Made by a program: the position numbers and the translations under genes
Part shown: positions 1 through 64,000 of the stretch, piece by piece
Layout: every line of letters starts with the position of its first letter
How positions within the stretch are numbered: position 1 is the first letter of the stretch
Virus record (IMG/VR): IMGVR_UViG_3300032331_002067
Coordinates: 36,002-100,001 of that record
DNA: 64,000 bases
Direction: 5' to 3' (one strand)
From: a virus
The notes under the pieces: model-generated
Told to the model about the DNA's origin: nothing
Databases searched by the model: none
What the model saw: only the letters and a program-made list of their open reading frames with translations

Positions 1-1
1 T

Positions 2-328
2 GAAGAGGATTATCACAATAGATTATATAAGGAAGCAATTGGTTGTCTTTATGATTTGCCAGATTATCTAGAAAATATGATCGACACTAATGTTCCAAAT
101 TATGGTGAAGATATCTACTATGAATTGACAGCAAATATGAACATTGAATTCGATGTAGATGGTGAACAATATCCAAAGGATGATGATATTAAGTATGCCG
201 TTTATAGTTTGCAATATTGGAACGATGAAGCAACTGAAGAATGGAATGAATGGACAGACCAAAACGGTATGGAAAGAATTTCTACAAGAAAGAAAAACCC
301 TAATCAATTAAAACTATTTGAGGATTAA
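2..328 (+). CDS. Hypothetical protein, 5'-truncated by window edge
   Basis: The reading frame is open from base 2 with no convincing start, so the gene begins before the window. The visible C-terminal part (about 108 residues) is acidic and rich in Trp, Tyr and Asp, and ends in a Lys/Arg-containing tail. I do not recognise the family. Its TAA overlaps the next ATG by one base, which places it in the early plus-strand operon. Confidence 0.7.
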   Translation, partial: EEDYHNRLYKEAIGCLYDLPDYLENMIDTNVPNYGEDIYYELTANMNIEFDVDGEQYPKDDDIKYAVYSLQYWNDEATEEWNEWTDQNGMERISTRKKNPNQLKLFED

Positions 329-534
329 TGAACGAAATACAAACAAAAGAAGTAAGAACGGAATTACACCGTGTCTTAGAAAATATGGATATACCAAAGA
401 TGAGGTTTGATGATTTGGGTTGGCTAACCCGGAACATTGGAATTAATAATTCAAATCATCCAAACTTTATCCTAGCAACTTGGTTAATAGAAAAGCTTAA
501 GGAGAGCAAAAATGAACAAGTGTCCTCAATGTAG
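328..534 (+). CDS. Hypothetical small early protein
   Basis: 68 residues, starting at the ATG that overlaps the upstream stop (TAATG), so it is probably translationally coupled. No motif was recognised. The end overlaps the next gene by 23 bases. Confidence 0.6.
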   Translation: MNEIQTKEVRTELHRVLENMDIPKMRFDDLGWLTRNIGINNSNHPNFILATWLIEKLKESKNEQVSSM

Positions 535-766
535 ATTGGAAAATCTAACATTTATTGACAGTCATGAAAATGTAATATGCGAAAATCCAGAGGATAAAGC
601 ATTTCTTTCTGATTGGGAACAATATGAATGTCAAAATTGTAATCTCATTTTTGATGTTCAAGATGGAATTATTGAAGTAAAAGAAATCATTGGTCTAAAT
701 CATTATGCATTTAGATATAAATTAACAACAAATTGGGAGAAGGTTTATAATGAACTTGGAATATGA
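512..766 (+). CDS. Small zinc-ribbon-like protein
   Basis: 84 residues. Two CxxC knuckles, CPQC at residues 4-7 and CQNC at about 40-43, are spaced as in a C4 zinc ribbon. The start is preceded by AAGGAG at a good distance. Such proteins are common in phage early regions; binding to nucleic acid or to a host protein is inference. Confidence 0.65.
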   Translation: MNKCPQCRLENLTFIDSHENVICENPEDKAFLSDWEQYECQNCNLIFDVQDGIIEVKEIIGLNHYAFRYKLTTNWEKVYNELGI

Positions 767-1052
767 AAACAAAGAGCGTGAGCTAACACATGAAGAATTA
801 GAAATGGAAGCCGATGCAGCATTGGATATTGAATACCAAGCTCATCTTAAAGGTATTTCGGTTCAAGACTACATGGATTTAATGACATTAAGACTTAATC
901 AAGTCCATCAGGCAATTGATGATGATTATGAAATTGGTGATGAATATGATTGGGATAGATCAGATAGAAGCCAATATTGTAAGCATGGTAAATTCATTGG
1001 TTCTTGGTGGGGACCAGACATTCTTTGTGGTTATTGTGAAGCCGGAGAATAA
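750..1052 (+). CDS. Hypothetical protein with C-terminal Cys/His motif
   Basis: 100 residues. The acidic, helical N-terminal half precedes a C-terminal CKHG(x)n CGYC motif at about residues 76-97, which could bind one metal ion. It overlaps the previous gene by 17 bases. Specific function unknown. Confidence 0.6.
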   Translation: MNLEYENKERELTHEELEMEADAALDIEYQAHLKGISVQDYMDLMTLRLNQVHQAIDDDYEIGDEYDWDRSDRSQYCKHGKFIGSWWGPDILCGYCEAGE

Positions 1053-1062
1053 ACATAGAATC

Positions 1063-1116
1063 TTAGCGCATACTAAAATTCACCAAAAAATAAAGATAAA
1101 CAAACGGGCGTAAGCC
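1063..1116 (+). promoter_or_regulatory. Bipartite conserved element, copy 1
   Basis: TTAG-CGCATA-CTAA hairpin, then exactly 29 bases, then GGCGTAAGCC, followed by a Shine-Dalgarno sequence and the ATG at 1131. The same architecture recurs at 9567, 19499, 20043, 20719 and 21446. Here the stem is UAG/CUA instead of GAG/CUC, a compensatory change. Function (promoter plus leader, or structured RNA) is unknown. Confidence 0.5.
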
Positions 1117-1130
1117 TAAAAGGAAAGATA

Positions 1131-1268
1131 ATGGAAAATCAAAACACTGCACTATTTAGTGCATCAATGGTATTGACAGCATATGTCGATGAAAATGGAA
1201 ATGTTAAATATGTAAAGTCATCTTGGGATGAACTTTTCGAAAAAGAGAAAGAAGAAGAAAATGCCTAA
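1131..1268 (+). CDS. Hypothetical micro-protein, 45 aa
   Basis: Begins at an ATG behind AAAGGAAA and the conserved bipartite element. 45 residues, ending in a run of Lys/Glu. The last 8 bases overlap the next start. Coding is supported by the ribosome site and by the overlap with the following Api92-like gene. Confidence 0.55.
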   Translation: MENQNTALFSASMVLTAYVDENGNVKYVKSSWDELFEKEKEEENA

Positions 1269-1839
1269 CTGGTGTATGAACACATTAGAAATACAAGGTC
1301 CAATTGAAGATGTGGATAAATTCATGGAAAAGATTAAATCTGTTGAACCAGATAAACTTAGTCTTTTCAATGCACTTATCCCAATGCCAACTGAATATAT
1401 TGGTGAACCTGCAAGTATGACCAAAGAAGAAAAAGATTGGTCAGATACTGAAAAGCTTTGCTTTGAAAAGTATGGTCATAAAGATTGGTATGGATGGTCT
1501 ATTGCTAACTGGGGAGTTAAATGGGATATTAGCGATGGTTATATTTCAGATGAAACTCTTGTTACTAAATATAACATTGATAAACAAGCAACCGAAGAAA
1601 CAGGTGAGAAACTTGTAATAATGCAATACTCAACTCCTTGGGCACCCGGAGATGAAAGTTTAGCTGAAGCTTTTTGCAGAGATGAATACAAATCACTTTC
1701 TTTTCATATTTATTATGAAGAAGGTGGAATGGGATTTCACGGTGCTTTGACAGTACATAAAGGTGAAATTGTATATCAGGAATCTGATGATATGAGTACT
1801 ATAAGAAAATGTCTAGAAGATTCTCTAGACTGGATTTAA
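1261..1839 (+). CDS. Api92-like ferredoxin-fold protein
   Basis: 192 residues from the ATG at 1261. An upstream in-frame start at 1228 would only add a Lys-rich stretch that is really the end of the previous gene in another frame. The N-terminus MPNWCMNTLEIQG is the signature of the phage/plasmid Api92-like family (DUF1281-type, ferredoxin-like fold), and a WGVKWDIS segment near residue 90 also fits. Family members are usually in early accessory regions and their role is not established. Confidence 0.75.
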   Translation: MPNWCMNTLEIQGPIEDVDKFMEKIKSVEPDKLSLFNALIPMPTEYIGEPASMTKEEKDWSDTEKLCFEKYGHKDWYGWSIANWGVKWDISDGYISDETLVTKYNIDKQATEETGEKLVIMQYSTPWAPGDESLAEAFCRDEYKSLSFHIYYEEGGMGFHGALTVHKGEIVYQESDDMSTIRKCLEDSLDWI

Positions 1840-1870
1840 CAACAAAACAACAATAAAAGGAAAAATAATA

Positions 1871-2302
1871 ATGGAAACAGCACAAGAAAAACTAGAAGCA
1901 ATTTTTAATTTGCTTTATGGAAAAGATGATACAAAAGAAGCAATTGCTTATGGTATTACAAAAGATAAAGATAATAATCTTATCAGTAAGATCATTACTA
2001 AAGGAGATGATATCTATGAAATGATTGATACTCTGCACGAAGATAAAACATATCTAGTAAATGATTTTGTATCCGTTAGAACAACTGGTTGGGCAGCCCC
2101 TTTGGGTGCTAATGGTGAAGTTGAAGGTGCGCCAAGTCAGCACCCAAATCGTAGGCGTGTATGTTTGTTTGTAAGTTTAGATATTCTAAACAAAGAAGTA
2201 ATCGGAAGCTGCCTTAAATTTGACGATGATGAAGAAGTTATTTATGACTTCAATCAAGCAACTGGTTCATTGGCATTGGCATTGGAAAGTCTGGTCGAAT
2301 AA
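1871..2302 (+). CDS. Hypothetical early protein
   Basis: 143 residues with a good ribosome site (AAAAGGAAAAATAATA before ATG). Mixed alpha/beta composition; the central GWAAPLGANGEVEG and HPNRRRV segments look like a conserved core. No family recognised. The TAA overlaps the next ATG. Confidence 0.65.
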   Translation: METAQEKLEAIFNLLYGKDDTKEAIAYGITKDKDNNLISKIITKGDDIYEMIDTLHEDKTYLVNDFVSVRTTGWAAPLGANGEVEGAPSQHPNRRRVCLFVSLDILNKEVIGSCLKFDDDEEVIYDFNQATGSLALALESLVE

Positions 2303-2787
2303 TGGGGTTAGACAATATGCCAAATGTTTATCCTTGCGTAAAGGAAAACACAGCCATTATGAATGATGGTCGGATTGATTGTGAAGCAACTATAAACGCT
2401 AATCAATGTCCATACAAAAGAGAAAAAGAAAGTGATCCATTAACTAAAGACATGCGTTCAATATATGGAATGTTTGGAACTGAATGCTGGTATAGAGGAA
2501 AGTATGGTAATAACCTACTTGCTAAAATGAAGCGTCATAACAATGATTTTCCATATGATGAAGATGGATTTTATGGAAATGGAGAAGATGGCATATCAGA
2601 AGATGAATGCGAAACAATGTCAGAAGTAATGGTTAACTTTACTGAGTCATGGATTCATTATGTAGATACTAAAGGTATCGCAGAAACAGGGGAGGAAAGA
2701 GAAGCTTTAATTAACGACTGGATTTATGCAGCTTGGTGGTTAAAGTTTGTAGGAAATTATGGAGAAGGCTCAGGAGTTTGGTACTAA
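2302..2787 (+). CDS. Hypothetical protein, GLDNMPxxYPC type
   Basis: 161 residues. The N-terminus MGLDNMPNVYPC resembles small phage proteins I have seen in other phages but cannot name. Cysteines at residues 12, 27, 35 and later could form a metal site. It overlaps the preceding stop (AATAATGG context). Confidence 0.65.
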   Translation: MGLDNMPNVYPCVKENTAIMNDGRIDCEATINANQCPYKREKESDPLTKDMRSIYGMFGTECWYRGKYGNNLLAKMKRHNNDFPYDEDGFYGNGEDGISEDECETMSEVMVNFTESWIHYVDTKGIAETGEEREALINDWIYAAWWLKFVGNYGEGSGVWY

Positions 2788-2791
2788 ATAG

Positions 2792-3160
2792 ATGTTCAGT
2801 ATGGATGACTTTGACAATATACAAAAACCTAGTGAAAGAAAGGAGGCTCCAGATTATATAATAGAAGACCCGGATTTTCTAAATCAGATGATGACAGTTG
2901 CTCGAATAATTAGAGAAACTGATTTTGATGACCACGAAAGTCGTGCATCTTTCATTATGCATATGATTAATATGTCGATAGATGATCCTAATAATGTTCA
3001 CGAGAAATCGTTAGATGTTGTTAGTGCATTATCATCTCATATTTGTATGATGATGATGGCTATTAATGGTGGAAAAGAAACATATTTATCAAGTTATGAT
3101 AATTCTGTTATTCAACCAATGATAGATGATGGTCCACATATTCCAATCTGGGATAATTAA
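2792..3160 (+). CDS. Hypothetical acidic early protein
   Basis: 122 residues, acidic and Met-rich with no recognised motif. It starts 5 bases after the previous stop and ends just before the WhiB start. The same-strand packing supports coding. Confidence 0.6.
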   Translation: MFSMDDFDNIQKPSERKEAPDYIIEDPDFLNQMMTVARIIRETDFDDHESRASFIMHMINMSIDDPNNVHEKSLDVVSALSSHICMMMMAINGGKETYLSSYDNSVIQPMIDDGPHIPIWDN

Positions 3161-3161
3161 A

Positions 3162-3518
3162 ATGTCAACAATTACAATTAATTGGTTAGATGAAGCTGCT
3201 TGTTTAGGTCAAGGAACAGATTTGTTTTATACAGACACTGTTTATACATCAGAAACAAAGAAGATTATTGCCAAAGCTAAAACATTTTGTAATAGTTGTC
3301 CGGTAGTTGCTGATTGCTTACAATATGCAATTAATAATGAAGAAAGGTTTGGGGTTTGGGGTTCTTTTTCATCAAAAGAAAGAGCATCAATCCGAAACCA
3401 TTTGAAAACCAATGACATTACAAAAGATCAAGCAAAGGCAATGGTTAATAAAACAGTATTGCAAGTAAAAGAAACATTCAAAAATACAATATTTGTGGAG
3501 GGTGATAATGCCCGATGA
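3162..3518 (+). CDS. WhiB-like iron-sulfur transcription factor
   Basis: 118 residues from the ATG at 3162; an upstream ATG at 3126 would overlap the previous gene and add 12 residues foreign to the family. The four cysteines needed for a [4Fe-4S] cluster are present: one near residue 10 (AACLG), then CNSCPVVADC (CxxCx5C). They are followed by the family's turn motif GVWGS and a basic region. WhiB proteins are restricted to actinobacteria and their phages, where phage copies redirect host sigma-A transcription. This is the best single indicator of host phylum here. Confidence 0.92.
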   Translation: MSTITINWLDEAACLGQGTDLFYTDTVYTSETKKIIAKAKTFCNSCPVVADCLQYAINNEERFGVWGSFSSKERASIRNHLKTNDITKDQAKAMVNKTVLQVKETFKNTIFVEGDNAR

Positions 3519-3639
3519 TATGAATCTTAATTTTGAAGGAAAAATAACAAATAAGGATGTGCGAGAAATATTGCATGTTCCGGTATTTATTACCAAATCA
3601 ATAGACAACAAACAAGAGAAAGAAGAAGAAAATGAGTAA
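3508..3639 (+). CDS. Hypothetical micro-protein, 43 aa
   Basis: Begins 11 bases before the whiB-like stop with GGAGGGTGATA upstream, a strong ribosome site. 43 residues, ending in a Lys/Glu run whose last codons overlap the next start by 8 bases. The ending is very similar to that of the 45-aa protein ending at 1268 (KEKEEEN versus KEEEN). Confidence 0.55.
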   Translation: MPDDMNLNFEGKITNKDVREILHVPVFITKSIDNKQEKEEENE

Positions 3640-3988
3640 TCCAACTTGTTCAGAAAGGATTGCAAAGCAAATGCAATCCATGAATGAAACATTAGAAGAG
3701 CTTTATGACAAGATTAATCAATTTGAAGACTCAGAAGTGAATGAGGAAGGAATGGATGAGTATATCAACCTACCTTTGTCAATTGAAACATTCAAGATAA
3801 TCAAAGTTTTATTCTCAACTGGAGGTCCAGCAGATTGGATTGAAATTAAAGTTGATGAAGATGACGGAGAAGTTATTGATGTTGATTACCACTTCTCAGA
3901 TTGGTTTGACCACGCACAGGTTAAAGTAGAAAAAAATAGTTATCTTTGGCAATATGCTGAAGAACGAGCAGAATTAGAAAGAAACTAA
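3632..3988 (+). CDS. Hypothetical early protein
   Basis: 118 residues; the ATG follows AGAGAAAGAAGAAGAA. A helical N-terminus with two Cys is followed by an acidic beta-rich half ending in HAQVKVEKNSYLW. No family recognised. Confidence 0.6.
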   Translation: MSNPTCSERIAKQMQSMNETLEELYDKINQFEDSEVNEEGMDEYINLPLSIETFKIIKVLFSTGGPADWIEIKVDEDDGEVIDVDYHFSDWFDHAQVKVEKNSYLWQYAEERAELERN

Positions 3989-3999
3989 AGGAAAACAAA

Positions 4000-4587
4000 A
4001 TGGAAAATATTAATGTAACACTAGGTATTGACGATGAGTCAATGGAGAAACTTTCTTCACTTCTTGAAGAAACACTAAAGGATTCTTTGACAGAATCAAT
4101 CAAGAACGATATTGAAAATGATATCGATGTTGATGACAATATTAGCAATTGGATGGATTATAACTTTGATGTTGAAGATCATCTTCGAAATGTAAACTTG
4201 AATGACTACATTGATGATAAAGATATTGAAGGTTCAGCACTAGAGCTTCTTGGAAGTTATAGTCCACTTAATGATTGCGATACAGCTAATGCTTTTACTG
4301 AAGCAGTAGCAAAAGCAATTCGTTACCTTCTGATGAAGGATCAATTAACTGTTGAAACTATTGAAAAAGCACTCGAAAAGCGTTCTGAAAACAAGAAGCG
4401 TGACGAGATGAAAGCATCTATTATGGAGGAAATTAAACCTCTTATGTTTGATGAGTTCAAAGCTGAACTTGAGCGTTATGCAGCACATGTTGAATATGAA
4501 AAGGCTCAAGAAATCGTAAGACAGACTAATGCTGTTGTTATCCCAGAAGTTACACCGTGGACTCGTGAAAACGATATCGGTTACTAA
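4000..4587 (+). CDS. Hypothetical protein, helical
   Basis: 195 residues, strongly acidic N-terminal half with a predicted helical region and a charged coiled-coil-like stretch at about 110-160. It is the last gene before a strong terminator, so it closes the first transcription unit. Function unknown. Confidence 0.65.
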   Translation: MENINVTLGIDDESMEKLSSLLEETLKDSLTESIKNDIENDIDVDDNISNWMDYNFDVEDHLRNVNLNDYIDDKDIEGSALELLGSYSPLNDCDTANAFTEAVAKAIRYLLMKDQLTVETIEKALEKRSENKKRDEMKASIMEEIKPLMFDEFKAELERYAAHVEYEKAQEIVRQTNAVVIPEVTPWTRENDIGY

Positions 4588-4602
4588 ATAAAAAAAGAAA
4601 TC

Positions 4603-4633
4603 AGAGGGGGGAAGAAATTCCCCCCTCTTTTAC
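4603..4633 (+). terminator. Rho-independent terminator
   Basis: An 11-bp perfect stem, AGAGGGGGGAA paired with TTCCCCCCTCT around a GAAA tetraloop, followed by TTTT. It ends the first early operon. Confidence 0.9.
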
Positions 4634-4647
4634 AAAAGGAAATTAAA

Positions 4648-6333
4648 ATGTTAAAAGATTATATCGTAATCTCAAATAAAGCTGAAACCGTAAGTCGTAT
4701 CTCTTTAGAAAAGCTAGGTTTTTCTACTAAGAGAAATGACGCTAAGACTATTGGTCAATTTGGCTCTGGAATTAAATATGCACCAATTGCTGCACTAAGG
4801 AATGGACTTGAATGGTTCTTTACCGGAAATGATAACAATGGTCCATTCACTCTTGAATACATTGTTCAAGAAGAAGATGGAGTTGAGTGTATTGCTTATA
4901 AGTATGGAGATCAAATTAAATCATCTTCTTTTACTCTTGAAGCAGGAGTAATGTCTTGGGAAGACCCATTCCAAATTTTACGCGAACCTATTGCTAATGC
5001 AATGGATGGAGCAACAGTAAATGAAGATGGATGGTATAACATTTTTGTTATTACTGTTGATACAGATGACCCAGAATCAATGAAAAAGCTTGAACCTCGT
5101 GAAGGTGTATTCTCTGTTTATATCACAGCATCTCCTAATCTAATGAAGGTTGTTAATAATTATGATGCATACTTCTCTGTAAAGCGTGAAGTATTGTTTG
5201 ATAATCATTTTGGTAAACTTCTCGATAAGTTTGATAACACATCTCGATTTTATACATTAAATGTTCTTGTAAAACATGATGAAACAAGTAATTCCATTTT
5301 CGATTACCAATTCGATAGTCTTGAACTAAATGAAGAGCGAAGTGTTAAATCATTATGGGATCTTGACTACAATGTATCCAAAATGATTTGCAGTGTTACT
5401 AATCCAGATATTGCTGAAGAATATATCTCTGAGTTTGTAGGGGCTAAAGCAGAGGATAGTGGTATTTGGGAACTAAATCGTTTGGCTAGTCAAAACTTCA
5501 AATATCACGGAAGCGATGTTTCTCACGAAGTTTGGCAGAAAACTTGGAATAATCTTTATACAGAAAAAGCTGTGATGCTTAATGGTGATCAGAATTCAGA
5601 TTCTCTTCGTTTGGCTGTTATTAGTCGTGGATATCAACCAATTGTTGTAGCTAATAAAACAGCTTACAATATTTTATCATCAATGGAAATCAAATCTCTT
5701 TTTGACATCTTGGGTGAACAAGTTGATTATGAAATTGATGACGATATTAGTGGATATCCTCGTTTGCTTGAAGCAATTGAAATTGCATCATCTTTTGAGA
5801 CCGGAATCATTCCCCTACAGAATGAAATTGGCGTGTTTGAAAGTAAAAAAGAAGGTGTAATGGGAATGTGCGTGAGTATTGGTGATAACAAAAAGCGTAT
5901 TGTCATTGAGAAATATCACGCCAAGAATGGAACAATTCAGGAACTTGTTGGCACACTGATTCATGAATTTGATCATTACAGCACTAATGTTGGTGATTCA
6001 GCCGATATGATTGGCAGAGAATTTAGGAATATTGCAGACACAAGAATTGGTGGATTGATGGTTGAACATTACAAGCAAAATATCCTCGAAAAGAAGTTTG
6101 GTGGTGCTTATATTGCAATCAGTAAAATGTCTTCAATGTCTAACCTAAACTACAGTTCAGAGTATTCTGAAATTCTTGGTAAAACAATCCTTGGTATTGG
6201 AGGATTGAGTTTCATTATTGAATGTAGCAAATCAGCGATTGAAAAATCAGGAACTTGTTTTGTTGATAATACAGGTAAATATCTGTATGTTCCTATTAAC
6301 GGAGAATTCGAAATCATAAAGGAGATTTTGTAA
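4648..6333 (+). CDS. GHKL-ATPase-like protein with C-terminal HEFDH motif
   Basis: 561 residues, the largest early gene. Residues 35-50 (IGQFGSGIKYAPIAAL) closely resemble the G2 box/lid of Hsp90/MORC-type GHKL ATPases. Residues 113-120 (EPIANAMD) resemble their N box, but in reversed order compared with ordinary GHKL proteins. A C-terminal HEFDH at 439-443 fits the HExxH zinc-peptidase motif and is preceded by a hydrophobic helix (LVGTLI). It stands alone behind a terminator with a clear AAAGGAAA ribosome site. ATP binding and proteolysis are inference from motifs only. Confidence 0.6.
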   Translation: MLKDYIVISNKAETVSRISLEKLGFSTKRNDAKTIGQFGSGIKYAPIAALRNGLEWFFTGNDNNGPFTLEYIVQEEDGVECIAYKYGDQIKSSSFTLEAGVMSWEDPFQILREPIANAMDGATVNEDGWYNIFVITVDTDDPESMKKLEPREGVFSVYITASPNLMKVVNNYDAYFSVKREVLFDNHFGKLLDKFDNTSRFYTLNVLVKHDETSNSIFDYQFDSLELNEERSVKSLWDLDYNVSKMICSVTNPDIAEEYISEFVGAKAEDSGIWELNRLASQNFKYHGSDVSHEVWQKTWNNLYTEKAVMLNGDQNSDSLRLAVISRGYQPIVVANKTAYNILSSMEIKSLFDILGEQVDYEIDDDISGYPRLLEAIEIASSFETGIIPLQNEIGVFESKKEGVMGMCVSIGDNKKRIVIEKYHAKNGTIQELVGTLIHEFDHYSTNVGDSADMIGREFRNIADTRIGGLMVEHYKQNILEKKFGGAYIAISKMSSMSNLNYSSEYSEILGKTILGIGGLSFIIECSKSAIEKSGTCFVDNTGKYLYVPINGEFEIIKEIL

Positions 6334-6446
6334 TGGGTAAAATGACTTGGGCTATTTGTATCTTATTGGTATTTGTTGCCTTTCCAGTATTGGCAGTATT
6401 AACATTAGGTTTTCTTTTAGCTATTATGCTAGGAGGAGGTGCTTAA
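6333..6446 (+). CDS. Small membrane protein, 37 aa
   Basis: ATG overlaps the preceding TAA by one base, with AAGGAG upstream. After MGKMTW almost the whole chain is hydrophobic, one long transmembrane helix, ending GGGA. Possible anti-host or membrane-anchoring peptide. Confidence 0.55.
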   Translation: MGKMTWAICILLVFVAFPVLAVLTLGFLLAIMLGGGA

Positions 6447-6449
6447 ATA

Positions 6450-6830
6450 ATGCCTAAATTTGAAAATTATTTTATTGTTGAATATCGTTATCCGGTAAAA
6501 GTAGAAGATGTTTCTACTGTTCAGGAAGCTATGTCAAAAGCAAACAGGATATGTGAAAGAGTATTTGGTTTCAAACCTGATAATTGGTTTGCAAGAATCT
6601 TTGAGTATTCAACAAGGCAAAAGGATCCCGGATTAGTAAAGGAATACTTTTATAATCCAAACTCATTGACCTATAGAGAGATTACAAAGAATTTTGGATA
6701 CTTTTCACAACTATTAGCTGACGGTAAAACGCCAGATGATGTTATGAATTATGAAGAAGTCTTTGGTCGTCTTGAATCTGATGGTGAAGTTAAAATTATT
6801 TATAAGGAAGAAAAAGATGGTGAAGGATAG
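6450..6830 (+). CDS. Hypothetical early protein
   Basis: 126 residues, starting 3 bases after the membrane micro-gene. The N-terminus FIVEYRYPVKVEDVSTVQEAMSKAN resembles the recurring beta-strand plus xEAxxxA helix found in several small proteins of this array. No known family. Confidence 0.6.
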   Translation: MPKFENYFIVEYRYPVKVEDVSTVQEAMSKANRICERVFGFKPDNWFARIFEYSTRQKDPGLVKEYFYNPNSLTYREITKNFGYFSQLLADGKTPDDVMNYEEVFGRLESDGEVKIIYKEEKDGEG

Positions 6831-7254
6831 GATTATCCTTTGCGCTGGCTGTTCAGAAAGATTTAGTTCAAACAAGACCGAGGTTTATCGTAAAAAACGA
6901 TGCTGTGGAAATCAAAATTGTATTCAAGTAATTGATCAAAAAGTAGCCAACGCAAATTATAAAAGACAACAGAAGAAAATTAAGAATGGTAAATTCCGAC
7001 ACGGAGTTCCAATTGATTTAAAACAAAAGGTATATGAAAGAGATGGGCATAGCTGCAAGTTGTGTCTTGGTCTTATTAAAGAAAAAGAAAGAGAAGTTCA
7101 TCACATTGTTCCTGTATCTGAAAATGGTGCAGATGATTTGAAGAATCTAATCTTGCTTTGTAATAATTGTCACACAACAGTTCACAAGAAAGGACACACT
7201 AATTATTATGGCAAATTTAACACCTATATTGGAGACTTGGAAAAGATATCTTGA
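6817..7254 (+). CDS. HNH endonuclease
   Basis: 145 residues from the ATG at 6817; the longer in-frame ORF from 6751 overlaps the previous gene too far. N-terminal Cys residues (CAGC...C) suggest a zinc knuckle. The core is a standard HNH: ERDGHSCKLC at about 75-84, VHHIVPVSENG at about 96-106, then NLILLCNNCH. The catalytic HH, central Asn and final His are all present. It may be a free-standing homing or packaging-associated nuclease; no terminase lies nearby, so homing or restriction of competitors is more likely. Confidence 0.9.
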   Translation: MVKDRIILCAGCSERFSSNKTEVYRKKRCCGNQNCIQVIDQKVANANYKRQQKKIKNGKFRHGVPIDLKQKVYERDGHSCKLCLGLIKEKEREVHHIVPVSENGADDLKNLILLCNNCHTTVHKKGHTNYYGKFNTYIGDLEKIS

Positions 7255-7429
7255 TGATAATGATCTTTATAAGTGGTGCGAGTCAATCGTATTTCTATTA
7301 GAGATTTTTTCAACAGATTTTGAATTCAAAGCGACACTTATTGACGAGGCTAATAAAGTTTTCTTACTGAAGCTTGATAATGATGCTAAATCGGATGTAT
7401 TTTTCTTCCTTCTAGGGAAAATGAAGTAA
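7208..7429 (+). CDS. Hypothetical small protein
   Basis: 73 residues, overlapping the HNH gene end by 47 bases. Helical, with WKRYLDDNDLYKWCESIVF near the N-terminus. The large overlap makes the start uncertain; no family recognised. Confidence 0.5.
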   Translation: MANLTPILETWKRYLDDNDLYKWCESIVFLLEIFSTDFEFKATLIDEANKVFLLKLDNDAKSDVFFFLLGKMK

Positions 7430-7467
7430 TCATACGGATAGGTGATAAAATTGAATAGGTACAGAAA

Positions 7468-7827
7468 ATGAGAATTGACCCTTTTAGAGAACACAGAGAT
7501 AGCCTATTCACAGACTTTGCTTTGCAAATATTTAATGCACATGTATCAGATAACAGTCAAGATAATCTATCTCAATTGATGGATTCTTACCAATCAGAAG
7601 CAATGGATAATCCAGCATTTATGCCGGGAGTTATCTTTGGTTCAATGGTTCATATGTTTATGATGATACAGATGTTGGCAGAAGAAAGAGATATTGAAAA
7701 AGAAGATATGATTAAGGAATATACAGATTATTACAACATCAACAGGGTTAAATTAGCCAAGATGTTAGGTAATAGACCAGAATATGCGAATAAACTTATT
7801 CGTGAAATGTTTAAAGATCCAGAATAA
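7468..7827 (+). CDS. Hypothetical early protein
   Basis: 119 residues, Met-rich and helical (MVHMFMMIQMLAEERDIEKEDM at the centre). The C-terminal RVKLAKMLGNRPEYANKLIREM could be a helix-turn-helix-like segment. Function unknown. Confidence 0.6.
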   Translation: MRIDPFREHRDSLFTDFALQIFNAHVSDNSQDNLSQLMDSYQSEAMDNPAFMPGVIFGSMVHMFMMIQMLAEERDIEKEDMIKEYTDYYNINRVKLAKMLGNRPEYANKLIREMFKDPE

Positions 7828-7844
7828 TAGAAAGATAAAATAAA

Positions 7845-8435
7845 ATGGGATACTATATCGGAACAGAAGATGTAAATATCTTCCTAGACAAAGAACACTT
7901 TGATGATGTTTATAAAAGAATGTGCGAAATCAATGACTATGATGACCTAAAGCGTGGAGGTTCTTATGGTGGAGATGAAAAGCAAGTAGAAGGTCAAAGA
8001 TATAATAGCAAGAAATGGTTTTCATGGATGGCTTATGATTATCCTGAAACCTGTCCAGATATGAAATCAATTTTTGATGCATTGGGATTTGAATTAGAGT
8101 TTGATGAAAATGGTAACTTAGTTGGTCTTGGTTATTGGGATAAAGCTGGATCAGAAGATTATTTCTTATCTTGCTTTGCCGGTTATGTTAAAGACGGAAG
8201 CTATATCCAATGGAAAGGTGAAGAGACTGAAGATTATTACAGATATCTTTTCAAGGATGGTAAGATGATTTATCAAAGAGCAGAGATGATTCTTAAATAC
8301 TCAGATGAGAATTCTGAGACTTACGAATTTGGTAAACCATCCTCATCAGATGTGGCAATGATAGAGTGGTCCAGAAAAAGACAAGAAGAAGCAGAAAAAG
8401 CTAAAGCCCTTGCTGCGTCTGAGAATAACCAATAA
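7845..8435 (+). CDS. Hypothetical early protein
   Basis: 196 residues, starting MGYYIGTEDVNIFLDKEH. It looks like a compact alpha/beta domain followed by a charged, Ala/Lys-rich helical tail (RKRQEEAEKAKALAA). No family recognised. It is the last gene before the 210-base leader of the Rpf-like gene. Confidence 0.6.
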   Translation: MGYYIGTEDVNIFLDKEHFDDVYKRMCEINDYDDLKRGGSYGGDEKQVEGQRYNSKKWFSWMAYDYPETCPDMKSIFDALGFELEFDENGNLVGLGYWDKAGSEDYFLSCFAGYVKDGSYIQWKGEETEDYYRYLFKDGKMIYQRAEMILKYSDENSETYEFGKPSSSDVAMIEWSRKRQEEAEKAKALAASENNQ

Positions 8436-8645
8436 GATTATGCCTGTTATTACCTATAAGGTATAATAGATAGATTACTTTTTAAGGAGGTGATGTAGAT
8501 TGACATAAAATTTGTGGAACAAGTAGCATTATAAAATTTGCAGTAATCTTGTTTCGCAACCTTAGCAATACGCTAATACGGCTAATTGATGTGTTTGTAG
8601 ATACAATCAATTTCCCGTAAAACCAAAAGTTTTAAGGAGCGAAAA
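8436..8645 (+). other. Long untranslated leader upstream of the Rpf-like gene
   Basis: 210 bases without a plausible ORF. It contains AAGGAGGTGAT at 8484-8494, a full-length complement of the 16S anti-Shine-Dalgarno, directly followed by stop codons. Further on are two copies of ATAAAATTTG, a hairpin AATTGAT...ATCAATT, and AAAACcaaaaGTTTT next to the true AAGGAG of the next gene. It could be a structured regulatory leader. I do not recognise a known riboswitch class. Confidence 0.45.
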
Positions 8646-9314
8646 ATGAAAACTAAAAATAAAATTAAAAACATGTTGTTATGTACAGCATTAATTACAG
8701 GAATGGTTGCAACTAATGCATCAGCAAAAGTTAATACAGTTCCTACGGAAATACCTCAACTAACTTTCAGTGAACTTGGAAAGCCAAGAGCTTTGGATTT
8801 ATATTGGCATAGAATGGCTCAATGTGAAACCGGAGGCGATTGGAAAAACAAAGGTCAATGGTCAGGTGGTTTAGGTATTTATAAACAAACTTGGATTGGA
8901 TATGGCGGAAAAGAATTCGCATCTAAACCAGAATTTGCAACAATAGATGAACAAATTATTATTGCAAATAGGATCTCAACTCAGGGATATCAAACCAAAA
9001 ATGAGTTCCGAACATTTGAGGATAGACAAAAGAATAGACCATTCTTTAGAGAACCAGTAGGCTTTAGCGGATGGGGATGTAAAAAGAATGTTGGAAATCC
9101 TGTGTTGTTTAAAAAATTCCCTGCGAAAACATTACTTCATCAATATCATCTTGGTGAAAGAGGTTCTCTTGTTAGTAACCTTCAAAAAATTATTGGTGCA
9201 GTACCAGTAGATGGATATTATGGTCCACATACTGATTCTGTTTATAATAAGTTTATGAACAAATACAGGAAGTATCTCATTGCCGAATACGAGAAATATA
9301 AACATCTCTCATAA
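8646..9314 (+). CDS. Secreted Rpf-like transglycosylase with peptidoglycan-binding domain
   Basis: 222 residues. Signal peptide at residues 1-27 (basic start, hydrophobic core, ASA cleavage). Then an Rpf/lysozyme-like domain: WHRMAQCETGGDW at 54-66 with the catalytic Glu61, GGLGIYKQTWIGYGG, and the trailing PEFATIDEQIIIANR helix. The C-terminal SNLQKIIGAVPVDGYYGPHT looks like a PG-binding-1 repeat. Rpf enzymes cleave actinobacterial peptidoglycan and wake dormant cells. A signal peptide would put it outside the host, so late lysis or wall remodelling during infection are both possible. It is preceded by a long leader, which suggests separate regulation. Confidence 0.85.
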   Translation: MKTKNKIKNMLLCTALITGMVATNASAKVNTVPTEIPQLTFSELGKPRALDLYWHRMAQCETGGDWKNKGQWSGGLGIYKQTWIGYGGKEFASKPEFATIDEQIIIANRISTQGYQTKNEFRTFEDRQKNRPFFREPVGFSGWGCKKNVGNPVLFKKFPAKTLLHQYHLGERGSLVSNLQKIIGAVPVDGYYGPHTDSVYNKFMNKYRKYLIAEYEKYKHLS

Positions 9315-9360
9315 GTAAGCAATAAGTAGCGGTTGATTGATACCGTAAAACCTCATGCCT

Positions 9361-9393
9361 GACATATGTGTGAATAAATTCAATCAATATGTC
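9361..9393. repeat. Imperfect inverted repeat before tRNA-Arg
   Basis: GACATAT at 9361-9367 pairs with ATATGTC at 9387-9393, with further pairing inside (GAATaaATTC). No T-run follows, so it is more likely a processing or protein-binding hairpin than a terminator. Confidence 0.5.
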
Positions 9394-9398
9394 ATTCA

Positions 9399-9470
9399 GC
9401 TTCTATAGTTAAAGGGATATAACTACGGACTTCTAATCCGTTATTTTAGGTTCGAATCCTAATGGAAGCA
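9399..9470 (+). tRNA. tRNA-Arg(UCU)
   Basis: Full cloverleaf: acceptor GCTTCTA/TGGAAGC with one T-G pair, D arm, anticodon stem ACGGA/TCCGT with loop CTTCTAA (anticodon TCT at 9432-9434), four-base variable loop, and T arm TTAGG-TTCGAAT-CCTAA. CCA is not encoded. It reads AGA, a codon heavily used in these AT-rich phage genes and usually rare in actinobacteria. Confidence 0.93.
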
Positions 9471-9472
9471 CT

Positions 9473-9530
9473 AAGAGATTAAGTATAGGTCGTTATTGGA
9501 TATTCCTTCCTATACTTAATCTCTTTTTCT
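9473..9530 (+). terminator. Terminator after tRNA-Arg
   Basis: A 17-bp perfect inverted repeat, AAGAGATTAAGTATAGG with CCTATACTTAATCTCTT, with a 19-base loop, ending in CTTTTTCT. It closes the rpf/tRNA unit. Confidence 0.88.
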
Positions 9531-9566
9531 ATACCCAAAAACAAGTAAAGAAAGGCATAAAGATTT

Positions 9567-9619
9567 GAGCGCATACTCAATTTATCCAAAAAGTAAACCT
9601 AAACAAGATGGCGTAAAGC
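9567..9619 (+). promoter_or_regulatory. Bipartite conserved element, copy 2
   Basis: GAGCGCATACTCAA at 9567-9580, 29 bases, then GGCGTAAAGC at 9610-9619, followed by AAAAGGAA and the ATG at 9633. It lies right after a terminator, which makes a promoter/leader role plausible. Confidence 0.5.
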
Positions 9620-9632
9620 TAAAAGGAAAAAA

Positions 9633-10049
9633 ATGACGAACAATCATATTAAAAGAAAACAGTTTATAGAAGCTGCTCAAAAGTTATGTAATCCAATTGT
9701 GGAATTGACTATTGCTTGGCAAGAGTTATCTAGTGAAGATAATGGAGAGACATCAATTGATTATCCATTTATTGGATCTTTTGATGAATGGGTTTATTCT
9801 TACAATGAATGGCTAGATAAGTTAGAAGAGAAGTTCTCGATAAAAACAGATGATTTCAAACCAACAATTACGGTTAAAGATTTGAAAACAATTTTGGATA
9901 AATTAGATGATGACATTCAGATAGTTATACGAGATGAAAAATCAGATTGGTGGTTGAACATTGAATCACTTGAATTACCAGATGAAGATAATGGAAGCTT
10001 CACACTTACATTTAATCCAAAAGACAATTTTGATAACAGACAATTCTAA
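9633..10049 (+). CDS. Hypothetical early protein
   Basis: 138 residues, first gene after the terminator and conserved element. The C-terminal part (TVKDLKTILDKLDDDIQIVIRDEKSDWWLNI) looks like a compact alpha/beta domain. No family recognised. Confidence 0.65.
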   Translation: MTNNHIKRKQFIEAAQKLCNPIVELTIAWQELSSEDNGETSIDYPFIGSFDEWVYSYNEWLDKLEEKFSIKTDDFKPTITVKDLKTILDKLDDDIQIVIRDEKSDWWLNIESLELPDEDNGSFTLTFNPKDNFDNRQF

Positions 10050-10062
10050 AGAAAGAAATAAG

Positions 10063-10320
10063 ATGAGAACAAATATGAGCTGGTCAAATGATGATATTGA
10101 AGTACAAGATCATTATATTGAGACAGAGAACTATGAAGCATTAGCAATTTTCCATGCAGATTGTGCAAGTCAATTAATGCTGTCAATGAAACCAAAAGAA
10201 GGTGTATTTTATAACACGACTCCTTTCCCTTTTATTGAAGCACAAATTCATGCACAACTATCAACAACATTTGCAACACTTGCAATTAGTAGAGGAGTAG
10301 AAACCAATGAGAAAAAGTAA
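10063..10320 (+). CDS. Hypothetical early protein
   Basis: 85 residues from the ATG at 10063 behind AAAGAAAGAAA; the longer frame from 9961 is inside the previous gene. Unremarkable mixed sequence; overlaps the next gene by 14 bases. Confidence 0.6.
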   Translation: MRTNMSWSNDDIEVQDHYIETENYEALAIFHADCASQLMLSMKPKEGVFYNTTPFPFIEAQIHAQLSTTFATLAISRGVETNEKK

Positions 10321-10510
10321 AATGGTAAAGCTAATCATTGAAGCAATTCAAAGACCCGGAGAAGATTATACAGATGGAGAATGTATGGATGAAGTTATCC
10401 AAATTGTAGAGAAAGCCGGTTATGACTTTAAATGGGATGAATGGCATAAATCACAAGATAAGAGTGCTGGTTATAGATTAATGCCAGTATCAGAATACAG
10501 GAGAGATTAA
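10307..10510 (+). CDS. Hypothetical small protein
   Basis: 67 residues, overlapping the previous gene by 14 bases. Basic start (MRKSKMVKLI) followed by an acidic region with paired Trp. Function unknown. Confidence 0.55.
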   Translation: MRKSKMVKLIIEAIQRPGEDYTDGECMDEVIQIVEKAGYDFKWDEWHKSQDKSAGYRLMPVSEYRRD

Positions 10511-10657
10511 ATGAGTAATGATGCTTATTTTGAAGCAGCAATGGATAATTATGAAGAGGAAGATGATGAGTATGAATCGGAAGATATTGATGAAGATGAA
10601 GAAGAAGGTTATTGCCCAGCCTGTGGTTTTCCAAATTGCAGCGGATTTTGTTTATAG
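10511..10657 (+). CDS. Acidic mini-protein with C-terminal Cys cluster
   Basis: 48 residues, starting directly after the previous stop. The middle is an almost unbroken run of Glu/Asp. The end, YCPACGFPNCSGFCL, holds four Cys that could bind one zinc ion. An acidic DNA-mimic body with a zinc anchor is possible but unproven. Confidence 0.5.
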   Translation: MSNDAYFEAAMDNYEEEDDEYESEDIDEDEEEGYCPACGFPNCSGFCL

Positions 10658-10669
10658 GAAGGAAACATT

Positions 10670-10876
10670 ATGACTAAGTACAAGATATACGAATTATACA
10701 ATTATACATTGACTTACAATGTTGAAGCAGAAAGCGAAGAACAAGCAATAGAGCTAATGCAAGATGATCCTTATGAATATAGGGATTTTGAATTAGAAGA
10801 TAACGAAGAACACAATATGGTTTATAGGATTATAGAGAAAGTAGTAGAAAATGAAGAAGCTATTCGTAGTAACTAG
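10670..10876 (+). CDS. Small protein of the VEAExEExAIE family
   Basis: 68 residues. A beta strand (YTLTYNVEAES) then helix (EEQAIELMQ) matches the neighbouring genes at 10851, 12846 and 14584, so these are paralogues. The pattern resembles DpnD/PcfM-type small proteins. Good AAGGAAAC ribosome site. Confidence 0.6.
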   Translation: MTKYKIYELYNYTLTYNVEAESEEQAIELMQDDPYEYRDFELEDNEEHNMVYRIIEKVVENEEAIRSN

Positions 10877-11033
10877 GTTTTATCATTATGCAGAAATGTA
10901 TGATGTTGAAGCTGAAACAGAAAAAGAAGCAATTGAAAAATTAGAAGAAGGATTCTTGAGTGGTGAATTTGATGAGCCAGATGATATCTATCAAGAGTTT
11001 GATTTTTATGAAGCACAGGAGATAACAAAATGA
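10851..11033 (+). CDS. Small protein of the VEAExEExAIE family
   Basis: 60 residues, overlapping its paralogue by 26 bases. YDVEAETEKEAIEKLEEG is the shared strand-helix signature. Start ATG at 10851 is inside the previous C-terminus. Confidence 0.55.
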   Translation: MKKLFVVTRFYHYAEMYDVEAETEKEAIEKLEEGFLSGEFDEPDDIYQEFDFYEAQEITK

Positions 11034-11317
11034 ATTCAATAGAAGCACTAGAAATATACCAAAAGATTGCAAGAGCAGATTGGTATTACAACTATTGTGA
11101 TGATTATGGTGCATTTTTAAAAGGTCAGGCTTCTTGCAGTGCTGTTAAATCTTTTATTGATAAAAGAGAATGGTCACAAGATGATGTTGAAATGATTAGA
11201 AATGAAGCAATGAACGCAATTGCATTAGATACAAGAAGTGATGAAGAATCGAAGAATAAAAGAGTTACTTGGTGGAATGAAAAGATCGACCAATTATTTA
11301 AAGGGAAAGTACAATGA
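11030..11317 (+). CDS. Hypothetical protein, paralogue of 11831 gene
   Basis: 95 residues, ATGA overlap with the previous gene. ARADWYYNYCDDYGAFLKG parallels IRDADWNYHYIDDYVSWNRG in the gene at 11831, and the C-terminal halves are also alike, indicating a duplication with one gene between. Function unknown. Confidence 0.6.
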   Translation: MNSIEALEIYQKIARADWYYNYCDDYGAFLKGQASCSAVKSFIDKREWSQDDVEMIRNEAMNAIALDTRSDEESKNKRVTWWNEKIDQLFKGKVQ

Positions 11318-11826
11318 CATTAATTACAAACGATTATGAAGCATTTGTGTTCATCAAAAATCATTTGCTTACGCAAAATGCAAAATCAATAGAAGACAAT
11401 GGTGATTGTTTATATCGAGGATATTCTCAAGAAAAAATTAATGAATTGAGAGATAGTGCTCATATTCTTGCCAAAGAAGAGTATGACATTGAGGAAGTTG
11501 GTTCATCATATTTTGATGATACTTACAATGATATTTTTCGTGAACTTGTACTTCAAACAGTTCCTGACGCAATGTGTGCAGTGGGTTGTATTGTTTTAGA
11601 TGACTTTTATGATTCCGAAATGGAAGGAAAAACAATTGAGTTTGAAGAATATGTTTGGGACTCTGTTGTTAAATCAAATCCTGCTTGGAAAATGACGGAA
11701 TCATCATATCGTTTGCTACAGAAATTGCAATCTATTCACGATACACATGAAGTAGATAGCTGGGAAGTTAATCTATCTCTATTGAATGTACAATTTGATA
11801 AATACGGTGACTACACAGGAAGATAA
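11314..11826 (+). CDS. Hypothetical early protein
   Basis: 170 residues, ATGA overlap with the preceding gene. Acidic mixed alpha/beta protein with one central hydrophobic segment (LQTVPDAMCAVGCIVLDDF). No family recognised. Confidence 0.6.
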   Translation: MTLITNDYEAFVFIKNHLLTQNAKSIEDNGDCLYRGYSQEKINELRDSAHILAKEEYDIEEVGSSYFDDTYNDIFRELVLQTVPDAMCAVGCIVLDDFYDSEMEGKTIEFEEYVWDSVVKSNPAWKMTESSYRLLQKLQSIHDTHEVDSWEVNLSLLNVQFDKYGDYTGR

Positions 11827-11830
11827 TGAA

Positions 11831-12097
11831 ATGATTACAGAAAAACAAGCCATTGATTGGTCAATTAAAATTAGAGATGCAGATTGGAATTATCATTATA
11901 TTGATGATTATGTATCTTGGAATAGAGGTAGAGAAGAATGTCTTAGTGTCTACAATGACGCAAAAATAGCAAAACTTACTGATGATGATATTCAATTAGT
12001 TGTTGATGTCTTTCTTTCAGCAAGACAAACCAATACAGAAGAATATATCCAGACACAAACACAATTCATTACAGATATTTTTACAAGGAGTAGATAA
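11831..12097 (+). CDS. Hypothetical protein, paralogue of 11030 gene
   Basis: 88 residues from the ATG at 11831, 4 bases after the previous stop; a TTG-initiated extension lies inside the previous gene. Shares the ADWxYxYxDDY block with the 11030 product. Confidence 0.6.
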   Translation: MITEKQAIDWSIKIRDADWNYHYIDDYVSWNRGREECLSVYNDAKIAKLTDDDIQLVVDVFLSARQTNTEEYIQTQTQFITDIFTRSR

Positions 12098-12246
12098 TGG
12101 AAAACGAACAGTCAAAAAATAAAAATAGTCGGTTCTCAAATAAACTTGATGCCGACCCAGTTGATTTTGGATTTACAAGGTCTGAAATTATGAAAATCCG
12201 TGGCTATGAACCAAAGAAAAAGAAAGCAAAAAAGAATGGAAACTGA
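12097..12246 (+). CDS. Basic mini-protein, 49 aa
   Basis: ATG overlaps the previous TAA by one base, with AAGGAG upstream. The C-terminus is a Lys-rich tail (EPKKKKAKKNGN), suggestive of nucleic-acid binding. Confidence 0.5.
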   Translation: MENEQSKNKNSRFSNKLDADPVDFGFTRSEIMKIRGYEPKKKKAKKNGN

Positions 12247-12466
12247 CGATGAAGTGTTCCCTGAACGAATCAATGTAATGAAAGTTATTACATATGATGT
12301 TGAAGGCATTAGACAACAGATTGTTGCAGATAATGGAGAAGTAACTTTAGAAGAAGTTATGGACAGAATATATCTTTATGCAAAAGATGACTTTAGCTGT
12401 GGCTGGGGTCATGAAGCAAATATAAGAGATCTTATTTTTACAGATGAGAACGGAGAAGAGTACTGA
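12236..12466 (+). CDS. Hypothetical small protein
   Basis: 76 residues from the ATG at 12236, 11 bases inside the end of the previous gene. An internal Met at 12278 is an alternative start. Contains GEVTLEEVMDRIYLYAKDDFSCGWGHEANI. Function unknown. Confidence 0.5.
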   Translation: METDDEVFPERINVMKVITYDVEGIRQQIVADNGEVTLEEVMDRIYLYAKDDFSCGWGHEANIRDLIFTDENGEEY

Positions 12467-12648
12467 TGGAAATTGAAGACATTAGCCAAGATGTTTATTT
12501 TGCATTTGGTGAGGATTGGGCAACTGTTTATTATCAAGATAGAGCTGTTCAAAAGTTTAGCGGAAGCGATTCCTTTGATAAAGCAAAACAACTAGCTGAC
12601 CGTTTTAGTAGGTTAGGTAATACTTTGGAGGTAAGAGATGTTAGTTAA
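12466..12648 (+). CDS. Hypothetical small protein
   Basis: 60 residues, start overlapping the previous stop (TGATG). Compact alpha/beta sequence with AVQKFSGSDSFDKAKQLADRF. No family recognised. Confidence 0.55.
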   Translation: MEIEDISQDVYFAFGEDWATVYYQDRAVQKFSGSDSFDKAKQLADRFSRLGNTLEVRDVS

Positions 12649-12853
12649 ATACACAATTCATAGAATTGATACACCAAAACTTGCAATTAAAAATCACTGG
12701 ACTGATGAAGCTAGTGAATACTGGAATAATGAAGATGGTTGGGGTCATAAATCAACTGCAACCGTCTTTGAGGATAAATATTACAATCTTCCATTAGATG
12801 GAGAATGGGTTGAAATTTATATAAATGAGCCAGTAGGAGAATACAGTGCTTAA
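12638..12853 (+). CDS. Hypothetical small protein
   Basis: 71 residues, 11-base overlap with the previous gene and a GGAGGTAAGAG ribosome site. Trp/Tyr-rich, beta-like. Function unknown. Confidence 0.55.
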   Translation: MLVKYTIHRIDTPKLAIKNHWTDEASEYWNNEDGWGHKSTATVFEDKYYNLPLDGEWVEIYINEPVGEYSA

Positions 12854-13037
12854 AACATACACAGTAACAGCAACCGGAACATATTTTATTCAGGCAGCTA
12901 ATGAAATTGAAGCCCAAGACATTATCTACGAAGCAATGTTAGGCAATGGAGATACCAGTATTTTAGGTTGGGGCGAAATTCATTACGACATGAAAACAGT
13001 AGAGGGTTTTCATACAACTATAGAAAGGGTTGATTAG
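12846..13037 (+). CDS. Small protein of the VEAExEExAIE family, GTG start
   Basis: 63 residues from GTG at 12846 with TAGGAG upstream. YTVTATGTYFIQAANEIEAQDIIYEA is the same strand-helix arrangement as the genes at 10670, 10851 and 14584. Confidence 0.5.
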   Translation: MLKTYTVTATGTYFIQAANEIEAQDIIYEAMLGNGDTSILGWGEIHYDMKTVEGFHTTIERVD

Positions 13038-13039
13038 AA

Positions 13040-13297
13040 ATGGCTCATTATTATTACTTGGTTTATTTTGACGAGGAAACAAAAGAATGGATTCACGATG
13101 TTGATTCAGAAGAAATTCGCCTAGAAGGTAAGACTATTTGGAATACTGAAACGGAAGAATGGGAAAGTGGATACCTTGGAGATGGTATCTGGAATGATAA
13201 ACAAGACAAGACTGATGAGATTATGAATGATGGACTTCAATATCTAAATCGTATCTCAGCAGTTTGGCATCTAAAAAAGGAAAAAAATGGAAACTGA
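13040..13297 (+). CDS. Hypothetical small protein
   Basis: 85 residues, very acidic and Trp-rich (WIHDVDSEEIRLEG, WNTETEEWESG). Begins 2 bases after the previous stop. Function unknown. Confidence 0.55.
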   Translation: MAHYYYLVYFDEETKEWIHDVDSEEIRLEGKTIWNTETEEWESGYLGDGIWNDKQDKTDEIMNDGLQYLNRISAVWHLKKEKNGN

Positions 13298-13706
13298 TTA
13301 TAAAACAGAGTTCAAGTTTGAATATACAAATACATGCACCTGCACATTCTATGACGAAGATAAAGATGAATATCTTGAATCATCAGATTGTTATGGAGAT
13401 TGTTGGGAATTTGTATTAGAAGACTTTAGTAATATCACAAAGAGTTTGTTTGATAAAAATGACACTCTGTGGTGGAAAGTATCTAATTTGAGATTATGGA
13501 ATGGAGATACTTCAGGATTTGCTCACGCAGATACGCCGGCAAAGTTAATCCAAGCTATGACAGTAAATAGCTCTTGGACAATTACAGGAATAGTAATGGA
13601 TGATCATATTGAATATTCATTATCTCATCATGATGCCCCAACGGGAAGTAATACTCTATTATCAATTGTTACAGAAGAAGAAAGAGAAGAATGGGGGTTG
13701 TACTGA
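13287..13706 (+). CDS. Hypothetical early protein
   Basis: 139 residues, start behind AAAAAGGAAAAAA. N-terminal half carries Cys at TNTCTCTFYDEDKDEYLESSDCYGDCW, which could bind metal. No family recognised. TGATG junction with the next gene. Confidence 0.6.
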   Translation: METDYKTEFKFEYTNTCTCTFYDEDKDEYLESSDCYGDCWEFVLEDFSNITKSLFDKNDTLWWKVSNLRLWNGDTSGFAHADTPAKLIQAMTVNSSWTITGIVMDDHIEYSLSHHDAPTGSNTLLSIVTEEEREEWGLY

Positions 13707-14107
13707 TGAAATTTGATATTGAATGGCTAACCGAGAATGAGCCGAAACAAAGAACTGATGTTTTCTATTGTGAAGGTTATCACCATAGTCCAGTTTGTTT
13801 TATAACCGGGAATAAAAGAAAAGTTTTAATCTCTTGTGATGGTGAAATGACAATTAGATATAAGCATAGTGTCTTGAAAAACTTTTGGGACTTATTAGGT
13901 CATGGTATCAAAACAGATTCAGATTTAAAAAAGTTAGATCATGATAATTATGATGATGAACCTTGGTTTGCAGCCTATGACATTACTAATAATTATGATG
14001 AAGTAGCAGGACATGAGACTTATGATGATTTAGGAATCATTGAAGGAAATCTTGATGAAATGATCAAGCTAGTAAAAGAATATCTTATAAAAGGAGAATA
14101 CAGATGA
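13706..14107 (+). CDS. Hypothetical early protein
   Basis: 133 residues from the ATG overlapping the previous TGA. Mixed alpha/beta, acidic C-terminus. No motif recognised. Confidence 0.6.
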   Translation: MKFDIEWLTENEPKQRTDVFYCEGYHHSPVCFITGNKRKVLISCDGEMTIRYKHSVLKNFWDLLGHGIKTDSDLKKLDHDNYDDEPWFAAYDITNNYDEVAGHETYDDLGIIEGNLDEMIKLVKEYLIKGEYR

Positions 14108-14442
14108 AAGCAATATTAATAACACCGGAAAATGAAATTGAAGTCCTTGATGAGGACTTTGATCTCAAGACAATTCAAAGCTATTTGGGAGGCTGGATTG
14201 AAGTTGTAAACTTTGGTCCGGATAATCCACATTTCTTTGCTTATATTAACGAAGAAGGAAAACTCAATGGTTTGCCAGAAAATGAGATTGTAACTACATT
14301 TTGGTATAACTCAGGACAGCAGATTTTATTGGGAGATGTCATTGTAGGAAATGCATTGTTTTTTGGTCAAGTAGATGATGAGGGGAATGAGACAGATGTT
14401 CCTGATGATTTGATTGAGTTCTTTCGGATGATAAGAAAATGA
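14104..14442 (+). CDS. Hypothetical protein resembling DUF3846 family
   Basis: 112 residues, ATGA overlap upstream and downstream. The opening ITPENEIEVLDEDFDLKTIQSYLGGWIEVV and FAYINEEGKLNGLPENEIVT follow the pattern of the small phage DUF3846 family (GGxIExV followed by NEEGKL..LPxN). Its molecular role is unknown. Confidence 0.6.
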   Translation: MKAILITPENEIEVLDEDFDLKTIQSYLGGWIEVVNFGPDNPHFFAYINEEGKLNGLPENEIVTTFWYNSGQQILLGDVIVGNALFFGQVDDEGNETDVPDDLIEFFRMIRK

Positions 14443-14597
14443 GTAATAATGAACCATTTGAGTGGGGTATTCTTTGCACAAAATGCGAAGGACAAGCTGT
14501 GCCATTAGGCAAAATTGGCGACCTCAATTATTATAAATGCACAGATTGCGGAATGGATTACGCATACGAACATAGGGAATATAATGAAAAAGTATAG
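14439..14597 (+). CDS. Mini zinc-ribbon protein, 52 aa
   Basis: ATGA overlap with the upstream gene. CTKC at residues 13-16 and CTDC at 34-37 form a C4 zinc ribbon with typical spacing. Partner unknown. Confidence 0.55.
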   Translation: MSNNEPFEWGILCTKCEGQAVPLGKIGDLNYYKCTDCGMDYAYEHREYNEKV

Positions 14598-14730
14598 AAT
14601 AAGCGTATGGGCTTGTATTGAAGTTGAAGCTAAAGATTTAGAAGATGCATTAGATCAAGCACACGATGCAGTCATAGGCTGTAATATAAAAACAAACGAA
14701 TTTGAATTCGAAGCAGAAGAAATAGATTAG
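14584..14730 (+). CDS. Small protein of the VEAExEExAIE family, 48 aa
   Basis: From the ATG at 14584 with AGGGAATAT upstream. YRISVWACIEVEAKDLEDALDQA repeats the strand-helix motif of the other three paralogues. Confidence 0.55.
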   Translation: MKKYRISVWACIEVEAKDLEDALDQAHDAVIGCNIKTNEFEFEAEEID

Positions 14731-14742
14731 AAAGAAAATAAA

Positions 14743-15228
14743 ATGTCATTAAATTGGTCAACACAAAAAGTAGAATACTTTAAACAAAACCCAGACGAGC
14801 TTTGGGTAAAGTATCGTAAAGGAACACCTGAAGAATACGAAGATGTAAATGCTGAAACAAAAGCGTTGATTTTTGGCTCAATGGCTCTTGGGCTTGGAAG
14901 TATTACAGAAAAAAATGCTTCCGAATGGTATGCAAGATGGAAAATGTATGAGAAATATGATGGATTTTCATTGTATGCTATGTTCAAAGAAGATGGCACA
15001 TATGAAGACATCTATTTAACCCCAGAAGTTATCCTAAAGCATATTGGATTAGGTATGAATGTTTCTGACGAAACAACAGCAAATTGGTGCAAGCGTTTTA
15101 GTAAGCCTAGATATAAAGAAGAAACTGACCGACCTACTTTTGTTCAAGCAAAAGCTATGGTTATTGTTTTGAAAATGGAATTTGATTCCTTAATCAAAGA
15201 TCTCAATAAAGAAATGGAGACAGTATAA
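14743..15228 (+). CDS. Hypothetical early protein
   Basis: 161 residues with a good AAAGAAAATAAA leader. Helical, with paired Trp/Tyr (WYARWKMYEKYDGF). The TAA overlaps the next ATG. No family recognised. Confidence 0.65.
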   Translation: MSLNWSTQKVEYFKQNPDELWVKYRKGTPEEYEDVNAETKALIFGSMALGLGSITEKNASEWYARWKMYEKYDGFSLYAMFKEDGTYEDIYLTPEVILKHIGLGMNVSDETTANWCKRFSKPRYKEETDRPTFVQAKAMVIVLKMEFDSLIKDLNKEMETV

Positions 15229-15443
15229 TGGCGGGTAAGAAACCAGCTAAAGTTAATTCAGCTACACAGAAAGAAAAGGTAACGATACAGCCCGGAAAAG
15301 CTGTAAAGTATCTTAGTTTAGTAAAAGGTGCAAATCCTTTCGTCTGTCCTACTTGTAATCGTAATCTATTTAAAGGGATTCTTTATGAGCACGATAATAA
15401 GACATACTGCAAGCGTACCTGTATCCCAAAAGTGGAGGCATAG
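15228..15443 (+). CDS. Small zinc-binding protein
   Basis: 71 residues. Basic N-terminus (MAGKKPAKVN), then CPTC at 40-43 and CKRTC near 61-65, a likely C4 zinc site. Function unknown. Confidence 0.6.
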   Translation: MAGKKPAKVNSATQKEKVTIQPGKAVKYLSLVKGANPFVCPTCNRNLFKGILYEHDNKTYCKRTCIPKVEA

Positions 15444-15445
15444 TA

Positions 15446-15730
15446 ATGAATTTAGGAAGCCTTAGTATCTTTAGAAACTCTCTTCAAATCAGAGAGTTTG
15501 CTAGAGGATATATTGCAGCAATGCCATTACAAAACAAATACCAAGATGAATATGATGAATGGCATGCATTCTCTGATGATATCGATATTAACTTCTATGT
15601 TATAGATGGATACATTAGGGCAACGGCTTATAAAGTCATTGATTCAATGATAGATACAGATCAAGAAGAATTGATCTACGAAGAAAAACTACTACTCAAA
15701 CAACTAATCAAGAAAGAAACCTATAAATGA
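15446..15730 (+). CDS. Hypothetical early protein
   Basis: 94 residues, 2 bases after the previous stop with GTGGAGGCATAGTA upstream. Mostly helical. ATGA overlap with the next gene. Confidence 0.6.
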   Translation: MNLGSLSIFRNSLQIREFARGYIAAMPLQNKYQDEYDEWHAFSDDIDINFYVIDGYIRATAYKVIDSMIDTDQEELIYEEKLLLKQLIKKETYK

Positions 15731-15996
15731 GTAAAACAAAGAACCTAAAGACAACGACAGAATTTCCATGTGGTCAAATGATTACAACAGTCAGAACCAT
15801 GACTGATAAAGAAATGTTGGAAGAAGGTTGGGAGCGTAGGCATTATGAAAGCGTGAACCCAACTTGTTTTGTATTATCTGATGGATCTATTCTTTATCCT
15901 TCTTGTGATGAAGAAGGTAACGGACCGGGAATGTTTTTTGGAATAGTTGATGGAAGCCATATTGCTATCTCTTTAACAGAGAAAATTAGCTCATAA
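15727..15996 (+). CDS. Hypothetical early protein
   Basis: 89 residues, ATGA overlap. Beta-rich, ending FGIVDGSHIAISLTEKISS. Last gene before a structured intergenic region. Confidence 0.55.
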   Translation: MSKTKNLKTTTEFPCGQMITTVRTMTDKEMLEEGWERRHYESVNPTCFVLSDGSILYPSCDEEGNGPGMFFGIVDGSHIAISLTEKISS

Positions 15997-16039
15997 AGTT
16001 GAGATTAATTGTCCTAATACAATAGGATAATTGTCATAA

Positions 16040-16097
16040 GGATTATATAAAGAAAGGAGGGGTATGCGTAAATCGTGTACCTCTCCTTTTATAATCC
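16040..16097 (+). promoter_or_regulatory. Long stem-loop carrying a Shine-Dalgarno and micro-ORF start
   Basis: GGATTATA...AAAGGAGGGGTA pairs with TACCTCTCCTTT...TATAATCC around a 13-base loop. The 5' arm contains GGAGGGG placed 1-3 bases before an ATG at 16064 that opens a 21-codon ORF ending at 16129. It could be a terminator (weak T run) or an attenuator that hides a ribosome site. A smaller hairpin AATTGTCCTA/TAGGATAATT lies just upstream. Confidence 0.5.
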
Positions 16098-16146
16098 ATT
16101 ACAGAGCCTCTGAGTGGGCTATGAAGTAAAGCTGGAAGGAGCTTTA

Positions 16147-16221
16147 ATGAGGATATTAATTCAATACGGACTCATAGGATTAGCTATGTTTCTAATTTAT
16201 ACATTTGTCAAAGGAGACTGA
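16147..16221 (+). CDS. Transmembrane micro-peptide, 24 aa
   Basis: Strong ribosome site (AAGGAGCTTTA) before the ATG; the site sits in the loop of AAAGCTggaaggAGCTTT, so it may be masked. The product is one hydrophobic helix (LIQYGLIGLAMFLIYTFV) with a charged end. Short, so moderate confidence. Confidence 0.45.
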   Translation: MRILIQYGLIGLAMFLIYTFVKGD

Positions 16222-16222
16222 C

Positions 16223-16462
16223 ATGAAGAAAAATCCAATGGTGAAGGTAAAACTAAGCCGATTAGATCTCGAAATCTTAGGCGAAGCCTTAGTTGAATCA
16301 GAGAGGGTTGTTCACATACTTGGTGATGAAGAATATATCGCTAGGTATAACCATATTGCCGATGTGATAGCTGACCGAATGGTAAATCTTTATAAAAAGA
16401 GAGAAAAAGCCAAAAAGCGTAGATTCCGGTATCAGAAAGTAAGGTTTGGACTATGGGGCTAG
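16223..16462 (+). CDS. Hypothetical small basic protein
   Basis: 79 residues from the ATG at 16223 with AAAGGAG 7-8 bases upstream. Helical, strongly basic C-terminus (KKREKAKKRRFRYQKVRF). Nucleic-acid binding is possible. Confidence 0.6.
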   Translation: MKKNPMVKVKLSRLDLEILGEALVESERVVHILGDEEYIARYNHIADVIADRMVNLYKKREKAKKRRFRYQKVRFGLWG

Positions 16463-16680
16463 TTATGGAATGGAAAATGACAAAAGACTACAAAATAGAT
16501 AGGGATGTATCAACATCAATTGAACAGATTGAGTTTGTACATAGCCTAATCCAAGAGCTAGAGAATAAAGGGGTCGAATTGCCGATGGGTGATTACAACC
16601 TTATTTATGACTATATTGAGGGGGCTAGAGATATCCTTATGGAATACGAAGAAACAATGGATTTCGAGGAGGAATCATGA
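16453..16680 (+). CDS. Hypothetical small protein
   Basis: 75 residues, overlapping the previous gene by 10 bases. Helical and acidic at the C-terminus. Unknown. Confidence 0.55.
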   Translation: MGLVMEWKMTKDYKIDRDVSTSIEQIEFVHSLIQELENKGVELPMGDYNLIYDYIEGARDILMEYEETMDFEEES

Positions 16681-16802
16681 CTTATTACGAATGTGAAGAA
16701 TGCAGCAGAACGCTGTCTATAGAAGAAATAAATTATGGGCACGATTGTGAGCCAAAAGAGGAAAGTGGAGTTATTTATGACCCAAGCAAAAGAAGCTATT
16801 AA
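16677..16802 (+). CDS. Mini zinc-finger-like protein, 41 aa
   Basis: ATGA overlap, GAGGAGG upstream. YECEECSRTLS then YGHDCEP gives CxxC...HxxC, a possible zinc finger. Confidence 0.5.
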   Translation: MTYYECEECSRTLSIEEINYGHDCEPKEESGVIYDPSKRSY

Positions 16803-16941
16803 TATGACCCATAGTCATTATTGGAAATGTACGGATATTCCGGGCTATTTCTTATGTGAATGTGGGGCTATGTCCAGACACAATAGAGAAACCGGATCAA
16901 AAGAGATTTGGAGCCTTGAATCGGAAGGTGGCGAAATATGA
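16777..16941 (+). CDS. Hypothetical small Cys/His protein
   Basis: 54 residues from ATG at 16777 with GTGGAG six bases upstream; an alternative ATG at 16804 lies just after the previous stop. Contains HSHYWKC and FLCECGAMSRH, a possible metal site. Confidence 0.5.
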   Translation: MTQAKEAINMTHSHYWKCTDIPGYFLCECGAMSRHNRETGSKEIWSLESEGGEI

Positions 16942-17105
16942 TACTAATAGACTTTCTATGTCTTATCCTGCTATATACGATTCACCGTTTGGTAGCCCAA
17001 AAGCCAAATGATGCCTTTGGGAATATGATGTTCTTAATCCTTGCGGGGTTCGGGTTCCTATTCTTATTCCTAGATGTAATTGAAAAGATAAAGGGATTGT
17101 TCTGA
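16938..17105 (+). CDS. Small membrane protein, two helices
   Basis: 55 residues, ATGA overlap. Hydrophobic segments at residues 1-14 and 30-47 separated by a polar loop (HRLVAQKPNDAFG). Possible membrane modulator. Confidence 0.55.
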   Translation: MILIDFLCLILLYTIHRLVAQKPNDAFGNMMFLILAGFGFLFLFLDVIEKIKGLF

Positions 17106-17106
17106 G

Positions 17107-17295
17107 ATGATAAAGAAGAAGATTGATCCAAGTGATCGGCGGGAATATTTCTATGGAGAAAGTGTACATGAATATATCGGGGTTCTTGTAGAGATGATTC
17201 TAAAGATAGAAGAGTCTAAAGAGATAGGGAATCTAGATAAGGATCGTATAAGAGTTCTATTAACTGATTCTATTTCTATTCTGAACGAGTATTAA
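17107..17295 (+). CDS. Hypothetical small protein
   Basis: 62 residues, charged and helical. Last gene of the early plus-strand array, followed by about 950 bases of non-coding DNA. Confidence 0.55.
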   Translation: MIKKKIDPSDRREYFYGESVHEYIGVLVEMILKIEESKEIGNLDKDRIRVLLTDSISILNEY

Positions 17296-17317
17296 CACAC
17301 AGGTATATACACATATC

Positions 17318-17591
17318 TGTGGATTACATTGTGGATAAGCTACCCGTATAGATACCGTATAGTAGCAATCATGTAGTAAGCGCTCAACATGGCGCAAATA
17401 TATACTAATTAGTAGTTAGTAACATAGCAATTAAAAGCCTTAGAGGTAAGTTAAATCTTATCTTTAGGGCTTTTTTTTGTGCCTAAAATCAGCATAAAGT
17501 AAAGAATAATCGATAAAAAACGATCAAAACATAGCAAAAACATACTATTTTGTATCAAAACATCGAACATTTGTTCGTATGTTGTGGATAA
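17318..17591. other. Candidate replication origin with DnaA-box-like nonamers
   Basis: TGTGGATTA at 17318-17326, TGTGGATAA at 17330-17338 and TGTGGATAA at 17583-17591; the last two equal the classic TTATCCACA box on the minus strand. They lie in an AT-rich, ORF-free stretch at the switch between plus-strand and minus-strand genes. DnaA dependence is inference. Confidence 0.45.
17433..17478 (+). terminator. Strong terminator ending the early array
   Basis: An 18-pair stem, AAAAGCCTTAGAGGTAAG against CTTATCTTTAGGGCTTTT (three G-T pairs), loop TTAAAT, followed by eight T. Confidence 0.9.
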
Positions 17592-17747
17592 CTTCGGATA
17601 TGTACTAAAATTAAAGGTAAAGTTAAAGAAAAACAGCCTACATTAGAGAGCTGAATGCGTATTCGCCGGCTTTGTTCTATCTATAGCTATCTCTATCCCT
17701 ATATATAAGCTAGAAGACTATCTAACCCGGAACTTTGCGGGAAAGCT

Positions 17748-18206
17748 CATAATTTGAGAATGTATAAGTGCCCCTTACCCTATATATATCCCTAGCTATA
17801 AAGTAAATAAGAATATTTGAAGGTATTTACCCCGATAGTTAATGTATTAGAGAATGAGGTAGAGAATGTGATAGTAGATATCCCAAATGCCGGCGATAAT
17901 AATGTGAAAGTTACGGGCTTGTAATTTGAGTCATATATTCACCTATATATGTACAGATATACCTAGGGGAATAGATAAACCAATAGCCCCGTCTTATTCC
18001 TCAGACCCCATAATTTGAAAGGGATACTGATCCCTTACCCTTATCTTAAATTGAAATAGAAATTTAAACTTAATAAAAGAAAGATTCATCATGATTAGTA
18101 AATTCATTAAATTAATGAGAAAATTAAAGTTAAATTTAATTGGTGTCCAAAACGCTGAAGCGTTTATGGTACCCCAACCATAATTTGAAAGTTAAGGTGG
18201 TCCCTT
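17748..18206. repeat. Direct repeats CATAATTTGA-N13/14-CCCTTACC
   Basis: Clear copies start at 17748, 18009 and 18179, with a degenerate one at 17930 (GTAATTTGA) and another around 18834 (CATGATTTGA...TCCTTACC). Each follows a small GC-rich hairpin. There is no ORF in this stretch. They may be origin iterons, promoters or regulator sites. Confidence 0.55.
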
Positions 18207-18267
18207 ACCGTATAGGTATCGTTTGGAGAATGTATTAAATTAATAAGAAAGATAAAGGTAAACGAAA

Positions 18268-18304
18268 CTGGTGTTCAAGTGCTTTAGCACGCCCAGAACA
18301 CCAG
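18268..18304. repeat. Nested hairpin, copy 1
   Basis: Outer stem CTGGTGTTC/GAACACCAG (9 bp) and inner stem GTGCT/AGCAC. First of eight such elements; identical layout to the one at 18927 with compensatory changes. Confidence 0.65.
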
Positions 18305-18315
18305 CGATTTTGGGC

Positions 18316-18342
18316 AAAAAAAAACCACGCCTTTCGGCGTGG
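18316..18342 (-). terminator. Terminator of cassette A
   Basis: On the minus strand CCACGCC-GAAA-GGCGTGG followed by nine T. It lies 37 bases after the cassette A stop codon. Confidence 0.9.
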
Positions 18343-18378
18343 AAAAAACTTTCGTTTATTTTTTCGGTTTCACTTTCG

Positions 18379-18729
18379 CTAAGCGTTCGCCTTGCGAGAG
18401 ATAACCATTCTGCCATCGTCAAGCCAGTTGATTTGGATTGCAATCCCCAACTTTTCCGAAACACTTTCGGCACGATTTCGGTATTTCATCTTTTCGGCTT
18501 GAATCTTCGTTGAATCTTGGTTGAGATTCACCGTTGCTTCAGACCAAACGAATGCGTCACCGATTTCGTTGGGGTCTAATGACAGAATGTCTGTCGCCAA
18601 TACAGGGTTTTCGTATGGGGGTTTCCCACGCTTGACCAACTTGGATTGGATTTCGGAAAGGTTTACCTTTTGGTTTGCCTTTTTGGGTTTGTCGCCTGCG
18701 TTATCGCTCGGCATGGTTGTTGTAGCCAC
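18379..18729 (-). CDS. Cassette A protein, KRGKPPY family
   Basis: 116 residues from GTG at 18729, six bases after a TATTAT -10, matching the leaderless start of cassette B. An ATG at 18714 (111 aa) is the alternative; the longer frame to 18909 runs through the promoter and is rejected. The core LVKRGKPPYENPVLATDILSLDP then WSEATVNL then EKMKYRNRA...VSEKLG is nearly identical to cassette B, and the KRGxPP and MKYRNR blocks recur in cassette C. Basic, small and soluble; nucleic-acid binding is a guess. Confidence 0.8.
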   Translation of the reverse strand: MATTTMPSDNAGDKPKKANQKVNLSEIQSKLVKRGKPPYENPVLATDILSLDPNEIGDAFVWSEATVNLNQDSTKIQAEKMKYRNRAESVSEKLGIAIQINWLDDGRMVISRKANA

Positions 18730-18735
18730 ATCTAC

Positions 18736-18768
18736 ATAATACGAATGGGCTTGGGTTATGTATTCAAT
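18736..18768 (-). promoter_or_regulatory. Cassette A promoter
   Basis: ATTGAAT - 20 bases - TATTAT, then 6 bases to the GTG. Same geometry as five other promoters in this array. Confidence 0.65.
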
Positions 18769-18794
18769 AATCGTAAATAATAGACCCAGAACGG

Positions 18795-18832
18795 CGGGCG
18801 CACGAAGTTCGCTGAAGCTCTCCGCACGCCCG
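18795..18832. repeat. Nested hairpin, copy 2
   Basis: Outer stem CGGGCG/CGCCCG with an internal partly paired arm. It sits upstream of the cassette A promoter and is immediately followed by CATGATTTGA. Confidence 0.55.
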
Positions 18833-18926
18833 TCATGATTTGAATGGTAATTTGAATCCTTACGGAGATCCTTACCATGATTTGAAAATGTGAATGAAAT
18901 TTTACTCATAGCTACACCGGTAGAAG

Positions 18927-18963
18927 CTGGCGTTCAAGTGCTTTAGCACGACCCGAACGCCAG
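18927..18963. repeat. Nested hairpin, copy 3
   Basis: CTGGCGTTC/GAACGCCAG with inner GTGCT/AGCAC. Differs from copy 1 by a T-A to C-G change on both sides of the stem. Confidence 0.65.
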
Positions 18964-18974
18964 CGATTTTGGGC

Positions 18975-19001
18975 AAAAAAAAACTCGCCCCGAGGGGCGA
19001 G
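18975..19001 (-). terminator. Terminator of cassette B
   Basis: Minus strand CTCGCCCC-TC-GGGGCGAG followed by nine T, 31 bases after the gene end. Confidence 0.9.
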
Positions 19002-19032
19002 CCAAAAAAACTTTTTTTGTGTGGGGGGGATG

Positions 19033-19365
19033 TTACTGAGGAGTACCGAGGGAGATAATCATTTTTCCGTCATCCTGCCAGTTGATAGCGATGGTTACGC
19101 CACACTTCTCAGCAACGCTGAGGGCACGATTACGGTACTTCATTTTCTCTGCTTGTACCTTGTCCTGTGGTGCTGTGAGGTTCACAGTCGCTTCCGACCA
19201 GTAGAAGGCATCGCCCTCAACTGTTGGGTCAAGACTGAGAATGTCAGTAGCGAGCACTGGGTTCTCATAGGGGGGCTTGCCTCGCTTCACCAAGTTAGCC
19301 TTGATGCTGTTGAGGTTCACCTTTTTGTTTGGTTCCGCTTTGCGGTCACCTGTGTTATTTGCCAC
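19033..19365 (-). CDS. Cassette B protein, KRGKPPY family
   Basis: 110 residues from GTG at 19365, exactly six bases after TATAGT, so the message should be essentially leaderless. LVKRGKPPYENPVLATDILSLDPTVEGDAFYWSEATVNL is shared almost word for word with cassette A. Function unknown; the conservation of a compact basic core suggests a shared target for the three paralogues. Confidence 0.85.
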   Translation of the reverse strand: MANNTGDRKAEPNKKVNLNSIKANLVKRGKPPYENPVLATDILSLDPTVEGDAFYWSEATVNLTAPQDKVQAEKMKYRNRALSVAEKCGVTIAINWQDDGKMIISLGTPQ

Positions 19366-19371
19366 GAGATA

Positions 19372-19404
19372 ACTATACCTATGGGGTTCACCTGTGTATC
19401 CAAT
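19372..19404 (-). promoter_or_regulatory. Cassette B promoter
   Basis: ATTGGAT - 20 bases - TATAGT - 6 bases - GTG. Confidence 0.65.
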
Positions 19405-19441
19405 ACCTACTAAATACTCTCATAGATTAGACCCAAACTGG

Positions 19442-19479
19442 CTGGTGCTTAAAAGAGCTGAAGCTCTTCCGCACACCAG
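19442..19479. repeat. Nested hairpin, copy 4
   Basis: Outer CTGGTG/CACCAG, inner AAGAGCT/AGCTCTT with a two-base loop. Upstream of the cassette B promoter. Confidence 0.65.
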
Positions 19480-19498
19480 ACCATCTTGTGTATAGAGA

Positions 19499-19551
19499 GA
19501 GCGCATACTCAATCTCTCTGACTGTCCGTCTGGGTCGGCTTGGCGTTAGGC
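19499..19551 (+). promoter_or_regulatory. Bipartite conserved element, copy 3
   Basis: GAGCGCATACTCAA, 29 bases, GGCGTTAGGC. Flanking AGAGAG/CTCTCT extends the hairpin. No gene follows on the plus strand; the terminator of cassette C begins directly after it. Confidence 0.5.
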
Positions 19552-19553
19552 AC

Positions 19554-19588
19554 AAAAAAAGGGAGAGAGCCGAAGCCCTCTCCCTTTT
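19554..19588 (-). terminator. Terminator of cassette C (possibly bidirectional)
   Basis: Minus strand AAAGGGAGAGGGC-TTCG-GCTCTCTCCCTTT followed by T7; the plus strand also ends in TTTT. Confidence 0.9.
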
Positions 19589-19607
19589 CGTCAGCCCGCA
19601 AGTGATT

Positions 19608-19880
19608 CTAGCGGTTTGCTTTGCTTACTACTGGACTTGACTTTGCGCCGACTGTCCATGAGATGGACACGGGCTTACCAAGCCTCATAGAGATGGTATG
19701 TATGCGGTTGCGATACTTCATCTTTTGAGTGTGATTGCTCTGAGTGACACGAATATCACTCAAGACAATCTCATCAGTTGTCTTTTTGAGAAGGCGTAGA
19801 GCCTGCTCAATGTTTGCGTCAGAGAATGGGGGTCGCCCACGCTTGACGATTGTTGCTGTACCTTTAGGCTGAACTTTCAT
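19608..19880 (-). CDS. Cassette C protein, divergent KRGxPP family
   Basis: 90 residues from ATG at 19880 behind AGTAGGAATC. VKRGRPPFSDANIEQALRLL and QKMKYRNRIHTISMRLG match cassettes A and B, but the middle is shorter and diverged. The frame is open further upstream with VNLNPTK like its paralogues. The leaderless ATG at 19924 instead opens a five-codon ORF in another frame, so either the 5' end carries a frameshift or the gene switched to a Shine-Dalgarno start. Confidence 0.75.
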   Translation of the reverse strand: MKVQPKGTATIVKRGRPPFSDANIEQALRLLKKTTDEIVLSDIRVTQSNHTQKMKYRNRIHTISMRLGKPVSISWTVGAKSSPVVSKANR

Positions 19881-19929
19881 GATTCCTACTTTCGTTGGGT
19901 TTAGGTTCACCGTTGGGCTGACATCTATA

Positions 19930-19962
19930 ACTATACCTATGGGTTGAATATATGTATTCAAT
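19930..19962 (-). promoter_or_regulatory. Cassette C promoter
   Basis: ATTGAAT - 20 bases - TATAGT, then five bases to an ATG that opens a five-codon ORF (MSAQR). TTGAATA/TATTCAA also forms a palindrome here. Confidence 0.65.
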
Positions 19963-19987
19963 ATGAGAATATATAGACCCTAGATTC

Positions 19988-20027
19988 GCTGGCGTTTAAG
20001 AAGTCTGAAGCCCTCTCGCACACCAGC
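19988..20027. repeat. Nested hairpin, copy 5
   Basis: Outer GCTGGCG/CACCAGC with one mismatch; inner arm only partly paired. Confidence 0.5.
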
Positions 20028-20042
20028 TCGCTTAGGTAGGAA

Positions 20043-20098
20043 GAGAATGTGTACTCAATTCCAATGGATCGCCTGTCCGGGTCGGAGTGGTGTTAGAC
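20043..20098 (+). promoter_or_regulatory. Bipartite conserved element, copy 4
   Basis: Degenerate copy GAGAATGTGTACTCAA, 30 bases, GGTGTTAGAC, with GGAA/TTCC extending the stem. Confidence 0.45.
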
Positions 20099-20133
20099 AA
20101 AAAAAAGAGGGGGTCTTGCGACCCCCCCTCTTT
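20099..20133 (-). terminator. Terminator of cassette D
   Basis: Minus strand AGAGGGGGGGTC-GCAA-GACCCCCTCT followed by eight T. Confidence 0.88.
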
Positions 20134-20146
20134 CGGAGTGTGTGAC

Positions 20147-20563
20147 CTAGGCGAAGGCTAGGAACTCAACGATTGCCTGTGAGTAAAGGTGACCCTCCAC
20201 TTGCATATTCTCACCCAACAATGCCTCAACCGCTTTCACGGCTGGTAGCAATGTTTCCTGAATGGTGAACAATGTCTCGTAGTAGGTAGCCTTCGTGACT
20301 GTCTCGCTATCGTCACGGGTCACTGTTCTAATGACTGTCTGAGTAGCGTCTAGGAGTGTCTCACCCGTTGAGCGGGCTTGTTCTAGGAAGAACATATGAG
20401 TATCTCCTGACATATGGTCAGACTGAATCATGACCTTTATAAATGCCTTAGTGAATATCTCCACGAAGGTGTTGAGTGTGCTTGCGAACACATTCAGACT
20501 AAGTATCTGAAGTGGCTCGCAGGGTTCAAGTAGTGGTTCCAATGTTACCTTTCCGCAGTTCAT
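20147..20563 (-). CDS. Cassette D protein, helical
   Basis: 138 residues from ATG at 20563. That ATG overlaps the TGA of a leaderless six-codon ORF (MEAVNK) which starts at 20580, six bases after TAATAT, so coupled translation is likely; GTG at 20584 is an alternative. The product is long, helical and acidic (TLNTFVEIFTKAFIKVMIQ...). Unrelated to cassettes A-C. Function unknown. Confidence 0.7.
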   Translation of the reverse strand: MNCGKVTLEPLLEPCEPLQILSLNVFASTLNTFVEIFTKAFIKVMIQSDHMSGDTHMFFLEQARSTGETLLDATQTVIRTVTRDDSETVTKATYYETLFTIQETLLPAVKAVEALLGENMQVEGHLYSQAIVEFLAFA

Positions 20564-20586
20564 TTGTTCACTGCTTCCATACACCT

Positions 20587-20619
20587 ATATTACTATCGGG
20601 TTTAGAATATGTATTCAAT
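20587..20619 (-). promoter_or_regulatory. Cassette D promoter
   Basis: ATTGAAT - 20 bases - TAATAT - 6 bases - ATG of the leader mini-ORF. Confidence 0.6.
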
Positions 20620-20646
20620 ATCGGGATATACCTAGACCCACATTGG

Positions 20647-20684
20647 TTGGTGCTAAAGGAAGCTTAAGCCTCCTCGCACACCAA
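20647..20684. repeat. Nested hairpin, copy 6
   Basis: Outer TTGGTG/CACCAA, a double change from CTGGTG/CACCAG that keeps pairing; inner GCTTAAGC palindrome. Confidence 0.65.
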
Positions 20685-20718
20685 ACGAACATCGGTACGG
20701 GAAGACGATCAGTGTAGA

Positions 20719-20774
20719 GAGAACGCATACTCAACTCTATAGACTGTCCGTACCGAATGGATTGGAGTAGAGAC
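20719..20774 (+). promoter_or_regulatory. Bipartite conserved element, copy 5
   Basis: GAGAACGCATACTCAA, 29 bases, GGAGTAGAGAC, with TAGAG/CTCTA around the loop. Confidence 0.45.
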
Positions 20775-20806
20775 AAAAAAAAGAACCGTACTGGCTGTAC
20801 GGTTCT
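20775..20806 (-). terminator. Terminator of cassette E/F
   Basis: Minus strand AGAACCGTAC-AGCCA-GTACGGTTCT followed by a T run. Confidence 0.9.
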
Positions 20807-20819
20807 CTTTCTTGGGGGT

Positions 20820-21032
20820 CTAATCGTTTGGTCGGTATGTCTCGTACCCATAGGGGTCGTAGATAGTGGTCGTGGTCTCGCAAGGGTAGTGAAACTCTTG
20901 GCAGTCGGGGATACCCTTTCCCCCCCTCTCACCGATAATGAAGCAGGCGATAAGTATCGCATACGCAAGGCTCACCCAAAAGATGAACCTCACGAATGAG
21001 CGAATACGGTAGTAGGTAGGTGAGTGCCCCAT
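20820..21032 (-). CDS. Cassette E membrane protein
   Basis: 70 residues from ATG at 21032, which overlaps the cassette F stop (TAATG), so it is coupled to F; a longer in-frame start at 21074 lies inside F and is rejected. One transmembrane helix at about 15-35 (FIFWVSLAYAILIACFIIG), then a Cys-containing polar tail. Confidence 0.7.
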   Translation of the reverse strand: MGHSPTYYRIRSFVRFIFWVSLAYAILIACFIIGERGGKGIPDCQEFHYPCETTTTIYDPYGYETYRPND

Positions 21033-21295
21033 TACAAGCACCTCGGGCACTTGCAGGGGGCAGGCTCGCAACACTCAGTAGCGTTGGTCAGTATCTCAAA
21101 CTTACGCAACCCTTTGAGGATTGCGGGGTTGAGGTAAAGGTTCTCTGTCCAACCTTCGTACTGAGCCTCACACATTGCCTTGCAAGCCTCATAGATAGAG
21201 AACTCATTAGGGTGAGTTCGTAGTGTCCAATACATGTCCCAGTTCTTAGGGAACTGGGTTGCCTCTGCGATAGCAGTCAGCGGGTTTATTCCCAT
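21032..21295 (-). CDS. Cassette F protein with C-terminal Cys cluster
   Basis: 87 residues from ATG at 21295, exactly six bases after TATAGT; GTG at 21301 is the alternative. The C-terminus CCEPAPCKCPRCL packs five Cys and probably binds metal. Paired with the membrane protein E, it could act at the membrane. No family recognised. Confidence 0.75.
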   Translation of the reverse strand: MGINPLTAIAEATQFPKNWDMYWTLRTHPNEFSIYEACKAMCEAQYEGWTENLYLNPAILKGLRKFEILTNATECCEPAPCKCPRCL

Positions 21296-21301
21296 ACACA
21301 C

Positions 21302-21334
21302 ACTATACCTATGAGGTTAGAATGTGTATACAAA
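21302..21334 (-). promoter_or_regulatory. Cassette F promoter
   Basis: TTTGTAT - 20 bases - TATAGT - 6 bases - ATG. Confidence 0.6.
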
Positions 21335-21359
21335 ATGAGAGAATACCTACCCCCTTACA

Positions 21360-21401
21360 CGCTGGTGTTTAAGAAGGCTTAAGCCTTCCCGCACTCCAGC
21401 G
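21360..21401. repeat. Nested hairpin, copy 7
   Basis: Outer CGCTGG/CCAGCG; inner GAAGGCTTAAGCCTTC is a perfect 16-base palindrome. Confidence 0.65.
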
Positions 21402-21445
21402 ATTCTAGATCTATCACCGTTCCCCTGAGAGGTCGTGTATAGAGA

Positions 21446-21498
21446 GAGCGCATACTCAACCCTATGGGCTGTCCGCCTCGGTAGGAATGGTGTTAGGC
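21446..21498 (+). promoter_or_regulatory. Bipartite conserved element, copy 6
   Basis: GAGCGCATACTCAA, 29 bases, GGTGTTAGGC, directly followed by the cassette G terminator. Confidence 0.5.
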
Positions 21499-21530
21499 AA
21501 AAAAAAGAGCCAGCCCGAAGGCTGGCTCTC
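21499..21530 (-). terminator. Terminator of cassette G
   Basis: Minus strand AGAGCCAGCC-TTCG-GGCTGGCTCT followed by a T run. Confidence 0.9.
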
Positions 21531-21554
21531 TCTCTTGGGGGATTGTTGGGGGTC

Positions 21555-21887
21555 TTAGTAGTTGCGACCATTCGCATCGGTTACCTTGTAGCCCGACTTG
21601 ACGAGCAAGGCAATGGCTAGGTCGGCATCGCTTGATACTCGCTCACGAATAGGTGACTTTACCTCGTAGCCTGCCATGAGTAATTCGTTCATTGCGCTTT
21701 CTACGATAGCCTCACGAGCCTTTATGTGGAGTTTGCTTGCTGTCTTGACCATGTAGGCGAGTTGGTCGTCAAACATTTTGGCGTATGCTACGGAGAACTT
21801 TACGCCCTCGCTTGCGACTTCCATGTTGCGTAGTTGAACGCAAGCCTCCTTGAAGGCTTCTTGTATAAGGTTAGTATCGTGTGACAT
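21555..21887 (-). CDS. Cassette G protein, helical
   Basis: 110 residues from ATG at 21887 with GAAAGGAATCC before it. This is the one cassette with a clear Shine-Dalgarno leader of about 50 bases. The leader also holds an out-of-frame leaderless ATG beginning ATGGAAGCA, like cassette D. Product is all-helical with a C-terminal DADLAIALLVKSGYKVTDANG repeat-like unit resembling AGYEVKSP. Function unknown. Confidence 0.75.
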   Translation of the reverse strand: MSHDTNLIQEAFKEACVQLRNMEVASEGVKFSVAYAKMFDDQLAYMVKTASKLHIKAREAIVESAMNELLMAGYEVKSPIRERVSSDADLAIALLVKSGYKVTDANGRNY

Positions 21888-21937
21888 GGATTCCTTTCTC
21901 GCCCGTCAGTTGTTCGGGGCGTTGCTTCCATGTCATA

Positions 21938-21970
21938 ACTATACCTATGGGCTGAAAATGTGTATTCAAT
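21938..21970 (-). promoter_or_regulatory. Cassette G promoter
   Basis: ATTGAAT - 20 bases - TATAGT - 6 bases - ATG of an out-of-frame mini-ORF. Confidence 0.65.
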
Positions 21971-21996
21971 CTAGGGAATAAACAAACCCCTACCCT

Positions 21997-22033
21997 GCGG
22001 GCGTAAAGCGAAGCTGAAGCTTAGCACGCCCGC
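21997..22033. repeat. Nested hairpin, copy 8
   Basis: Outer GCGGGCG/CGCCCGC; inner AAGCT/AGCTT. Upstream boundary of the cassette array. Confidence 0.6.
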
Positions 22034-22208
22034 CTATTGACTCCCCAAACAGAGGAAAACGAAAAACAAAAAAATAACGCAGTAGCATGCTACGGATATA
22101 TACTCAAATTTTCTAAAAAACGGGGTCGGCTGCAAGTGCCGGGTTTTGGTTTAGAAAACGGGGGAGATGGGGGGTTGAGTGCGTATTGCTCCCAGAGCTG
22201 AGCTGCTG

Positions 22209-22281
22209 CTCCCAGAGTAGGGCTTGAACCTACGACACACGGATTAACAGTCCGTTGCTCTGCCAACTGAGCTATCTGGGA
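22209..22281 (-). tRNA. tRNA-Asn(GUU)
   Basis: On the minus strand: acceptor TCCCAGA/TCTGGGA, D arm with GCTCAGTTGGCAGAGC, anticodon stem ACGGA/TCCGT with loop CTGTTAA (anticodon GTT), T arm GTAGG-TTCAAGC-CCTAC, discriminator G. No encoded CCA. It closely follows bacterial consensus. Confidence 0.95.
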
Positions 22282-22283
22282 AA

Positions 22284-22320
22284 GATCGAATTTAGAAAGT
22301 TTGGGGGATCGAATTTAGAA
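22284..22320. repeat. 14-bp direct repeat beside tRNA-Asn
   Basis: GATCGAATTTAGAA occurs at 22284-22297 and 22307-22320, between the tRNA 5' end and the end of the methyltransferase gene. Confidence 0.6.
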
Positions 22321-22321
22321 C

Positions 22322-23092
22322 TCAATTTGTATTCACTTCTACATTTATCTCTAGAATCTTATTGGAGGAATGTTGAGCTACATTATCTTGTCCTATGTTA
22401 GTGATCTCGTATCCGAGAGACTCAATGTAGGAGAATAGATCTTGTCTCCGGGGCTGGAACCATTCCTTGTTTGCCCACGCTTCAAAGAGAATAGGTGGGA
22501 ACCCATTTCGCTCAATAGTATTTTTTGCGCCCACGAGAACAGCGAGTTCCAAGCCTTCTACATCGATTTTGATGAGCTTGATATCGTTCATCTCAAGTGA
22601 GTCCAATTTTAAGACAGAAATCAATTCCGTGTTACCACTGGAGGTACACTCATAACCGTTCTCACGCACCTCGTGATCAAGGCTAAAGGCTCCTACATTC
22701 AATTCTGTGGAATAGTCCGGCAACTGAATATAAAACGAATCTGGCTCGTATGACAAACCGAAGTTTTTGGCGAATACATTGTCACACCTGTTGAGTAAGA
22801 TATTTGAACAAAGCTGGTAAAACACGATTCTTTGCGGTTCAAAGGCATGGAACTCAAACTGTGGATACTTCTTTGCTAACGGCACACAAAAGCTTCCTAC
22901 ATTGGCTCCGATGTCCAAGACCAAACCCTGCTCACCAATCCTGAGATAGTGATCCAAGAACATTCCTGAGAATGTGAGAATGTGTGGCTCATGCCCAACT
23001 TTATTCTTTAAGGCATCTGAGATGAGATCATCTTTATCAAACAAGAAAAAGCGACAATCCCCTCCGTCATATATTGAAGATGATGGAATCAT
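22322..23092 (-). CDS. FkbM-family SAM methyltransferase
   Basis: 256 residues. VLDIGANVGSFCVPLA at about 58-73 is the SAM-binding motif I, FEPQ the acidic motif II, and LIKIDVEGLELAVLVGA the characteristic FkbM block. Members usually O-methylate sugars or polyketides. It heads toward the 3' end of a minus-strand run with a 2-oxoglutarate oxygenase and a P450, suggesting modification of a glycan or small molecule. Confidence 0.85.
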   Translation of the reverse strand: MIPSSSIYDGGDCRFFLFDKDDLISDALKNKVGHEPHILTFSGMFLDHYLRIGEQGLVLDIGANVGSFCVPLAKKYPQFEFHAFEPQRIVFYQLCSNILLNRCDNVFAKNFGLSYEPDSFYIQLPDYSTELNVGAFSLDHEVRENGYECTSSGNTELISVLKLDSLEMNDIKLIKIDVEGLELAVLVGAKNTIERNGFPPILFEAWANKEWFQPRRQDLFSYIESLGYEITNIGQDNVAQHSSNKILEINVEVNTN

Positions 23093-23104
23093 ACTTTCCT
23101 TTTG

Positions 23105-23323
23105 CTATTCATTATCTCTATTATACCAATGAGACTCACGATATCTCTGCATGGCGTTGATATTTGAGACTGTTTGTGCAACCTGTCGATGCCGGCGATT
23201 CCGTGACCACAAGCTATTCTGAAACCACGAGGAAACAGCCACATACCCGGCATAACCCACACACAATATTGCAAACCACCTTGCAATCACTACATAGTAT
23301 CTTTCGGGTGCCACCTTGGTCAT
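23105..23323 (-). CDS. Small membrane protein
   Basis: 72 residues, ATGA overlap with the oxygenase gene. A hydrophobic helix at about 8-32 (YVVIARWFAILCVGYAGYVAV) is followed by a basic, Arg-rich tail. An overlapping frame ending at 23089 is a shadow. Confidence 0.6.
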   Translation of the reverse strand: MTKVAPERYYVVIARWFAILCVGYAGYVAVSSWFQNSLWSRNRRHRQVAQTVSNINAMQRYRESHWYNRDNE

Positions 23324-23883
23324 GCCATTCCTCCATCGGGAAGGAAGTTTATGTTTATTGCGAATCTAAAAGGACTCAATACGGGATTGCTTCCCGCATG
23401 AAGGATGTCTCCATCAAACACAACCGCCGTTCCTTTTTTGGGATATACTTCTTTTACAACATTGAGGTCGTCATCATAGAAGTATGTAGGACCGTCTGAG
23501 TCGTTCACATAGTACAGACAGACAAGATGTGGAACCAAACTGCCATCCTCTAGTTTTAAATCAGTGTGTGGTGTCTGAGGACTACACCGGGATGGGTTTG
23601 GCATCGTGACATTTACCTTTGCTCGATACAACCGGATGTCTCCATGCTTATCCTGAATAGCATTGATTATTGGCAATACAACAGGAAGATTCGGAGACTG
23701 TTTTTCTTCCCCCATCATAAAGAGATGATTGGTTAGTTGTTTACCGGAAGAGGATGAGCTGCCAGTTTCTAATGGATCGTTATGAATATTTTGAAAACGG
23801 TAAGGGAATGCGTTGCTAGAGACAAACTCTTCAATTAGGTTCTGATCCTTAACTGGTATGAAGTTTTCAAAAATATCTATCAT
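23320..23883 (-). CDS. 2-oxoglutarate/Fe(II) oxygenase (prolyl-hydroxylase type)
   Basis: 187 residues. The metal triad is visible: H106-T-D108 and H162 (DGDILHAG), with R173 (SPFRFAINI) for 2-oxoglutarate. Such enzymes hydroxylate proteins, nucleic acids or metabolites; the substrate is unknown. It shares its strand and tight spacing with an FkbM methyltransferase and a nuclease. A second, unrelated-looking enzyme of this class lies at 51696. Confidence 0.85.
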   Translation of the reverse strand: MIDIFENFIPVKDQNLIEEFVSSNAFPYRFQNIHNDPLETGSSSSSGKQLTNHLFMMGEEKQSPNLPVVLPIINAIQDKHGDIRLYRAKVNVTMPNPSRCSPQTPHTDLKLEDGSLVPHLVCLYYVNDSDGPTYFYDDDLNVVKEVYPKKGTAVVFDGDILHAGSNPVLSPFRFAININFLPDGGMA

Positions 23884-24035
23884 TAGTAACGCTGATTCCG
23901 CTCAAGCCTAGATATCTCACATTCTTGATTAATGATGGTGGACATCATTCCTTCAACCTTCTCCTTTAGCTTTAAATTTTCTTCTTCAAACATGGCGCAC
24001 CTATCAATCCACCATTTAATTGTCACTCTGTCCAT
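23883..24035 (-). CDS. Short coiled-coil protein
   Basis: 50 residues from ATG at 24035; an upstream in-frame start would sit inside the nuclease gene. Heptad-like helix (FEEENLKLKEKVEGMMSTIINQECEISRLE). The last base overlaps the oxygenase start. Confidence 0.5.
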   Translation of the reverse strand: MDRVTIKWWIDRCAMFEEENLKLKEKVEGMMSTIINQECEISRLERNQRY

Positions 24036-24042
24036 TTGGGGA

Positions 24043-24450
24043 TCACTTTCCACTCTTGACTCTTCTTTTCTGAAGAAGGTCAAAGTCTTTAATTTTTGTT
24101 TCCCCCATGTACTCCCAAGCAAAGCCATCTTTGATCAATTGTTCATTAACAGAAGTCGGTTGGTCATCAATAAAGATCCATCCAAGAATTCTTCCGTACT
24201 TTTCAGTGGAGTCGGGTTTCTCTGTTCTAATGACAATCTTTGTTGCAGCCTTTAGAATTTCATCTAGTCTCTTCTTTACCTCAAGACCAAGAACTTTTTC
24301 GTTCTTATCCGTTGTTCTAGATTCTGGTGTGTCAATACCGGCAAGTCTAACCCGCTGGTAATAAGAAATATTGAACCCAAGATCAATATCTACATCAATG
24401 GTGTCACCATCAACTACTTTGTATAATTTTTTTACGACATATTCGTACAT
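24043..24450 (-). CDS. Staphylococcal-nuclease-like thermonuclease
   Basis: 135 residues. VDGDTIDVDIDLG at about 13-25, RVRLAGIDTPE at 34-44 and the later TEKYGRILGWIF are the SNase motifs, including Asp and Arg of the active site. There is no signal peptide, so it acts inside the cell unless released on lysis. It could degrade host DNA or RNA. Confidence 0.88.
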   Translation of the reverse strand: MYEYVVKKLYKVVDGDTIDVDIDLGFNISYYQRVRLAGIDTPESRTTDKNEKVLGLEVKKRLDEILKAATKIVIRTEKPDSTEKYGRILGWIFIDDQPTSVNEQLIKDGFAWEYMGETKIKDFDLLQKRRVKSGK

Positions 24451-24461
24451 ATAACCTCTTT

Positions 24462-25688
24462 CTAATTAATTTTTGGTTTTGGTGTGAACACCACTGGTAG
24501 AACTTCTATATTAGTAAATATAGTTGAATTTGGTGAGTGAATACATTCACCATTTATTTTAATATCTGGAAATCTTTTAATAATAGAAATTATAGCTACT
24601 TCCATTTCAATTTTAGCAAGAATCATTCCAATGCATTGATGAAGTCCTCCACCAAAAGTAAGAATTTGACTTGCGTTATTTTTTCTAAAAGCAATAAGCT
24701 CATTAGGATTAGGAAAAACATCTGGGTCACGATTGCCGGAAGCAACATTAACAGATATAAGAGTTCCTTCTGGAAAGATGACTCCACGATATTCAATATC
24801 TTCCATTGCCATCCTCAATGTTCCACGAAGAGTTGGTGTCAATCTTGCTAGCTCCTCTACTAAGTGAAGAACACGGTTATCATCCTGCAAAAGAAGATCG
24901 ATTTCTTCCTGATGCTCTAGCAAATATGCCATTGATAAACTTAGTTGATTTCTAATTGTATCAATACCTGCTGTAACAATCATTTCAATAACAGCTGCTA
25001 TGTCAAAATCAGAAAGAACCTCTCCATCATCCGCTGGAGAAACAAGCTTGGAAATTACATCATGACCCGGATTCTTTCTTTTTTGTTTAATAATTTGATC
25101 TGTAAAATTATTTATATCTGATTGTAAATTTTTAATTGTGTCAATAGTTACATCAGTATCAATATTGTATAAATCTAGAAGCGTTTTTGACCATTTATCT
25201 AAAATTTCCCAGTTTTCAATGGGAATATCAAATAAATCACAAAGAACAGCTATTGGATAAAAAGCAAATATATCTGCGGTTAAATTTGATGTACCTTTTT
25301 CTTCAATGCTATCAAGCAAGTCTGACATGATCTTTTCCATTTTTGGTTTCATATGTATTGCATTCATATATGTGAAAGCAGGCATAATCATTTTCTTTAA
25401 ACGCCGATGGTCTTCTCCGTTAATTAGTAAAAGCCCTCTTTTTCTTTTTTCACGGTATTCAGGAGTCAACGCTGGATGAAGATCATTGAATACAATTAGT
25501 GGAGATTGCCATCTCTTATCTCTTAAAACAGCAAAACAATCTTGATTACGCAAAACAGCATAACCAATTCTTGTCTTTACTAGCCAAGATTGAGCAGCTA
25601 ATTTTTCAGTTTCTTTAAAACCATCATGCCTTGTCAATACATTATTCATATATGGCAAATCTAATTGCTCTGCTAAATATGTCATCAT
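24462..25688 (-). CDS. Cytochrome P450
   Basis: 408 residues, normal length for a soluble bacterial P450. I-helix AGIDT at 240-244, ExxR at 279-282, RDPDVF at 320-325, and the heme loop FGGGLHQCIG with the Cys352 ligand are intact, as is the HRR in the C helix. It needs a host ferredoxin or similar donor; none is encoded nearby. P450s are very rare in phages. It is isolated by an upstream terminator, so it probably has its own promoter within 25689-25818. Confidence 0.93.
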   Translation of the reverse strand: MMTYLAEQLDLPYMNNVLTRHDGFKETEKLAAQSWLVKTRIGYAVLRNQDCFAVLRDKRWQSPLIVFNDLHPALTPEYREKRKRGLLLINGEDHRRLKKMIMPAFTYMNAIHMKPKMEKIMSDLLDSIEEKGTSNLTADIFAFYPIAVLCDLFDIPIENWEILDKWSKTLLDLYNIDTDVTIDTIKNLQSDINNFTDQIIKQKRKNPGHDVISKLVSPADDGEVLSDFDIAAVIEMIVTAGIDTIRNQLSLSMAYLLEHQEEIDLLLQDDNRVLHLVEELARLTPTLRGTLRMAMEDIEYRGVIFPEGTLISVNVASGNRDPDVFPNPNELIAFRKNNASQILTFGGGLHQCIGMILAKIEMEVAIISIIKRFPDIKINGECIHSPNSTIFTNIEVLPVVFTPKPKIN

Positions 25689-25700
25689 TACCTTTCATTC

Positions 25701-25741
25701 AAAAACCCCGGCTATTTACTTTCGTAGGGATAGTTCCGGGG
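25701..25741 (-). terminator. Terminator upstream of P450 gene
   Basis: Minus strand CCCCGGAACTAT...ATAGCCGGGG followed by TTTTTG. It ends the minus-strand unit of the FmdB-like gene. Confidence 0.75.
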
Positions 25742-25751
25742 CTTTCGTTGT

Positions 25752-25773
25752 ACTATAACGGTCCCAAGGTAGC
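25752..25773 (+). other. 23S rRNA helix-69-like sequence
   Basis: 22 bases beginning ACTATAACGGTCC and ending AAGGTAGC match the helix-69/I-CeuI-site region of bacterial 23S rRNA with a single C-for-T difference. Upstream TCGTT can still pair with AACGG, giving a helix-69-like stem-loop. No rRNA gene surrounds it. Role unknown. Confidence 0.6.
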
Positions 25774-25818
25774 CTGCACTTGCGCAACAGACACAAAGGG
25801 TGTCATATACATTATACA

Positions 25819-25992
25819 CTATCGACTGTTTTTGTAAAATCCACTGCCCTTTAATTGCATCAAAGGGGCTGAATAGACTTGTTTTAATTCCCCATTGCAG
25901 TATTCACAATGCGTCTTCTTCTGTTCTTCTTTTATTGAACGAATCTCTGTATAGAGATGATCATTCTCACACTTATAATCGTAAATTGCCAT
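25819..25992 (-). CDS. FmdB-type zinc-ribbon protein
   Basis: 57 residues from ATG at 25992; the longer frame overlaps the upstream gene. MAIYDYKCENDHLYTEIRSI and CEYCNG...LKQVYSAP follow the FmdB/CxxC regulatory family, with the second knuckle residue of the first pair replaced by a His-containing CxxxH. Confidence 0.75.
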   Translation of the reverse strand: MAIYDYKCENDHLYTEIRSIKEEQKKTHCEYCNGELKQVYSAPLMQLKGSGFYKNSR

Positions 25993-25993
25993 G

Positions 25994-26806
25994 TTATCTA
26001 AATTTTGGGTTAGGATGATTTGGTTCCGGATAGATTGGACCCTTATAAGTATAGCTTCCGCTAGAAATATTTGCTCCACGAGAGTCGTAAACAGTATAAT
26101 TTGTTACGATTGGTCCATTTGATGTGGTGATAGGAATCTTATTATGTCTATTGATTGGTGATTCATCAATTGAATAGAAGAAATTACCATCCGTTAAGGC
26201 TTTTGGCATAAAGTCGTCATTATTAGACATGGGAAATAGAAAAGTTCCATTTATCCACTTAATTGCGATAATCGAATAACCAATAATATCCAGTAGTGTA
26301 TCCTGTAGGGATTCATTTGATGGATTTGAATCTTTTTTAATCAAATTTTCAAGACGAGCTACCTTGTCATGAATTCTAATCACCAAGCCATTAAGACCAA
26401 ACTTCGCAATATTTTCAGAGCCATAGTCTCTTTGTTTTCTTGTAACAGTAAGGAGAGTCCAATCTCTGTATTCGTTCAAATCTAAATCTTTATCTATTTG
26501 TTTTAATGACAAAAATGAAAGAACAGAAAGAATACACCAATAGTTTACAATAGCCGATGCTACTTCAAAGTCATTTGTTTTGTCATGATTCCAAACTTTT
26601 ACTGTGATCATATAATCAACAATAGTCCTCATATTCTCAACAAAATCATTCCCAAGAACCTTGTTACACAAAGTAACATCTCTTGTAATATCTGCAAATA
26701 GTTCCTCATTTTCAGAAATGAATTCGAATAGCTCTTTAACAGTAAATGAAGCTGCTTCTTCCCAAGATTCTGAAAGTTTTGCTGAGAGTAGCTTAGAGAG
26801 TACCAT
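25994..26806 (-). CDS. DUF1599-like nucleotide-modification-associated protein
   Basis: 270 residues. The central block DYGSENIAKFGLNGLVIRIHDKVARLENLI...ESLQDTLLDIIGYSIIAI is the pattern of the nucleotide modification associated domain 1 family (DUF1599), often found with modified-base phages. The N-terminal helical part and the C-terminal Pro/Tyr-rich tail are extra. Whether this phage modifies its DNA cannot be seen here. Confidence 0.65.
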   Translation of the reverse strand: MVLSKLLSAKLSESWEEAASFTVKELFEFISENEELFADITRDVTLCNKVLGNDFVENMRTIVDYMITVKVWNHDKTNDFEVASAIVNYWCILSVLSFLSLKQIDKDLDLNEYRDWTLLTVTRKQRDYGSENIAKFGLNGLVIRIHDKVARLENLIKKDSNPSNESLQDTLLDIIGYSIIAIKWINGTFLFPMSNNDDFMPKALTDGNFFYSIDESPINRHNKIPITTSNGPIVTNYTVYDSRGANISSGSYTYKGPIYPEPNHPNPKFR

Positions 26807-27219
26807 TACTTGCTTGATTGACGCTCTTTGTTTGGATCAACAATTTCAAACTGACCACGCTTAATCTTCTTGAAGAAGCCTCTGTTTGCATTGTAGTAGT
26901 TATAGAAGGTTGGCATAGAGATACCTGTTGCAGATACTAGGTCTTGAGGGGTAATTGTTTTACCAATATTCTCTTTGATGTATGACTCAATAATTGCACT
27001 TTTGCGCGAACGCTTTCCTTCTGTAGATACAGAGTTTTTTGAAAGCAAACCATGCTTCTCCCAAACCTCTTTAACAAAAGCGGATGGTACGCTATAGAAT
27101 TTTGCTGTTTCTGAAATGGACATTTGGTTTTTCGCACCAGTAAGAGCTGCAGCAACCTCACGGTAGCTTTCGCTCGGTGTTTTGTCCAAGATCAATTTCA
27201 TTTCTCTTTCAGTAATCAT
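26806..27219 (-). CDS. Helix-turn-helix regulator
   Basis: 137 residues from ATG at 27219 with AAAGGAATCAA before it. A first HTH-like segment (MSISETAKFYSVPSAFVKEVWEKHGL) and a second (ITPQDLVSATGISMPTFYNYYNANRGFF) suggest a two-domain DNA-binding protein. Likely a phage transcription regulator of this minus-strand run. Confidence 0.7.
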   Translation of the reverse strand: MITEREMKLILDKTPSESYREVAAALTGAKNQMSISETAKFYSVPSAFVKEVWEKHGLLSKNSVSTEGKRSRKSAIIESYIKENIGKTITPQDLVSATGISMPTFYNYYNANRGFFKKIKRGQFEIVDPNKERQSSK

Positions 27220-27242
27220 TTGATTCCTTTCGTAGAGTAGAT

Positions 27243-27270
27243 AGTTTACACCTCGTGAATAGAAAGTCAA
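27243..27270 (-). promoter_or_regulatory. Promoter for the HTH regulator
   Basis: TTGACT, 16 bases, TAAACT on the minus strand, 24 bases upstream of the HTH start codon. Confidence 0.5.
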
Positions 27271-27284
27271 CTCGGTTTTATAAA

Positions 27285-27890
27285 TTATCTTTGTTGAACA
27301 AAAGTCTGGAATGGAGCACCTGTGTATGGATCAAATTTAGATGCTACAGAGAGAGCTTTGTTGATAGCAGTCTTGGCTTTGGCTAGAGGGAGTTCCTTGC
27401 CATTGCTAAGGGCGTGCAGAGCGCCTAGGGCGTAGGATGAGCCACTGCCAATGGCGTAGATACCGGCTTTATCTGAAGTCCAAGAGTAGTCTCCATCAAT
27501 AATATAGATCGTTCCGTTAATAACGACAACTATTTGTGATGAATGTTCAGCGATATGATCTTTCGCATCATTGTCAGGCATGGCATATCCGGTACTCTCA
27601 AAGCATTCACGCAAGGATGGAACAAATTTTTGAGTTATGAACTGATCAAGTTTTGGACCAGATGTTACAAAACTTGGAACTGGGGGAATAAAGGCGTGGT
27701 GCAATATGTTGATAGCTCTTACATCGCCAGCAGCTCCGAGAAGGTATCTGCCATTTTGAGCAACTTTGCTACTACCTGTCCCTAGAGTTGTTATCTGATA
27801 AGCCATTCCTGATTCATCAAAAGATGAAACTCTGGAGTCAGTACAGATAACTGCATAATCATCGCCTTGAATTCCTACAATTGTTGTCAT
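27285..27890 (-). CDS. Proteasome beta/HslV-like Ntn peptidase
   Basis: 201 residues from ATG at 27890, so that loss of Met exposes Thr as in proteasome beta subunits; a 9-residue longer start is rejected for that reason. TTIVGIQGDDYAVICTDSR contains Thr1 and the Asp17 equivalent, SSKVAQNGRYLLGAAGD the Lys33 equivalent and turn, and GSGSSYALGAL the later conserved Ser/Gly. It may form its own ring, or compete with or exploit the host proteasome. No ATPase partner lies nearby. Confidence 0.85.
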   Translation of the reverse strand: MTTIVGIQGDDYAVICTDSRVSSFDESGMAYQITTLGTGSSKVAQNGRYLLGAAGDVRAINILHHAFIPPVPSFVTSGPKLDQFITQKFVPSLRECFESTGYAMPDNDAKDHIAEHSSQIVVVINGTIYIIDGDYSWTSDKAGIYAIGSGSSYALGALHALSNGKELPLAKAKTAINKALSVASKFDPYTGAPFQTFVQQR

Positions 27891-27991
27891 TTCTGCCTTT
27901 AGATACTGATGGGGCACCCCAAGATATCAGGTCTAATCTTTCGAAATAGTACCCGCCAAAGAGTGCCCCAAACTTAGTATAGCGTAGTTTG

Positions 27992-28186
27992 TTAAATATT
28001 TTCTTTTAAATGATCATCAATATGCTGATCAAGTTTTTGATCAATGACTGTTACATCAGAATGAAGCAGTTTAATCATTTCTGTGACTGCTCCGTGATCT
28101 TGTTTGTTCTCCTTACGGAACTTCTGTATCAGAGCTATAAGAATAGCCCCAAGTGTTGTGACGAGAGCAGCGTAAACTACCTCCAT
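27992..28186 (-). CDS. Small membrane-anchored coiled coil
   Basis: 64 residues: one N-terminal transmembrane helix (VVYAALVTTLGAILIALIQ) and a charged helical tail. Resembles small holin-like or spanin-like proteins, but is far from the endolysin gene. Confidence 0.55.
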   Translation of the reverse strand: MEVVYAALVTTLGAILIALIQKFRKENKQDHGAVTEMIKLLHSDVTVIDQKLDQHIDDHLKENI

Positions 28187-28191
28187 CCGAC

Positions 28192-28581
28192 TTACTCTGC
28201 AAGCAAAAAGTTTGCAATGTCTTCAGCAGACATATCAAACGAACCAAACTCTGCTTCATGGCTCTTAAGAATCGTAACAAGGTCACTCTTCTTAACGGAC
28301 TCAGGGTCCAATGCTACTTCCTTTGCAGGGGAAGTCTTGCCAGCACCAGAGGTTGGCGTTGAAGCGGATCCGGCTGTTGGAATTGAAGTAACTTTCTTTT
28401 CTGGGTCGAGAGGTACCTCATTCATCATGCCTTTAATCATGTCTGTTTGTGATTCGTGCCAAGACGCAGCCTTGATGTGATCTTGCATCTGAGTTGCAGC
28501 TGATTTAGCCATCTCTTCATGCCATGATTTCATTGAGCTATGGTCTTCAGCCATCTTCTTCATATTGTTTGAATAGTTCAT
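28192..28581 (-). CDS. Hypothetical His/Met-rich protein
   Basis: 129 residues. N-terminal helical part with repeated SWHEEMA/SWHESQT, a Pro/Thr/Ser linker, and a C-terminal helical domain. No family recognised; could be a virion-associated protein. Confidence 0.6.
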   Translation of the reverse strand: MNYSNNMKKMAEDHSSMKSWHEEMAKSAATQMQDHIKAASWHESQTDMIKGMMNEVPLDPEKKVTSIPTAGSASTPTSGAGKTSPAKEVALDPESVKKSDLVTILKSHEAEFGSFDMSAEDIANFLLAE

Positions 28582-28582
28582 A

Positions 28583-29779
28583 TTATTCTCCTTTAAATAA
28601 ATTAATATTGTTTATTACATTTAATGCAATTTCTTGAGATTCCTCAAATTTATTAGCACTAATGTTAACATCTGTGATGGGTCCACCTAAGACCCATGCA
28701 TCGCAAGTTCTAAGACCTGCACATTTGAAGTCAAAGATTTCACAGTAACCAAGATTAGCAATCTCGGCTATAGCGTAAGCTTCTTCTTCACCACCAAGAC
28801 CTTGAGCAATTGCCTCTTTCATATCAGTAGTCTGAATAAAAGCTGCACAATTAGCACATCTTGAAGATTTTGCCTCCTCAATGGAGGTCTTGTAGACATC
28901 AGCCCTAGCTTGCCAGTATTCATTATTATCAATAAGCGGGTTCATTGGACCATAATTAGCTACATCAATACACTCTTGTCTATTACGAATGTTTACTGAA
29001 ATATCTTGAGTTGCAGCTGGGAACCCATTGATCAAGTCTTCTGATTTATCCATTTGCACAACACCATCCGGGATAACTGCAAATCGACACTTGCCCTCGT
29101 CTTCAACCTGCTGAGCAATAATCTTGCAGACACCGTTACCCTCATACAGCACGCAGTTAGAGCACTTAACACCAATATCTTTGACATCGTTTTCTTCCGG
29201 ACTGTCGTATCCAGCCCAGATTCCAGTTGCGTCTTCATTAAACTTTCCATGCATTTCGACAATCGCTAGAAGCGCATCGGCAAGCATTGCCTCTTCATGA
29301 GCCAAGTCCTCTGCTACTTTACTCATATCATCTTTTGTCACTCTGTAGCCTCCGCCTCTTTTTTTGTATTCACGAACAAGCCATGCATTTGCATATGCTG
29401 ATGGGTAAACATCAAATTTAGCCTTAGCAGCAGCTTTCACTCTAGCGTAAAGGGCTGGATCAGTGGGGACATTAGCTTTCTCAACTTTTTCTTTGTCTGT
29501 TGAAACATAGATAGGAGTTTTCCCATCACGAGTCTGGGTCGATTCTGCAGTTCTTTTCCTGCGAACAGCGGAAGCTATTTCTTTTGATGTCATTCTTGCT
29601 GCTTTAGAGGCTGGAACACACTTAGGATACTTACCGGTCTTTGCATCATTTCTACCACAAGGCTCAAAACCACCGCCCTTTTTGGGTCTTGAGATATCAA
29701 CCCATTTTTCTCCAAACCATTCCGTCAATGATTTCAACAGATTCTCAAGTTCTTTTGCATTAAGCTTTTCATCAGACAT
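28583..29779 (-). CDS. DUF5872-like protein with Cys-rich C-terminus
   Basis: 398 residues. WVDISRPKKGGGFEPCGR at about 26-43 and KFDVYPSAYANAWLVREYKKRGGGY at about 117-141 mark a domain recurring in phage virion or inner-capsid genes. Two Cys clusters follow: CSNC...GVC...KCRF near 200-225 and CANC...GYCEIFDFKCAGLRTCDAW near 315-375, reminiscent of small iron-sulfur proteins. Metal content is inference. Confidence 0.7.
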   Translation of the reverse strand: MSDEKLNAKELENLLKSLTEWFGEKWVDISRPKKGGGFEPCGRNDAKTGKYPKCVPASKAARMTSKEIASAVRRKRTAESTQTRDGKTPIYVSTDKEKVEKANVPTDPALYARVKAAAKAKFDVYPSAYANAWLVREYKKRGGGYRVTKDDMSKVAEDLAHEEAMLADALLAIVEMHGKFNEDATGIWAGYDSPEENDVKDIGVKCSNCVLYEGNGVCKIIAQQVEDEGKCRFAVIPDGVVQMDKSEDLINGFPAATQDISVNIRNRQECIDVANYGPMNPLIDNNEYWQARADVYKTSIEEAKSSRCANCAAFIQTTDMKEAIAQGLGGEEEAYAIAEIANLGYCEIFDFKCAGLRTCDAWVLGGPITDVNISANKFEESQEIALNVINNINLFKGE

Positions 29780-29802
29780 AGTGTGTCTATTTTATCACGA
29801 TT

Positions 29803-30090
29803 TCACTTGTAATAGCTATATAGATCTTCTCTTTCCCATCTCTGGACAGGAATGCTTATGTTGTGAAAGGCAATGTATGCATCTTCTGATGAGTAATAGA
29901 TCCTTGCGTAAGCTTTTCGAGCACCCTCATCATAGACAGGGCATGCAGGGTTGGGGTCTAGATAAAGAGCTTTGTACTGATACTTGTCAGGCTCATAATG
30001 AACTGCATTCACGACCTTCATTTCTTTCATACAGTATGGGCACATCTTTGTCGGGTATGGGAAATCTTTAATTAGTTGACCAAAAATCAT
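29803..30090 (-). CDS. Hypothetical protein with CxxC motif
   Basis: 95 residues; CPYC at 17-20 near the N-terminus and a later single Cys. ATGA overlap with the upstream gene. Unknown. Confidence 0.6.
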   Translation of the reverse strand: MIFGQLIKDFPYPTKMCPYCMKEMKVVNAVHYEPDKYQYKALYLDPNPACPVYDEGARKAYARIYYSSEDAYIAFHNISIPVQRWEREDLYSYYK

Positions 30091-30329
30091 TCTTCCTCCC
30101 TTTTTGAGTTCAATATGTAGTCAATAATATCATCCACTGACTTGTTTGCTATCTCAATCCCATCCATTAAGGCAGAAAGCTCATCAATAGACATCATATA
30201 GTCCTCAGATGGAGATGAGATATAGAAAGCTGGGATAAAGCTATCCTCAAATGGGACAGCTTTAATAATAATTGTAAGAGTTTCGAGATCTTCTAGGTCA
30301 TCATCATTTGAATAAGGGACTATCCTCAT
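30087..30329 (-). CDS. Hypothetical acidic protein
   Basis: 80 residues from ATG at 30329 with GGAG nine bases upstream; 30344 is an alternative start. Acidic alpha/beta protein. Overlaps the upstream gene by 26 bases. Confidence 0.55.
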   Translation of the reverse strand: MRIVPYSNDDDLEDLETLTIIIKAVPFEDSFIPAFYISSPSEDYMMSIDELSALMDGIEIANKSVDDIIDYILNSKREEE

Positions 30330-30708
30330 CGTAATCAACTCCATCTGGGTACACGAGCATCACATCTTGGTACGATGTGAGAAGCTTTTTAGCAACAATT
30401 TCTAGTATAGCGGTTTCCGGTACTCTTTTTTTACCAAAAAATACAACAACAATATATTCATTAATCTTCTCATCAAAAAAAAGATTAAAGTGTTTATCTT
30501 TAATCAAATTAACTTTTCTTTTTGCAAAAACTTTTAAATAAACTTTAATGAATTTAGCAGTTGATGCTGGTGATGCATAAACAAAGACTTTGCCAGAAGT
30601 TAGGTTTTTTAAGAAATCAGTTATATACGGATACGGATACCATGTATCACTAATCAAAAGCAATTTTTTTGTATTCAAGTACTCTTGATTGATGTCTTCA
30701 GGATTCAT
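30304..30708 (-). CDS. Hypothetical protein
   Basis: 134 residues, alpha/beta: LLLISDTWYPYPYITDFLKNL then FVYASPASTAKFIKVYLKVF. Could be a nucleotide-binding fold but no signature is present. Overlaps the upstream membrane gene by 11 bases. Confidence 0.6.
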   Translation of the reverse strand: MNPEDINQEYLNTKKLLLISDTWYPYPYITDFLKNLTSGKVFVYASPASTAKFIKVYLKVFAKRKVNLIKDKHFNLFFDEKINEYIVVVFFGKKRVPETAILEIVAKKLLTSYQDVMLVYPDGVDYDEDSPLFK

Positions 30709-30859
30709 TAAGTTGAGTTGCCAATATAAAACCGGCTACAAAGACCAGCAAAGCTGGACCGATATATCCGGGATCGTGTGACCAGCCAGCAATAATAGCC
30801 ATTCTAATTATAAATGATGAAAACATCACATAAGCTAGAACATAAAGAAATTTACTCAT
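30698..30859 (-). CDS. Small membrane protein, two helices
   Basis: 53 residues; hydrophobic stretches at 4-24 and 31-48. ATGA overlap with thyX upstream, so co-expressed with it. Confidence 0.6.
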   Translation of the reverse strand: MSKFLYVLAYVMFSSFIIRMAIIAGWSHDPGYIGPALLVFVAGFILATQLNES

Positions 30860-31551
30860 AAAGCAATTCTACCTGATTCAATAAACGCTTCGTGTGAAAT
30901 AGGCATCTTTTGCTGGAATATGTCTTCAATTACTTTTGCATACTCATTGATTTCATATTGGGCATTGCCTTCGTTGCGAAGCGAAATAAAATTAATCAAA
31001 CTTCTTGCATTTACTGTCCAAATAAACTCAGTATATTGAGTTACTGGTAGTACGCAACGAGCAATTTCTTTAGCAACGCCAAGCTCAATCAGCTTGTAAT
31101 AAGCCTCATCCGCCTGCAGAATTGTTTGTTGAAAAATAGAATAGAAAGCATCTTTAACTTCTGGATCAGAAATTTCTTCAAAAGTATAAGCTCCGGGTTT
31201 TCCAATCTGCTTACGAATCTTATCGTAAGCTGGGGTATAGTAATCAATGTTTGCAGGCTGATGGTATCGCATACTCATCTCATTGAATGATGACCATCGA
31301 TGACGCATCCATTCTCTTGTAACAAAAATTGGAGCCTTAATTCTGAACTTAAATACACAGTGTTCAAAAGGAGTTGCGTGCTTATTACGCATAAGATACT
31401 TAATTAAGCCAATTGAAGACTCATCTAACTCTTTAACATAAGTGGCAAAACTAACTTTTGCAGCATTAACAACATCAACATCTGATGCCATACAGTTGAG
31501 TAATTCAATTTCGCCATTGTCGAGAATGTCGTAAACGGTAGTATAAGTCAT
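30856..31551 (-). CDS. thyX: Flavin-dependent thymidylate synthase ThyX
   Basis: 231 residues. The ThyX signature RHRWSSFNEMSMRY sits at 83-96 and the FAD/dUMP-binding regions look intact. It makes dTMP from dUMP using FAD and folate, supplying phage DNA synthesis. It is first in the minus-strand operon, with a 21-base palindrome just upstream, and is divergent from the RNR side. Confidence 0.95.
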   Translation of the reverse strand: MTYTTVYDILDNGEIELLNCMASDVDVVNAAKVSFATYVKELDESSIGLIKYLMRNKHATPFEHCVFKFRIKAPIFVTREWMRHRWSSFNEMSMRYHQPANIDYYTPAYDKIRKQIGKPGAYTFEEISDPEVKDAFYSIFQQTILQADEAYYKLIELGVAKEIARCVLPVTQYTEFIWTVNARSLINFISLRNEGNAQYEINEYAKVIEDIFQQKMPISHEAFIESGRIAL

Positions 31552-31560
31552 TGATTCATG

Positions 31561-31581
31561 TTATCAAAAAATTTTTGATAA
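31561..31581. promoter_or_regulatory. Palindromic operator-like site upstream of thyX
   Basis: TTATCAAAAA-A-TTTTTGATAA, a perfect 10-bp inverted repeat 10 bases before the thyX start codon. Confidence 0.55.
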
Positions 31582-31631
31582 TCCGCACATTCCTTCAAAA
31601 AAGTTGATATGCTTCGCATCTGGGATGCGCC

Positions 31632-31696
31632 AGTATACTTAGTATGCTAGTTATGCAAGTATACTTATTGTTATATAAGTTTACTTAAGTATACTG
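31632..31696. repeat. Four AGTATACTTA-type palindromic repeats
   Basis: AGTATACTTA at 31632, 31658, AGTTTACTTA at 31678 and AGTATACTG at 31688. AAGTATACTT is itself palindromic. They occupy the divergent promoter region between thyX and the RNR-side genes. Confidence 0.6.
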
Positions 31697-31724
31697 ATAA
31701 CACTGTGGATGGTAAAATTTGGAT

Positions 31725-31946
31725 ATGAAAATTATTGCAATTGTTGAGTCGGATGAATGCGGACCCGCAGTCATTCTTGATTCCGATTGTATTGGGATAA
31801 CTAAATTTGATGATTTTTACATTGCTGCTGCAAGATGTGTTTATACTGATTTACCAATAACTTGTGAAATTTCTGAAGAACACGCACTAATGTTGATTGA
31901 AAAGGGTGTAAACTGTTTATCAATCAGCTCTGAAAGCTTCAAGTAA
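31725..31946 (+). CDS. Hypothetical small protein
   Basis: 73 residues from ATG at 31725 (TTG at 31719 possible). Starts MKIIAIVESDECGPAVILDSDCIGI. First gene of the rightward late region. Function unknown. Confidence 0.6.
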   Translation: MKIIAIVESDECGPAVILDSDCIGITKFDDFYIAAARCVYTDLPITCEISEEHALMLIEKGVNCLSISSESFK

Positions 31947-31971
31947 GCAGTAGAGTTATCCCAAGGAGAAT

Positions 31972-32985
31972 ATGAAGAAAATCAGCTGGTTCAGCTTGAG
32001 TAATGTTGACATCAGTGGCGAGCTTTGGGCTAGTCAGGGATATGCCAATGCTGCTATTAGTACAATTAGGGCACTACAATCTAAAAAAGTAGGTGTATTC
32101 TACAATAGATCTGAAATACCCTTTCATATTAACTTCTGTCAGCCTCATTATTATCAGCTAAATAATGATTATAAAGTAGGATATACCCCTTGGGAATCTA
32201 CAAAGATTCCTTCTGGATGGAAATACAATATGAGCTTGTGTAACGAGATTTGGGCTACTTCTAGCTTTGTTAAAGATGTATACGATAAAGCTAATGTAAA
32301 TGAAAATGTATATGTTATTCCTCACGGAATATCTGAAGAATTTCTTCCTATAGAAAGAGAACTATCTAAAACATTTAATTTCCTACATATAGGTGGAGAC
32401 TCTAAGCGTAAGAATGCACAACTTGCTGTCGATGCTTTTCTAGAGTTATTTGATGGTAATATGGACTATAAGTTAGTTCTTAAATACAATAACTTCTGTC
32501 ACGCAGAAGTATATATTGAAAGTAGATTAGTACCAGCTACTTCTCATCCTCAGATTATTGGCATCCCAGAATCTTATGATACAGATCAATTAGTTAATCT
32601 TTATCATAAGTGTCACTGCCTCATTTATCCTACTAGCGGTGAAGGTTTTGGAATGATTCCTTTTGAAGCAATGGCAACAGGATTGCCTACAATCGTTACA
32701 GACTTAACAGGTTGCAAAGACTTCTCACATTACGGAATCCCATTGCCAGCTGAGTTTTCAGACGCAGAATATCATTCTCATCAGTATGGAACTGATACAG
32801 GTATGTGGGCAACTCCTGATTTTGAAGAGTTAGTTAATCTAATGACAAATGTAACAGACGAATATGAAGAATTCAAAAAGTTTGCATTCCGTTCGGCAAA
32901 AACAATTCACGAAAATCACTCATGGGCTTCTGTCGCTGATATGATTCTAAATCGTTACGCCGAATTCGAAAAAAATTACAATTAG
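31972..32985 (+). CDS. GT4-like glycosyltransferase
   Basis: 337 residues. The donor-binding C-terminal half carries YPTSGEGFGMIPFEAMATG (the E-x7-E motif of GT-B family 4) followed by LPTIVTD. The N-terminal half has the Rossmann start and GYTPWEST. Likely transfers a sugar to phage DNA, a virion protein or a host surface glycan. Good AAGGAGAAT ribosome site. Confidence 0.88.
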   Translation: MKKISWFSLSNVDISGELWASQGYANAAISTIRALQSKKVGVFYNRSEIPFHINFCQPHYYQLNNDYKVGYTPWESTKIPSGWKYNMSLCNEIWATSSFVKDVYDKANVNENVYVIPHGISEEFLPIERELSKTFNFLHIGGDSKRKNAQLAVDAFLELFDGNMDYKLVLKYNNFCHAEVYIESRLVPATSHPQIIGIPESYDTDQLVNLYHKCHCLIYPTSGEGFGMIPFEAMATGLPTIVTDLTGCKDFSHYGIPLPAEFSDAEYHSHQYGTDTGMWATPDFEELVNLMTNVTDEYEEFKKFAFRSAKTIHENHSWASVADMILNRYAEFEKNYN

Positions 32986-33056
32986 TCCTAAGCACTAATC
33001 GGTGCGGTGTAGCTCCCCAATTGATAATATTAAAGCCTACTACTACAGGAGCCTCA

Positions 33057-35126
33057 ATGACCAACAATAATCCTAAGGAAGATTTCTTTTCCTTCAAACT
33101 AAGCGAAGATTTTACTGCTACATATCGCACAAAGAAAGCACCATTCGGCTATCAGGATGCAGCAGGGAACTCTGTTGGAGAAATTACCTTTCTTCGCACA
33201 TATTCCCGAAAGAAACCAGATGGAACCAAGGAGACTTGGGTTGATGTTTGCGAGCGTGTAATCAACGGAATGTATTCTTTGCAAAAGGATCATTGTCGAA
33301 AGAATCGTCTTCCTTGGAATGGTGTAAAGGCTCAGTCAAGTGCCAAAGAAGCTTTTGATCGCCTGTTCAACCTTAAGTGGACACCACCGGGTCGTGGTCT
33401 TTGGATTATGGGAACTGAGCTTGTGAATGTTCAGCGCAACTCTGCTGCTTTGCAGAACTGTGCATTCGTATCTACTGCGGAAATGTCAAAGGACAATCCG
33501 GCGGAACCATTTGCGTTTCTGATGGAAGCATCAATGCTCGGAGTGGGTGTTGGCTTTGACGACAAGGGTGCTGATAAAGATTTTACCATCCATGAATCAA
33601 TTCGCCCAGTAATCACTCAGGTTATTGATGACACTCGTGAAGGGTGGATGCAATCAACCGCTGACCTGATCAACTCTTATTTGAAACCAGAACAGAGTCC
33701 GATTGTTTTTGACTACTCAATGATTCGCCCAGCAGGAGCACCTATTAAAACATTTGGTGGTACAGCTGCTGGTCATGAACCGCTCGAAAAGTTGCACAAA
33801 TATATTCGTAAGATGTTCCTAGGTCGTGCAGGTCAAAAACTTACACGAGTTGATATTGCAGACATTGGCAACATGATTGGAGTTTGTGTTGTATCGGGCA
33901 ATGTACGCCGTTCTGCTGAACTTCTAATCGGTAGACACAACGATGAGACCTTCTTGAATTTAAAGAACGCAGAAGCCTTCCCAGAGCGTAACTCTTATGA
34001 TCCAGAGAATCAGGGATGGGCTTGGATGAGCAACAATTCTGTAGAAACAAATGTTGGCGAAGATCTATCTCACATTGTTGAAAGTATTGCTCTCAACGGA
34101 GAACCCGGAGTCATCTGGTTGGATATGTCTCGTAAGTATGGTCGTCTAATTGATCCACCAAATAACAAGGACTGGCGTGTAGCTGGATACAACCCATGCG
34201 CAGAACAATCTCTTGAATCATACGAGTGCTGCACCCTTGTTGAGACATATCTCAACCGCCATGAGTCTCTTGACGACTATAAGCGCACATTGAAATTCGC
34301 TTACCTTTACGCAAAGACCGTTACTCTTCTTCCGACTCATTGGGAAAAGACAAATGCAATTATGCAGAGAAACCGCCGTATTGGAACATCAATGTCTGGC
34401 ATCGCAAACTTTGCTGACAATCATGGGGTTCCGACACTTCGTGAATGGATGGATCAGGGTTACGAGACAGTTAAGCGTTACGACAATGTTTACTCAGAGT
34501 GGTTCGGTATCCGTGAATCAATCAAGATGACAACAGTTAAGCCTTCGGGAACTGTTTCTATTCTGGCAGGAGAATCTCCGGGAGTTCATTGGACTCCGGG
34601 TGGAGAATACTTCAATCGTGCAATTCGTTTTGCAAATGATGACCCAATGCTTCCTCTGTTCAAAATGGCTAACTACCGTGTTGAGCCAGCTTCTGAATCT
34701 CCAGATACAACAAGTGTTGTTTTCTTCCCGATTAAATCAAATGCTAAGCGTTCTGAAAAGGATGTGACAATATTTGAGAAGATGGCGATTGCATCAGTAG
34801 CCCAGCGTTACTGGTCTGATAACTCTGTATCGGTAACAATCTCATTTGATGCTGAAAAGGAAAAGGATCAAGTTGGAACTGTTCTTCATATGTACGATGG
34901 TCAGCTTAAAACTGTTTCGTTCCTACCTCAAGGCAACTTTACTTACCCACAAATGCCGTACACTCAGATTACAGAAAAAGAATATAAACAGGATGGTTTA
35001 GACAAACTATTTCCAATTGACTTCGCTGGTGTGTATGCAGGAATGGCTGCAGATGCAATCGGAGAAAGCTACTGCAGTACAGATTCTTGCGAAATCAAAC
35101 TTATCAAAGACAACATTGCTCATTAA
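33057..35126 (+). CDS. nrdJ: Adenosylcobalamin-dependent (class II) ribonucleotide reductase
   Basis: 689 residues from ATG at 33057 with AGGAG five bases upstream; the ORF extends 12 codons further but without a ribosome site. PGRGLWIMGTE near 111, first redox Cys135 (NCAFVS), the thiyl Cys381 and Glu383 in NPCAEQSLES, the partner Cys392, and TVKPSGTVSILAGE match the monomeric RTPR type of Lactobacillus leichmannii. The C-terminal CSTDSC is the shuttle pair. It makes deoxynucleotides from ribonucleotides and needs host B12. Confidence 0.93.
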   Translation: MTNNNPKEDFFSFKLSEDFTATYRTKKAPFGYQDAAGNSVGEITFLRTYSRKKPDGTKETWVDVCERVINGMYSLQKDHCRKNRLPWNGVKAQSSAKEAFDRLFNLKWTPPGRGLWIMGTELVNVQRNSAALQNCAFVSTAEMSKDNPAEPFAFLMEASMLGVGVGFDDKGADKDFTIHESIRPVITQVIDDTREGWMQSTADLINSYLKPEQSPIVFDYSMIRPAGAPIKTFGGTAAGHEPLEKLHKYIRKMFLGRAGQKLTRVDIADIGNMIGVCVVSGNVRRSAELLIGRHNDETFLNLKNAEAFPERNSYDPENQGWAWMSNNSVETNVGEDLSHIVESIALNGEPGVIWLDMSRKYGRLIDPPNNKDWRVAGYNPCAEQSLESYECCTLVETYLNRHESLDDYKRTLKFAYLYAKTVTLLPTHWEKTNAIMQRNRRIGTSMSGIANFADNHGVPTLREWMDQGYETVKRYDNVYSEWFGIRESIKMTTVKPSGTVSILAGESPGVHWTPGGEYFNRAIRFANDDPMLPLFKMANYRVEPASESPDTTSVVFFPIKSNAKRSEKDVTIFEKMAIASVAQRYWSDNSVSVTISFDAEKEKDQVGTVLHMYDGQLKTVSFLPQGNFTYPQMPYTQITEKEYKQDGLDKLFPIDFAGVYAGMAADAIGESYCSTDSCEIKLIKDNIAH

Positions 35127-35178
35127 TTGAATAAAACTGTCATCAATGTGTAGATAATTTAAAGAAAGTAATGTAGAA

Positions 35179-35517
35179 TTGAATCAAATGACTTCTGACA
35201 TGATTAAAAGTAAAAATATGTGGGTTCCAGAGCGTGCTTATGGCATCTGTCTCTGGATTATGCCAGACGGTTTCCCGTTATCCGATGGGGATGGTGTTCT
35301 TTGCGCAGAAGGAATGATCGGTGATGAAGCTCTTGAGCTTCGTGTTGCGGAAGTCGCAAAGTATTGGACAGGTTCTGATGCTGGAGTTATCCGTTGGGTT
35401 CCCGGTGCAAGAAAAGTTTCTTCTGATGAAAGAGATGACCAAGCAGAAAGACTTGCTGCTGGTCTGGTTGCTGACCCATTTGAAGATATGTATGACCAGC
35501 ACTTTGGGGGTAAATAA
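35179..35517 (+). CDS. Hypothetical protein before portal
   Basis: 112 residues from TTG at 35179, placed 10 bases after AGAAAG; ATG at 35188 is an alternative. The stop overlaps the portal start. Contains GEAxELRVAEVAKYWTG-like helix and WVPGARKV. Position suggests a head-assembly role. Confidence 0.6.
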   Translation: MNQMTSDMIKSKNMWVPERAYGICLWIMPDGFPLSDGDGVLCAEGMIGDEALELRVAEVAKYWTGSDAGVIRWVPGARKVSSDERDDQAERLAAGLVADPFEDMYDQHFGGK

Positions 35518-37148
35518 TGGATAACAAAATGGTTCTGTCACAGGATGATGATGACTTCAGCGAAGAAATTGACGACCTTTCTTATATTTCAGCTTTAGCT
35601 AAAGTCGATGCAGTTGACCCTTTTTCTGAAGTAAAGATTTCAAGTCTTTCTCCAAAAATGAAAAGAAAAGCTCAGCGTCTTCAAAAAAGACATGAGGGAG
35701 AAGACGGAACAAAGTCTAAGTATCTTGATCCAGAAGTTGTTAACGGTTATTCACTATGGGATATTGTTAATCCGCCATATGATTTAGATAGTCTTGCAAT
35801 CCTATACGACCAGAGTTCAATTCACTATGCAGCTATTAATGCAAGAGTAATGAATACCGTTGGTCTTGGTTTTGAATTTGATGAAACTCTTAAATCAAGA
35901 AGGCGTATTGAAAAAGTACAGGGTGAGCCATTAAAACTTGAAAAGACTCGTAAAAGCTTACAAGATCTTAGGGAAGAGCTTGAAGTTCTTTTTGAAAGTT
36001 TCAATGTTGAAGAAACATTGATTGAGACAATGGTTCGTGTTTGGCAAGATTGTCTTACAGTCGGTAATGGTTATTTAGAAATTGGTCGCAATAATGAGGG
36101 CAAGGTCGGTTATATCGGTCATATCCCTGCAACGATGGTTCGTGTAAGAAGGCGTAGAGATGGCTTTGTGCAACTCTCAAGGGCTAACAAGATCCAAGCT
36201 ATTTTCTTTAGAAACTTTCAAGACCTAGAGATGGAAGATCCCGTTAATGGCGATCCAAAGCCAAATGAAATTATTCATTTCAAGATGTATTCTCCAAACA
36301 GCACTTACTACGGTATTCCTGCAGCAGTTTCTGCAGCAGCAGCAATCATTGGGGATAAATTTGCAAAAGAATATAATATTGATTATTTTGAAAATAAGGC
36401 TATTCCTCGTTATGCAATTATCCTTAAAGGTGCAAAACTAAGCAATAAGTCAAAAGCTGAACTTGTTAATTACTTCCGCAATGAAGTTAAAGGTAGAAAC
36501 CACGGAACACTTGTTATCCCTCTTCCTGCCAGTATTGGTTCTGATTCAGATATCCGATTTGAGAAACTTGAAGCTGGAGTTCAGGATGCTTCATTTGATA
36601 AGTATCGTAAATCTAACCGTGATGAAATCCTCGTAGCCAACAGAGTTCCTGCACCAAAAGTTGGTGTTTATGATAATGCAAACCTTGCTGTATCACGAGA
36701 TGCGGATAAGACATTTAAGATGCAAGTAATTGGTCCAGACCAAGCAATTATTGAAAAGAAGATCAACAGACTTCTTGCTGAGTTCACAGACCTCCTTCAG
36801 TTCAAGCTTAAGAAGATTGACTTGCTTGATGAAGATATGGAATCAAGAATTTATGACCGTTACCTCAGAACTGAAGTTATCAGTCCTAATGAGGTTAGAG
36901 GTAAGATTGGATTCCCAGAACGGAAGGATGGCGATGATGTCCTTCCTTTCCCAACAAAGATCAAACAAGAGAACGCAGGAGCACCAGTTGGAAATTCCAA
37001 CAATGCTTCCTCTAATCCACCAAAATCTAGATCAGACAGTGGAGCAACACCAAGTGGGGTTCAGGGTTCCGGAGATCAAAAAGAAAGAGGTCAGGCACAA
37101 GACTCGGGTGATAATACAACCGCTAATACTGACCAAGGAGGAAACTAA
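35517..37148 (+). CDS. Portal protein, PBSX/HK97 type
   Basis: 543 residues. Conserved blocks include YDLDSLAILYDQSSIHYAAINARV, LTVGNGYLEIGRN, and YYGIPAAVSAAAAIIGDKFAKEYNIDYFENKAIPRYAII, typical of PBSX-family portals. The C-terminal 60 residues are polar and Gln/Ser-rich. It forms the dodecameric DNA channel. No terminase gene precedes it in the window. Confidence 0.9.
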   Translation: MDNKMVLSQDDDDFSEEIDDLSYISALAKVDAVDPFSEVKISSLSPKMKRKAQRLQKRHEGEDGTKSKYLDPEVVNGYSLWDIVNPPYDLDSLAILYDQSSIHYAAINARVMNTVGLGFEFDETLKSRRRIEKVQGEPLKLEKTRKSLQDLREELEVLFESFNVEETLIETMVRVWQDCLTVGNGYLEIGRNNEGKVGYIGHIPATMVRVRRRRDGFVQLSRANKIQAIFFRNFQDLEMEDPVNGDPKPNEIIHFKMYSPNSTYYGIPAAVSAAAAIIGDKFAKEYNIDYFENKAIPRYAIILKGAKLSNKSKAELVNYFRNEVKGRNHGTLVIPLPASIGSDSDIRFEKLEAGVQDASFDKYRKSNRDEILVANRVPAPKVGVYDNANLAVSRDADKTFKMQVIGPDQAIIEKKINRLLAEFTDLLQFKLKKIDLLDEDMESRIYDRYLRTEVISPNEVRGKIGFPERKDGDDVLPFPTKIKQENAGAPVGNSNNASSNPPKSRSDSGATPSGVQGSGDQKERGQAQDSGDNTTANTDQGGN

Positions 37149-37411
37149 TGGCAGAAGGTCAGACAATGATTTTTGCAATGGCAAATGTTACATCAAGTGA
37201 TGGAGTGGTAAGTATTGGAAGACATACATCACAAATATCATTCATGAACCAAGGTGCAGATTTTGTAGATATTAAATTAAATGGTAGACATATCATTAAA
37301 ATTGGACACGGGCAAGTTGAAGCGCATTTTTACAATTCAATTGATGGTGATTACACCACTTTTGAAGTATTAACTGCGGGTCAGACTGTTTCCATGTATG
37401 CCCTCGGGTAA
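37148..37411 (+). CDS. Small beta protein, duplicated (copy 1)
   Basis: 87 residues, starting at the portal stop. SDGVVSIGRHTSQI..LNGRHIIKIGH..GDYTTFEVLTAGQTVSMYALG is repeated by the next gene, so this is a tandem duplication. A small beta-sandwich capsid decoration role is plausible from position. Confidence 0.65.
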   Translation: MAEGQTMIFAMANVTSSDGVVSIGRHTSQISFMNQGADFVDIKLNGRHIIKIGHGQVEAHFYNSIDGDYTTFEVLTAGQTVSMYALG

Positions 37412-37422
37412 AGGAGAAAAAA

Positions 37423-37683
37423 ATGAGTAGTATTGTATATACAACAACAGCTATTGCAAGCACAGACGGAGTGGTGCCAATCGGACATCATACTGATTAC
37501 TTGTTCGTATGGAACGCAAATAGTACAACAAGTGCCGTTATTGAATTGAATGGAAGACATCAAGTTCTTATTCCACATTCACCAACTAATGGTAGTCACA
37601 TGTATCATAAAATTCCGGGAGATTATACAACCATTAAAGTTGTTACAGCCGGTGTTACGCTTTCTGCTTATGCAGTTGGGTAA
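37423..37683 (+). CDS. Small beta protein, duplicated (copy 2)
   Basis: 86 residues, with AAAGGAGAAAAAA upstream. STDGVVPIGHHTDYL..LNGRHQVLIPH..GDYTTIKVVTAGVTLSAYAVG parallels copy 1 throughout. Confidence 0.65.
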   Translation: MSSIVYTTTAIASTDGVVPIGHHTDYLFVWNANSTTSAVIELNGRHQVLIPHSPTNGSHMYHKIPGDYTTIKVVTAGVTLSAYAVG

Positions 37684-37707
37684 TTATACACAGAATAGTG
37701 TATAATT
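37682..37707. promoter_or_regulatory. Inverted repeat with TATAAT before the protease gene
   Basis: AATTATACAC-AGAATA-GTGTATAATT, a perfect 10-bp stem; its right arm contains TATAAT at 37701-37706. No T run follows, so an operator/promoter reading is as likely as a processing hairpin. Confidence 0.5.
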
Positions 37708-37725
37708 TAAAATTACGAGGTAATT

Positions 37726-39813
37726 ATGGAAAACTTTAATTTATCTTTCCCGATTGAAATGATCAAGAAAGAGCAAAGAATTATTAGTGGTATCGCTACT
37801 GCTGATAATGTTGACAAATCTGGTGATATTGTTGACTTTTCTGCATCTCTTGAAGCATTTAAAAATTGGGGAGGGAACATCCGTGAGATGCACTCCCCTA
37901 TTGCTGTTGGCAAGGCTGTCAATTTTGAGCCAATCAAAATTAAAGGCGAAGATGGCGAAGAGTACAATGCTATTCGTGTAGATGCTTATATCTCAAAGGG
38001 TGCACAGGATACTTGGGAAAAGATTCTTGATGGCACTCTTCAGGCTTTCTCTATTGGCGGGAAGATTCTTCAAAAGAGTGAATCAGCAGAAAAGATGTTC
38101 CGAGGAAGACCTGTCAATGTTATTGAGAAGTATGTTCTTGGTGAATTGAGCGTGGTTGATAATCCAGCTAACGCTTTGGCAACCGTTGATATCATTAAGA
38201 GAAGTGATGATGGCGGTCTTGACTATGTTCTTGATAAAGCTTCTCCCCTCAAAGATCCCAAGGGCGGTCTTACAGCAGCAGGTCGTAGACACTTTAAAGA
38301 AACAGAAGGTGCAAATCTCAAACCCGGAGTTAAGGGTCCAGCAGATACCCCAGAGAAGATGCGTAGAAAAGGTTCTTTCCTTACACGCTTTTTCACAAAT
38401 CCATCTGGTCCTATGAAGGACTCAAAGGGAAGACCAACAAGGCTTGCGCTTTCAGCAGCAGCTTGGGGGGAACCAGTCCCGCAGAACGCACAGGATGCAG
38501 CAGAACTTGCTGCAAAAGGTCGCAGACTTCTTGAACGCTATCAGAATACTAAAGAAAAAAGTATGAAGAAAGAAGGGGAAGTCACATCAGGCTCAATGGG
38601 AGCTGGTATCAAGAACCCTACTCAAGGTAGTTTTCAAGGTCCATTCCCCGGGAAGCCTAAGAAAAAGAAAAAGGAGTTTTCTATGAAAAATAAAATTAAG
38701 AAAAGCTCTCCATTGACTGAATCGTTGAACAATCTTTTGTCCAACACCGCAGTTCTGTACTTCTCTTCGCATAGAGCGCATTGGAATGTTGAAGGTGTAG
38801 ATTTCCGTGAATATCATGATTTGTTTGGTGAAATTTATGAAGATACATATGATTCGATTGATCCAATTGCAGAAAGTATTAGAAAACTTGGAGACTTTCC
38901 AATTGCATTGGGAGATGCAGAGGATATGTCCTCATACGAGGATGACTCGGCAACAACAGACGCAAGAGAGCTTGCAATGGACATTTATGAAAAGAACAAG
39001 GTGTACCTAGAAATGGTAAAAGAAGCCTTCAATGTAGCAAACGATTCAGATGAACAAGGTGTCGCAAATCTCCTTGCAGGAAGAATTGAAATGCACGAAA
39101 AGTGGGATTGGCAACTTCGTGCTTCTCTTGGTATTTCAACAGGAACGCCTACAGAAGATCCTGAAGAGGATGGAATGGAAGATGATTCGTCTGAAGAGTA
39201 CCCAACTGAATCACTTACTGCAATGCTTACACAAATTTTAGAAATGTCTAATAAATCTGATACAGACGCAGATTTAGTTAAAATGCAAGAGAATGAATTG
39301 CAAAATGATGCAAATTATGATAAGGTCTTAAACATGAATGAACAAGAATCAAGATTGTCGCTACTTAAGCGTATGGTCAATTGGCTTGTTCCCGATGTAC
39401 AAGAAAATGCTTCAATCCAAATTGAAGTAACTGAAAACACACAGGAGGAAATTATGGATATTGAAATCCTTAAAGATGCTCTTAGTGCTGTGGTTGACGA
39501 AAAACTGGCTGCCTTCGCTACTTCAATTAAAGAAGAGGTTGAAGCTTCGGTTCAAGAAAAAATCGACACCATCACCAAGGGATTTGAAGTTCAAACAACT
39601 GAACTTCAAGAAAAATTAGAAGCAACAGAGCAATCTCTGTCCGAGCAAGAGGAGAAGGTTCAAGCCTTCGCTAAGTCCGGTGCTATCAAGAAAAGCGTTG
39701 ACCCAGAAGATGATGAAGAGGGCGAGGAACTTACCAAGTCTGCTCCATCATCAATTTGGGACAATACATATTTGCCACAAGGTTTAATTAACTCCTTGGG
39801 CTATAAGTCATAA
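37726..39813 (+). CDS. Prohead protease - Dps-like - scaffold fusion
   Basis: 695 residues. Residues 1-160: XkdF-type prohead protease with His56 (MHSPIAVGKA) and Ser109 (FSIGG). Residues 175-275: DUF6321-like region (KDPKGGLTAAGRRHF, GSFLTRFF). Residues 325-480: a Dps/ferritin-like four-helix domain (LNNLLSNTAVLYFSSHRAHWNVEG, H352, H364, D379, E383; the usual acid at 368 is Gly). Residues 577-695: coiled-coil scaffold. Strong internal ribosome sites precede in-frame ATGs at 38683 (AAGGAG) and 39454 (AGGAGG), exactly at domain borders, so nested shorter products are likely. Confidence 0.85.
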   Translation: MENFNLSFPIEMIKKEQRIISGIATADNVDKSGDIVDFSASLEAFKNWGGNIREMHSPIAVGKAVNFEPIKIKGEDGEEYNAIRVDAYISKGAQDTWEKILDGTLQAFSIGGKILQKSESAEKMFRGRPVNVIEKYVLGELSVVDNPANALATVDIIKRSDDGGLDYVLDKASPLKDPKGGLTAAGRRHFKETEGANLKPGVKGPADTPEKMRRKGSFLTRFFTNPSGPMKDSKGRPTRLALSAAAWGEPVPQNAQDAAELAAKGRRLLERYQNTKEKSMKKEGEVTSGSMGAGIKNPTQGSFQGPFPGKPKKKKKEFSMKNKIKKSSPLTESLNNLLSNTAVLYFSSHRAHWNVEGVDFREYHDLFGEIYEDTYDSIDPIAESIRKLGDFPIALGDAEDMSSYEDDSATTDARELAMDIYEKNKVYLEMVKEAFNVANDSDEQGVANLLAGRIEMHEKWDWQLRASLGISTGTPTEDPEEDGMEDDSSEEYPTESLTAMLTQILEMSNKSDTDADLVKMQENELQNDANYDKVLNMNEQESRLSLLKRMVNWLVPDVQENASIQIEVTENTQEEIMDIEILKDALSAVVDEKLAAFATSIKEEVEASVQEKIDTITKGFEVQTTELQEKLEATEQSLSEQEEKVQAFAKSGAIKKSVDPEDDEEGEELTKSAPSSIWDNTYLPQGLINSLGYKS

Positions 39814-39830
39814 TAGGAGGAAACATAGAT

Positions 39831-40862
39831 ATGGCATCACAAGAAGAAATTCTATCAAAGGCTAATGAAGTAACAACTGGGGTTGTAGGTAATGATTCGG
39901 GTGGTTTGATGAAGCCACAGCAGTCAAACCGCTTCCTTGATTTTGTTATTGATCAGTCTGTACTTATGCAGAACGCAAGAGTCGTTCGTATGCGTACACC
40001 ACAAATGGAAATCGATAAGGTTTCTGTAGGCACTCGCTTGCTTTCAAAGGCAACCGAGGCAACAGATGATGGCTCAAATGCAGCCGTCACATTCAGCAAG
40101 GTCTCATTGTCCACCGTCAAGCTTCGTCTTGATTGGGCACTGTCAACCGAGTCGTTGGAAGACAACATTGAGGGAGCTTCTTTGGAGGACCACATCGCAC
40201 AGATGATGGCTCGCCAGACTGCAAACGACCTTGACGATCTCTTTATCAACGGAAACACAAGCTCCAACAACGGTCTCATTAAGGCTCTTGATGGTTTTGT
40301 TAAGCTTTCAAAGGCAAATGGTCGTGTAGTTGATGAGGCTGGTAATGGAGTTTCTCGTGCATCTTATGACCGTATCCTTCGTAACCTTCCAACCAAGTAC
40401 CTTCAGCGCAGAAATGAACTGAAGTTCTTCTCTGGTTCAGGTATCGTTCAGGACACAATCTACAGCCTTGGAAATCCAAACTCTGCAACAGCAGCAACAG
40501 CAGGCGCACCTGCACCATTCTCACAAGTCGGCGAACTTGCATTCTTGCAAGGCGCAATGCGTGGAAATGGTGGTGCTGGTTCAACTGGTATTTCACCATT
40601 CGGTATTCCGTTGGTTGAAATTCCTTTGATGCCAGAAACCGTTGCCGGTGATTATTCCGGAGCAGCTGGTTCACATGGTTATGTGGAACTCACATTCCCT
40701 AACAACCGTGTTATCGGTATTCACCGTGACATCACTGTGTATCGTCAGTTCAAGCCAAAAACAGACACTATTGAGTACACTCAGTTCATGAGAGTAGCAA
40801 GCAATATTGAAAATGCTGATTCGTATGTAATCGGTAAAAACCTTAAGCTTCGCACACTGTAA
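39831..40862 (+). CDS. Major capsid protein, HK97 fold
   Basis: 343 residues following the protease/scaffold gene. LMKPQQSNRFLDFVIDQSVL opens the P domain, LEDHIAQMMARQTANDLDDLFINGN is the conserved E-loop/helix region, and ISPFGIPLVEIPLMPE plus NRVIGIHRDITVYRQFKP the A domain. The gene is more GC-rich than its neighbours, as expected for the most expressed gene. GGAGGAAAC upstream. Confidence 0.92.
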   Translation: MASQEEILSKANEVTTGVVGNDSGGLMKPQQSNRFLDFVIDQSVLMQNARVVRMRTPQMEIDKVSVGTRLLSKATEATDDGSNAAVTFSKVSLSTVKLRLDWALSTESLEDNIEGASLEDHIAQMMARQTANDLDDLFINGNTSSNNGLIKALDGFVKLSKANGRVVDEAGNGVSRASYDRILRNLPTKYLQRRNELKFFSGSGIVQDTIYSLGNPNSATAATAGAPAPFSQVGELAFLQGAMRGNGGAGSTGISPFGIPLVEIPLMPETVAGDYSGAAGSHGYVELTFPNNRVIGIHRDITVYRQFKPKTDTIEYTQFMRVASNIENADSYVIGKNLKLRTL

Positions 40863-40887
40863 GTAATAATTAAAAAATTTGTGATCG

Positions 40888-40926
40888 GGGGGGGGTGAAA
40901 TATCCCCTCCCTTTCGCATTTTTTAA
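40888..40926 (+). terminator. Possible terminator after capsid gene
   Basis: G9-TGAAATAT-CCCCTCCC with TTTCGCATTTTTT after it. Pairing allows one mismatch. Would separate the highly expressed capsid gene. Confidence 0.5.
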
Positions 40927-40949
40927 TTAAGTGTGGTATTGTATTAACC

Positions 40950-41294
40950 ATGACTGATAACATCGTTACATCGAAAGCAACATCAGGTGAAGAAGCAAAG
41001 CCAGCAAAGAAAGCTCCGGCTAAGAAGGCTGCTGCAAAGCCAAAGGTTGAAGCAGAAATCACAGAAGATAATGTTGAAACAAAACCAGCAAAAGTATCTA
41101 AGAAGACAAATCAAATTAATTTGATTATCTTCGAAAGCGGAGCTTCATATAGTTCCGGTGATCTTTTCTTTTCAAGAGAAGATAAGACTCAAGAAGTCTC
41201 AGATGAGGATTTTGCATTCCTTCTGACTCTTGAAAATTTTAGAAGAGCAGATCCTCACGAAATCGAAGAGTATCTTGCTTCTAAGGAGGGTTAA
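40950..41294 (+). CDS. Hypothetical head protein with Lys/Ala/Pro tail
   Basis: 114 residues. Residues 16-35 are KPAKKAPAKKAAAKPK, a histone-H1-like basic stretch, followed by an acidic linker and a small C-terminal domain (INLIIFESGASYSSGDLFFSRED). Possibly packaged with DNA or a neck protein. Confidence 0.6.
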   Translation: MTDNIVTSKATSGEEAKPAKKAPAKKAAAKPKVEAEITEDNVETKPAKVSKKTNQINLIIFESGASYSSGDLFFSREDKTQEVSDEDFAFLLTLENFRRADPHEIEEYLASKEG

Positions 41295-41296
41295 TT

Positions 41297-41680
41297 ATGG
41301 CAGGTAATCTTAGCAATTACTTAGAGAACAAAGTTCTCGACCACATTTTAGGAACAACAACCTATACAATGCCAAGCACTGTTTATGTAGCGCTTTATAC
41401 AGCTGCTCCAAACGATACAGGTGGTGGAACACAGGTCACTGGTGGTTCGTATGCTCGTCAAGTAGCAACTTTTGATGCTGCATCAAGTGGAGCAACACAG
41501 AATACTGGAAATATTGACTTTGTAAATATGCCAGCATGTACAGTTACCGCAATTGGTATCTTTGATGCTTTAACAACAGGAAACCTACTTGTATGGGGAA
41601 CTCTTGCAACAAGCAAGAGTCTTGACGCAGGCGATACATTGAGAATTGCAACAGGCGATCTTGATATCAGCCTTGACTAA
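41297..41680 (+). CDS. Phage virion structural protein, tail-fibre-like
   Basis: 127 residues. NLSNYLENKVLDHILGTTTYTMPSTVYVALYTAAPNDTGGG is a well-known pattern of small phage structural proteins annotated as tail fibre or appendage. Beta-rich. GGAGG upstream. Confidence 0.7.
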   Translation: MAGNLSNYLENKVLDHILGTTTYTMPSTVYVALYTAAPNDTGGGTQVTGGSYARQVATFDAASSGATQNTGNIDFVNMPACTVTAIGIFDALTTGNLLVWGTLATSKSLDAGDTLRIATGDLDISLD

Positions 41681-41690
41681 AGAGGTTTAA

Positions 41691-42035
41691 ATGGAAAGAA
41701 GAGAATTTGCTGGAGCTGTTTTAAGTACAACATTGCCAAGCAATGTTGCAAACTCAGCGACATCAATTACTGTTGGTTCTGGTTCGTCTTTCCCAACAGG
41801 TGCTAACAATCCATTTGCGATTATTGTAAGTCGTGGTGAAGCAGCGGAAGAAAAGATGCTTGTGTCATCTCGTTCAGGAGATGTTCTAACTATAAGCGTT
41901 AGAGGGTATGATGGTACTACAGCAAAGAACCACTTAGCGGGTGCTGTTGTTGACCATGTTCTTGATTCAAATACAATTCAAAGCATGAATACATATACAT
42001 ATGACACTGCTATTTTGCAGTGGATGGGGGTTTAA
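41691..42035 (+). CDS. Hypothetical virion protein
   Basis: 114 residues, beta-rich (NSATSITVGSGSSFP, VLTISVRGYDGTTAKNHLAGAVVDHV), the style of small fibre-adaptor domains. The stop directly precedes the next ATG. Confidence 0.6.
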   Translation: MERREFAGAVLSTTLPSNVANSATSITVGSGSSFPTGANNPFAIIVSRGEAAEEKMLVSSRSGDVLTISVRGYDGTTAKNHLAGAVVDHVLDSNTIQSMNTYTYDTAILQWMGV

Positions 42036-42371
42036 ATGGCAAACTTAACACCAAAGCTTTTATACATTGGAGCCGATACAGCAGCGAATGTTGTTACTGT
42101 GTCAAGTAATGTAGGAAGCTATGCTATTGTCAAAAATATAAACTTGTGTAATTTCACATCAAGCGCAGCTACATGCAATGTTCACTTGCTTGTGTCAGGT
42201 GTCTCAGCAGCAGCTAATAATAATGCAATTCTAAAATCATTCACTGTTGCACCAAATGAAACAATTGCTTATAATGGTATTGTTGTTCTTCCTGCTAACT
42301 CTAAACTTTATCTTTCTCAAGCAACTGCAAGTATTACTTTGTCGGTTAGTGGAGTTGAATACGCAACTTAA
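42036..42371 (+). CDS. Hypothetical virion beta-sandwich protein
   Basis: 111 residues. Layout SSNVGSYAIVKNINLCNFTSSAATCNVHLLVSG...FTVAPNETIAYNGIVVL resembles the product of the gene at 48366 (ANETISFGCSIVL), so the two are probably homologous surface proteins. Confidence 0.6.
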   Translation: MANLTPKLLYIGADTAANVVTVSSNVGSYAIVKNINLCNFTSSAATCNVHLLVSGVSAAANNNAILKSFTVAPNETIAYNGIVVLPANSKLYLSQATASITLSVSGVEYAT

Positions 42372-42395
42372 TTTAAACTCATATACAATTGTTAT

Positions 42396-44381
42396 GTGAG
42401 AAAGTTAAGTTTCAAAAAAGGTTCTTGGATATTAATCCCTGTAATTATTCTTTCTTTTTTTGCAAATCCTGCAAAGGCTGACACATTCAGAACAGAAGGT
42501 GCAAATGATTTCTATTTTCAATTAGAAGTTGGCACGACATTTACTGCTAGAGCAGATGCTTGGTCACATGGAATTGATAGTCAATTATGGCTTTACAATA
42601 GTGAAGGAACTGTTGTTGCTGTCAATGATGATTATTTCTACCTTGATTCCTATATATCCTATGTAGTCCAACAGTCAGGAACTTATCGTTTAAGAACAAG
42701 TGTCTGTTGTGGTGATCCCAATAGATGGTACAACCAGTTTTATACTGTTGATACAAGTTCTACTCCAACAAATGCACCTGAAACAACTACAACCACAAGT
42801 AGTACAACAACGACTAGTACCACTACAACGAGCACAACTACTACTACGACTACATTGCCCCCATTAGTAATGGCTTCTCCAACAAACCTTGAGGCTCATG
42901 CATACGAAGGGAGTATTGCTCTTTCTTGGGATGCACCACAGGAAGGGGAAGGTTATGCACACCCAGAGCACTATGCAGTTTTCTTTTCTGATGACAATTG
43001 GCAAACTTCATATGCAATTTCAACCGGTAATACTTGGGCAGTTGTTTATAACTTAGTAAACGGTACAGAGTACCAGTTTAGAGTTCGTGCAGATAATGAT
43101 ACTCTTCATGTTTATTCATCACTTGTAGAGACTTATACAGTTAGATCAACTCCTGTTACCACGACAACATCTACGACTACAACAACCACCAGCACAACCA
43201 CAACCAGCTCAACACTGGCACCAACCACAACCACAACATCTACTACAACTATAGCACCTGAGCCTGAAACGACTACAACGACTGTTGAGGAGGTTGTTCC
43301 CCCTCCTGTTGAAACACTTCCAACAGAAAACACCACTGTTTCAATTCCTGAGATAAATCCAACCCCAGTTCCTACTCCAGAAATAGATATAACACCTGTT
43401 GAGATTCCTGTGGACCCAACGCCAACAATTGAGGTTCCTCAAGAAGTTCAAGACACTGTGGATAGTGCGGTTGCAGATATTTTTGATTCACCCATTTCAG
43501 ACGCAAAGCTTGGAGATGCTATTGATAATCTAGTAGCAGATGTCGGGACTCCAGAAGAACTTACGGCAGTGGTTAACTCACTTCTTGACCAAGAACTTAC
43601 TGATTCACAATTTGCTACGGTTATTGACTCCGTGTTCTCAGAACCATTATCCGATGAAAACTTCTCGGCTGCAGTAGAGGCTGTCTTTGATGACACATCA
43701 AAATTAAGCGCAGACCAGTTTGATGCTGCTGTTGAAGCAGTCTTTTCCGAGCCGTTATCTGACGAGCAATTCTCTGCTGCTATTGAGGCTATTTTTGATG
43801 AACCTATCTCAGATGAAAAGTTTGCATCAGTTATTGACTCTGTTTTAGACGAGCCTTTGTCAAATGAGCAGTTTGAAGCGGTTGTTGGAATTTTGGAATC
43901 AGATTCCGTTTCTGAAGAACAGGTGTCTAATGCCGTTGATAGCATTTTGGAACTTGGTGTTACAGAAGATCAAGCAACCGACCTTGCTACAAGCGCAAAG
44001 GTTTTGGAAAGTATTGATGCAGATCAGGCTACAGATATCTTTCAAGAGATTCCTGTTGCAGACCTATCTCCAACAGAAGAGGCTGCTCTTGTTGAGACAC
44101 TTACTAATGCCCCAACAGATATCAAAGAAGCCTTTGAAGGAGCGATTGATATCTTCGGAGAGGGATTGGATGATTATGTCCCTACAGGCTCTGGAATTGA
44201 TGTAAAAGCAAGAAGGGCACTCATTGCAGTCACTGCAGTTACAACAACGCTTGCAGGCGCTCCTGCGCCCTCTAGCGGGGGTTCTGGACCATCTGGCGGT
44301 GGACCATCTGGAGGCGGAAGCCCATCAGGGGATGAAAGTTCAAATAATGATCGTAAAACAAGACGGTCAAGGAGGAAATAA
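42396..44381 (+). CDS. Secreted Thr-rich FN3 surface protein
   Basis: 661 residues from GTG at 42396. Signal peptide 1-28 (basic start, IPVIILSFFANPAKA). A beta domain, then Thr/Ser runs (about 135-155), an FN3-like domain (ASPTNLEAHAYEGSIALSWDAP), more Thr/Ser/Pro linker, then helical repeats of the type FSEPLSDEQFSAAVEAVFDE (six or more units), and a Gly/Ser-rich basic tail. Thr runs and such repeats are typical of surface proteins of aquatic actinobacteria. A signal peptide on a gene in the late operon is unusual; it may coat the host surface or be a captured host gene. Confidence 0.75.
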   Translation: MRKLSFKKGSWILIPVIILSFFANPAKADTFRTEGANDFYFQLEVGTTFTARADAWSHGIDSQLWLYNSEGTVVAVNDDYFYLDSYISYVVQQSGTYRLRTSVCCGDPNRWYNQFYTVDTSSTPTNAPETTTTTSSTTTTSTTTTSTTTTTTTLPPLVMASPTNLEAHAYEGSIALSWDAPQEGEGYAHPEHYAVFFSDDNWQTSYAISTGNTWAVVYNLVNGTEYQFRVRADNDTLHVYSSLVETYTVRSTPVTTTTSTTTTTTSTTTTSSTLAPTTTTTSTTTIAPEPETTTTTVEEVVPPPVETLPTENTTVSIPEINPTPVPTPEIDITPVEIPVDPTPTIEVPQEVQDTVDSAVADIFDSPISDAKLGDAIDNLVADVGTPEELTAVVNSLLDQELTDSQFATVIDSVFSEPLSDENFSAAVEAVFDDTSKLSADQFDAAVEAVFSEPLSDEQFSAAIEAIFDEPISDEKFASVIDSVLDEPLSNEQFEAVVGILESDSVSEEQVSNAVDSILELGVTEDQATDLATSAKVLESIDADQATDIFQEIPVADLSPTEEAALVETLTNAPTDIKEAFEGAIDIFGEGLDDYVPTGSGIDVKARRALIAVTAVTTTLAGAPAPSSGGSGPSGGGPSGGGSPSGDESSNNDRKTRRSRRK

Positions 44382-44548
44382 TGTTTAAGAAAATTTTAAA
44401 CGAACTCCATGCTTTGGCATGGACACTATCTGGAGGTGTAATTGTTTTAATTACACTATCTGGAAAAACTCAAACTTACGGATTGTGGCTAACTATTGCT
44501 GCTTTTACGGTTCACATGTTTGGCGCTTTGATTAAAAAAGAAGGATAA
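44381..44548 (+). CDS. Holin-like small membrane protein
   Basis: 55 residues, ATG overlapping the previous TAA, with AAGGAGGAAATA upstream. Two hydrophobic segments (residues 11-26 and 33-50) and a charged C-terminus. Position near lysis genes supports a holin-type role. Confidence 0.55.
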   Translation: MFKKILNELHALAWTLSGGVIVLITLSGKTQTYGLWLTIAAFTVHMFGALIKKEG

Positions 44549-44555
44549 TTTATAC

Positions 44556-45224
44556 ATGATACTTATGATTAGAGGGCACATCCGTAATTCATTTGAAACA
44601 AAGGATTTCTACTCTCTAGTAAAAGAACTACATACCCTATACCCAGATTTAAAAATTTTTATACATACTTGGAATATATTTGCTAATAATATTAGTCATA
44701 GACAAATAATTGTTAACAATACAAATGTAGATAATCAAATTATTTATGATTATTTTGATGATTTAAAGCATTTAATTCAAAATATTATTATTGATGATGA
44801 TACTAAAATAAATTTAATAGGTAATTTATTTGGTAATGCTGGAGGTAATCCTCTTATTGGCTGGAAAAATTACTGGTATGGTAAACATAGAGCCATAGAG
44901 GATATTAATAATAAAAATGTAGATAAAAATCAAATGATTGTAAATCTAAGATTTGACATTATGAACAATAGTGTTAGTTTTTCAAAAGAGTCTATTGTTA
45001 ATTTTATAAAAAACAATAGCAAAATGATATTTACAAAAAATGTATTTATTTTTGATAATGAACAAAATCATGGTATTGATAACATCTACATAGGAAATAT
45101 CGACACCATGTATAAGCTAACTAATAAGTTTTATTATGAATTAGATAATATTTTAATTGAGAATCAAAACATTGGAGCACCAGAGTATTTGGTTTACAGT
45201 ATAAACAGTGTTCTGTTTGACTGA
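44556..45224 (+). CDS. Hypothetical protein, AT-rich
   Basis: 222 residues, starting MILMIRGHIRNSFETKDFY. Its codons are markedly more AT-rich (Asn/Ile-heavy) than those of its neighbours, suggesting recent transfer. IFIHTWN and the later alpha/beta layout are reminiscent of glycosyltransferase-like proteins, but no motif proves it. Confidence 0.6.
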   Translation: MILMIRGHIRNSFETKDFYSLVKELHTLYPDLKIFIHTWNIFANNISHRQIIVNNTNVDNQIIYDYFDDLKHLIQNIIIDDDTKINLIGNLFGNAGGNPLIGWKNYWYGKHRAIEDINNKNVDKNQMIVNLRFDIMNNSVSFSKESIVNFIKNNSKMIFTKNVFIFDNEQNHGIDNIYIGNIDTMYKLTNKFYYELDNILIENQNIGAPEYLVYSINSVLFD

Positions 45225-45237
45225 AAAGGAGAAAAAA

Positions 45238-45486
45238 ATGAATAAAGTTAATAATATTTTATTAAGAATACTTGCTGTATTCGGGGCATCTGGTCTTGGG
45301 GTGATTGGAGCTGGCGCTATCGCTGGAGTCAACCTTCCTAAAGCCATCTTTATGGCTGGAATTGGCGGAGTTGCTAAAGTTGTTGAGGGTCTTGCTAGTG
45401 CATTCCTTGATGATGGCAAGCTTGATGATAACGAAATAGCTGCTGTTTTTGGCGGTAGAAATAAACAGCCTAAAAACAACGATTAA
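45238..45486 (+). CDS. Putative holin or lysis-associated membrane protein
   Basis: 82 residues from ATG at 45238 behind AAAAGGAGAAAAAA; the 10-residue-longer start overlaps the previous gene. Hydrophobic, Gly/Ala-rich first 45 residues (FGASGLGVIGAGAIAGVNLPKAI) and a charged tail. Confidence 0.6.
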   Translation: MNKVNNILLRILAVFGASGLGVIGAGAIAGVNLPKAIFMAGIGGVAKVVEGLASAFLDDGKLDDNEIAAVFGGRNKQPKNND

Positions 45487-45530
45487 GGTATAATGTTAGT
45501 ATAGTGATTTAATGTCACGAAGGAGATTAT

Positions 45531-45722
45531 ATGATCAAAATTACAGAACAAAACAAGGCAATGCTTGCCTCCTACGCAAGAAGCGTATTGGGAGCCGGTG
45601 TTGCAACATATGTTGCAACAAGTGACATCAAATTGACAGCGAACGCTCTTTGGGCTGCAGCCCTTCCAGTAGTTTTGCGCTACTTGAATCCAAACGATAA
45701 AGCATTCGGGAAGACAAAATAA
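45531..45722 (+). CDS. Putative holin
   Basis: 63 residues, directly upstream of the endolysin with TAA/ATG overlap. Two moderately hydrophobic helices (ARSVLGAGVATYVA, ANALWAAALPVVLRYL) and a charged end. TATAAT-like sequence lies at 45489. Confidence 0.65.
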   Translation: MIKITEQNKAMLASYARSVLGAGVATYVATSDIKLTANALWAAALPVVLRYLNPNDKAFGKTK

Positions 45723-46240
45723 TGGCTCGTAAATATACTGGCAATACAGATGGCAATTCCGGTAAGGCTTTGCCCGGAACACAAAAGCTTCTAGAGCTTT
45801 GTGGAAAGAGATGGGGTTTTACGAATTTGGGGATTTGGGCAAATAGATCCATGAAAAATCCTAAAGCTATTCCCGGAGATCCAAAGTGGTTGTCTGTCCA
45901 TGCAACAGGTCGTGCAATCGATATGGGCTATACAGATCGTAAGAAAGCAGTTGAAGCATGGGACTGGTTCCTTGCTCATAGTGCAGCCCTCGGTATTGAG
46001 GAACTTCACGATTATGCATTTGATGCAAATGTAAAAGACAAGGTTCTTGGTTGGGGTCGCGGTTATCGTTGCTCTCGTGGTGAAGGTTCAGATCCAAAGT
46101 CGGTCAAGGTTTATGATTCAAATGAGAATGCTGGCTCACAAGGCGGAAAGTGGTTGCATGTAGAACTTTCTCCAGAAATGGCAAAAGATGCTGCAAAGTT
46201 TGAAGCAGCATGGAGAGCATTACCAAAGCCGGGTGCATGA
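45722..46240 (+). CDS. Endolysin, M15-type peptidase
   Basis: 172 residues. SVHATGRAIDMGYTD gives the zinc ligands His60 and Asp67, and KWLHVEL gives His146, as in VanY/L-Ala-D-Glu peptidases of the M15 class. No signal peptide, so it needs the neighbouring holin. Cleaves the peptide stems of the host wall at lysis. Confidence 0.85.
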   Translation: MARKYTGNTDGNSGKALPGTQKLLELCGKRWGFTNLGIWANRSMKNPKAIPGDPKWLSVHATGRAIDMGYTDRKKAVEAWDWFLAHSAALGIEELHDYAFDANVKDKVLGWGRGYRCSRGEGSDPKSVKVYDSNENAGSQGGKWLHVELSPEMAKDAAKFEAAWRALPKPGA

Positions 46241-46335
46241 TGGATGAATTAGAAAAGTCAAGATCAAAAAGTTGCACCTGCGGTTGCGAATGCACTGATC
46301 AATGCACATGTGGCTGTGAAGACTGCGTTTGTTGA
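46237..46335 (+). CDS. Metallothionein-like Cys-rich micro-protein
   Basis: 32 residues, ATGA overlap with the endolysin stop. Nine Cys in the last 20 residues (CTCGCECTDQCTCGCEDCVC), the CxC and CxCxCxC spacing of metal-cluster proteins. Probably binds several Zn, Cu or Fe ions; function unknown. Confidence 0.65.
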   Translation: MMDELEKSRSKSCTCGCECTDQCTCGCEDCVC

Positions 46336-46369
46336 TAACAAGCGTAATATCGTCTAAAATTTAAGTATT

Positions 46370-46708
46370 ATGGCTGGCGCAAGAGATATCGTTTTATATG
46401 CTGGTGATACATATGTTCATGAGCTTCGTTTAAGAAATAGTGCAAACGCTGTTATTAATATCAGCTCACATAGCTACTCTGGTCAAATCAAACTGGGTCG
46501 TACTGCAACGGACAATATTGTTTCGTTTACTTCTCAAATAACTGATGGAGCAAATGGGGTTGTTCAGTTCTCACTGGCTGCTAATGTAACATCTACAATA
46601 ACCTCTGGAACTTATTACTATGACATCCAACAAACAAACGGTACAGTTGTAACCACCTTGCTCGCTGGTAAGGCGATTGTGCAAGGGGATGTTACTCGTG
46701 CCAGCTGA
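46370..46708 (+). CDS. Baseplate/fibre N-terminal-like protein
   Basis: 112 residues. ARDIVLYAGDTYVHELRLRNSANAVINISSHSYSGQIK is the style of phage BppU-like or tail-appendage first domains, with a beta-sandwich layout. Sits at the head of the fibre gene cluster. Confidence 0.6.
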   Translation: MAGARDIVLYAGDTYVHELRLRNSANAVINISSHSYSGQIKLGRTATDNIVSFTSQITDGANGVVQFSLAANVTSTITSGTYYYDIQQTNGTVVTTLLAGKAIVQGDVTRAS

Positions 46709-46973
46709 AATAACCACAGTACAGATTAATCAATCTGATATTACTCAATTAAGTATTAGTAATACAGATATAACAACTGTTAATGTGCAAAATAGTGATA
46801 TCACTGTATTACAAAATGTTTCTGCTACAATTAATGCAGCGTCATTGAGTCTTTCCAGCGATATTCCACAAAATATAGCAAGAACTGGGTCAGCTGGCAC
46901 CAGTTCTGCAGTGAGTAGAGCGGATCATATTCACTCAATAGCAAATACATTACTAGATGGAGGTAATTACTAA
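46689..46973 (+). CDS. Fibre-associated protein
   Basis: 94 residues from ATG at 46689, or 91 from GTG at 46698, which has AAGGGG at a better spacing. Repeating beta strands (QINQSDITQLSISNTDITTVNVQNSDITVL), ending TSSAVSRADHIHSIA, a motif common near fibre C-termini. Confidence 0.55.
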   Translation: MLLVPAEITTVQINQSDITQLSISNTDITTVNVQNSDITVLQNVSATINAASLSLSSDIPQNIARTGSAGTSSAVSRADHIHSIANTLLDGGNY

Positions 46974-46974
46974 A

Positions 46975-48063
46975 ATGGCTAATACAATTAGAATTAAAAG
47001 AAGGGCTTCTGGAGGAGCAGCTGGTGCGCCAGCCTCTCTGGAAAATGCAGAACTTGCATATAACGAAGTAGACGATGTTCTTTACTACGGTAAAGGAACA
47101 GGTGGAGCAGGTGGAACTGCTACAAGTGTTGAGGCAGTTGCTGGTGCAGGAGCTTATCTCACACTTTCCGGGGTCCAGACGGTAACTGGCAACAAGACAT
47201 TCAGTGGTCTTGTTATTGTCCCAACACCAACGGCAAACACGCATGCTACAACCAAGGCTTATGTTGACAGCGCTATTGCTGGCGTTACCTTGGGCAATAC
47301 AGCAGTAACGGCTGGTTCTTATGGTGGTGCAGGAACAGTAGGTACCTTCACTGTTCAAGCAGATGGTCGTTTGACTGCTGCTGGCAATACATCCATTTCA
47401 ATTACCGCTTCTCAAGTTAGCGATAGAGCAACAAATCTTGTCACTGGTCTTACGGGTACTGCGAATCAAATCGCTGTTTCTAACTCAGGTGTTGGAGCGG
47501 TAACAATTAGCCTTCCAGCTAATGTGACAATTAGCAATGATCTCGTTGTAACTGGAGACTTCACTGTTCAGGGAAATACAACAACTCTTAATACATCAAC
47601 CCTCGTTGTTGAAGACAAAAACATTGTTCTTGCCAATGTCGCAAGCCCAACTGACACAACAGCAGATGGTGCTGGTATCACACTCAAGGGCGCAACAGAC
47701 AAGACTCTTAACTGGGTTGATGCAACAGACGCATGGACATCTTCAGAACACCTAAACCTTCTTACCACCAAGAGTTTCCAAATTGCCGGAACTTCGGTTC
47801 TTTCAAGTACCACTCTCGGTTCAGGAGTTACAGGCTCAAGCCTGACATCGGTTGGAACCATTGCGACTGGTGTATGGAATGGTACAGCTATTGGTACAGT
47901 CTATGGCGGTACTGGTCTTACTTCTTACACAACTGGTGACTTGGTTTTTGCTTCTGCAACAAACACACTCTCCAAGCGTGGTGTCGGTACAGAAGGTCAA
48001 TTCCTCAAAGTAGTATCCGGTGTCCCAAACTGGTCTGATACAGTAGATGGCGGAACCTTCTGA
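46975..48063 (+). CDS. Tail fibre with Mtd_N-like N-terminus
   Basis: 362 residues. ANTIRIKRRASGGAAGAPASLENAELAYNEVDDVLYYG is the attachment domain seen at the N-terminus of major tropism determinant-type fibres. The remainder is a long beta repeat region with TTKAYVDSAIA (fibre collar motif). Receptor binding is inferred. Confidence 0.75.
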   Translation: MANTIRIKRRASGGAAGAPASLENAELAYNEVDDVLYYGKGTGGAGGTATSVEAVAGAGAYLTLSGVQTVTGNKTFSGLVIVPTPTANTHATTKAYVDSAIAGVTLGNTAVTAGSYGGAGTVGTFTVQADGRLTAAGNTSISITASQVSDRATNLVTGLTGTANQIAVSNSGVGAVTISLPANVTISNDLVVTGDFTVQGNTTTLNTSTLVVEDKNIVLANVASPTDTTADGAGITLKGATDKTLNWVDATDAWTSSEHLNLLTTKSFQIAGTSVLSSTTLGSGVTGSSLTSVGTIATGVWNGTAIGTVYGGTGLTSYTTGDLVFASATNTLSKRGVGTEGQFLKVVSGVPNWSDTVDGGTF

Positions 48064-48075
48064 TAGGAGGAAGCA

Positions 48076-48366
48076 ATGGCTAACACCATTAAAATTAAAA
48101 ACTCAGGAACAGCCTCGGCAGTCCCAGCTTCACTTGAATACGGTGAGCTGGGGCTTAACTATGCCGATGGAAAAATTTTTTATAAAAATGGCTCCAACAC
48201 AATTGTGCAGTTTAGCAGTGGAGGCTCTATAGATCTTGATGCCTTAACCGATGTTGTTATCACAACCCCAGCATCAGGACAGATTTTAGAATATAATGGT
48301 AGTTCATGGGTGAATAAGAATACTGTTCGTGACAATATGATCAAATTCTATATGGAGGTTTCGTAG
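48076..48366 (+). CDS. Short Mtd_N-like fibre protein
   Basis: 96 residues; ANTIKIKNSGTASAVPASLEYGELGLNYADGKIFYKNG repeats the N-terminal domain of the previous gene, a tandem duplication with the shaft lost. AGGAGGAAGCA upstream. Confidence 0.7.
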   Translation: MANTIKIKNSGTASAVPASLEYGELGLNYADGKIFYKNGSNTIVQFSSGGSIDLDALTDVVITTPASGQILEYNGSSWVNKNTVRDNMIKFYMEVS

Positions 48367-48725
48367 TGGCTATTAATCAGAAAAGACTGGCTGGTCCAAC
48401 TCAGCTCTCCACAGCCAATACCGTTCAGTATACAACTCCATTAAGCACAACTTCAATTGTAAAACAAATTGTTATGTGCAATACAACAGCTTCTGCCAAA
48501 ACTGTAACAATCAGACTCAAGCCAGCCGGAGTCGCAGAAGCCAATACTCAAGATTTCATGAGCGCATTCAATATTAATGCAAATGAAACAATTTCTTTTG
48601 GTTGCTCAATCGTTCTTACAAATAACGGCAACACAGCTAACGCTACAAATAGCGATCAGCTTATTGCCTTTACTTCCGCCAACTCTGCGGTAAATGTTAT
48701 GTTTATGGGAATTGAAGAAGCATAA
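48366..48725 (+). CDS. Hypothetical virion beta-sandwich protein
   Basis: 119 residues from GTG at 48366, overlapping the preceding stop. Homology with the product of 42036 (IVMCNTTASAKTVTIRLK / NLCNFTSSAATCNVHLL). The stop overlaps the next ATG. Confidence 0.6.
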   Translation: MAINQKRLAGPTQLSTANTVQYTTPLSTTSIVKQIVMCNTTASAKTVTIRLKPAGVAEANTQDFMSAFNINANETISFGCSIVLTNNGNTANATNSDQLIAFTSANSAVNVMFMGIEEA

Positions 48726-49453
48726 TGGCTGGTCTTGAACGATACCCAGCAGCCAATGCTTTCGCTTCATTCATTGATGCTGCTGACTCTGTTTACGGTA
48801 CTGGCTCTGATGGGTCAGTTACTATTTCTGCAAATACAACTCTGACATCAGATAAATTTTATTATAATCTAAATGTTGATTCAAATGTTGTCTTAAATAC
48901 AGCGGGTTATCGTGTCTTTGTTAAAAACCTTCTTACTCTAAGTTCTAATTCAACAATTGGTGTTGGTACAGCAAATACATATACGATGACAACAGGTTTT
49001 TCCGGTGTTGGTTCAATACGGGGTGGTGGAGGTATTTCTGGTGCTGTTACAAACAGTCTTGGCGGGAATAGTGCAACACAAACTGCAGCTGTCCCATCAG
49101 TAGCACAGGGCGGTACTGGAGATAAAACAACAACAAGTGGTTACTGGTATCAACCCATTCAATCTACTAAGGGTTATGTCATCAATGCAAGTAATACAAC
49201 CCCACTTTTCCTGTATGGAGGAGCTGGTGGATCAGTCGGTGTAGGCGGTGGAGTTGTTATAATTGGGGCAAGATACATTTCGGCTACAAGTGCCAATATA
49301 AAAGCCACTGGAGCCACTGGAGCGAATGGTGGAGGGGGTGGAGTAATCATTCTGGTATCAACATATGCATCAATCCCATCAGGTATCACAACAGATGTGA
49401 CTGGTGGAACAAGCTGTGTTGCGGGTACGGTAATTTACTCCCAATTGGTTTAA
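48725..49453 (+). CDS. Gly-rich tail protein, copy 1
   Basis: 242 residues. N-terminus AGLERYPAANAFASFIDAADSVYGTGSDGSV and the following DKFYYNLNVDSNVVLNTAGYRVFVKNLLTL are shared with the next gene. The C-terminus is rich in Gly (GGAGGSVGVGGGVVIIGA), a phage-adhesin style. Confidence 0.65.
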   Translation: MAGLERYPAANAFASFIDAADSVYGTGSDGSVTISANTTLTSDKFYYNLNVDSNVVLNTAGYRVFVKNLLTLSSNSTIGVGTANTYTMTTGFSGVGSIRGGGGISGAVTNSLGGNSATQTAAVPSVAQGGTGDKTTTSGYWYQPIQSTKGYVINASNTTPLFLYGGAGGSVGVGGGVVIIGARYISATSANIKATGATGANGGGGGVIILVSTYASIPSGITTDVTGGTSCVAGTVIYSQLV

Positions 49454-49454
49454 T

Positions 49455-51068
49455 ATGGCTGGCTTAGAAAAATTCGGTTCACCCGCAAAAGTTCAAAGAA
49501 TTGGTAATGACTCTATTTACGGAACGGGGTCAGATGCCAATGTCGTAATTGCCTCGAATACTTCTCTTTCTAGAGATATGTATTATAATAATTTAACAAT
49601 CAATACCGGAATAATGTTAAATACAAATGGTTTCAAAGTATTTGTAAAAGGAACTTTAACTCTTAATGGAAACATTGGTGTTGGCTCCGGAGATACTGCA
49701 AACTCAAACACTATCTCTGGACAAACACCTGCACTAACATCAACAACAGTCTCATTGGGTGGTAATGCTTTTGGTAACACTTACACAGCTTCTACGATGT
49801 CTACAAATCTTTTAAAAGATATATCTACTGCAATTCTTGGTTATTACATTGATACTAACTCTAATACAAAAGTAATCACCGGTGGTGCTGGTGGTGGTCA
49901 TGGTGTTGCTGGTACCGTCACTCCGGGAGCTGCTGGAACAGTAACACCGGCAACAGCTGGATCGGGTGCTGGAGCTGGTGGTGGAGGAACGCTCAGTAGA
50001 AATGCCCTCGCTCCGGGTGGTCCGGGAACTGCTGGAAGCAACGGATCAGCAGGCTCAACTCCTCCTGCAGCAGCAGCAGGCTCCACACCCCCCGCAGCAG
50101 CAGCGGGTGTGGCAGGAGCGGGTGGTCCAGTTGTGATTGTTGTCGCAAAATCTTTTGCTGGGGCTGGCTATATTATTGCTCAAGGCAAAAATGCTACCGC
50201 TGGTGGTGCATCTGCAACAGGAACGGGGGCTGGTCCAGCAGCAACGGGTTCAGGGGCTACAAACGGTGCAGCAGGCACAGCAGCTCCGGGTCAAGCTATT
50301 GCTCATCATTCAGACGGACATTCAGCATACATAACGGGTGATGGTACGCATGGTCACCATACGCCATATGGTGGTCATACACCGAACCTCCCTCATGGTA
50401 GTCATGTTCCTCATACATCTATGGGACTTCATCATGATAGATATGTTTATCATGCAGTCTATGTTGATGGAAGTGGTTGCGGTGATGGTGTACATGGTCA
50501 TGGTGCAGGGCACTATCATGCTAGTCCATACGGTCATTATCATGGGTATAGCCCACATGATGCTGGTGAAACTACATCAAACTATACTGCTATAAACGGC
50601 ATCACTCATACATACCCTCATCGCCCTCATTCGGGAGTTGCTTATTCTGGCAACACTCATCAGCAACATGTTGATTCAAGCCCAGAGCACCATAACTGGC
50701 ACTCAGGGGCAATGCAGTGTGCAGACTATATGGGACATCATTACCATACAGGAAGGCATCATGGAGCAAGAGTTGGTTATGGACATACAAATGCTCACCG
50801 TAATGCAGGTACAGTAAGTCATGTAGGTCACTTGCATGCTGCTGGGGGTGCTGCAGGCTCTGCTGGAACAAATGGGACTAACGGTTCAACTACTGCAGGA
50901 ACCAATGGATCAACAACTGCAGGAACTGCTGGTCAATCAGGCGGTGGTGGTGGTATAATTATCGTAACAGAGACTACCCCAGCAGGAATACAGACAAGTG
51001 TTTCTGGTGGTGTTGTCGGTAGTAATACTGCAAGTTCTGGTACAGTAGTAACTGTACTTAACGCATAG
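49455..51068 (+). CDS. Gly-rich fibre with histidine-rich insert, copy 2
   Basis: 537 residues. The first 120 residues match copy 1. Then Gly/Ala/Pro collagen-like repeats, and between about residues 280 and 460 an insert with about 38 His, many as HxH or HH, with one or two Cys. It returns to Gly/Ala/Thr-rich sequence and the shared C-terminal VIVVT motif. The His-rich part should bind iron, zinc or nickel, much as HxH motifs do in T4 gp37. Confidence 0.8.
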   Translation: MAGLEKFGSPAKVQRIGNDSIYGTGSDANVVIASNTSLSRDMYYNNLTINTGIMLNTNGFKVFVKGTLTLNGNIGVGSGDTANSNTISGQTPALTSTTVSLGGNAFGNTYTASTMSTNLLKDISTAILGYYIDTNSNTKVITGGAGGGHGVAGTVTPGAAGTVTPATAGSGAGAGGGGTLSRNALAPGGPGTAGSNGSAGSTPPAAAAGSTPPAAAAGVAGAGGPVVIVVAKSFAGAGYIIAQGKNATAGGASATGTGAGPAATGSGATNGAAGTAAPGQAIAHHSDGHSAYITGDGTHGHHTPYGGHTPNLPHGSHVPHTSMGLHHDRYVYHAVYVDGSGCGDGVHGHGAGHYHASPYGHYHGYSPHDAGETTSNYTAINGITHTYPHRPHSGVAYSGNTHQQHVDSSPEHHNWHSGAMQCADYMGHHYHTGRHHGARVGYGHTNAHRNAGTVSHVGHLHAAGGAAGSAGTNGTNGSTTAGTNGSTTAGTAGQSGGGGGIIIVTETTPAGIQTSVSGGVVGSNTASSGTVVTVLNA

Positions 51069-51076
51069 GAGATAAA

Positions 51077-51307
51077 ATGGATTTTACTTTAACAAGGGAA
51101 GATAAAATTAGATCACTTGATCAAGTTCTGGTATCAGTTCAGGTCAATTTGTTTAATTGTTTACTTGAAGCTGGCTATGACCCAGAGACTTTTGATGAAA
51201 CATCTTTTGAGATACCAGCAGAGGCTTTCCCTATGTCAATTTTTCATAGAATTCAAGAGCTTCTTGAAAAGCTTTCTAATATTAAGAATATTAAGAATAG
51301 TTTGTAA
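51077..51307 (+). CDS. Hypothetical small protein
   Basis: 76 residues with AGGAGATAAA upstream. Helical and acidic. No family recognised. Confidence 0.55.
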   Translation: MDFTLTREDKIRSLDQVLVSVQVNLFNCLLEAGYDPETFDETSFEIPAEAFPMSIFHRIQELLEKLSNIKNIKNSL

Positions 51308-51706
51308 ATGCGCAGGGTTATTTATTGCCCTTCAGAAGAATTTCTAGAAGAAGCTAGTATTTTAGCTAAAGATAGTCATCTTCCTATCAATATTGGTGGT
51401 TCAGAAGAGCTTGATTTACTTGATTTTGATAAAGAAAAAACACAAATTGTATTGATTCCTGAATTAAACAATATTAGTTATTTAAAAAATATATCTAAAG
51501 GTTTTCATCAAGTAATTATTATAAATAATGATTATACAACTTTTACAAAAAATATGAATATTCATTTTGAAAATAATTGTATTCGACCAAGTATTCTTGA
51601 AAAGCATTATGCAAGATTTTTTTTCCCATGCAATAATGCTGGGGAGTTTGAAGCTATCTTGTCTGATAGTATAGAGTTAGAAAAGGTCGTGTTTAGTGTT
51701 TGTTAA
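51308..51706 (+). CDS. Hypothetical protein
   Basis: 132 residues, directly after the previous stop. Rossmann-like start (RVIYCPSEEFLEEASILAK) and beta/alpha alternation. AT-rich, like the following genes. Unknown. Confidence 0.6.
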   Translation: MRRVIYCPSEEFLEEASILAKDSHLPINIGGSEELDLLDFDKEKTQIVLIPELNNISYLKNISKGFHQVIIINNDYTTFTKNMNIHFENNCIRPSILEKHYARFFFPCNNAGEFEAILSDSIELEKVVFSVC

Positions 51707-52286
51707 AAAAGAAAAACAACCAGCAATTTGGGTTTATGAAGAAGCTTTTGATTGTGGTGATTTTATTGAAAAAATTGAATCTGAATCAGAAAGAGAGTGG
51801 GGCTATATGTCTTGGTCGTCTTCTGCTACAGGTGGTGGAGACAAAGGACAAATTTCTGAGTATAGAACTTCTTATGAAATGTCTTTAAATGGTCTACTCG
51901 AAAAAGATATTGCAACTGATATTCAAGGTATTTCCAATCAATTTAAAGAAATTTTTGGAGATATTGACAAATGTATATGGGATTATAGAAACTGTTTTGA
52001 TTTAACATTACAAGGGAATGATGGTTTTAATCTGCTTAAGTATGGTCCTAGTGGTGAATATCATAATCATCATGATCATGCACCACAGAATGGTCGTGTT
52101 TTAAGCCTTGTTGCTAATCTTGGAGATGATTGCGAAGGCGGAGAACTAGAGTTCCCTTATTTTGATGTATCATTCAAATTGCAAAAAAACTCAGTAGCTC
52201 TATTTCCTTCTAATTTTCCGTATACACATATTGCGCACCCAGTAGTGAAGGGGCTAAAATATAGCTTAGTGACTTGGTTCCAATGA
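51696..52286 (+). CDS. 2-oxoglutarate/Fe(II) oxygenase (prolyl-4-hydroxylase-like)
   Basis: 196 residues from GTG at 51696, overlapping the previous gene. Iron ligands H125-x-D127 and H178, with Lys188 (GLKYSLVTW) in place of the usual Arg for 2-oxoglutarate. GGELEFPYFDVSF and FPSNFPYTHIAHPV match prolyl hydroxylases. ATGA overlap into the next gene. It could hydroxylate the Gly/Pro-rich fibres next door or act with the halogenase. Confidence 0.85.
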   Translation: MFVKKEKQPAIWVYEEAFDCGDFIEKIESESEREWGYMSWSSSATGGGDKGQISEYRTSYEMSLNGLLEKDIATDIQGISNQFKEIFGDIDKCIWDYRNCFDLTLQGNDGFNLLKYGPSGEYHNHHDHAPQNGRVLSLVANLGDDCEGGELEFPYFDVSFKLQKNSVALFPSNFPYTHIAHPVVKGLKYSLVTWFQ

Positions 52287-53386
52287 TTATGAAAAATATA
52301 TCCGAAATTGATACAACAAAATATACATGTTATGCATTTACAAAATGTAAAACAAATGTTCAAGTCTTGTCCATTCATCCGGAAGGTGAATTTGCCTACG
52401 ATGATTGTGAATTATTTTCTTGTGGTGATTATACAGTAATTGCTTTTGAGCACTTAACAACAGCAAGAGTCGATAATGCCTTTAAAATTACTTCGGAAGA
52501 AGGGTTCGATTATATTCAAGCTGACTCGTATGAAAAAAATTATGACTTTATAAATAATAACTATAATAAAGATAATACTGTTTTTTTGTATATGGATTCT
52601 GTATCAATGCCATCCTTTCTTGAGTCAGGAAGACCAATGACAATGCATGATGGTAGATGTGATTTATCGACATATGGTCCTGTTCCTTTTATCGTTACGG
52701 ATAATGGTCTTGGGGAACCTTTGATTAAAGAAGAATATCATCAATTATCAAATACTGTAAAAATGACATTTGGGTTTTTTGGTTCAGTAAGTAATTTTCA
52801 TGTTCTTAGACTTGAATGGAAAGATTATCCAGATAGTGCCTACAAAGATGTTAGCTCAGTTACTGGAATTGCTAGAACATTTATTGGGTTAGTCAAAATG
52901 ATAATTGAGTGGTCAGAGACAACAGAAGACCCTTGGAATAATGATGAAAGAATAGCTACAGCAGCCTACGCCGGTTTGATTGGTATGGGTATCCCACAAG
53001 AAGTTATTGATGAAATTAAAGAATATCAAGTTGATATGCCAATTAAATTGTTTTTACAAAATGACCCTAACTGCCGAGGATCTCTTGACGAAAAATCTGA
53101 ACTGCCTCCTTTATTCAAAAAATGGTTTTTATCGAAAATCCGCTATGAATCACTTAATTCACTAAATTCTAAAAATCCTGAAATTGATATTCCAGACAAT
53201 ATCCTTCAAGACGAAAAAAGAAATATCTATATTCCAATTTACGATTTTTTCTTATCTCAAGGAATAAATGCTGAATCTAACTATCTTAATGAACTTTTGC
53301 ATATGATTGATAGTGGACAGTTCAAAACAGATATAGATGGGCTTATTCTTGCCAAAAATCAAATAAAGAAAGCTTTACATTTTTAA
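52283..53386 (+). CDS. Unrecognised protein in halogenase operon
   Basis: 367 residues from ATG at 52283 (ATGA overlap). No known motif: N-terminal alpha/beta half with VLSIHPEGEFAYDDCELFS, and a helical C-terminal half. Its placement between the oxygenase and the halogenase, with tight coupling, implies a shared task such as substrate carriage. Confidence 0.65.
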   Translation: MIMKNISEIDTTKYTCYAFTKCKTNVQVLSIHPEGEFAYDDCELFSCGDYTVIAFEHLTTARVDNAFKITSEEGFDYIQADSYEKNYDFINNNYNKDNTVFLYMDSVSMPSFLESGRPMTMHDGRCDLSTYGPVPFIVTDNGLGEPLIKEEYHQLSNTVKMTFGFFGSVSNFHVLRLEWKDYPDSAYKDVSSVTGIARTFIGLVKMIIEWSETTEDPWNNDERIATAAYAGLIGMGIPQEVIDEIKEYQVDMPIKLFLQNDPNCRGSLDEKSELPPLFKKWFLSKIRYESLNSLNSKNPEIDIPDNILQDEKRNIYIPIYDFFLSQGINAESNYLNELLHMIDSGQFKTDIDGLILAKNQIKKALHF

Positions 53387-53388
53387 TT

Positions 53389-54852
53389 ATGAATAAAATA
53401 ACAATCGTTGGGAGTGGTACAGCGGGTCTTGTCTCTGCTCTTATTCTTCATCAAGCTTTTCCACTGAAAAATATATCAATTGTTTCATCAAGTAAAATTG
53501 GAATCATTGGTGTTGGCGAGGGCAGTACAGAGCATTGGAAGATGTTTATGGAAATGTGCAATATACCTCTTGCTGAGCTTTTGATTGAAACAAGGGCTAC
53601 TCATAAAAATGGTATTAGGTTTGAGAATTGGACAAATCATACTCCAGACTATTTCCATTCAGTTGGGTTTGCTGATACCGTTCCTCCTTTTAATGTTTAT
53701 GGTCTTTATAACCACTTAATTAAAGATGGCAAGACCCTTACAGAAAATACAGTAAGTCGTTCTATTATTGAAAATAAAGTTAGAACTATTAATCCACATA
53801 CATCCGTTAATCAATATCATTTTGATACAAATGCTTTAAATAAATATTTAACAAAAATTGCTCAATATCGAGGTATTTCTTTTATTGATGCCGAAGTTAT
53901 TGATGTAAATCTGAATGAAGAAAATGGATTGATTAAATCAATTTTGCTTGATACTAATGAAATTGTTGAATCAGATTTTTGGCTAGATGCTACCGGTATT
54001 AAAAGATTTTTAATATCAAAAGTATCAGAGCCAAAATGGAAATCATTTTCTAAGTATTTACAAATGGACTCAGCAATCCCCTTTCCAACACCTAGTGATC
54101 CATCAGGACAGATTAGACCATACACAAGAGCAAGAGCTATGCCTAACGGATGGGTTTGGGAAATCCCTACACAGGATAGAAGGGGTAATGGCTATGTCTA
54201 TTCCTCATCTCATTGTTCTGATGAACAAGCTATTCGTGAAGTGTCTGAGCTTATGGGGTTTGATGTTGAGCCATTTAAAACTATTAAATTTAATCCCGGA
54301 CATTTAGAGGAGATGTGGGTCAAGAATTGCGTAGCTGTTGGTCTTGCATCTGCTTTTGTTGAACCCATTGAGGCGACATCTATTGGCGGAACCATTCAGC
54401 AAATCCGTTGTTTGGTTGAAAATCTTTCTACATACCAGCCAACGCATAATAAGGTGCAAAATGTTTTTAACAAAAAAATGAATGAGATGATGCAAAACAT
54501 TCTTGCATTCATATCATTGCATTATATCTCTGATAGAGAAGATACTTCCATGTGGAAGGAGCAAAAGGAAATGCCAAAACCTGACTATCTCGTAGACCTA
54601 CTTGATCTGTGGAATGAAAGACCTCCATTTCCTTTTGACATATCTTCAAATAATTATGAGATGTTTCAAGTTCCCCACTTCTACCATGTAGTTCAAGGAC
54701 AAAAATTGTTTAATTCGGATATGGCAAGAGTAATGCTCAATTCTTTTAATTTAGAAGAAAAAGCTAAATACGCTGCTTACGATGCTAAACTTAAACAATC
54801 AGATCACGAGAGGATTGACCATGCTGAGTCGCTCAGAGAAATTCAGATATAA
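53389..54852 (+). CDS. Flavin-dependent tryptophan-type halogenase
   Basis: 487 residues. FAD-binding VGSGTAG at 7-13, GVGEGST at 41-47 (usually GVGEAT), catalytic Lys73 in ATHKNGIRFENW, the WxWxIP signature GWVWEIP at 254-260, and FVEPIEATS near 323-331 are present. These enzymes chlorinate or brominate Trp or similar aromatic groups with FADH2 from a partner reductase, which is not encoded here. The full motif set suggests an active enzyme. Confidence 0.9.
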   Translation: MNKITIVGSGTAGLVSALILHQAFPLKNISIVSSSKIGIIGVGEGSTEHWKMFMEMCNIPLAELLIETRATHKNGIRFENWTNHTPDYFHSVGFADTVPPFNVYGLYNHLIKDGKTLTENTVSRSIIENKVRTINPHTSVNQYHFDTNALNKYLTKIAQYRGISFIDAEVIDVNLNEENGLIKSILLDTNEIVESDFWLDATGIKRFLISKVSEPKWKSFSKYLQMDSAIPFPTPSDPSGQIRPYTRARAMPNGWVWEIPTQDRRGNGYVYSSSHCSDEQAIREVSELMGFDVEPFKTIKFNPGHLEEMWVKNCVAVGLASAFVEPIEATSIGGTIQQIRCLVENLSTYQPTHNKVQNVFNKKMNEMMQNILAFISLHYISDREDTSMWKEQKEMPKPDYLVDLLDLWNERPPFPFDISSNNYEMFQVPHFYHVVQGQKLFNSDMARVMLNSFNLEEKAKYAAYDAKLKQSDHERIDHAESLREIQI

Positions 54853-55591
54853 GATTGCACAATATCGTCAAGATATTCCAACACCAAAACAAAACGAAAT
54901 TGTAATTATTCCACAAGATAATCGTATTATAGATTTTCCTCCCTATGCCGGAAGTTCACAACTTCCTTCGTGGTGGAAGGATTTAAGTAAAGGTCGTGGT
55001 TCAATCCGTAGGTGCCAAGGAACATATGATTATGTGTCTTATGGTGTAGTCATGCCCTTATGGACTAACATTACTATTAGACCAAATATGAATAATACAA
55101 TGTATGATACAAAAGCTGATCATATTGATAATCATATGCAATTCCCTATTGAGGGGTTTAATGCGGAAAGTGCAAATGGATGCCCAATTGAGCATACTAA
55201 ATCCCTTGAGACAGGACAATATATAAAACTGGTTTCTCCTTGGCGTTTCATTACAGCAAAAAATGTTTCTTTGATGACACTCCCAATGCTTCTTGAGCCA
55301 GATCCTCGTTATTCAATCGTTCCCGGAATTGTTCATACGGACTACTATCATCAAATTAATGTTGTTATTATTCCTCATACTAATGAAGAATTTACTATTC
55401 CTGTGGGTACCGCAATTCAACATATGATTCCCATAAGGAGGGATCATAATTTTAAAGAAGTTGTTTGGGGCAATGAATCTATGTATAAGTTTGTCGCTCA
55501 CTCAGGTCTAGGCGATGGTAACTTGGTTTATGGTGATGACCAAAAATCATCTATTTATCGAAAATTACAAAGAAAAGCTGATTTAAGATGA
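54821..55591 (+). CDS. DUF6065-like protein
   Basis: 256 residues from ATG at 54821 with GAGAGG upstream, overlapping the halogenase by 32 bases. Contains LPSWWKDLSKGRGSIRRC, WTNITIRP, LVSPWRFITAKNVSLMTLPML and PVGTAIQHMIPIRR, the layout of the DUF6065 family that recurs next to phage and cyanophage oxygenase genes. Beta-rich (cupin-like). Function unknown. Confidence 0.7.
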   Translation: MLSRSEKFRYKIAQYRQDIPTPKQNEIVIIPQDNRIIDFPPYAGSSQLPSWWKDLSKGRGSIRRCQGTYDYVSYGVVMPLWTNITIRPNMNNTMYDTKADHIDNHMQFPIEGFNAESANGCPIEHTKSLETGQYIKLVSPWRFITAKNVSLMTLPMLLEPDPRYSIVPGIVHTDYYHQINVVIIPHTNEEFTIPVGTAIQHMIPIRRDHNFKEVVWGNESMYKFVAHSGLGDGNLVYGDDQKSSIYRKLQRKADLR

Positions 55592-55869
55592 AAAAAATAA
55601 TTGATGCAATCAAGACGATGAGTAGTCGTTCTTATTGGACAAGGGTTAATACAGTAGAGGCTTGGGGATTTGCAACAAAGATTGCAATCATCTTTCCGGG
55701 TCTTCTTCTCGGTAAACAATTCTGGTGGTTATACATCTTTGCCATTATCTCAAGCGTTGCCTTAATCTGGACTTCGACAAAAAAGACTCTTCCGACTATT
55801 ATCCTATTCAATGTGATGTGGGTGATTCTAGCCAGCTTGTCTATTTTGAAGCACTTTTGGTGGTTTTAG
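55588..55869 (+). CDS. Membrane protein
   Basis: 93 residues, ATGA overlap. Three hydrophobic stretches (TKIAIIFPGLLLG, WWLYIFAIISSVALIW, IILFNVMWVILASLSIL). Possibly a second holin or a membrane anchor for the operon. Confidence 0.6.
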   Translation: MKKIIDAIKTMSSRSYWTRVNTVEAWGFATKIAIIFPGLLLGKQFWWLYIFAIISSVALIWTSTKKTLPTIILFNVMWVILASLSILKHFWWF

Positions 55870-55910
55870 GATTTACTGATTAAAACCGTATGCTGTATAC
55901 TTAAAGCATA

Positions 55911-56837
55911 ATGGAAGATGTAAAAGTAAACACATCCAAGACCCTAACCCTCACTCTCCCCGCTGACCCCACTTCAAATCTGGTCAGTGTCTCTGTCTAT
56001 CATGAACTGGGAGACCTCGTATATGGTCCTGTAAGCGCCTCTAGAGCCTCTACGGGAGTTTATACAATCACATTAGGACAGCAAGCGTCTGGTCTCTATA
56101 TTTTAAATGCAGCAGGCAGACATCGTGCGGAATTTACTTACACGGTTTCCGGAGCTTCTTATACACAGGCTCAGTATATTAATGTCTACACCCCCTATAC
56201 CACTGCTGCCGATTTCTTCATCTCCTATCCAGAACTGCAAGAATCTAAAGGTTCTCTTTTTGACCGTTATGAAAAGCGGGTCAGAGCAATCATTGATACT
56301 TACTGTGGTCAGTCATTTGATTATTACCCAAACAAGTCAATTACTATTGATGGCAATAACCATGCGAACCTACATCTCCCATATCCTATTTACACTTTAA
56401 CCAAAGTTACTCAAGATCCGGGTCGTACATATCAAGAAGTTCTTTTTGATGCAACTCTTCCATCTGTCAATAATGTTGAGAGAGTTAAGCAGCCTTTAAA
56501 CTTTGAAGCCTCTTATTACATTCGTTTCAAAACAGACACGATTGATAAAAATAACACTCAGATTGTTCCTAACGGATGGAAAGCTAAGTCTGAATATAAG
56601 ATTGAAGGAGACTTCGGTTGGGGGTATGTTCCTAATAATGTAAAGTTTGCAGCTGATCTTTTGATTGCTGACTTGATGAATGATGACGCTGAGTATAGAA
56701 GGCATGGTATCCACAGCATCGATATGGATATCGTTAAGATGCAGATGAAGCAGTCGTTCTACGAATCAACTGGAAACATTGAAGCTGATGTCTACTTGAT
56801 GGACTACACACTGTTTGTGATGGATTATGTGGTCTAA
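55911..56837 (+). CDS. Head-tail adaptor with N-terminal Ig-like domain
   Basis: 308 residues. First 95 residues beta-rich (TLTLTLPADPTSNLVSVSVYHELGDLVYGP), then a helical adaptor: FFISYPELQESKGSLFDRYEKRVRAIIDTYCGQSFDYYP, typical of gp6/connector proteins. TTACTG-N17-TATACT lies just upstream. Confidence 0.7.
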   Translation: MEDVKVNTSKTLTLTLPADPTSNLVSVSVYHELGDLVYGPVSASRASTGVYTITLGQQASGLYILNAAGRHRAEFTYTVSGASYTQAQYINVYTPYTTAADFFISYPELQESKGSLFDRYEKRVRAIIDTYCGQSFDYYPNKSITIDGNNHANLHLPYPIYTLTKVTQDPGRTYQEVLFDATLPSVNNVERVKQPLNFEASYYIRFKTDTIDKNNTQIVPNGWKAKSEYKIEGDFGWGYVPNNVKFAADLLIADLMNDDAEYRRHGIHSIDMDIVKMQMKQSFYESTGNIEADVYLMDYTLFVMDYVV

Positions 56838-57226
56838 TGGCATTTGGAACTTATTTACGGTTTAACCAAACCGCTGATGTCTATCAGAAGATTACGACAG
56901 TGAGTCCTGCCGGACAAAAAACATTTGAGTACAGACTGATTAAAACAATCCCTATCTTTGTTCAGTCTCACGGTTCAGAGACAAGCAATAGCGGAAAGAG
57001 GATTGCTCCCTATCAAGATTATATCTCTACTCACCAAATTCTTGTTCCGGGTGATTACTCAAGCTACATCGATTTTACAAACCGTATTCAAATTATTAAA
57101 GATAAGTATGGAGATACCCTTGAAGTCGGACCTTTTGAGATTGTATCTATCCAGCCAAAATTTGGGTTCAATGGTCGCAAGTCTCATCTCCTTGCCGTTA
57201 TTAGAAAGGTTGTTGAGCCATCATGA
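56837..57226 (+). CDS. Head-tail stopper-like protein
   Basis: 129 residues, start overlapping the adaptor stop. Beta-rich (TADVYQKITTVSPAGQKTFEYRLI, HQILVPGDYSSYIDFTNRIQII), consistent with stopper proteins that close the portal. Confidence 0.6.
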   Translation: MAFGTYLRFNQTADVYQKITTVSPAGQKTFEYRLIKTIPIFVQSHGSETSNSGKRIAPYQDYISTHQILVPGDYSSYIDFTNRIQIIKDKYGDTLEVGPFEIVSIQPKFGFNGRKSHLLAVIRKVVEPS

Positions 57227-57558
57227 GTTTTGCAGTAAGTCATACACTGGGAGCGTTAGTCAATAGAATTGATAATATTCCCAATAATCTTAAAGAAGCT
57301 ATTTCACGAACATTTATGGAATCATATGATACTTTGAAATCCGAACTTGAAATGCAGTTTGGTGACGCTATACGGTATGCAGATTTTGACCTCTCCTTCT
57401 CAGGAGACACCTATTCAATAAATATCACTAATTTGAATGAATTTGTTACAATAGCTCAGACTGGTTCAGACGGTTCTGATATTACATCATTTGCAGAATC
57501 CTATATGCATCAAAAAATAGTTGATTGTCTTAAAAGAGACATCATGGGAGGAGCTTAG
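57223..57558 (+). CDS. Tail completion-like protein
   Basis: 111 residues, ATGA overlap. N-terminal helix RIDNIPNNLKEAISRTFMESYDTLKSELE then beta strands. Order in the operon matches HK97 gp10-type neck proteins. Confidence 0.6.
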   Translation: MSFAVSHTLGALVNRIDNIPNNLKEAISRTFMESYDTLKSELEMQFGDAIRYADFDLSFSGDTYSINITNLNEFVTIAQTGSDGSDITSFAESYMHQKIVDCLKRDIMGGA

Positions 57559-57560
57559 TA

Positions 57561-57986
57561 ATGACAATATCAACCATTGCAGTCTATGATTTAAATGCTT
57601 TCTTAAAAGCTGATACTACGATAACAACCATTGCGGGCAAGACGCTCAATTTCTTCCCAGTCGTTGCTACAGATTCTGAGCCAGCGCCATTTGTTGTTTA
57701 CTTTTACAACCCAATGGTTCCCGATGTTGAAGCTTATTGGTTGAGATACGATGTTATCAAGTACTCAATTTTTGACACAGATGTGGATCGTCTTTTCCGC
57801 CTTTCTGAGAGGTTCGTGGAGCTGCTTGGTCATGGCGACCAAATTGAGGCAGCGGGCGGGGTAACAGGCACCGATACTCGTATCTTGTCCTGCTACCAAA
57901 CAGGATCCAATCTGATAGCTCCATTGGAAATCAATGGTTGGTATAGAATGAATTTAGATTTTAAATTGTGTTATGTTTCAAAATAA
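57561..57986 (+). CDS. Tail terminator-like protein
   Basis: 141 residues, GGAGGAGC upstream. TVYDLNAFLKADTTITTIAGK-like start, beta-rich middle, position immediately before the tail tube, all consistent with a tail terminator. Confidence 0.6.
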   Translation: MTISTIAVYDLNAFLKADTTITTIAGKTLNFFPVVATDSEPAPFVVYFYNPMVPDVEAYWLRYDVIKYSIFDTDVDRLFRLSERFVELLGHGDQIEAAGGVTGTDTRILSCYQTGSNLIAPLEINGWYRMNLDFKLCYVSK

Positions 57987-58024
57987 ACAATGTCAGTCTA
58001 GATAAAGTGGTACACTAATAATAT

Positions 58025-58219
58025 ATGCAGTATACTACTATTACATATGTCGGGAAGACTCCCGGCTACATAGTCAGGGTAGGTCGAAATACCTACGATT
58101 TTGAGTGGAATAAAGGACTCGGAATCGGTACAAGAGGTGGAGAAATCCGCCCTGATCATGTCAAGAAGATCGCTAAATGGCGTGATAAAAAGGGTAAAAG
58201 AATATTTATCCTTGAATAA
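58025..58219 (+). CDS. Hypothetical small basic protein
   Basis: 64 residues, basic and Gly-rich, preceded by GTGGTACACTAATAAT (possible -10). No family recognised; small SH3-like beta protein possible. Confidence 0.55.
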   Translation: MQYTTITYVGKTPGYIVRVGRNTYDFEWNKGLGIGTRGGEIRPDHVKKIAKWRDKKGKRIFILE

Positions 58220-58236
58220 TTTAGGAGGAAACTAAA

Positions 58237-58812
58237 ATGGCAGTTAATGTTTCAAACATTGTAGTCGGAGAGGCAACTATTAAGGTTGGCGATTCGGCTA
58301 ATGCAACAACCATCAATGCGATGGACAGCTTCAGTGACCTTGGTGCAACACAGAACGGTGTAGAAATTTCATGGGAACCAGATATGGTTGACATTGAAAT
58401 TGATCAATTCGGTGACGCAGCAAGAATCATTCAATCAAAGGTAAAGGTCACGGTCAAGACGACTATGGCAGAGGCAACCTTGAATAACCTAGCACTTGCT
58501 TGGAACTACGACTCGGTTGGAACAACCGATGTTGTGGCAAACAACGATGGTGCAAATACAAAGACTTTCTTGTTCGGAGCGCAGACCGTGTTCCCATACG
58601 AAAAGGCACTTGTTATCCAAGGTTATGCTCCCGGCACAACAGCTGGTGCAACCAAGACCCGCAAGTTCTATACAAAGCGTGCAATTTCAATGGAATCAAC
58701 TCAGTTGAGCATGAAGCGTGCAGAGGCATCCGTCTTTGCAGTAGGCTTCAGAATTCTTCCAAAAGTTGAAGACACTGGTTACGAGTACGGCAAGATCATC
58801 GATCAAATCTAA
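58237..58812 (+). CDS. Major tail tube protein
   Basis: 191 residues with AGGAGGAAAC upstream. Beta-rich with ISWEPDMVDIEIDQFGDAARIIQSKVKVTVKTTMAEATL, the style of siphovirus tube proteins. Higher GC than its neighbours and followed by a terminator, as for an abundant product. Confidence 0.8.
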   Translation: MAVNVSNIVVGEATIKVGDSANATTINAMDSFSDLGATQNGVEISWEPDMVDIEIDQFGDAARIIQSKVKVTVKTTMAEATLNNLALAWNYDSVGTTDVVANNDGANTKTFLFGAQTVFPYEKALVIQGYAPGTTAGATKTRKFYTKRAISMESTQLSMKRAEASVFAVGFRILPKVEDTGYEYGKIIDQI

Positions 58813-58845
58813 ACAAGTAATAAACAAAAACTAACTGATTGTCGG

Positions 58846-58892
58846 AAAATCCCTCAAGCCCTTGTGCTATACTTGGAACTTGAGGGATTTTT
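58846..58892 (+). terminator. Terminator after tail tube gene
   Basis: AAAATCCCTCAAG and CTTGAGGGATTTT form a perfect 13-bp stem followed by a T run. The 20-base loop contains TGCTATACT, a promoter-like -10. Confidence 0.9.
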
Positions 58893-58922
58893 CAATCCCT
58901 AAACTCAAGGAGAAAATTAAAT

Positions 58923-59225
58923 ATGACTGAAAAGAATGCTGACATCCTCGGAGGAACAGAGATCCTTTTTGCTGATGGTAAGACAAGAACAATTAAGCCA
59001 CTCACAATCAGAAACCTTCGTAAGTTCATGAAGGTCGTTAAAGACCTCAAGACTGATGACACACTTGAAGACGCTGATATTGATGTCATGGTGGAAGCTG
59101 CAGCTATTGCACTTATCGCCGTTGACCCTGTGCTTGCTGCCAATACAGAAGCACTTGAAGATGCGCTTGACCTTCGCTGCTTTGGTGAACTGATGGGCGC
59201 AGCAATGGGTTCAGACCCTTCCTAA
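58923..59225 (+). CDS. Tail assembly chaperone, short form
   Basis: 100 residues. ADGKTRTIKPLTIRNLRKFMKVVKDLK is typical of tail chaperones located between tube and tape measure. A -1 reading frame is open across its end, giving the long form. Confidence 0.75.
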   Translation: MTEKNADILGGTEILFADGKTRTIKPLTIRNLRKFMKVVKDLKTDDTLEDADIDVMVEAAAIALIAVDPVLAANTEALEDALDLRCFGELMGAAMGSDPS

Positions 59226-59539
59226 CAGAGGGGAGTGGAACAGGTGATCCCACAAGCTGGGAAGACATTCCTCTCCTCAAATATGAATCAGAAATTTTCA
59301 TAAGAAGCGGTGCTTGGAAGAACATCGTAGAGCTAGAAGAAAGTCTCACACTTGACGAGATGTTTCTTCTTTATCGTGCTTGTATGAATGAAAATTCAAC
59401 GCAAATGAAAATGCTCGCTGCTTCGCAAGGAGCGGATGTTGATATGAATGAAGATTGGTTTGATCCAGAACCACCAGAAATAATCGGCTCTTCAAATATT
59501 GGTTCAATACCATTTGGATTAGGTTATGAACAACAATAA
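58923..59539 (+). CDS. Tail assembly chaperone, long form by -1 frameshift
   Basis: The -1 frame is open from 59189 to the TAA at 59537-59539 and has no start codon of its own near the overlap. It encodes about 105 further residues (SWEDIPLLKYESEIFIRSGAW, LDEMFLLYRAC). The slip probably occurs in the overlap at GGGTTCA (59207) or CCCTTCC (59216). This is the standard G/GT arrangement of siphovirus chaperones. Confidence 0.75.
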
Positions 59540-59586
59540 TAAATTGCTTTTATTGGCTCAATGCCTTATTATTAACTAAGACAATC

Positions 59587-62500
59587 ATGAGTGACGCACA
59601 AGCCGAAATCCTAGTTAGAGCCGAGATGAATGACCGGCTTTCGGCTGCTCTTCAACGCATAAACGGTCAATTAAGTAACACTGTTCGTTCATTAAATGGT
59701 TTAAAGGCAACAAGTCAAAGCGCAGTAGGTGCAACTAATGCTGTTGGTGCAGCAATATCTAAACTTTCAAGAAATTCTAATTCTTTAAATGGATCTTTAA
59801 GAAGTAATGCTTTAAGTCAGCAAGCTCTTTCTGCTGCATTTAGAAATAGTAATATACAGGCTAATGCTCTTAGCGCACAACTTGGTCGCTTACAGTCTGC
59901 CGGTTTAAATACAACACCTATTCGTGCATATATAACTCAATTGAGAGTTATGGATTCTATGCAGAAGCAAATTGGAAACTCAATGCGAGCAATGCAGTTC
60001 CAAAAAATGGGTACTCAGCTAAACGCTTTCTCTCAGAGGATGACAAATGCTGGTACACGAATCACAATGGGTTTGACATTACCACTCGTTGCCTTCTTCA
60101 GAATCGGCTTCCAGTCATTTAAAGCATTAGATAAGCAAGTTATTCGTACATCCAAGTTGATGGCTGACTCTTTTGATGACAGCGTAAAGAACGCAACTGG
60201 TGCATCAAAGGGCTTTACCGACCTTGGCTTTGCTTTGAAAACTCTTGGTGATGGTCTTGATAAGATTACTTCTAAATGGGGCGTGTCAAGAGAGCTTGTC
60301 CAAGGTCTTGCAGGAGACTTTGCAGAGCTTGGTATTTCCGCCCCAGAGACACTTTCTCGATTGACTGAGCTAACTGTTGAGTTTGAGAAGTTGGGTAACA
60401 TTGATATCACACAAGCTCAATCAACAATTCAAGCAATGTTCCAAACGATTTCCAGAATCAGAACGGATAAAGGTCTGGATGTTTCAAGCGCTGCTTCTCT
60501 AAAGCAGATGACTCAAGAGATTGATGGAGCGATTGCTTTCTTCAACTTTGCTGAAAACAAAACAACCCTTTCTCTAAACAACATTGCTGAAGCTTTCCCC
60601 GAAGTAACTGCTGCTGCGACTTCTTTTGGTTTGAACATGCAAACTACAGCAGCAATGCTTGTTCCTATGATTGGTGCAGCTTTCCAAACTGGAGCTTCAG
60701 CTAACTCTATTAAAGTCTCTCTGCAGAGAATGGTTGCAACAACAAAACAAAATGCGGATATGCTTCAAAGTTTGAGTGGAGTTCTCGGTAAAGAATTTAC
60801 TCCAGCACTTGATGTTAGTGCGAACGGTGTAATGGGGCTTGTTAATAATTACGATTTACTTTTGAAAAAGTTTGGTCAAAAGGGCGTTCTTCAATTTATG
60901 TCAAAACTATTTGGTGTCCGTCAGGGTCCAAGAATGGAAGTGGCTGTTGCTCAGATGAATAAGTATCAAAAGTCTTTAAAATTAGTCGGAACTCAAGAAC
61001 AGATGATGGCAAAAGGCGTTGAGAGATCTGTCAATGCCCAACTCAAACTTGCTGGATACGGCAAGAAAGATATGATTAAGATTGAAAATCTTAAAGATAT
61101 TAATGATTTAACACTTAAAGCACAAGATATGGATAAAAAAAGTGGTGAGTATACAGATAAAGCTTTAAGGATTCAAGAGGGTCAAAAAATTGCTATGCAA
61201 AACTTAGAAAAACAATCTCTAAGTGCCGGAAAGCAAAATTTAGATGCACAAGGAAAGATCATTGTAGACAATACCAAGAAACTTACAAAGCAAAATAAAA
61301 TTGGTGAAGAGTTTAATAAGATTCAAACAGAATCAGGAAAACTTCTTACAGGTCAGCTTTACGGTAAGTCTTTAACAGAAAAGAATAAGAATGACGAATT
61401 AGAGCGTGTAAGAAAGTCTATTGAAGTTCAATATGGTATTGCAAGAGAGAATGTTAAATCAATTTCTCGCGAATTGGTAACAGTATTTGGGGATGTTCTT
61501 CAAGTACTTAACCCAATTCTTAAAAAAATATCTGCGTTTATCCGTGATCTATCTCCTCAGACAAAAAAGATTATTGGTGTTGTCCTTCTTGCCCTCGTAG
61601 CAATTGGACCGTTGATGCGCACCATTGGCGCTGTTGGTCAGCTTGGAGCGATGTTCTCAAATGCTCGTGCTGCCGGTATTAGAAGATTTAGAGGTAATGT
61701 TGTTGAACTAAACGATTCTCTTATGAGAACAAGCGATATTGCACTAAGAGTCGGAGGAAACTTCAAGAAGTTTGGGCAAGACGGTAAAATCTTTACTACT
61801 AGAAAAGATGCAAAAAGACTTGAGAAGCTTGCTCCAATTATTGCAAAACAAGATCGGGGAGAAACTCTTACTGCTAAAGAATCAGCCAAGGGTGGTAAGT
61901 ATATTAGACAACTTGCGGGCGGTAAGGCTGTTAGGGAAGGCAAAGCTCTTTTATCTCAAAAAAACTTCTATGGTCTTGATCAAGCAACAAAAGATTATGT
62001 TAGGTCTCTTGACCCCATTGTTCAAACAAACAAAATGGTCAATGATATTCTTACACAGCAGGCTCAGAAGACAGCAGGTATTGCAAGAAAAGCAGCACAA
62101 AAAATTCTCCGTATTAGACCTGCTTCTAACAATACTGGACCTATTTATCCAACCCCCACAGGAGCACCTATTCCAGCGAGCGCTCTAGCAGCCCCTGCTG
62201 CCCCTGCTGTTACAGCACCAATACTCACTCTTAGAGATATTCTTACTCAAATTCTTGCATCTCTTCAAGCAATTCAGGCTTGTGTTTGCAATGCAAAAGC
62301 TGCAGCAACTGGAAGACCTTCTCCTGCTGCAAGTGGTGCTCCAACCAACGCACCGCCCGCAGGAGGCGCAGGCGGTACAACATCGGCTGCAGCTACAACA
62401 GGAACACCTGCTCCAACGGGTGCTGCTGTTACAGCTGTAACTGGTCCAATCACCGCTGCAGCAGTCGCAGCAAAACAAACATACGCAGAACTTCTTGCGA

Positions 62501-64000
62501 CATCTCCTCTCTTTCAAAGGTATAGACTTTCTCTCCGAGATATTGTCCATATTGTTAATGCTCTTAAGCTTCCTATTGATCAAGCTGTTGCCCAGTCAAG
62601 CGGAACATTGAATGAAACATTTAGTTTTGTAAAAACAATTTCTAAAGATTCAATTCTCACAAAAGTTTTACTTGAGAAATATGGAATTGACATCAATAAG
62701 GTTCTTGATCAATATCGTCAAGCAGTAATTAATGCCAGAAATAACTTAGTTGCTGGAGCTAGACCGACTGCACCTGCTCAAACACTCCCTGCAAACTTTA
62801 TGAACCCAATGGGTGTTATTGGTGCAATGAAGCCGGTTGTCCCGTCTGCTCCTTCCGCACCTGCACAGTCTCTCCCCGCAAACTTCATGAACCCAATGGC
62901 AATGATGAATGCCATGAAGCCCACGATGCCTGAGATACCTGCAGGTGGAGATATTCTCAAACCAGCAATTGATAAGGGAATGCATGCTGTTGCGGAAGCA
63001 GTCATGGTGTCTATCGGTAAGAAGCCAGTTACCCCAGCAGCAAGCCCAATTCCTGCTGCAATTGAAGCAGCAACAGCCACTGCGGAAGAAACGGTTGCAA
63101 CAGATGTCAAGCAGAAAGCAAAGAGAGGTCGTGGAAGACCAAAAGCTGCTGGACCAATCCCTGCTGCTATTGATACTGCTGTTGTAAAGGCGGAAGAAAC
63201 CGTTGCAGAAGCAGTTGTCGAAGGATCTAAGAAAAGAGGAAGACCAAAGGGTTCAGCGAACAAGCCAAAAGTGCCTGCTCCTGTGGTACAAACTCCTCCT
63301 GCAATGGCAGGGGATCCTTACAGTATTGTCGCAAGTTTTGGAGGTTTGGGCAGTGATCCAATAATCCAAGCAAAAGTAAAAGTAATTCAATCAATAACTG
63401 ACATTGTTGCTAAAGCAAATCAAACGGGTGAGAAACTTGGTGTCAATTTTACATCTATTGGTAAAGATATTGTTCAAGCTTTAAGCATTGAAAATGTTGG
63501 CAAAGATTCTTATGCAATAACAAAAGAAGCACTCATAAGTCTATTCAAGACCCTTGGAGTTCAAGTTCCAGCAGATCTTGCTAAGGTTGCTGACTTAATC
63601 AATAAGGAAACAGGACAGGTTCTAACAACATCCGCTGCAGGAGTTGCAAAACTTGCAGCACAAATTAAGTCCGGTATGACTGGAGCAGCAATTGGTGCTG
63701 GTTCAAATATGGTAACTGGTCAGAAGGGTAATCCTTTCTTTGTACAGCAACTAAATACTGGTTTCGGAAAAGCAATGGGCACAGGAATCGATAGAACGAG
63801 TCCAGCCGTTGTTGCCGAAATGAAAGCTGATGCCCCAGTTGCTGTCGCTGATCAAAAAACTGATGAAGGGAAACTTCGTGCAAGAGTTGAAGAACTGAAG
63901 ACGAGGGTTTTAAGAGTCCAAAGAATTGGTGAAGATATTGACTCTAAGGTTGCAGCAATTCTTGAGCAAAAGAGGGCAACTAAATCTGTAGATATTAAAT
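59587..64000 (+). CDS. Tape measure protein, 3'-truncated by window edge
   Basis: At least 1471 residues with no stop before the window end; start ATG at 59587. Long helical regions, LAFFRIGFQSF and a hydrophobic stretch (IIGVVLLALVAIGPLMRTIGAVG) near 660, and low-complexity Ala/Pro/Thr linkers. Two copies of PANFMNPM...AMKP near 1060-1100 and two AT-hook motifs, KRGRGRPK at 63121-63144 and KKRGRPKG at 63229-63252, in a duplicated unit (IPAAI...AEETVA...KRGRGRPK). It sets tail length and may enter the host with DNA. Confidence 0.85.
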   Translation, partial: MSDAQAEILVRAEMNDRLSAALQRINGQLSNTVRSLNGLKATSQSAVGATNAVGAAISKLSRNSNSLNGSLRSNALSQQALSAAFRNSNIQANALSAQLGRLQSAGLNTTPIRAYITQLRVMDSMQKQIGNSMRAMQFQKMGTQLNAFSQRMTNAGTRITMGLTLPLVAFFRIGFQSFKALDKQVIRTSKLMADSFDDSVKNATGASKGFTDLGFALKTLGDGLDKITSKWGVSRELVQGLAGDFAELGISAPETLSRLTELTVEFEKLGNIDITQAQSTIQAMFQTISRIRTDKGLDVSSAASLKQMTQEIDGAIAFFNFAENKTTLSLNNIAEAFPEVTAAATSFGLNMQTTAAMLVPMIGAAFQTGASANSIKVSLQRMVATTKQNADMLQSLSGVLGKEFTPALDVSANGVMGLVNNYDLLLKKFGQKGVLQFMSKLFGVRQGPRMEVAVAQMNKYQKSLKLVGTQEQMMAKGVERSVNAQLKLAGYGKKDMIKIENLKDINDLTLKAQDMDKKSGEYTDKALRIQEGQKIAMQNLEKQSLSAGKQNLDAQGKIIVDNTKKLTKQNKIGEEFNKIQTESGKLLTGQLYGKSLTEKNKNDELERVRKSIEVQYGIARENVKSISRELVTVFGDVLQVLNPILKKISAFIRDLSPQTKKIIGVVLLALVAIGPLMRTIGAVGQLGAMFSNARAAGIRRFRGNVVELNDSLMRTSDIALRVGGNFKKFGQDGKIFTTRKDAKRLEKLAPIIAKQDRGETLTAKESAKGGKYIRQLAGGKAVREGKALLSQKNFYGLDQATKDYVRSLDPIVQTNKMVNDILTQQAQKTAGIARKAAQKILRIRPASNNTGPIYPTPTGAPIPASALAAPAAPAVTAPILTLRDILTQILASLQAIQACVCNAKAAATGRPSPAASGAPTNAPPAGGAGGTTSAAATTGTPAPTGAAVTAVTGPITAAAVAAKQTYAELLATSPLFQRYRLSLRDIVHIVNALKLPIDQAVAQSSGTLNETFSFVKTISKDSILTKVLLEKYGIDINKVLDQYRQAVINARNNLVAGARPTAPAQTLPANFMNPMGVIGAMKPVVPSAPSAPAQSLPANFMNPMAMMNAMKPTMPEIPAGGDILKPAIDKGMHAVAEAVMVSIGKKPVTPAASPIPAAIEAATATAEETVATDVKQKAKRGRGRPKAAGPIPAAIDTAVVKAEETVAEAVVEGSKKRGRPKGSANKPKVPAPVVQTPPAMAGDPYSIVASFGGLGSDPIIQAKVKVIQSITDIVAKANQTGEKLGVNFTSIGKDIVQALSIENVGKDSYAITKEALISLFKTLGVQVPADLAKVADLINKETGQVLTTSAAGVAKLAAQIKSGMTGAAIGAGSNMVTGQKGNPFFVQQLNTGFGKAMGTGIDRTSPAVVAEMKADAPVAVADQKTDEGKLRARVEELKTRVLRVQRIGEDIDSKVAAILEQKRATKSVDIK

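What the first reader, a model, noticed from the sequence alone, without database searches (positions are those of the whole stretch)
37726..39813. Dps-like ferritin domain inside the prohead protease/scaffold gene
Between protease and sc scaffold lies a four-helix Dps domain with four of five ferroxidase ligands (H352, H364, D379, E383; the fifth acid is Gly368). A DNA- or iron-binding module inside the maturing capsid could condense or protect packaged DNA or carry iron.
Basis: partly seen in the sequence, partly recalled or inferred. Interest (0 to 1): 0.8.

Follow-up and report, generated by a model that had tools for sequence, protein, structure and literature searches.

The report
Swappable Dps domain in phage scaffold
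Some tailed phages carry a small iron-handling protein domain (Dps, a mini-ferritin) inside the gene that builds and matures their capsid; near-identical relatives lack it, and unrelated phages have acquired it in the same place, so it is probably an optional part delivered into the growing virus head.

Summary
ORF 37726-39813 (695 aa) is one unbroken prohead protease (S78-like), DUF6321, Dps domain (aa 329-468) and coiled-coil scaffold. Pfam, PHROG, PDB-sequence and predicted-structure searches all identify Dps, including the BC helix. H352, H364, D379 and E383 are identical in 56 of 56 related phage Dps domains; position 368 is usually Gly, Ala or Ser.

(1) Dps is a toggling cassette: locus L015 has a 99% identical backbone but lacks a clean 480-bp (160-codon) insert, and the family tree needs at least 8 well-supported gains or losses. 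Dps and backbone histories conflict, so the module is exchanged. (2) It is under strong purifying selection (dN/dS mostly 0.04-0.09 where dS could be estimated). (3) Conserved internal ribosome sites before Dps and before the scaffold predict nested Dps-scaffold and scaffold-only products. (4) Related Dps domains sit inside or beside unrelated protease, scaffold, portal or capsid genes in several other head lineages.

Most likely, Dps rides into the prohead as an accessory metal-binding mini-ferritin, rather than as a DNA condenser (domain net charge -19). Function, dodecamer formation and retention in virions are untested. I found no paper describing this fusion.

The parts
37726..39813 (+). 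Protease-DUF6321-Dps-scaffold fusion gene, 695 aa
   Evidence: complete four-part fusion in single open frames in 16 loci
37732..38214 (+). S78-type prohead (head maturation) protease, aa 3-163; H56 and S109 invariant in the family alignment (candidate catalytic His and Ser)
   Evidence: phrog_9427 1.6e-53, PF04586; invariant columns
38251..38466 (+). DUF6321 domain, aa 176-247
   Evidence: PF19846 1.3e-29
38671..38685 (+). Internal Shine-Dalgarno AAGGAG (38671-38676) and in-frame ATG (38683, Met320): candidate start of a Dps-scaffold product
   Evidence: SD plus start in this linker in 10/17 Dps+ members (1.7 expected) and 18/31 Dps- members (4.4 expected)
38698..39177 (+). 480-bp (160-codon) cassette absent from L015 and L013, which otherwise align across it
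   Evidence: backbone tree
38710..39129 (+). Dps domain, aa 329-468, four helices plus BC helix
38779..38874 (+). Ferroxidase ligand positions: H352 (38779), H364 (38815), G368 (38827, acid in cellular Dps), D379 (38860), E383 (38872)
   Evidence: H, H, D, E 56/56 invariant, position 368 variable
39443..39456 (+). Internal Shine-Dalgarno AGGAGG (39443-39448) and in-frame ATG (39454, Met577): start of a scaffold-only product
   Evidence: ACACAGGAGG conserved in nearly all loci; CAG-GAG 78/79 against 29% background per codon; 25/25 distinct sites against 3.7 expected
39460..39675 (+). Scaffold coiled coil, aa 579-650, followed by a conserved C-terminal tail to aa 695
   Evidence: predicted single long helix; conservation
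39831..40862 (+). Major capsid protein, next gene
   Evidence: phrog_1623 1.3e-81, PF05065 6.5e-8
35517..37148 (+). Portal protein, upstream
   Evidence: PF04860 1.3e-31, phrog_12 2.9e-57

Best explanation
The gene encodes a phage protease-scaffold polyprotein into which a Dps mini-ferritin cassette has been inserted in frame, between DUF6321 and the scaffold. Internal translation starts most likely yield three nested products: the full protease-DUF6321-Dps-scaffold protein, a Dps-scaffold protein and scaffold alone. The scaffold part would carry Dps into the prohead as cargo. There the Dps subunits, as dimers or a dodecamer, would bind and probably oxidise Fe(II) at an intersubunit site that keeps four ligands but lacks the usual second-site acid, lowering iron and peroxide damage in the head or sequestering metal. 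The module is an accessory: phages gain, lose and exchange it without changing the rest of the gene. SHOWN: domain identity, single frame, ligand conservation, purifying selection, presence/absence and module exchange, conserved internal ribosome sites, recurrence in other head loci. INFERRED: use of the internal starts, loading into the prohead, oligomerisation, iron chemistry and benefit.
For: Dps identity by profile, sequence and fold. Four ligands 56/56 invariant among 56 distinct phage domains in several head systems, while median column conservation is 68%. dN/dS of Dps 0.04-0.09 against L002-L007, similar to the protease. Toggle: 12 changes on the backbone tree, at least 8 forced by well-supported branches; the window's nearest backbone L015 (99%) lacks Dps. 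Module exchange: the window's Dps groups with L003 (93%) while its backbone groups with L002, whose Dps is 88%. Internal starts. In the unrelated family B (L126, L127, L138, L140, L145, L149) a conserved GAGGAG/AGGAG-ATG start lies upstream of Dps, so the short product would contain Dps plus coil. Dps fused to or beside protease, scaffold, portal or capsid genes in lineages with different capsid families: phrog_1623, 3922, 777, 10, 2522.
Against: No product, virion or iron measurement exists here. Position 368 is acidic in only about 8-9 of 56 domains, so the dinuclear site is incomplete. The internal start before Dps is missing in 7 of 17 Dps+ members and occurs in Dps- members, so it is not specific to Dps. 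Scaffold and protease are normally lost on maturation (general knowledge), so Dps may not remain in the virion.
Confidence: 0.5

Rival explanations
1. The Dps domain is mainly an oligomerisation module: its dodecamer displays twelve scaffold or protease arms and so nucleates or sizes the prohead core. Metal is irrelevant.
For: The fold matches dodecameric Dps closely; the domain is attached to scaffold coils in families A and B.
Against: Near-identical scaffolds occur without it (L015, 99% backbone), so it is unlikely to be needed for assembly. All four metal ligands stay invariant, which bare oligomerisation does not require. Oligomeric state was not tested.
Confidence: 0.18
2. DNA condensation or protection: Dps binds the packaged genome inside the capsid.
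For: Some Dps proteins bind DNA through Lys-rich tails (general knowledge); the sequence KPKKKKKEFSMKNKIKK precedes the domain and the linker has net charge +11.
Against: The domain is -19 and the following segment -21. The poly-Lys stretch is also present in Dps- relatives. Scaffold normally leaves before or as DNA enters (general knowledge).
Confidence: 0.12
3. The Dps acts in the infected cell, not the head: a free or cleaved Dps buffers host iron and reactive oxygen, as proposed for stand-alone phage Dps; its place in the head operon only provides strong late expression.
For: Stand-alone phage Dps genes exist (Gratiaviridae and others, PMC8008677; S-SRM01 and Gilson).
Against: In-frame fusion to scaffold kept in families A and B, and placement at protease, scaffold or capsid genes in several lineages. 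No stop or separate Dps-only product is predicted in family A.
Confidence: 0.17
4. Chance resemblance or assembly artefact.
For: None found.
Against: E-values to 9e-24, fold match Z 22, many independent contigs, purifying selection.
Confidence: 0.01

Closest known systems
Dps / mini-ferritins (MrgA 2chp, PA0962 8ff9, Listeria Dps 1qgh)
   Same: Four-helix bundle with BC helix, about 30% identity to MrgA and PA0962, H/H/D/E ferroxidase ligands in register
   Different: Fused at both ends; acid of the second metal site mostly replaced by Gly/Ala/Ser; a set of invariant residues that differ from the two cellular Dps compared (e.g. K387, N424, E443-Q444-G445)
Phage protease-scaffold nested genes (lambda C/Nu3; P2 gpO), from general knowledge
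   Same: Protease and scaffold in one frame; in lambda the scaffold is also made from an internal start
   Different: An extra DUF6321 and Dps module between them and a second internal start; S78-like protease
Stand-alone phage Dps (Gratiaviridae, Lactobacillus phages; PMC8008677)
   Same: Phage-encoded Dps
   Different: Those are described as enzymes against oxidative stress; this one is part of the head gene
Encapsulated ferritins in encapsulins (HK97-fold shells; PMC5012862 abstract, PMC8791618 abstract)
   Same: Ferritin-like enzyme delivered into an HK97-fold shell
   Different: Encapsulins load cargo by targeting signals and the cargo there is EncFtn or others; here loading would be by scaffold fusion and the shell later holds DNA
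Ferritin-like gp217 of phage Sajous1, detected by mass spectrometry and linked by its authors to the 'ferrojan horse' hypothesis (PMC10892097)
   Same: Ferritin-like protein proposed to be tied to the virion
   Different: Separate gene next to a tail completion gene, assigned by Phyre2 only

Membership tests
Dps (mini-ferritin) | Dps fold: four helices plus short BC helix | tested here: met
Dps (mini-ferritin) | Significant match to Dps profiles or sequences | tested here: met
   PF00210, phrog_3636, PDB phmmer
Dps (mini-ferritin) | Intersubunit ferroxidase ligands H, H, D/E, D, E | tested here: inconclusive
   Four of five present and invariant; the third (position 368) is Gly here and acidic in only a minority of relatives
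Dps (mini-ferritin) | Dodecamer | not testable with these tools
   Only a monomer could be predicted
Dps (mini-ferritin) | Iron oxidation/storage or DNA protection | not testable with these tools
   Needs biochemistry; domain charge -19 argues against intrinsic DNA binding
Prohead serine protease (S78-like) | Family profile match | tested here: met
   PF04586 22.1 bits (cut-off 21), phrog_9427 1.6e-53
Prohead serine protease (S78-like) | Conserved His and Ser | tested here: met
   H56 and S109 invariant in the 25-member alignment; catalytic assignment is from general knowledge
Nested protease-scaffold gene | Internal in-frame start for scaffold | tested here: met
   Sequence level only; the product was not observed
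Encapsulin-type ferritin compartment | Cargo inside a DNA-free HK97-fold shell | not testable with these tools
   Location in the prohead is inferred

The most novel reading that the evidence does not exclude
Tailed phages have repeatedly turned their HK97-fold proheads into ferritin-loaded compartments by fusing Dps to protease, scaffold or portal proteins. This would be a phage counterpart of ferritin-carrying encapsulins, with the Dps kept in or acting on the virion.
Probability: 0.3. Interest if true: 0.82.

Novelty: new variant of a known kind. Interest (0 to 1): 0.63.

Why it matters
In the sources I could search, phage-encoded Dps is described only as a separate stress protein. A Dps module repeatedly built into unrelated head-maturation proteins, optional yet under purifying selection, suggests that iron or oxidative chemistry matters during capsid assembly or for the virion. 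It also gives natural plus/minus pairs to test this. If Dps reaches the prohead, it would parallel encapsulins, which are HK97-fold shells carrying ferritin-like cargo.

Tried and rejected
No phage record in INPHARED showed the window-type fusion at the thresholds used: full-length, Dps-only and family B/C/D queries found proteases without Dps, or separate Dps genes, in the rows listed. The genome-contig scan with the Dps alignment found no relative; the scan with the full alignment found one protease-only locus in a metagenome-assembled genome labelled cyanobacterium, so the host and the cellular donor of the Dps stay unidentified. Paper searches for Dps or ferritin with prohead/maturation protease found no description of the fusion; the library lacks most subscription journals. 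A literature check of nested lambda C/Nu3 starts found nothing useful, so that comparison rests on general knowledge. L089 and L099, where Dps-scaffold is a frame separate from the protease, looked like support for Dps belonging to scaffold, but L098, which carries the same Dps ligand segment, is unsplit, so L099 may be a sequencing error; I do not lean on it. The model for family B is low confidence outside Dps and coil. The full-length window model has low pTM, so only domains are interpreted. One query failed for a wrong frame.

Full report
OBSERVATION. The ORF 37726-39813 is a single 695-codon frame between a portal gene (35517-37148) and a major capsid gene (39831-40862). It contains an S78-type head maturation protease (aa 3-163), DUF6321 (176-247), a Dps/ferritin domain (329-468) and a C-terminal coiled coil. 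The Dps assignment is not marginal: PF00210 2.3e-13, phrog_3636 8.8e-24, PDB Dps chains to 3e-16. The predicted structure has the four helices and the short BC helix of Dps and matches dodecameric Dps chains at Z about 22, rmsd 1.3-1.6 A over about 143 residues.

THE MODULE IS OPTIONAL. A search of viral contigs with the whole protein returned 80 relatives. Most have the same protease, DUF6321 and scaffold but no Dps. The window's nearest backbone, L015, is 99% identical outside the Dps part and lacks a clean 480-bp, 160-codon segment (38698-39177). On a tree of protease + DUF6321 + scaffold (46 rows, 17 with Dps) the Dps label needs 12 changes; at least 8 are forced by well-supported branches. 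The family A Dps domains themselves are consistent with one clade (90/82 support), so the likely history is one capture followed by repeated loss and exchange. Exchange is visible directly: the window's Dps is 93% identical to that of L003 but its protease only 83%, while L002 shares 98% of the protease but 88% of Dps.

IT IS SELECTED. Pairwise dN/dS of the Dps part is 0.04-0.09 against L002, L003, L004, L005 and L007, similar to the protease. One more distant pair, L085, gives 0.20; for several others dS was saturated. Across 56 distinct phage Dps domains, H352, H364, D379 and E383 are invariant; the median column is 68% conserved. Position 368, acidic in the two cellular Dps compared, is Gly 23, Ala 11, Ser 10, Glu 8, Gln 2 and others.

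NESTED STARTS. Directly before the coiled coil, ACACAGGAGG followed by an in-frame ATG (39443-39456) is conserved at DNA level in nearly all family members. The Gln-Glu codons there are CAG-GAG in 78 of 79 cases against a 29% background for each. A second SD-start lies just before Dps (AAGGAG...ATG, 38671-38685). Under synonymous recoding with each gene's own codon usage, the scaffold start is seen in 25 of 25 distinct sites (3.7 expected). The linker start is seen in 10 of 17 Dps+ members (1.7 expected) and 18 of 31 Dps- members (4.4 expected). The linker start is therefore older than, or independent of, the cassette; Dps was inserted just behind it. Predicted products are the full protein, Dps-scaffold and scaffold. 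This rests on sequence only.

OTHER HEAD SYSTEMS. A search with the Dps alignment gave 74 further contig loci. Besides family A, the domain lies in: family B (L126, L127, L132, L138, L140, L141, L145, L147, L149, L150; a different protease type, Dps, coil; capsid phrog_3922 in L145), whose examined members have a conserved internal start upstream of Dps; L155, an 891-aa protein with portal/maturation-protease matches and Dps, next to capsid phrog_777; L095/L107, a protein that in L095 sits between an S78 protease and an HK97 capsid gene; and separate Dps genes beside capsid or portal genes (L110, L152, L134, L135) or in head operons (L103, L118, L129). By contrast, the two isolate Dps genes examined, in S-SRM01 and Streptomyces phage Gilson, are stand-alone and not beside annotated head genes. 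The sampling is biased towards relatives of this Dps, so this describes a head-associated Dps group, not all phage Dps.

MECHANISM. The best reading is an accessory mini-ferritin carried into the prohead by the protease-scaffold system. Optional presence argues against an essential assembly role; invariant ligands argue for metal chemistry; negative charge (domain -19, next segment -21) and a Lys-rich stretch shared with Dps- relatives argue against a DNA-condensing role. Whether the domain forms dodecamers, oxidises iron or stays in the virion is unknown.

NOVELTY. Phage Dps is known as separate genes (PMC8008677). Proteins with this architecture already sit in UniProt as automated entries, such as 'Ferritin/DPS protein domain containing protein [uncultured Caudovirales phage]', 679 aa. 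No paper describing the fusion was found in the library. I rate it a new variant of a known kind.

Noticed in passing
window 53389-54852 +: Tryptophan-halogenase-like gene (phrog_2928, 3.7e-106).
   Followed up: no
window 33021-35126 +: Class II (B12-dependent) ribonucleotide reductase just upstream of the head genes.
   Followed up: no
window 27285-27917 -: HslV-family peptidase match (phrog_1040, 4.5e-27).
   Followed up: no
window 37148-37411 and 37423-37683 +: Two adjacent small proteins (87 and 86 aa) between portal and protease that look like a tandem duplication; no confident family match.
   Followed up: no
window 42396-44381 +: 661-aa protein with Thr-rich stretches and a repeated 'PLSDEQFSAAIEAIF'-like motif; no confident family.
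   Followed up: no
L129 397-5052: 1552-aa head-morphogenesis protein with a C-terminal ADP-ribosyltransferase match, near a Dps protein.
   Followed up: no
L010, L059 and relatives, after DUF6321: Another small module (GEGYHQEGEKKG...MVPNCVPN) in the same variable linker, suggesting the linker accepts different inserts.
   Followed up: partly
L111, L113, L114, L119-L121: Dps domains with a one-residue insertion before the Asp of the D-x3-E ligand pair; ligands kept after realignment.
   Followed up: partly

Follow-up and report, generated by a model that had tools for sequence, protein, structure and literature searches.

A basic question of phage head assembly is how a virus sets the ratio between a few protease molecules and hundreds of scaffold and capsid subunits. 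The locus described here encodes protease and scaffold in one open reading frame. The window, i.e. the whole 64-kb piece of a 100-kb IMG/VR virus record that we analysed, contains a head module of standard layout, in which a portal gene is followed by two small genes, an ORF of 695 aa (37726-39813, + strand) and the gene for the major capsid protein (MCP; 39831-40862, +). The ORF starts with a prohead protease domain of the Peptidase_S78 family (aa 1-163, 37726-38214), assigned by matches to PF04586 (23.3 bits, cut-off 21) and phrog_9427 (6e-52); the His, Ser and acidic residues H56, S109 and E140 are invariant in this domain. It continues in frame with DUF6321 (PF19846; aa 176-247, 38251-38466), a Dps/ferritin-like domain (aa 329-468, 38710-39129), a variable linker of ~107 aa (aa 470-576) and a scaffold domain consisting of a coiled coil and a conserved C-terminal tail (aa 577-695, 39454-39810). 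phrog_9427, the family that also covers the protease, aligns through its C-terminal part with this last domain, whose long coiled-coil helix begins at aa 579, two residues past M577. An AlphaFold model of the full-length protein has a moderate pLDDT of 55 and is informative for the Dps helices and the coiled coil only. Searches of viral contigs returned 286 loci with the scaffold domain, including 58 that are distinct at <95% nucleotide identity, and nearly all of these 58 have the single fused ORF. In L016 the ORF is broken by a stop after the DUF6321 region that leaves the scaffold part intact, which may be a sequencing error or a real split. Upstream, the two small genes adjoin each other (37148-37683, +) and have similar products, both of which hold xSSDGVV/xSTDGVVxIGxHT; the pair, lying between portal and protease, resembles a tandem duplication. 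Just before the protease start lies a perfect 9-bp inverted repeat, ATTATACAC/GTGTATAAT, with TATAAT inside (37683-37706), a candidate operator, promoter or terminator.

An earlier note on this DNA had pointed to two internal Shine-Dalgarno (SD) sequences in the ORF, proposing that they lie exactly at domain borders and yield three nested proteins in the manner of lambda C/Nu3. Both pairs are indeed present, with AAGGAG (38671-38676) six nucleotides before ATG 38683 (M320; site 1) and AGGAGG (39443-39448) five nucleotides before ATG 39454 (M577; site 2), and both start codons share the reading frame that opens at 37726 (957 = 3 x 319 and 1728 = 3 x 576). Among the 276 internal in-frame ATGs in genes of the window, AAGGAG or GGAGG lies ~4-10 nt upstream in just three, and sites 1 and 2 are two of them. 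The agreement with domain borders holds in part: the Dps domain begins around aa 329, nine residues past M320, and the scaffold begins at site 2, but site 2 does not mark the end of Dps, since the ~107-aa linker intervenes. The nesting fares likewise, in that the scaffold start is strongly supported and a separate Dps product less so. We also considered a general excess of strong SD and start pairs between DUF6321 and the promoter described below and dropped it; similar pairs occur elsewhere in the ORF, and therefore codon bias is all that was kept as evidence for site 1.

The case for site 2 (39443-39456, +; 119-aa product) comes from several directions. All 58 distinct relatives have GGAGG suitably spaced from a start codon, which is ATG in 57 and GTG in one (L118). 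In a per-codon analysis of 26 representatives, no other place in the ORF has synonymous change suppressed as strongly as this SD, with its codons NTQEE (AAC ACA CAG GAG GAA) showing 25 differences where about 430-480 per five codons are expected. A limit is that the 58 sequences share ancestry. When synonymous codons were resampled, the SD was retained in a mean of 4.4 and a maximum of 10 of the 58, compared with 58 observed. The feature also extends to cultured phages. Ten of ten cultured relatives, namely eight Streptomyces phages (Stanwilliamsviridae) and the Rhodococcus phages Trina and Weasels2 (L082-L084, L314-L320), have within their capsid maturation protease genes an unannotated internal SD that is strong (-12 to -13 kcal/mol). 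Its start codon, GTG or ATG, falls at aa 245-268, ahead of an acidic and coiled-coil scaffold region. An Actinomycetota MAG (L321) has an equivalent strong SD. A conserved internal ribosome-binding site and start codon thus sit at the scaffold border throughout, and the assignment of site 2 as an internal scaffold start is very strongly supported by sequence. Because the internal SD is found in the cultured relatives and the MAG, we conclude from the same comparisons that a nested scaffold is general in this group of protease-scaffold phages and unannotated in its cultured members.

Site 1 (38671-38685, +) is a different matter, and here the full model of the earlier note, with Dps as a dedicated, independent product of site 1, has to be weighed. 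What speaks for it is mainly codon choice. The dipeptide Lys-Glu is spelled AAGGAG in 19 of 24 cases at site 1 vs. 22 of 302 at other places of these ORFs (p about 3e-15 by Fisher's test, uncorrected for shared ancestry), and a column-by-column contrast of Lys-Glu codons also favours site 1, with one other column, at aa ~515 (10/11), as an exception. On these two grounds site 1 is probably a real ribosome-binding site, and we put the chances that it initiates translation in the window phage at about even. A strong SD and start also stand at the Dps border in eight of 15 Dps carriers. The distribution of the site, on the other hand, does not follow that of Dps. The near-identical relative L090 lacks a 480-nt in-frame segment containing the Dps domain (38694-39173, +), and its flanks are ~95% identical to those of the window; the SD and ATG of site 1 lie in the shared flank, with the Dps segment just behind. 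Many other Dps-less relatives, e.g. L107 and L102, keep the site as well, and five Dps carriers (L129, L008, L128, L163 and L161) are without it, so that site 1 is not a Dps-specific start and we reject the idea that it exists for Dps. Moreover, a protein started at M320 would include the scaffold too, and hence would not be free Dps. The codon-level selection on AAGGAG thus strengthens the claim of a ribosome site, the link to Dps does not stand, and a dedicated Dps product appears possible but rather doubtful. As to the domain itself, HMM and fold both match the Dps family, with a ferritin-like four-helix fold and the His-His-Asp-Glu ferroxidase ligands, which nearly every carrier retains (L008 has lost the first His). 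By sequence and fold it is a genuine Dps member, for which iron oxidation and dodecamer formation are predictions. In four relatives (L059, L066, L077 and L010) the middle region of the protein, where Dps inserts elsewhere, has a stretch with Cys and His residues, PCWEGYHQEGEKKGKNGNMVPNCVPN, and this stretch had no Pfam match.

The earlier note considered translation only. A second peak of synonymous suppression, at aa 524-541, adds a transcriptional layer, as the DNA there has the form of a putative internal promoter (39298-39326, +): TTGCAA (39298-39303), 17 nt, and the -10 hexamer TAAGGT (39321-39326) preceded by an extended TGA (39318-39320), with an invariant ATG (39334-39336, M537) 7 nt past the -10. 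The arrangement TTG-N17-TGNTANNNT-N7-ATG is present at fixed spacing in 58 of 58 distinct relatives. Its invariant columns (TTGC-N16-T.TG.TA...T-N7-ATG, and one A seven bases after the ATG start, also 58/58) coincide with the -35, TGN/-10 and ATG positions, and the -10 variants, among them TAAGGT, TATGGT, TAAGAT, TATTGT and TAATGT, all conform to TANNNT. On resampling of synonymous codons, the motif was retained in a mean of 5.8 and at most 12 of the 58 sequences. A search of 780 kb of sequence from these phages, covering both strands, found 71 copies of the strict motif, of which 58 are the internal element and the remaining 13 lie roughly 1 kb downstream, by the gene that comes after MCP. 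A TANNNT whose centre lies 7-12 bp upstream of the start site, strengthened by TGN, is established in Mycobacterium tuberculosis, where leaderless transcripts are widespread (PMC3898074). The criteria for extended -10 leaderless promoters taken from that study are TGNTANNNT 7-12 bp from the start site and a start site at the start codon. The window, with TGA TAAGGT, 7 nt and ATG, and 58 of 58 relatives agree with them in sequence, and the element (39298-39336) is, judged from the DNA, a putative actinobacterial-type extended -10 promoter with a candidate leaderless scaffold start at M537, giving a 159-aa product. A scan for E. coli-type promoters gave no surplus of sites and did not pick out the element, which does not match the E. 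coli consensus used. Allowing up to one mismatch, the motif is not enriched across the window (11 found vs. 9 expected). Extended -10 plus ATG motifs are placed on predicted gene starts in five of 23 cases in the window, vs. about one expected. Predicted gene starts with TGNTANNNT 6-9 nt before the ATG are those at 31551 (-), 29779 (-), 31725 (+), 58025 (+) and 40950 (+); they mostly have weak SDs and suggest several leaderless transcripts in this phage.

The gene after MCP is informative in this respect. MCP is followed by a GC-rich, terminator-like hairpin (40887-40911, +; z -5.15) with a T-run at ~40921, and then by a leaderless-type promoter, TGG TATTGT N7 ATG(40950) (40934-40952, +), with a layout like that of the internal element. 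Among 42 relatives examined, MCP trailers contain a GC-rich inverted repeat and most have TGN-TANNNT-N7-ATG at the gene after MCP, with several in which the -35 does not match or the start has moved by a few codons. Because the internal layout recurs before this gene, which follows the terminator hairpin, scaffold and MCP probably form a transcription unit of their own that starts inside the protease gene. Three things point to an actinobacterial host: the cultured relatives, the Actinomycetota MAG and a transglycosylase-like protein with the resuscitation-promoting factor domain PF06737, encoded in the window by a gene with a strong SD (8646-9314, +). The window also has a cytochrome P450 gene (24462-25685, -; PF00067, E 3e-33), which is unusual for a phage.

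Could the nesting be translational only, as in lambda C/Nu3, with one late transcript from which internal SDs direct the fusion, the site 1 product and the scaffold, and with 39298-39336 being no promoter at all? Both SDs are real, lambda and Mu need no internal promoter (PMC8508860, PMC4378225), and the promoter motif was not found in the cultured Streptomyces and Rhodococcus relatives even though they have the internal SD. This leaves unexplained, however, the second synonymous-suppression peak and the promoter-shaped invariant columns in all 58 relatives, as well as the matching layout that these phages have at a real gene start, that of the gene behind MCP, and we consider it improbable. 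Less likely still is that the element is a signal for recombination, packaging or RNA structure: borders of recombination can be marked by islands of conserved DNA, and the Dps insertion is nearby, but conservation falls precisely on the positions of an extended -10 promoter and its ATG, and the stretch from this ATG to site 2 has weak predicted RNA structure (z -2.4). That only the full-length fusion is made, with the SD-like strings as by-products of a Lys/Glu-rich coding sequence, is hardly credible: KKE and QEE codons can yield AAGGAG or AGGAGG by chance, but resampling keeps the site 2 SD in no more than 10 sequences where 58 have it, and codon choice at site 1 is strongly unlike that of other Lys-Glu dipeptides.

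The reading we prefer, with a probability of roughly 80%, is that of a protease-scaffold ORF with a nested scaffold gene, expressed both as the full-length fusion and from an internal-promoter transcript for scaffold and MCP. It is built on sequence conservation, in-frame geometry, codon-level selection and domain content, all observed. A long transcript would yield the full-length protease-DUF6321-Dps-scaffold protein from the start at 37726, and its C-terminal scaffold part would presumably carry this fusion into the procapsid. From the promoter at 39298-39326 another transcript would begin, at ATG 39334 or close to it, and yield the scaffold from the leaderless M537 and/or the SD-led M577; this transcript would also carry MCP and end at the hairpin after it. 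With such a layout, scaffold and MCP would be made in far greater amounts than the protease. Site 1 is a probable extra internal start for an intermediate protein, which would contain Dps only in phages with the insertion. We infer transcription, translation, stoichiometry and the fate of the products in head and procapsid from the features of the DNA. A further idea is that the fusion is a carrier that brings a ferritin-like Dps enzyme into the procapsid, where the protease may free Dps to protect or accompany the DNA, while the internal promoter makes plain scaffold and MCP separately and the ratio of the transcripts sets the cargo level; we regard this as unlikely.

The ratio of protease to scaffold and capsid subunits seems to be encoded within the coding sequence of the protease gene itself, at one level by a promoter and at another by a ribosome site, and the synonymous positions of both are conserved across the 58 distinct relatives. 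This predicts a scaffold protein, as yet unannotated, in cultured Streptomyces and Rhodococcus phages. In addition, some phages of this freshwater family, and only some, have a head-assembly protein into which a Dps enzyme has been placed as a removable cassette. Among the closest known systems are the homologous 'capsid maturation proteases' of Stanwilliamsviridae, Trina and Weasels2 (about 40-51% identity), which share the gene order, the C-terminal coiled-coil scaffold and one very strong internal SD and start, but have no matching internal promoter and an unannotated nested product. Dps was not matched by tblastn in these cultured relatives, and a test of L082 for DUF6321 found none. In herpesviruses, the nested scaffold gene UL26.5 has its own transcript. 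It is annotated beside the protease gene and is co-terminal with UL26 (PMC3462797), as the scaffold is with the protease gene here; this is a eukaryotic virus, likened by arrangement and not by sequence. Mu and the Mu-like PaMx73 gene 27 have an SD-led, in-frame scaffold start within the protease gene (PMC4378225) like the window ORF but, in contrast to it, no described internal promoter and no Dps. For lambda, PMC8508860 cites the overlap of C and Nu3, with a nested scaffold start inside the protease gene; N-terminal protease, C-terminal scaffold, in-frame internal start and adjoining MCP gene are all shared with the window ORF (the lambda features being taken from the literature and not from sequence comparison). 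Beyond these, the window ORF has DUF6321, a variable Dps insertion and, for the scaffold, a conserved putative promoter and leaderless start. The Dps family of dodecameric ferritins is free-standing, including known phage Dps enzymes (PMC8008677), whereas the Dps domain of the window is fused inside a protease-scaffold protein. Our literature search, of incomplete coverage, found no report of a scaffold promoter inside a phage protease gene or of Dps fused to a protease. As far as the literature shows, nested scaffold starts in protease genes are known, and what is new here is a conserved, leaderless-type putative scaffold promoter within a phage protease gene, together with a removable Dps insertion.

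Follow-up and report, generated by a model that had tools for sequence, protein, structure and literature searches.

A halogenase and oxygenase cassette that accompanies Gly-rich phage fibres: a candidate module for adhesin modification

Flavin-dependent halogenases encoded by phages are usually classed among the auxiliary metabolic or host-protection genes. The cyanophage enzyme VirX1 (PDB 6qgm) has, to our knowledge, no known natural substrate, and we have met it discussed as a biocatalyst and never as a modifier of adhesins. The structure 6frl represents what we take to be a BrvH-type bacterial halogenase. Gly-rich adhesins of the T-even gp38 and S16 type carry no chemical modification that we are aware of, and we know of no description of a virion post-translational modification in which an adhesin is halogenated or hydroxylated. 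Fibre regions are known for recombination. A proposal of adhesin modification was not found in the literature that we searched, most of it outside subscription journals. Published readings of these phage genes comprise auxiliary metabolism, host protection, DNA repair and biosynthesis (PMC2984593, PMC9146016, PMC7824862, PMC10611076). VirX1 is a halogenase in vitro, according to the title of Gkotsi 2019 as cited in PMC10452541.

The locus discussed here lies in a window of 64,000 nucleotides taken from a 100,001-base virus record (IMGVR_UViG_3300032331_002067, positions 36,002 to 100,001), and its genes are all on the plus strand. A linked pair of fibre genes comes first. The product of 48,725-49,453 is a Gly-rich fibre scaffold protein of 242 aa devoid of a His-rich tip, and that of 49,455-51,068 is a Gly/Ala/His-rich fibre of 537 aa, the proposed substrate, in which a Gly-rich scaffold is joined to a low-complexity tip. 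The His-rich tip segment (fibre residues 281-461, encoded by 50,295-50,837) contains 38 His, 15 Tyr and 1 Trp in 181 aa. The Gly/Ala-rich fibres that the initial annotation had placed upstream are present, the His-rich part being confined to the second one. Two proteins conserved in the cassette follow, of 76 aa (51,077-51,307) and 132 aa (51,308-51,706), and the latter gene is overlapped by 11 nt at the start (51,696) of a gene for a 2OG-Fe(II) oxygenase resembling prolyl 4-hydroxylases (51,696-52,286; PF13640). An ATGA at 52,283 is common to this gene and to the next, which encodes a 370-aa protein assigned to no family (52,283-53,386; 367 aa from the ATG at 52,283). After a gap of 2 nt comes a flavin-dependent halogenase of the Trp_halogenase family (53,389-54,852; PF04820), whose gene overlaps that of a dUTPase-fold protein (54,821-55,591) by 32 nt, or by 71 nt if the latter starts at 54,782. 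A second ATGA, at 55,588, joins the dUTPase-fold gene to one for a 93-aa protein (55,588-55,869), probably membrane-bound as judged from its sequence, which is highly conserved and ends the block in many relatives. All open reading frame positions given earlier were borne out, as was the tight coupling of five genes: within the operon, two of the four junctions are ATGA, one is an overlap and the last a short gap.

The identities first proposed for the two enzymes are unambiguous in Pfam. The halogenase matches PF04820 above the cut-off over residues 3-447 (E 1.1e-102) and the oxygenase matches PF13640 (E 4e-12). The two halogenase signatures read earlier are in place, Lys73 at 53,605-53,607 and WxWxIP as WVWEIP at 54,151-54,168, and the GxGxxG and EPxE motifs, the latter with the catalytic Glu, are also intact. 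An alignment of 59 non-redundant halogenases shows the catalytic Lys in 57 of the 57 rows that have a residue there and EPxE in all 58 gap-free rows. Among PDB entries, 6frl matches the window enzyme best, over 425 residues; the C-terminal stretch with the residues by which PrnA/RebH bind free tryptophan lies outside the PDB alignments. In the oxygenase, HxD (125-127), His178 and Lys188 are invariant in 48/48 homologues, and solved prolyl hydroxylases resemble it weakly (E 0.0012). Its domain and HxD...H...K pattern make it prolyl-4-hydroxylase-like, with a putative specificity for prolyl residues. Compared with L001, the nearest relative, the halogenase has a dN/dS of 0.039, a sign of strong purifying selection; the dUTPase-fold protein has 0.042 and the oxygenase 0.106.

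The product of 54,821-55,591 had been labelled DUF6065. This label was rejected after a Pfam scan, in which the window protein has no DUF6065 (PF19541) match at E<=0.1 and only 4 of 33 relatives match, weakly (best E 0.0042), a remote resemblance only. The profile of its relatives matches solved dUTPases, and the top 23 Foldseek matches of its predicted structure (pLDDT 83.7) are all dUTPases, with E 1.2e-4, a probability of 1.00 and moderate TM-scores. In dUTPase motif 3, His takes the place of the catalytic Asp, VID/VVD becoming VHTD. For this reason we do not file the protein as a dUTPase enzyme; given the predicted fold, we prefer to see in it a dUTPase fold put to a new use. The 370-aa protein is predicted to form a beta-sandwich plus a helical domain (pLDDT 81.8); it has no convincing match in Pfam, PHROG, PDB sequences or PDB folds, and the annotated phage collection holds no homologue of it. 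The 93-aa protein, probably a three-helix membrane protein, retains 76-92% identity across 80 loci of otherwise divergent phages, an unusually high conservation for a small phage membrane protein. It is also encoded in contigs sharing no other cassette gene, yet the annotated phage collection gave no match to it.

Elsewhere in the window, an actinobacterial host is suggested by genes for WhiB, an Rpf-like transglycosylase domain, a proteasome-subunit domain and ThyX. A scan of genome contigs recovered the same cassette, beside a fibre with 20% His, on a 9-kb contig of an Actinomycetota MAG, itself likely to be phage DNA. The phage-encoded protein with a proteasome-subunit domain lies at 27,285-27,917 on the minus strand, and a single open reading frame at 37,726-39,813 combines a prohead-protease-like protein, DUF6321 and a ferritin-like domain. 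At 22,322-23,883 on the minus strand, another 2OG-Fe(II) oxygenase gene adjoins an FkbM methyltransferase gene; homologues of this oxygenase occur near halogenases in the marine phage contigs L006-L008 and L010-L013. In phage contigs L006-L008, L011, L392 and L393, many oxygenase-like genes are accompanied by two to four different halogenases, and in L393 a protein resembling an adhesin, with 34% Gly, is encoded just upstream too.

Related loci show that the cassette and the fibres form one unit. In most of the 80 IMG/VR loci fetched by starting from the conserved 93-aa gene, the fibre pair and the cassette are kept together, and in nearly all related loci a homologue of the 48,725-49,453 fibre stands ahead of the cassette. 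The gene set, listed earlier from the window alone, recurs beyond chance in the neighbourhood comparison, with the same order in dozens of phages: fibre, fibre, 76-aa gene, 132-aa gene, oxygenase, in some cases the 370-aa gene, halogenase and dUTPase-like gene. The block as a whole changes place. In the window it stands after a 96-aa gene and before a head-tail gene at 55,911; in L036 all of it, from a 119-aa gene to the 93-aa gene, is placed before a 661-aa gene instead, and in L069/L070 fibres and cassette are present twice. A search based on the fibre gave the same picture and added loci with oxygenase and dUTPase-like genes and no halogenase; these keep the fibre pair, with His-poor tips. 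Fibres of two halogenase-less loci (L170, L173) end in other low-complexity tips, made of NNAPTY(G/T)FTAG and NE(I/V)RLVEGRVN repeats, and adjoin oxygenase and several dUTPase-fold genes.

The composition of the fibres differs with the presence of the halogenase. His content is 3.4-11.6% in 35/35 halogenase-linked fibre clusters and 0-2.5% in the 23/23 others. On the tree of the fibre scaffold, however, the His-rich and halogenase traits change together only 1-3 times, with one change well supported, and the correlation within the family of the window thus has no independent statistical support. The His-rich tip was for this reason rejected as statistical proof of His halogenation in spite of the separation in 58 clusters, the more so as L391 has a halogenase and a fibre with 1.8% His. 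What the comparison does show is persistence: tips that have diverged below the clustering threshold retain their His-richness. Fibre Pro content likewise separates cassette-bearing, Pro-rich fibres from cassette-free ones (AUC 0.98), with the same caveat of shared ancestry. Each of the 123 halogenase-linked fibres has at least 9 His and at least 7 Tyr. Trp is absent from 3 of the 123, and some VirX1-linked adhesins lack it as well; these Trp-free proteins rule it out as an obligatory target, and tryptophan is probably not the required residue. To judge from these counts, halogenation would more likely be aimed at His or Tyr than at Trp. Against modification of the adhesin stands the fact that cyanophage adhesins away from halogenases have His, Tyr and Trp counts similar to those of halogenase-adjacent ones.

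A comparable arrangement recurs in unrelated marine phages. In the T4-like cyanophages syn9, S-RIM44, S-SZBM1, S-WAM1, P-RSM6 and P-TIM40, one or two halogenase genes follow Gly-rich adhesins in the tail-fibre cluster, and 2OG oxygenases or unannotated genes lie downstream of them. The S-SRM01 halogenase has a tail fibre on one side and an adhesin tip protein on the other, and that of DSL-LC01 comes after two collagen-like fibres, which were left out of the main linkage count. By sequence (1271 bits to PDB 6qgm), VirX1 corresponds to the second of the syn9 halogenases, and the gene after that one belongs to the dUTPase-fold family of the window (E 8e-35), a family often present at VirX1-type loci. 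With VirX1 as sole query and loci with enough upstream sequence retained, a Gly-rich adhesin was encoded within 4 kb in 60/60 loci, that is in 15/15 clusters, which are not fully independent since relatives share descent. The figure is 1/8 for P-SSM2-type halogenases, and across three whole phage genomes, positions no more than 3 kb from such an adhesin make up about 5% of the sequence. On the halogenase tree, adhesin linkage requires at least 4 changes. Halogenases are linked to Gly-rich adhesins beyond chance. Many phage halogenases are not fibre-linked; those of S-B64, S-MbCM6, S-SSM7, Syn1 and S-SCSM2R have no Gly-rich adhesin annotated nearby. As for the virion itself, proteomics of S-SZBM1 lists proteins 51, 52 and 53, and a text search of that paper did not find adhesins 48-50 among the virion proteins (PMC9146016); their absence could be due to low abundance, to a scarcity of tryptic sites or to modification.

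We propose that the cassette is a maturation module for the receptor-binding fibre of the phage itself, a reading to which, on sequence comparison, we give somewhat better than even chances. The oxygenase would hydroxylate residues of the low-complexity, Pro- and His/Tyr-rich tip carried by the Gly-rich scaffold, and the halogenase would halogenate residues of the same tip. During assembly the fibre may be presented or handled by the small accessory proteins and by the dUTPase-fold protein, which is probably a trimer lacking catalytic activity; the cassette genes presumably form part of the late region. Modification would change the chemistry of the tip, namely its hydrophobicity, His pKa, metal binding and protease resistance, and could in this way alter adsorption. 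The fibre as substrate, halogenation as reaction, the residue, the helper roles and late expression are all points that we infer, and His/Tyr halogenation with Pro hydroxylation is the most economical guess at the chemistry, not a result. Action on the adhesin best explains why the cassette follows the adhesin through moves and duplications, why its enzymes stay intact and why the association recurs with other scaffolds. The broader idea, that several unrelated phage lineages halogenate and hydroxylate their own receptor-binding adhesins and that VirX1-type halogenases have this as their natural role, is more tentative, and we rate it a little short of even.

The main rival is production of a halogenated small molecule, such as a chloro- or bromo-indole or a tryptophan derivative, that affects the host or competitors, the genes then being auxiliary metabolic genes. 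The literature treats phage halogenases and oxygenases in this manner (PMC2984593, PMC9146016, PMC7824862, PMC10611076), some phage halogenases lie away from fibres, and the closest PDB relative of the window halogenase is a bacterial enzyme. Such a product leaves unexplained the joint travel and duplication with fibre genes and the siting of VirX1-type halogenases beside Gly-rich adhesins in every cluster, and the cassette contains no other biosynthetic genes; we hold this explanation to be unlikely, while granting it real weight. The initial annotation had proposed either fibre modification or a host-acting compound. Because the cassette moves and duplicates with the fibres and the linkage recurs with unrelated adhesin scaffolds, the comparative evidence favours the fibre; among the names given in that annotation, DUF6065 is the one to be corrected.

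A variant keeps the fibre as substrate and makes the flavoenzyme a flavin-dependent oxygenase or a cross-link-forming enzyme that has kept the family motif. Membership of the family is by itself no proof of halide use, and oxygenases do accompany the flavoenzyme; yet there is no variation in the Lys that hypohalous acid chemistry requires or in its partner Glu, and VirX1, a relative in the same genomic setting, is a halogenase in vitro if the title cited above is followed, so that we regard the variant as improbable. We find it more improbable still that fibre-adjacent DNA is simply a recombination hotspot gathering unrelated morons whose adjacency has no functional meaning. Recombination is a known feature of fibre regions, and optional genes do vary in the block (the 370-aa gene, a second oxygenase), but about 35 fibre clusters share the same three families in an identical order, the block has moved as a unit and the same pairing is seen with unrelated adhesins. 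Least probable of all, in our estimate, is that, late in infection, the enzymes modify the surface or the proteins of the host, for superinfection exclusion or lysis: the block does end with a small, probably membrane protein, but this 93-aa protein is also encoded in contigs lacking the cassette (L075, L082, L083, L096).

Modification of the adhesin, if true, means that phages change the chemistry of their host-binding tip post-translationally and that this chemistry is not readable from the adhesin sequence alone. The adhesin link offers a concrete, checkable substrate for phage halogenases, which would then be a source of protein-acting enzymes useful in biocatalysis.

Compared with known systems, the window halogenase has its best PDB match in 6frl; BrvH is a bacterial enzyme not known to be accompanied by fibre genes, unlike the halogenase described here. 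The 54,821-55,591 protein resembles the dUTPase superfamily in predicted fold and in the motif 3/4 region, and differs by His in place of the catalytic Asp, a longer N-terminus and linkage to fibres instead of nucleotide genes. The fibre, like T-even gp38 and S16-type adhesins, combines a Gly-rich scaffold with variable segments that in those adhesins bind the host; cyanophage adhesins match Pfam Gly_rich_2, and a Pfam scan gave no such match for the window fibre. Halogenated His and Tyr do occur in structural materials of marine animals, for example in a sponge skeleton with bromohistidine and halotyrosines (PMC8659048), a precedent by analogy only. VirX1 shares enzyme family and phage origin with the window enzyme, and its copy in syn9 likewise has Gly-rich adhesins as neighbours, together with a dUTPase-fold gene from the family seen in the window; the window and syn9 halogenases are only about 30% identical, and the phage type and adhesin scaffold differ.
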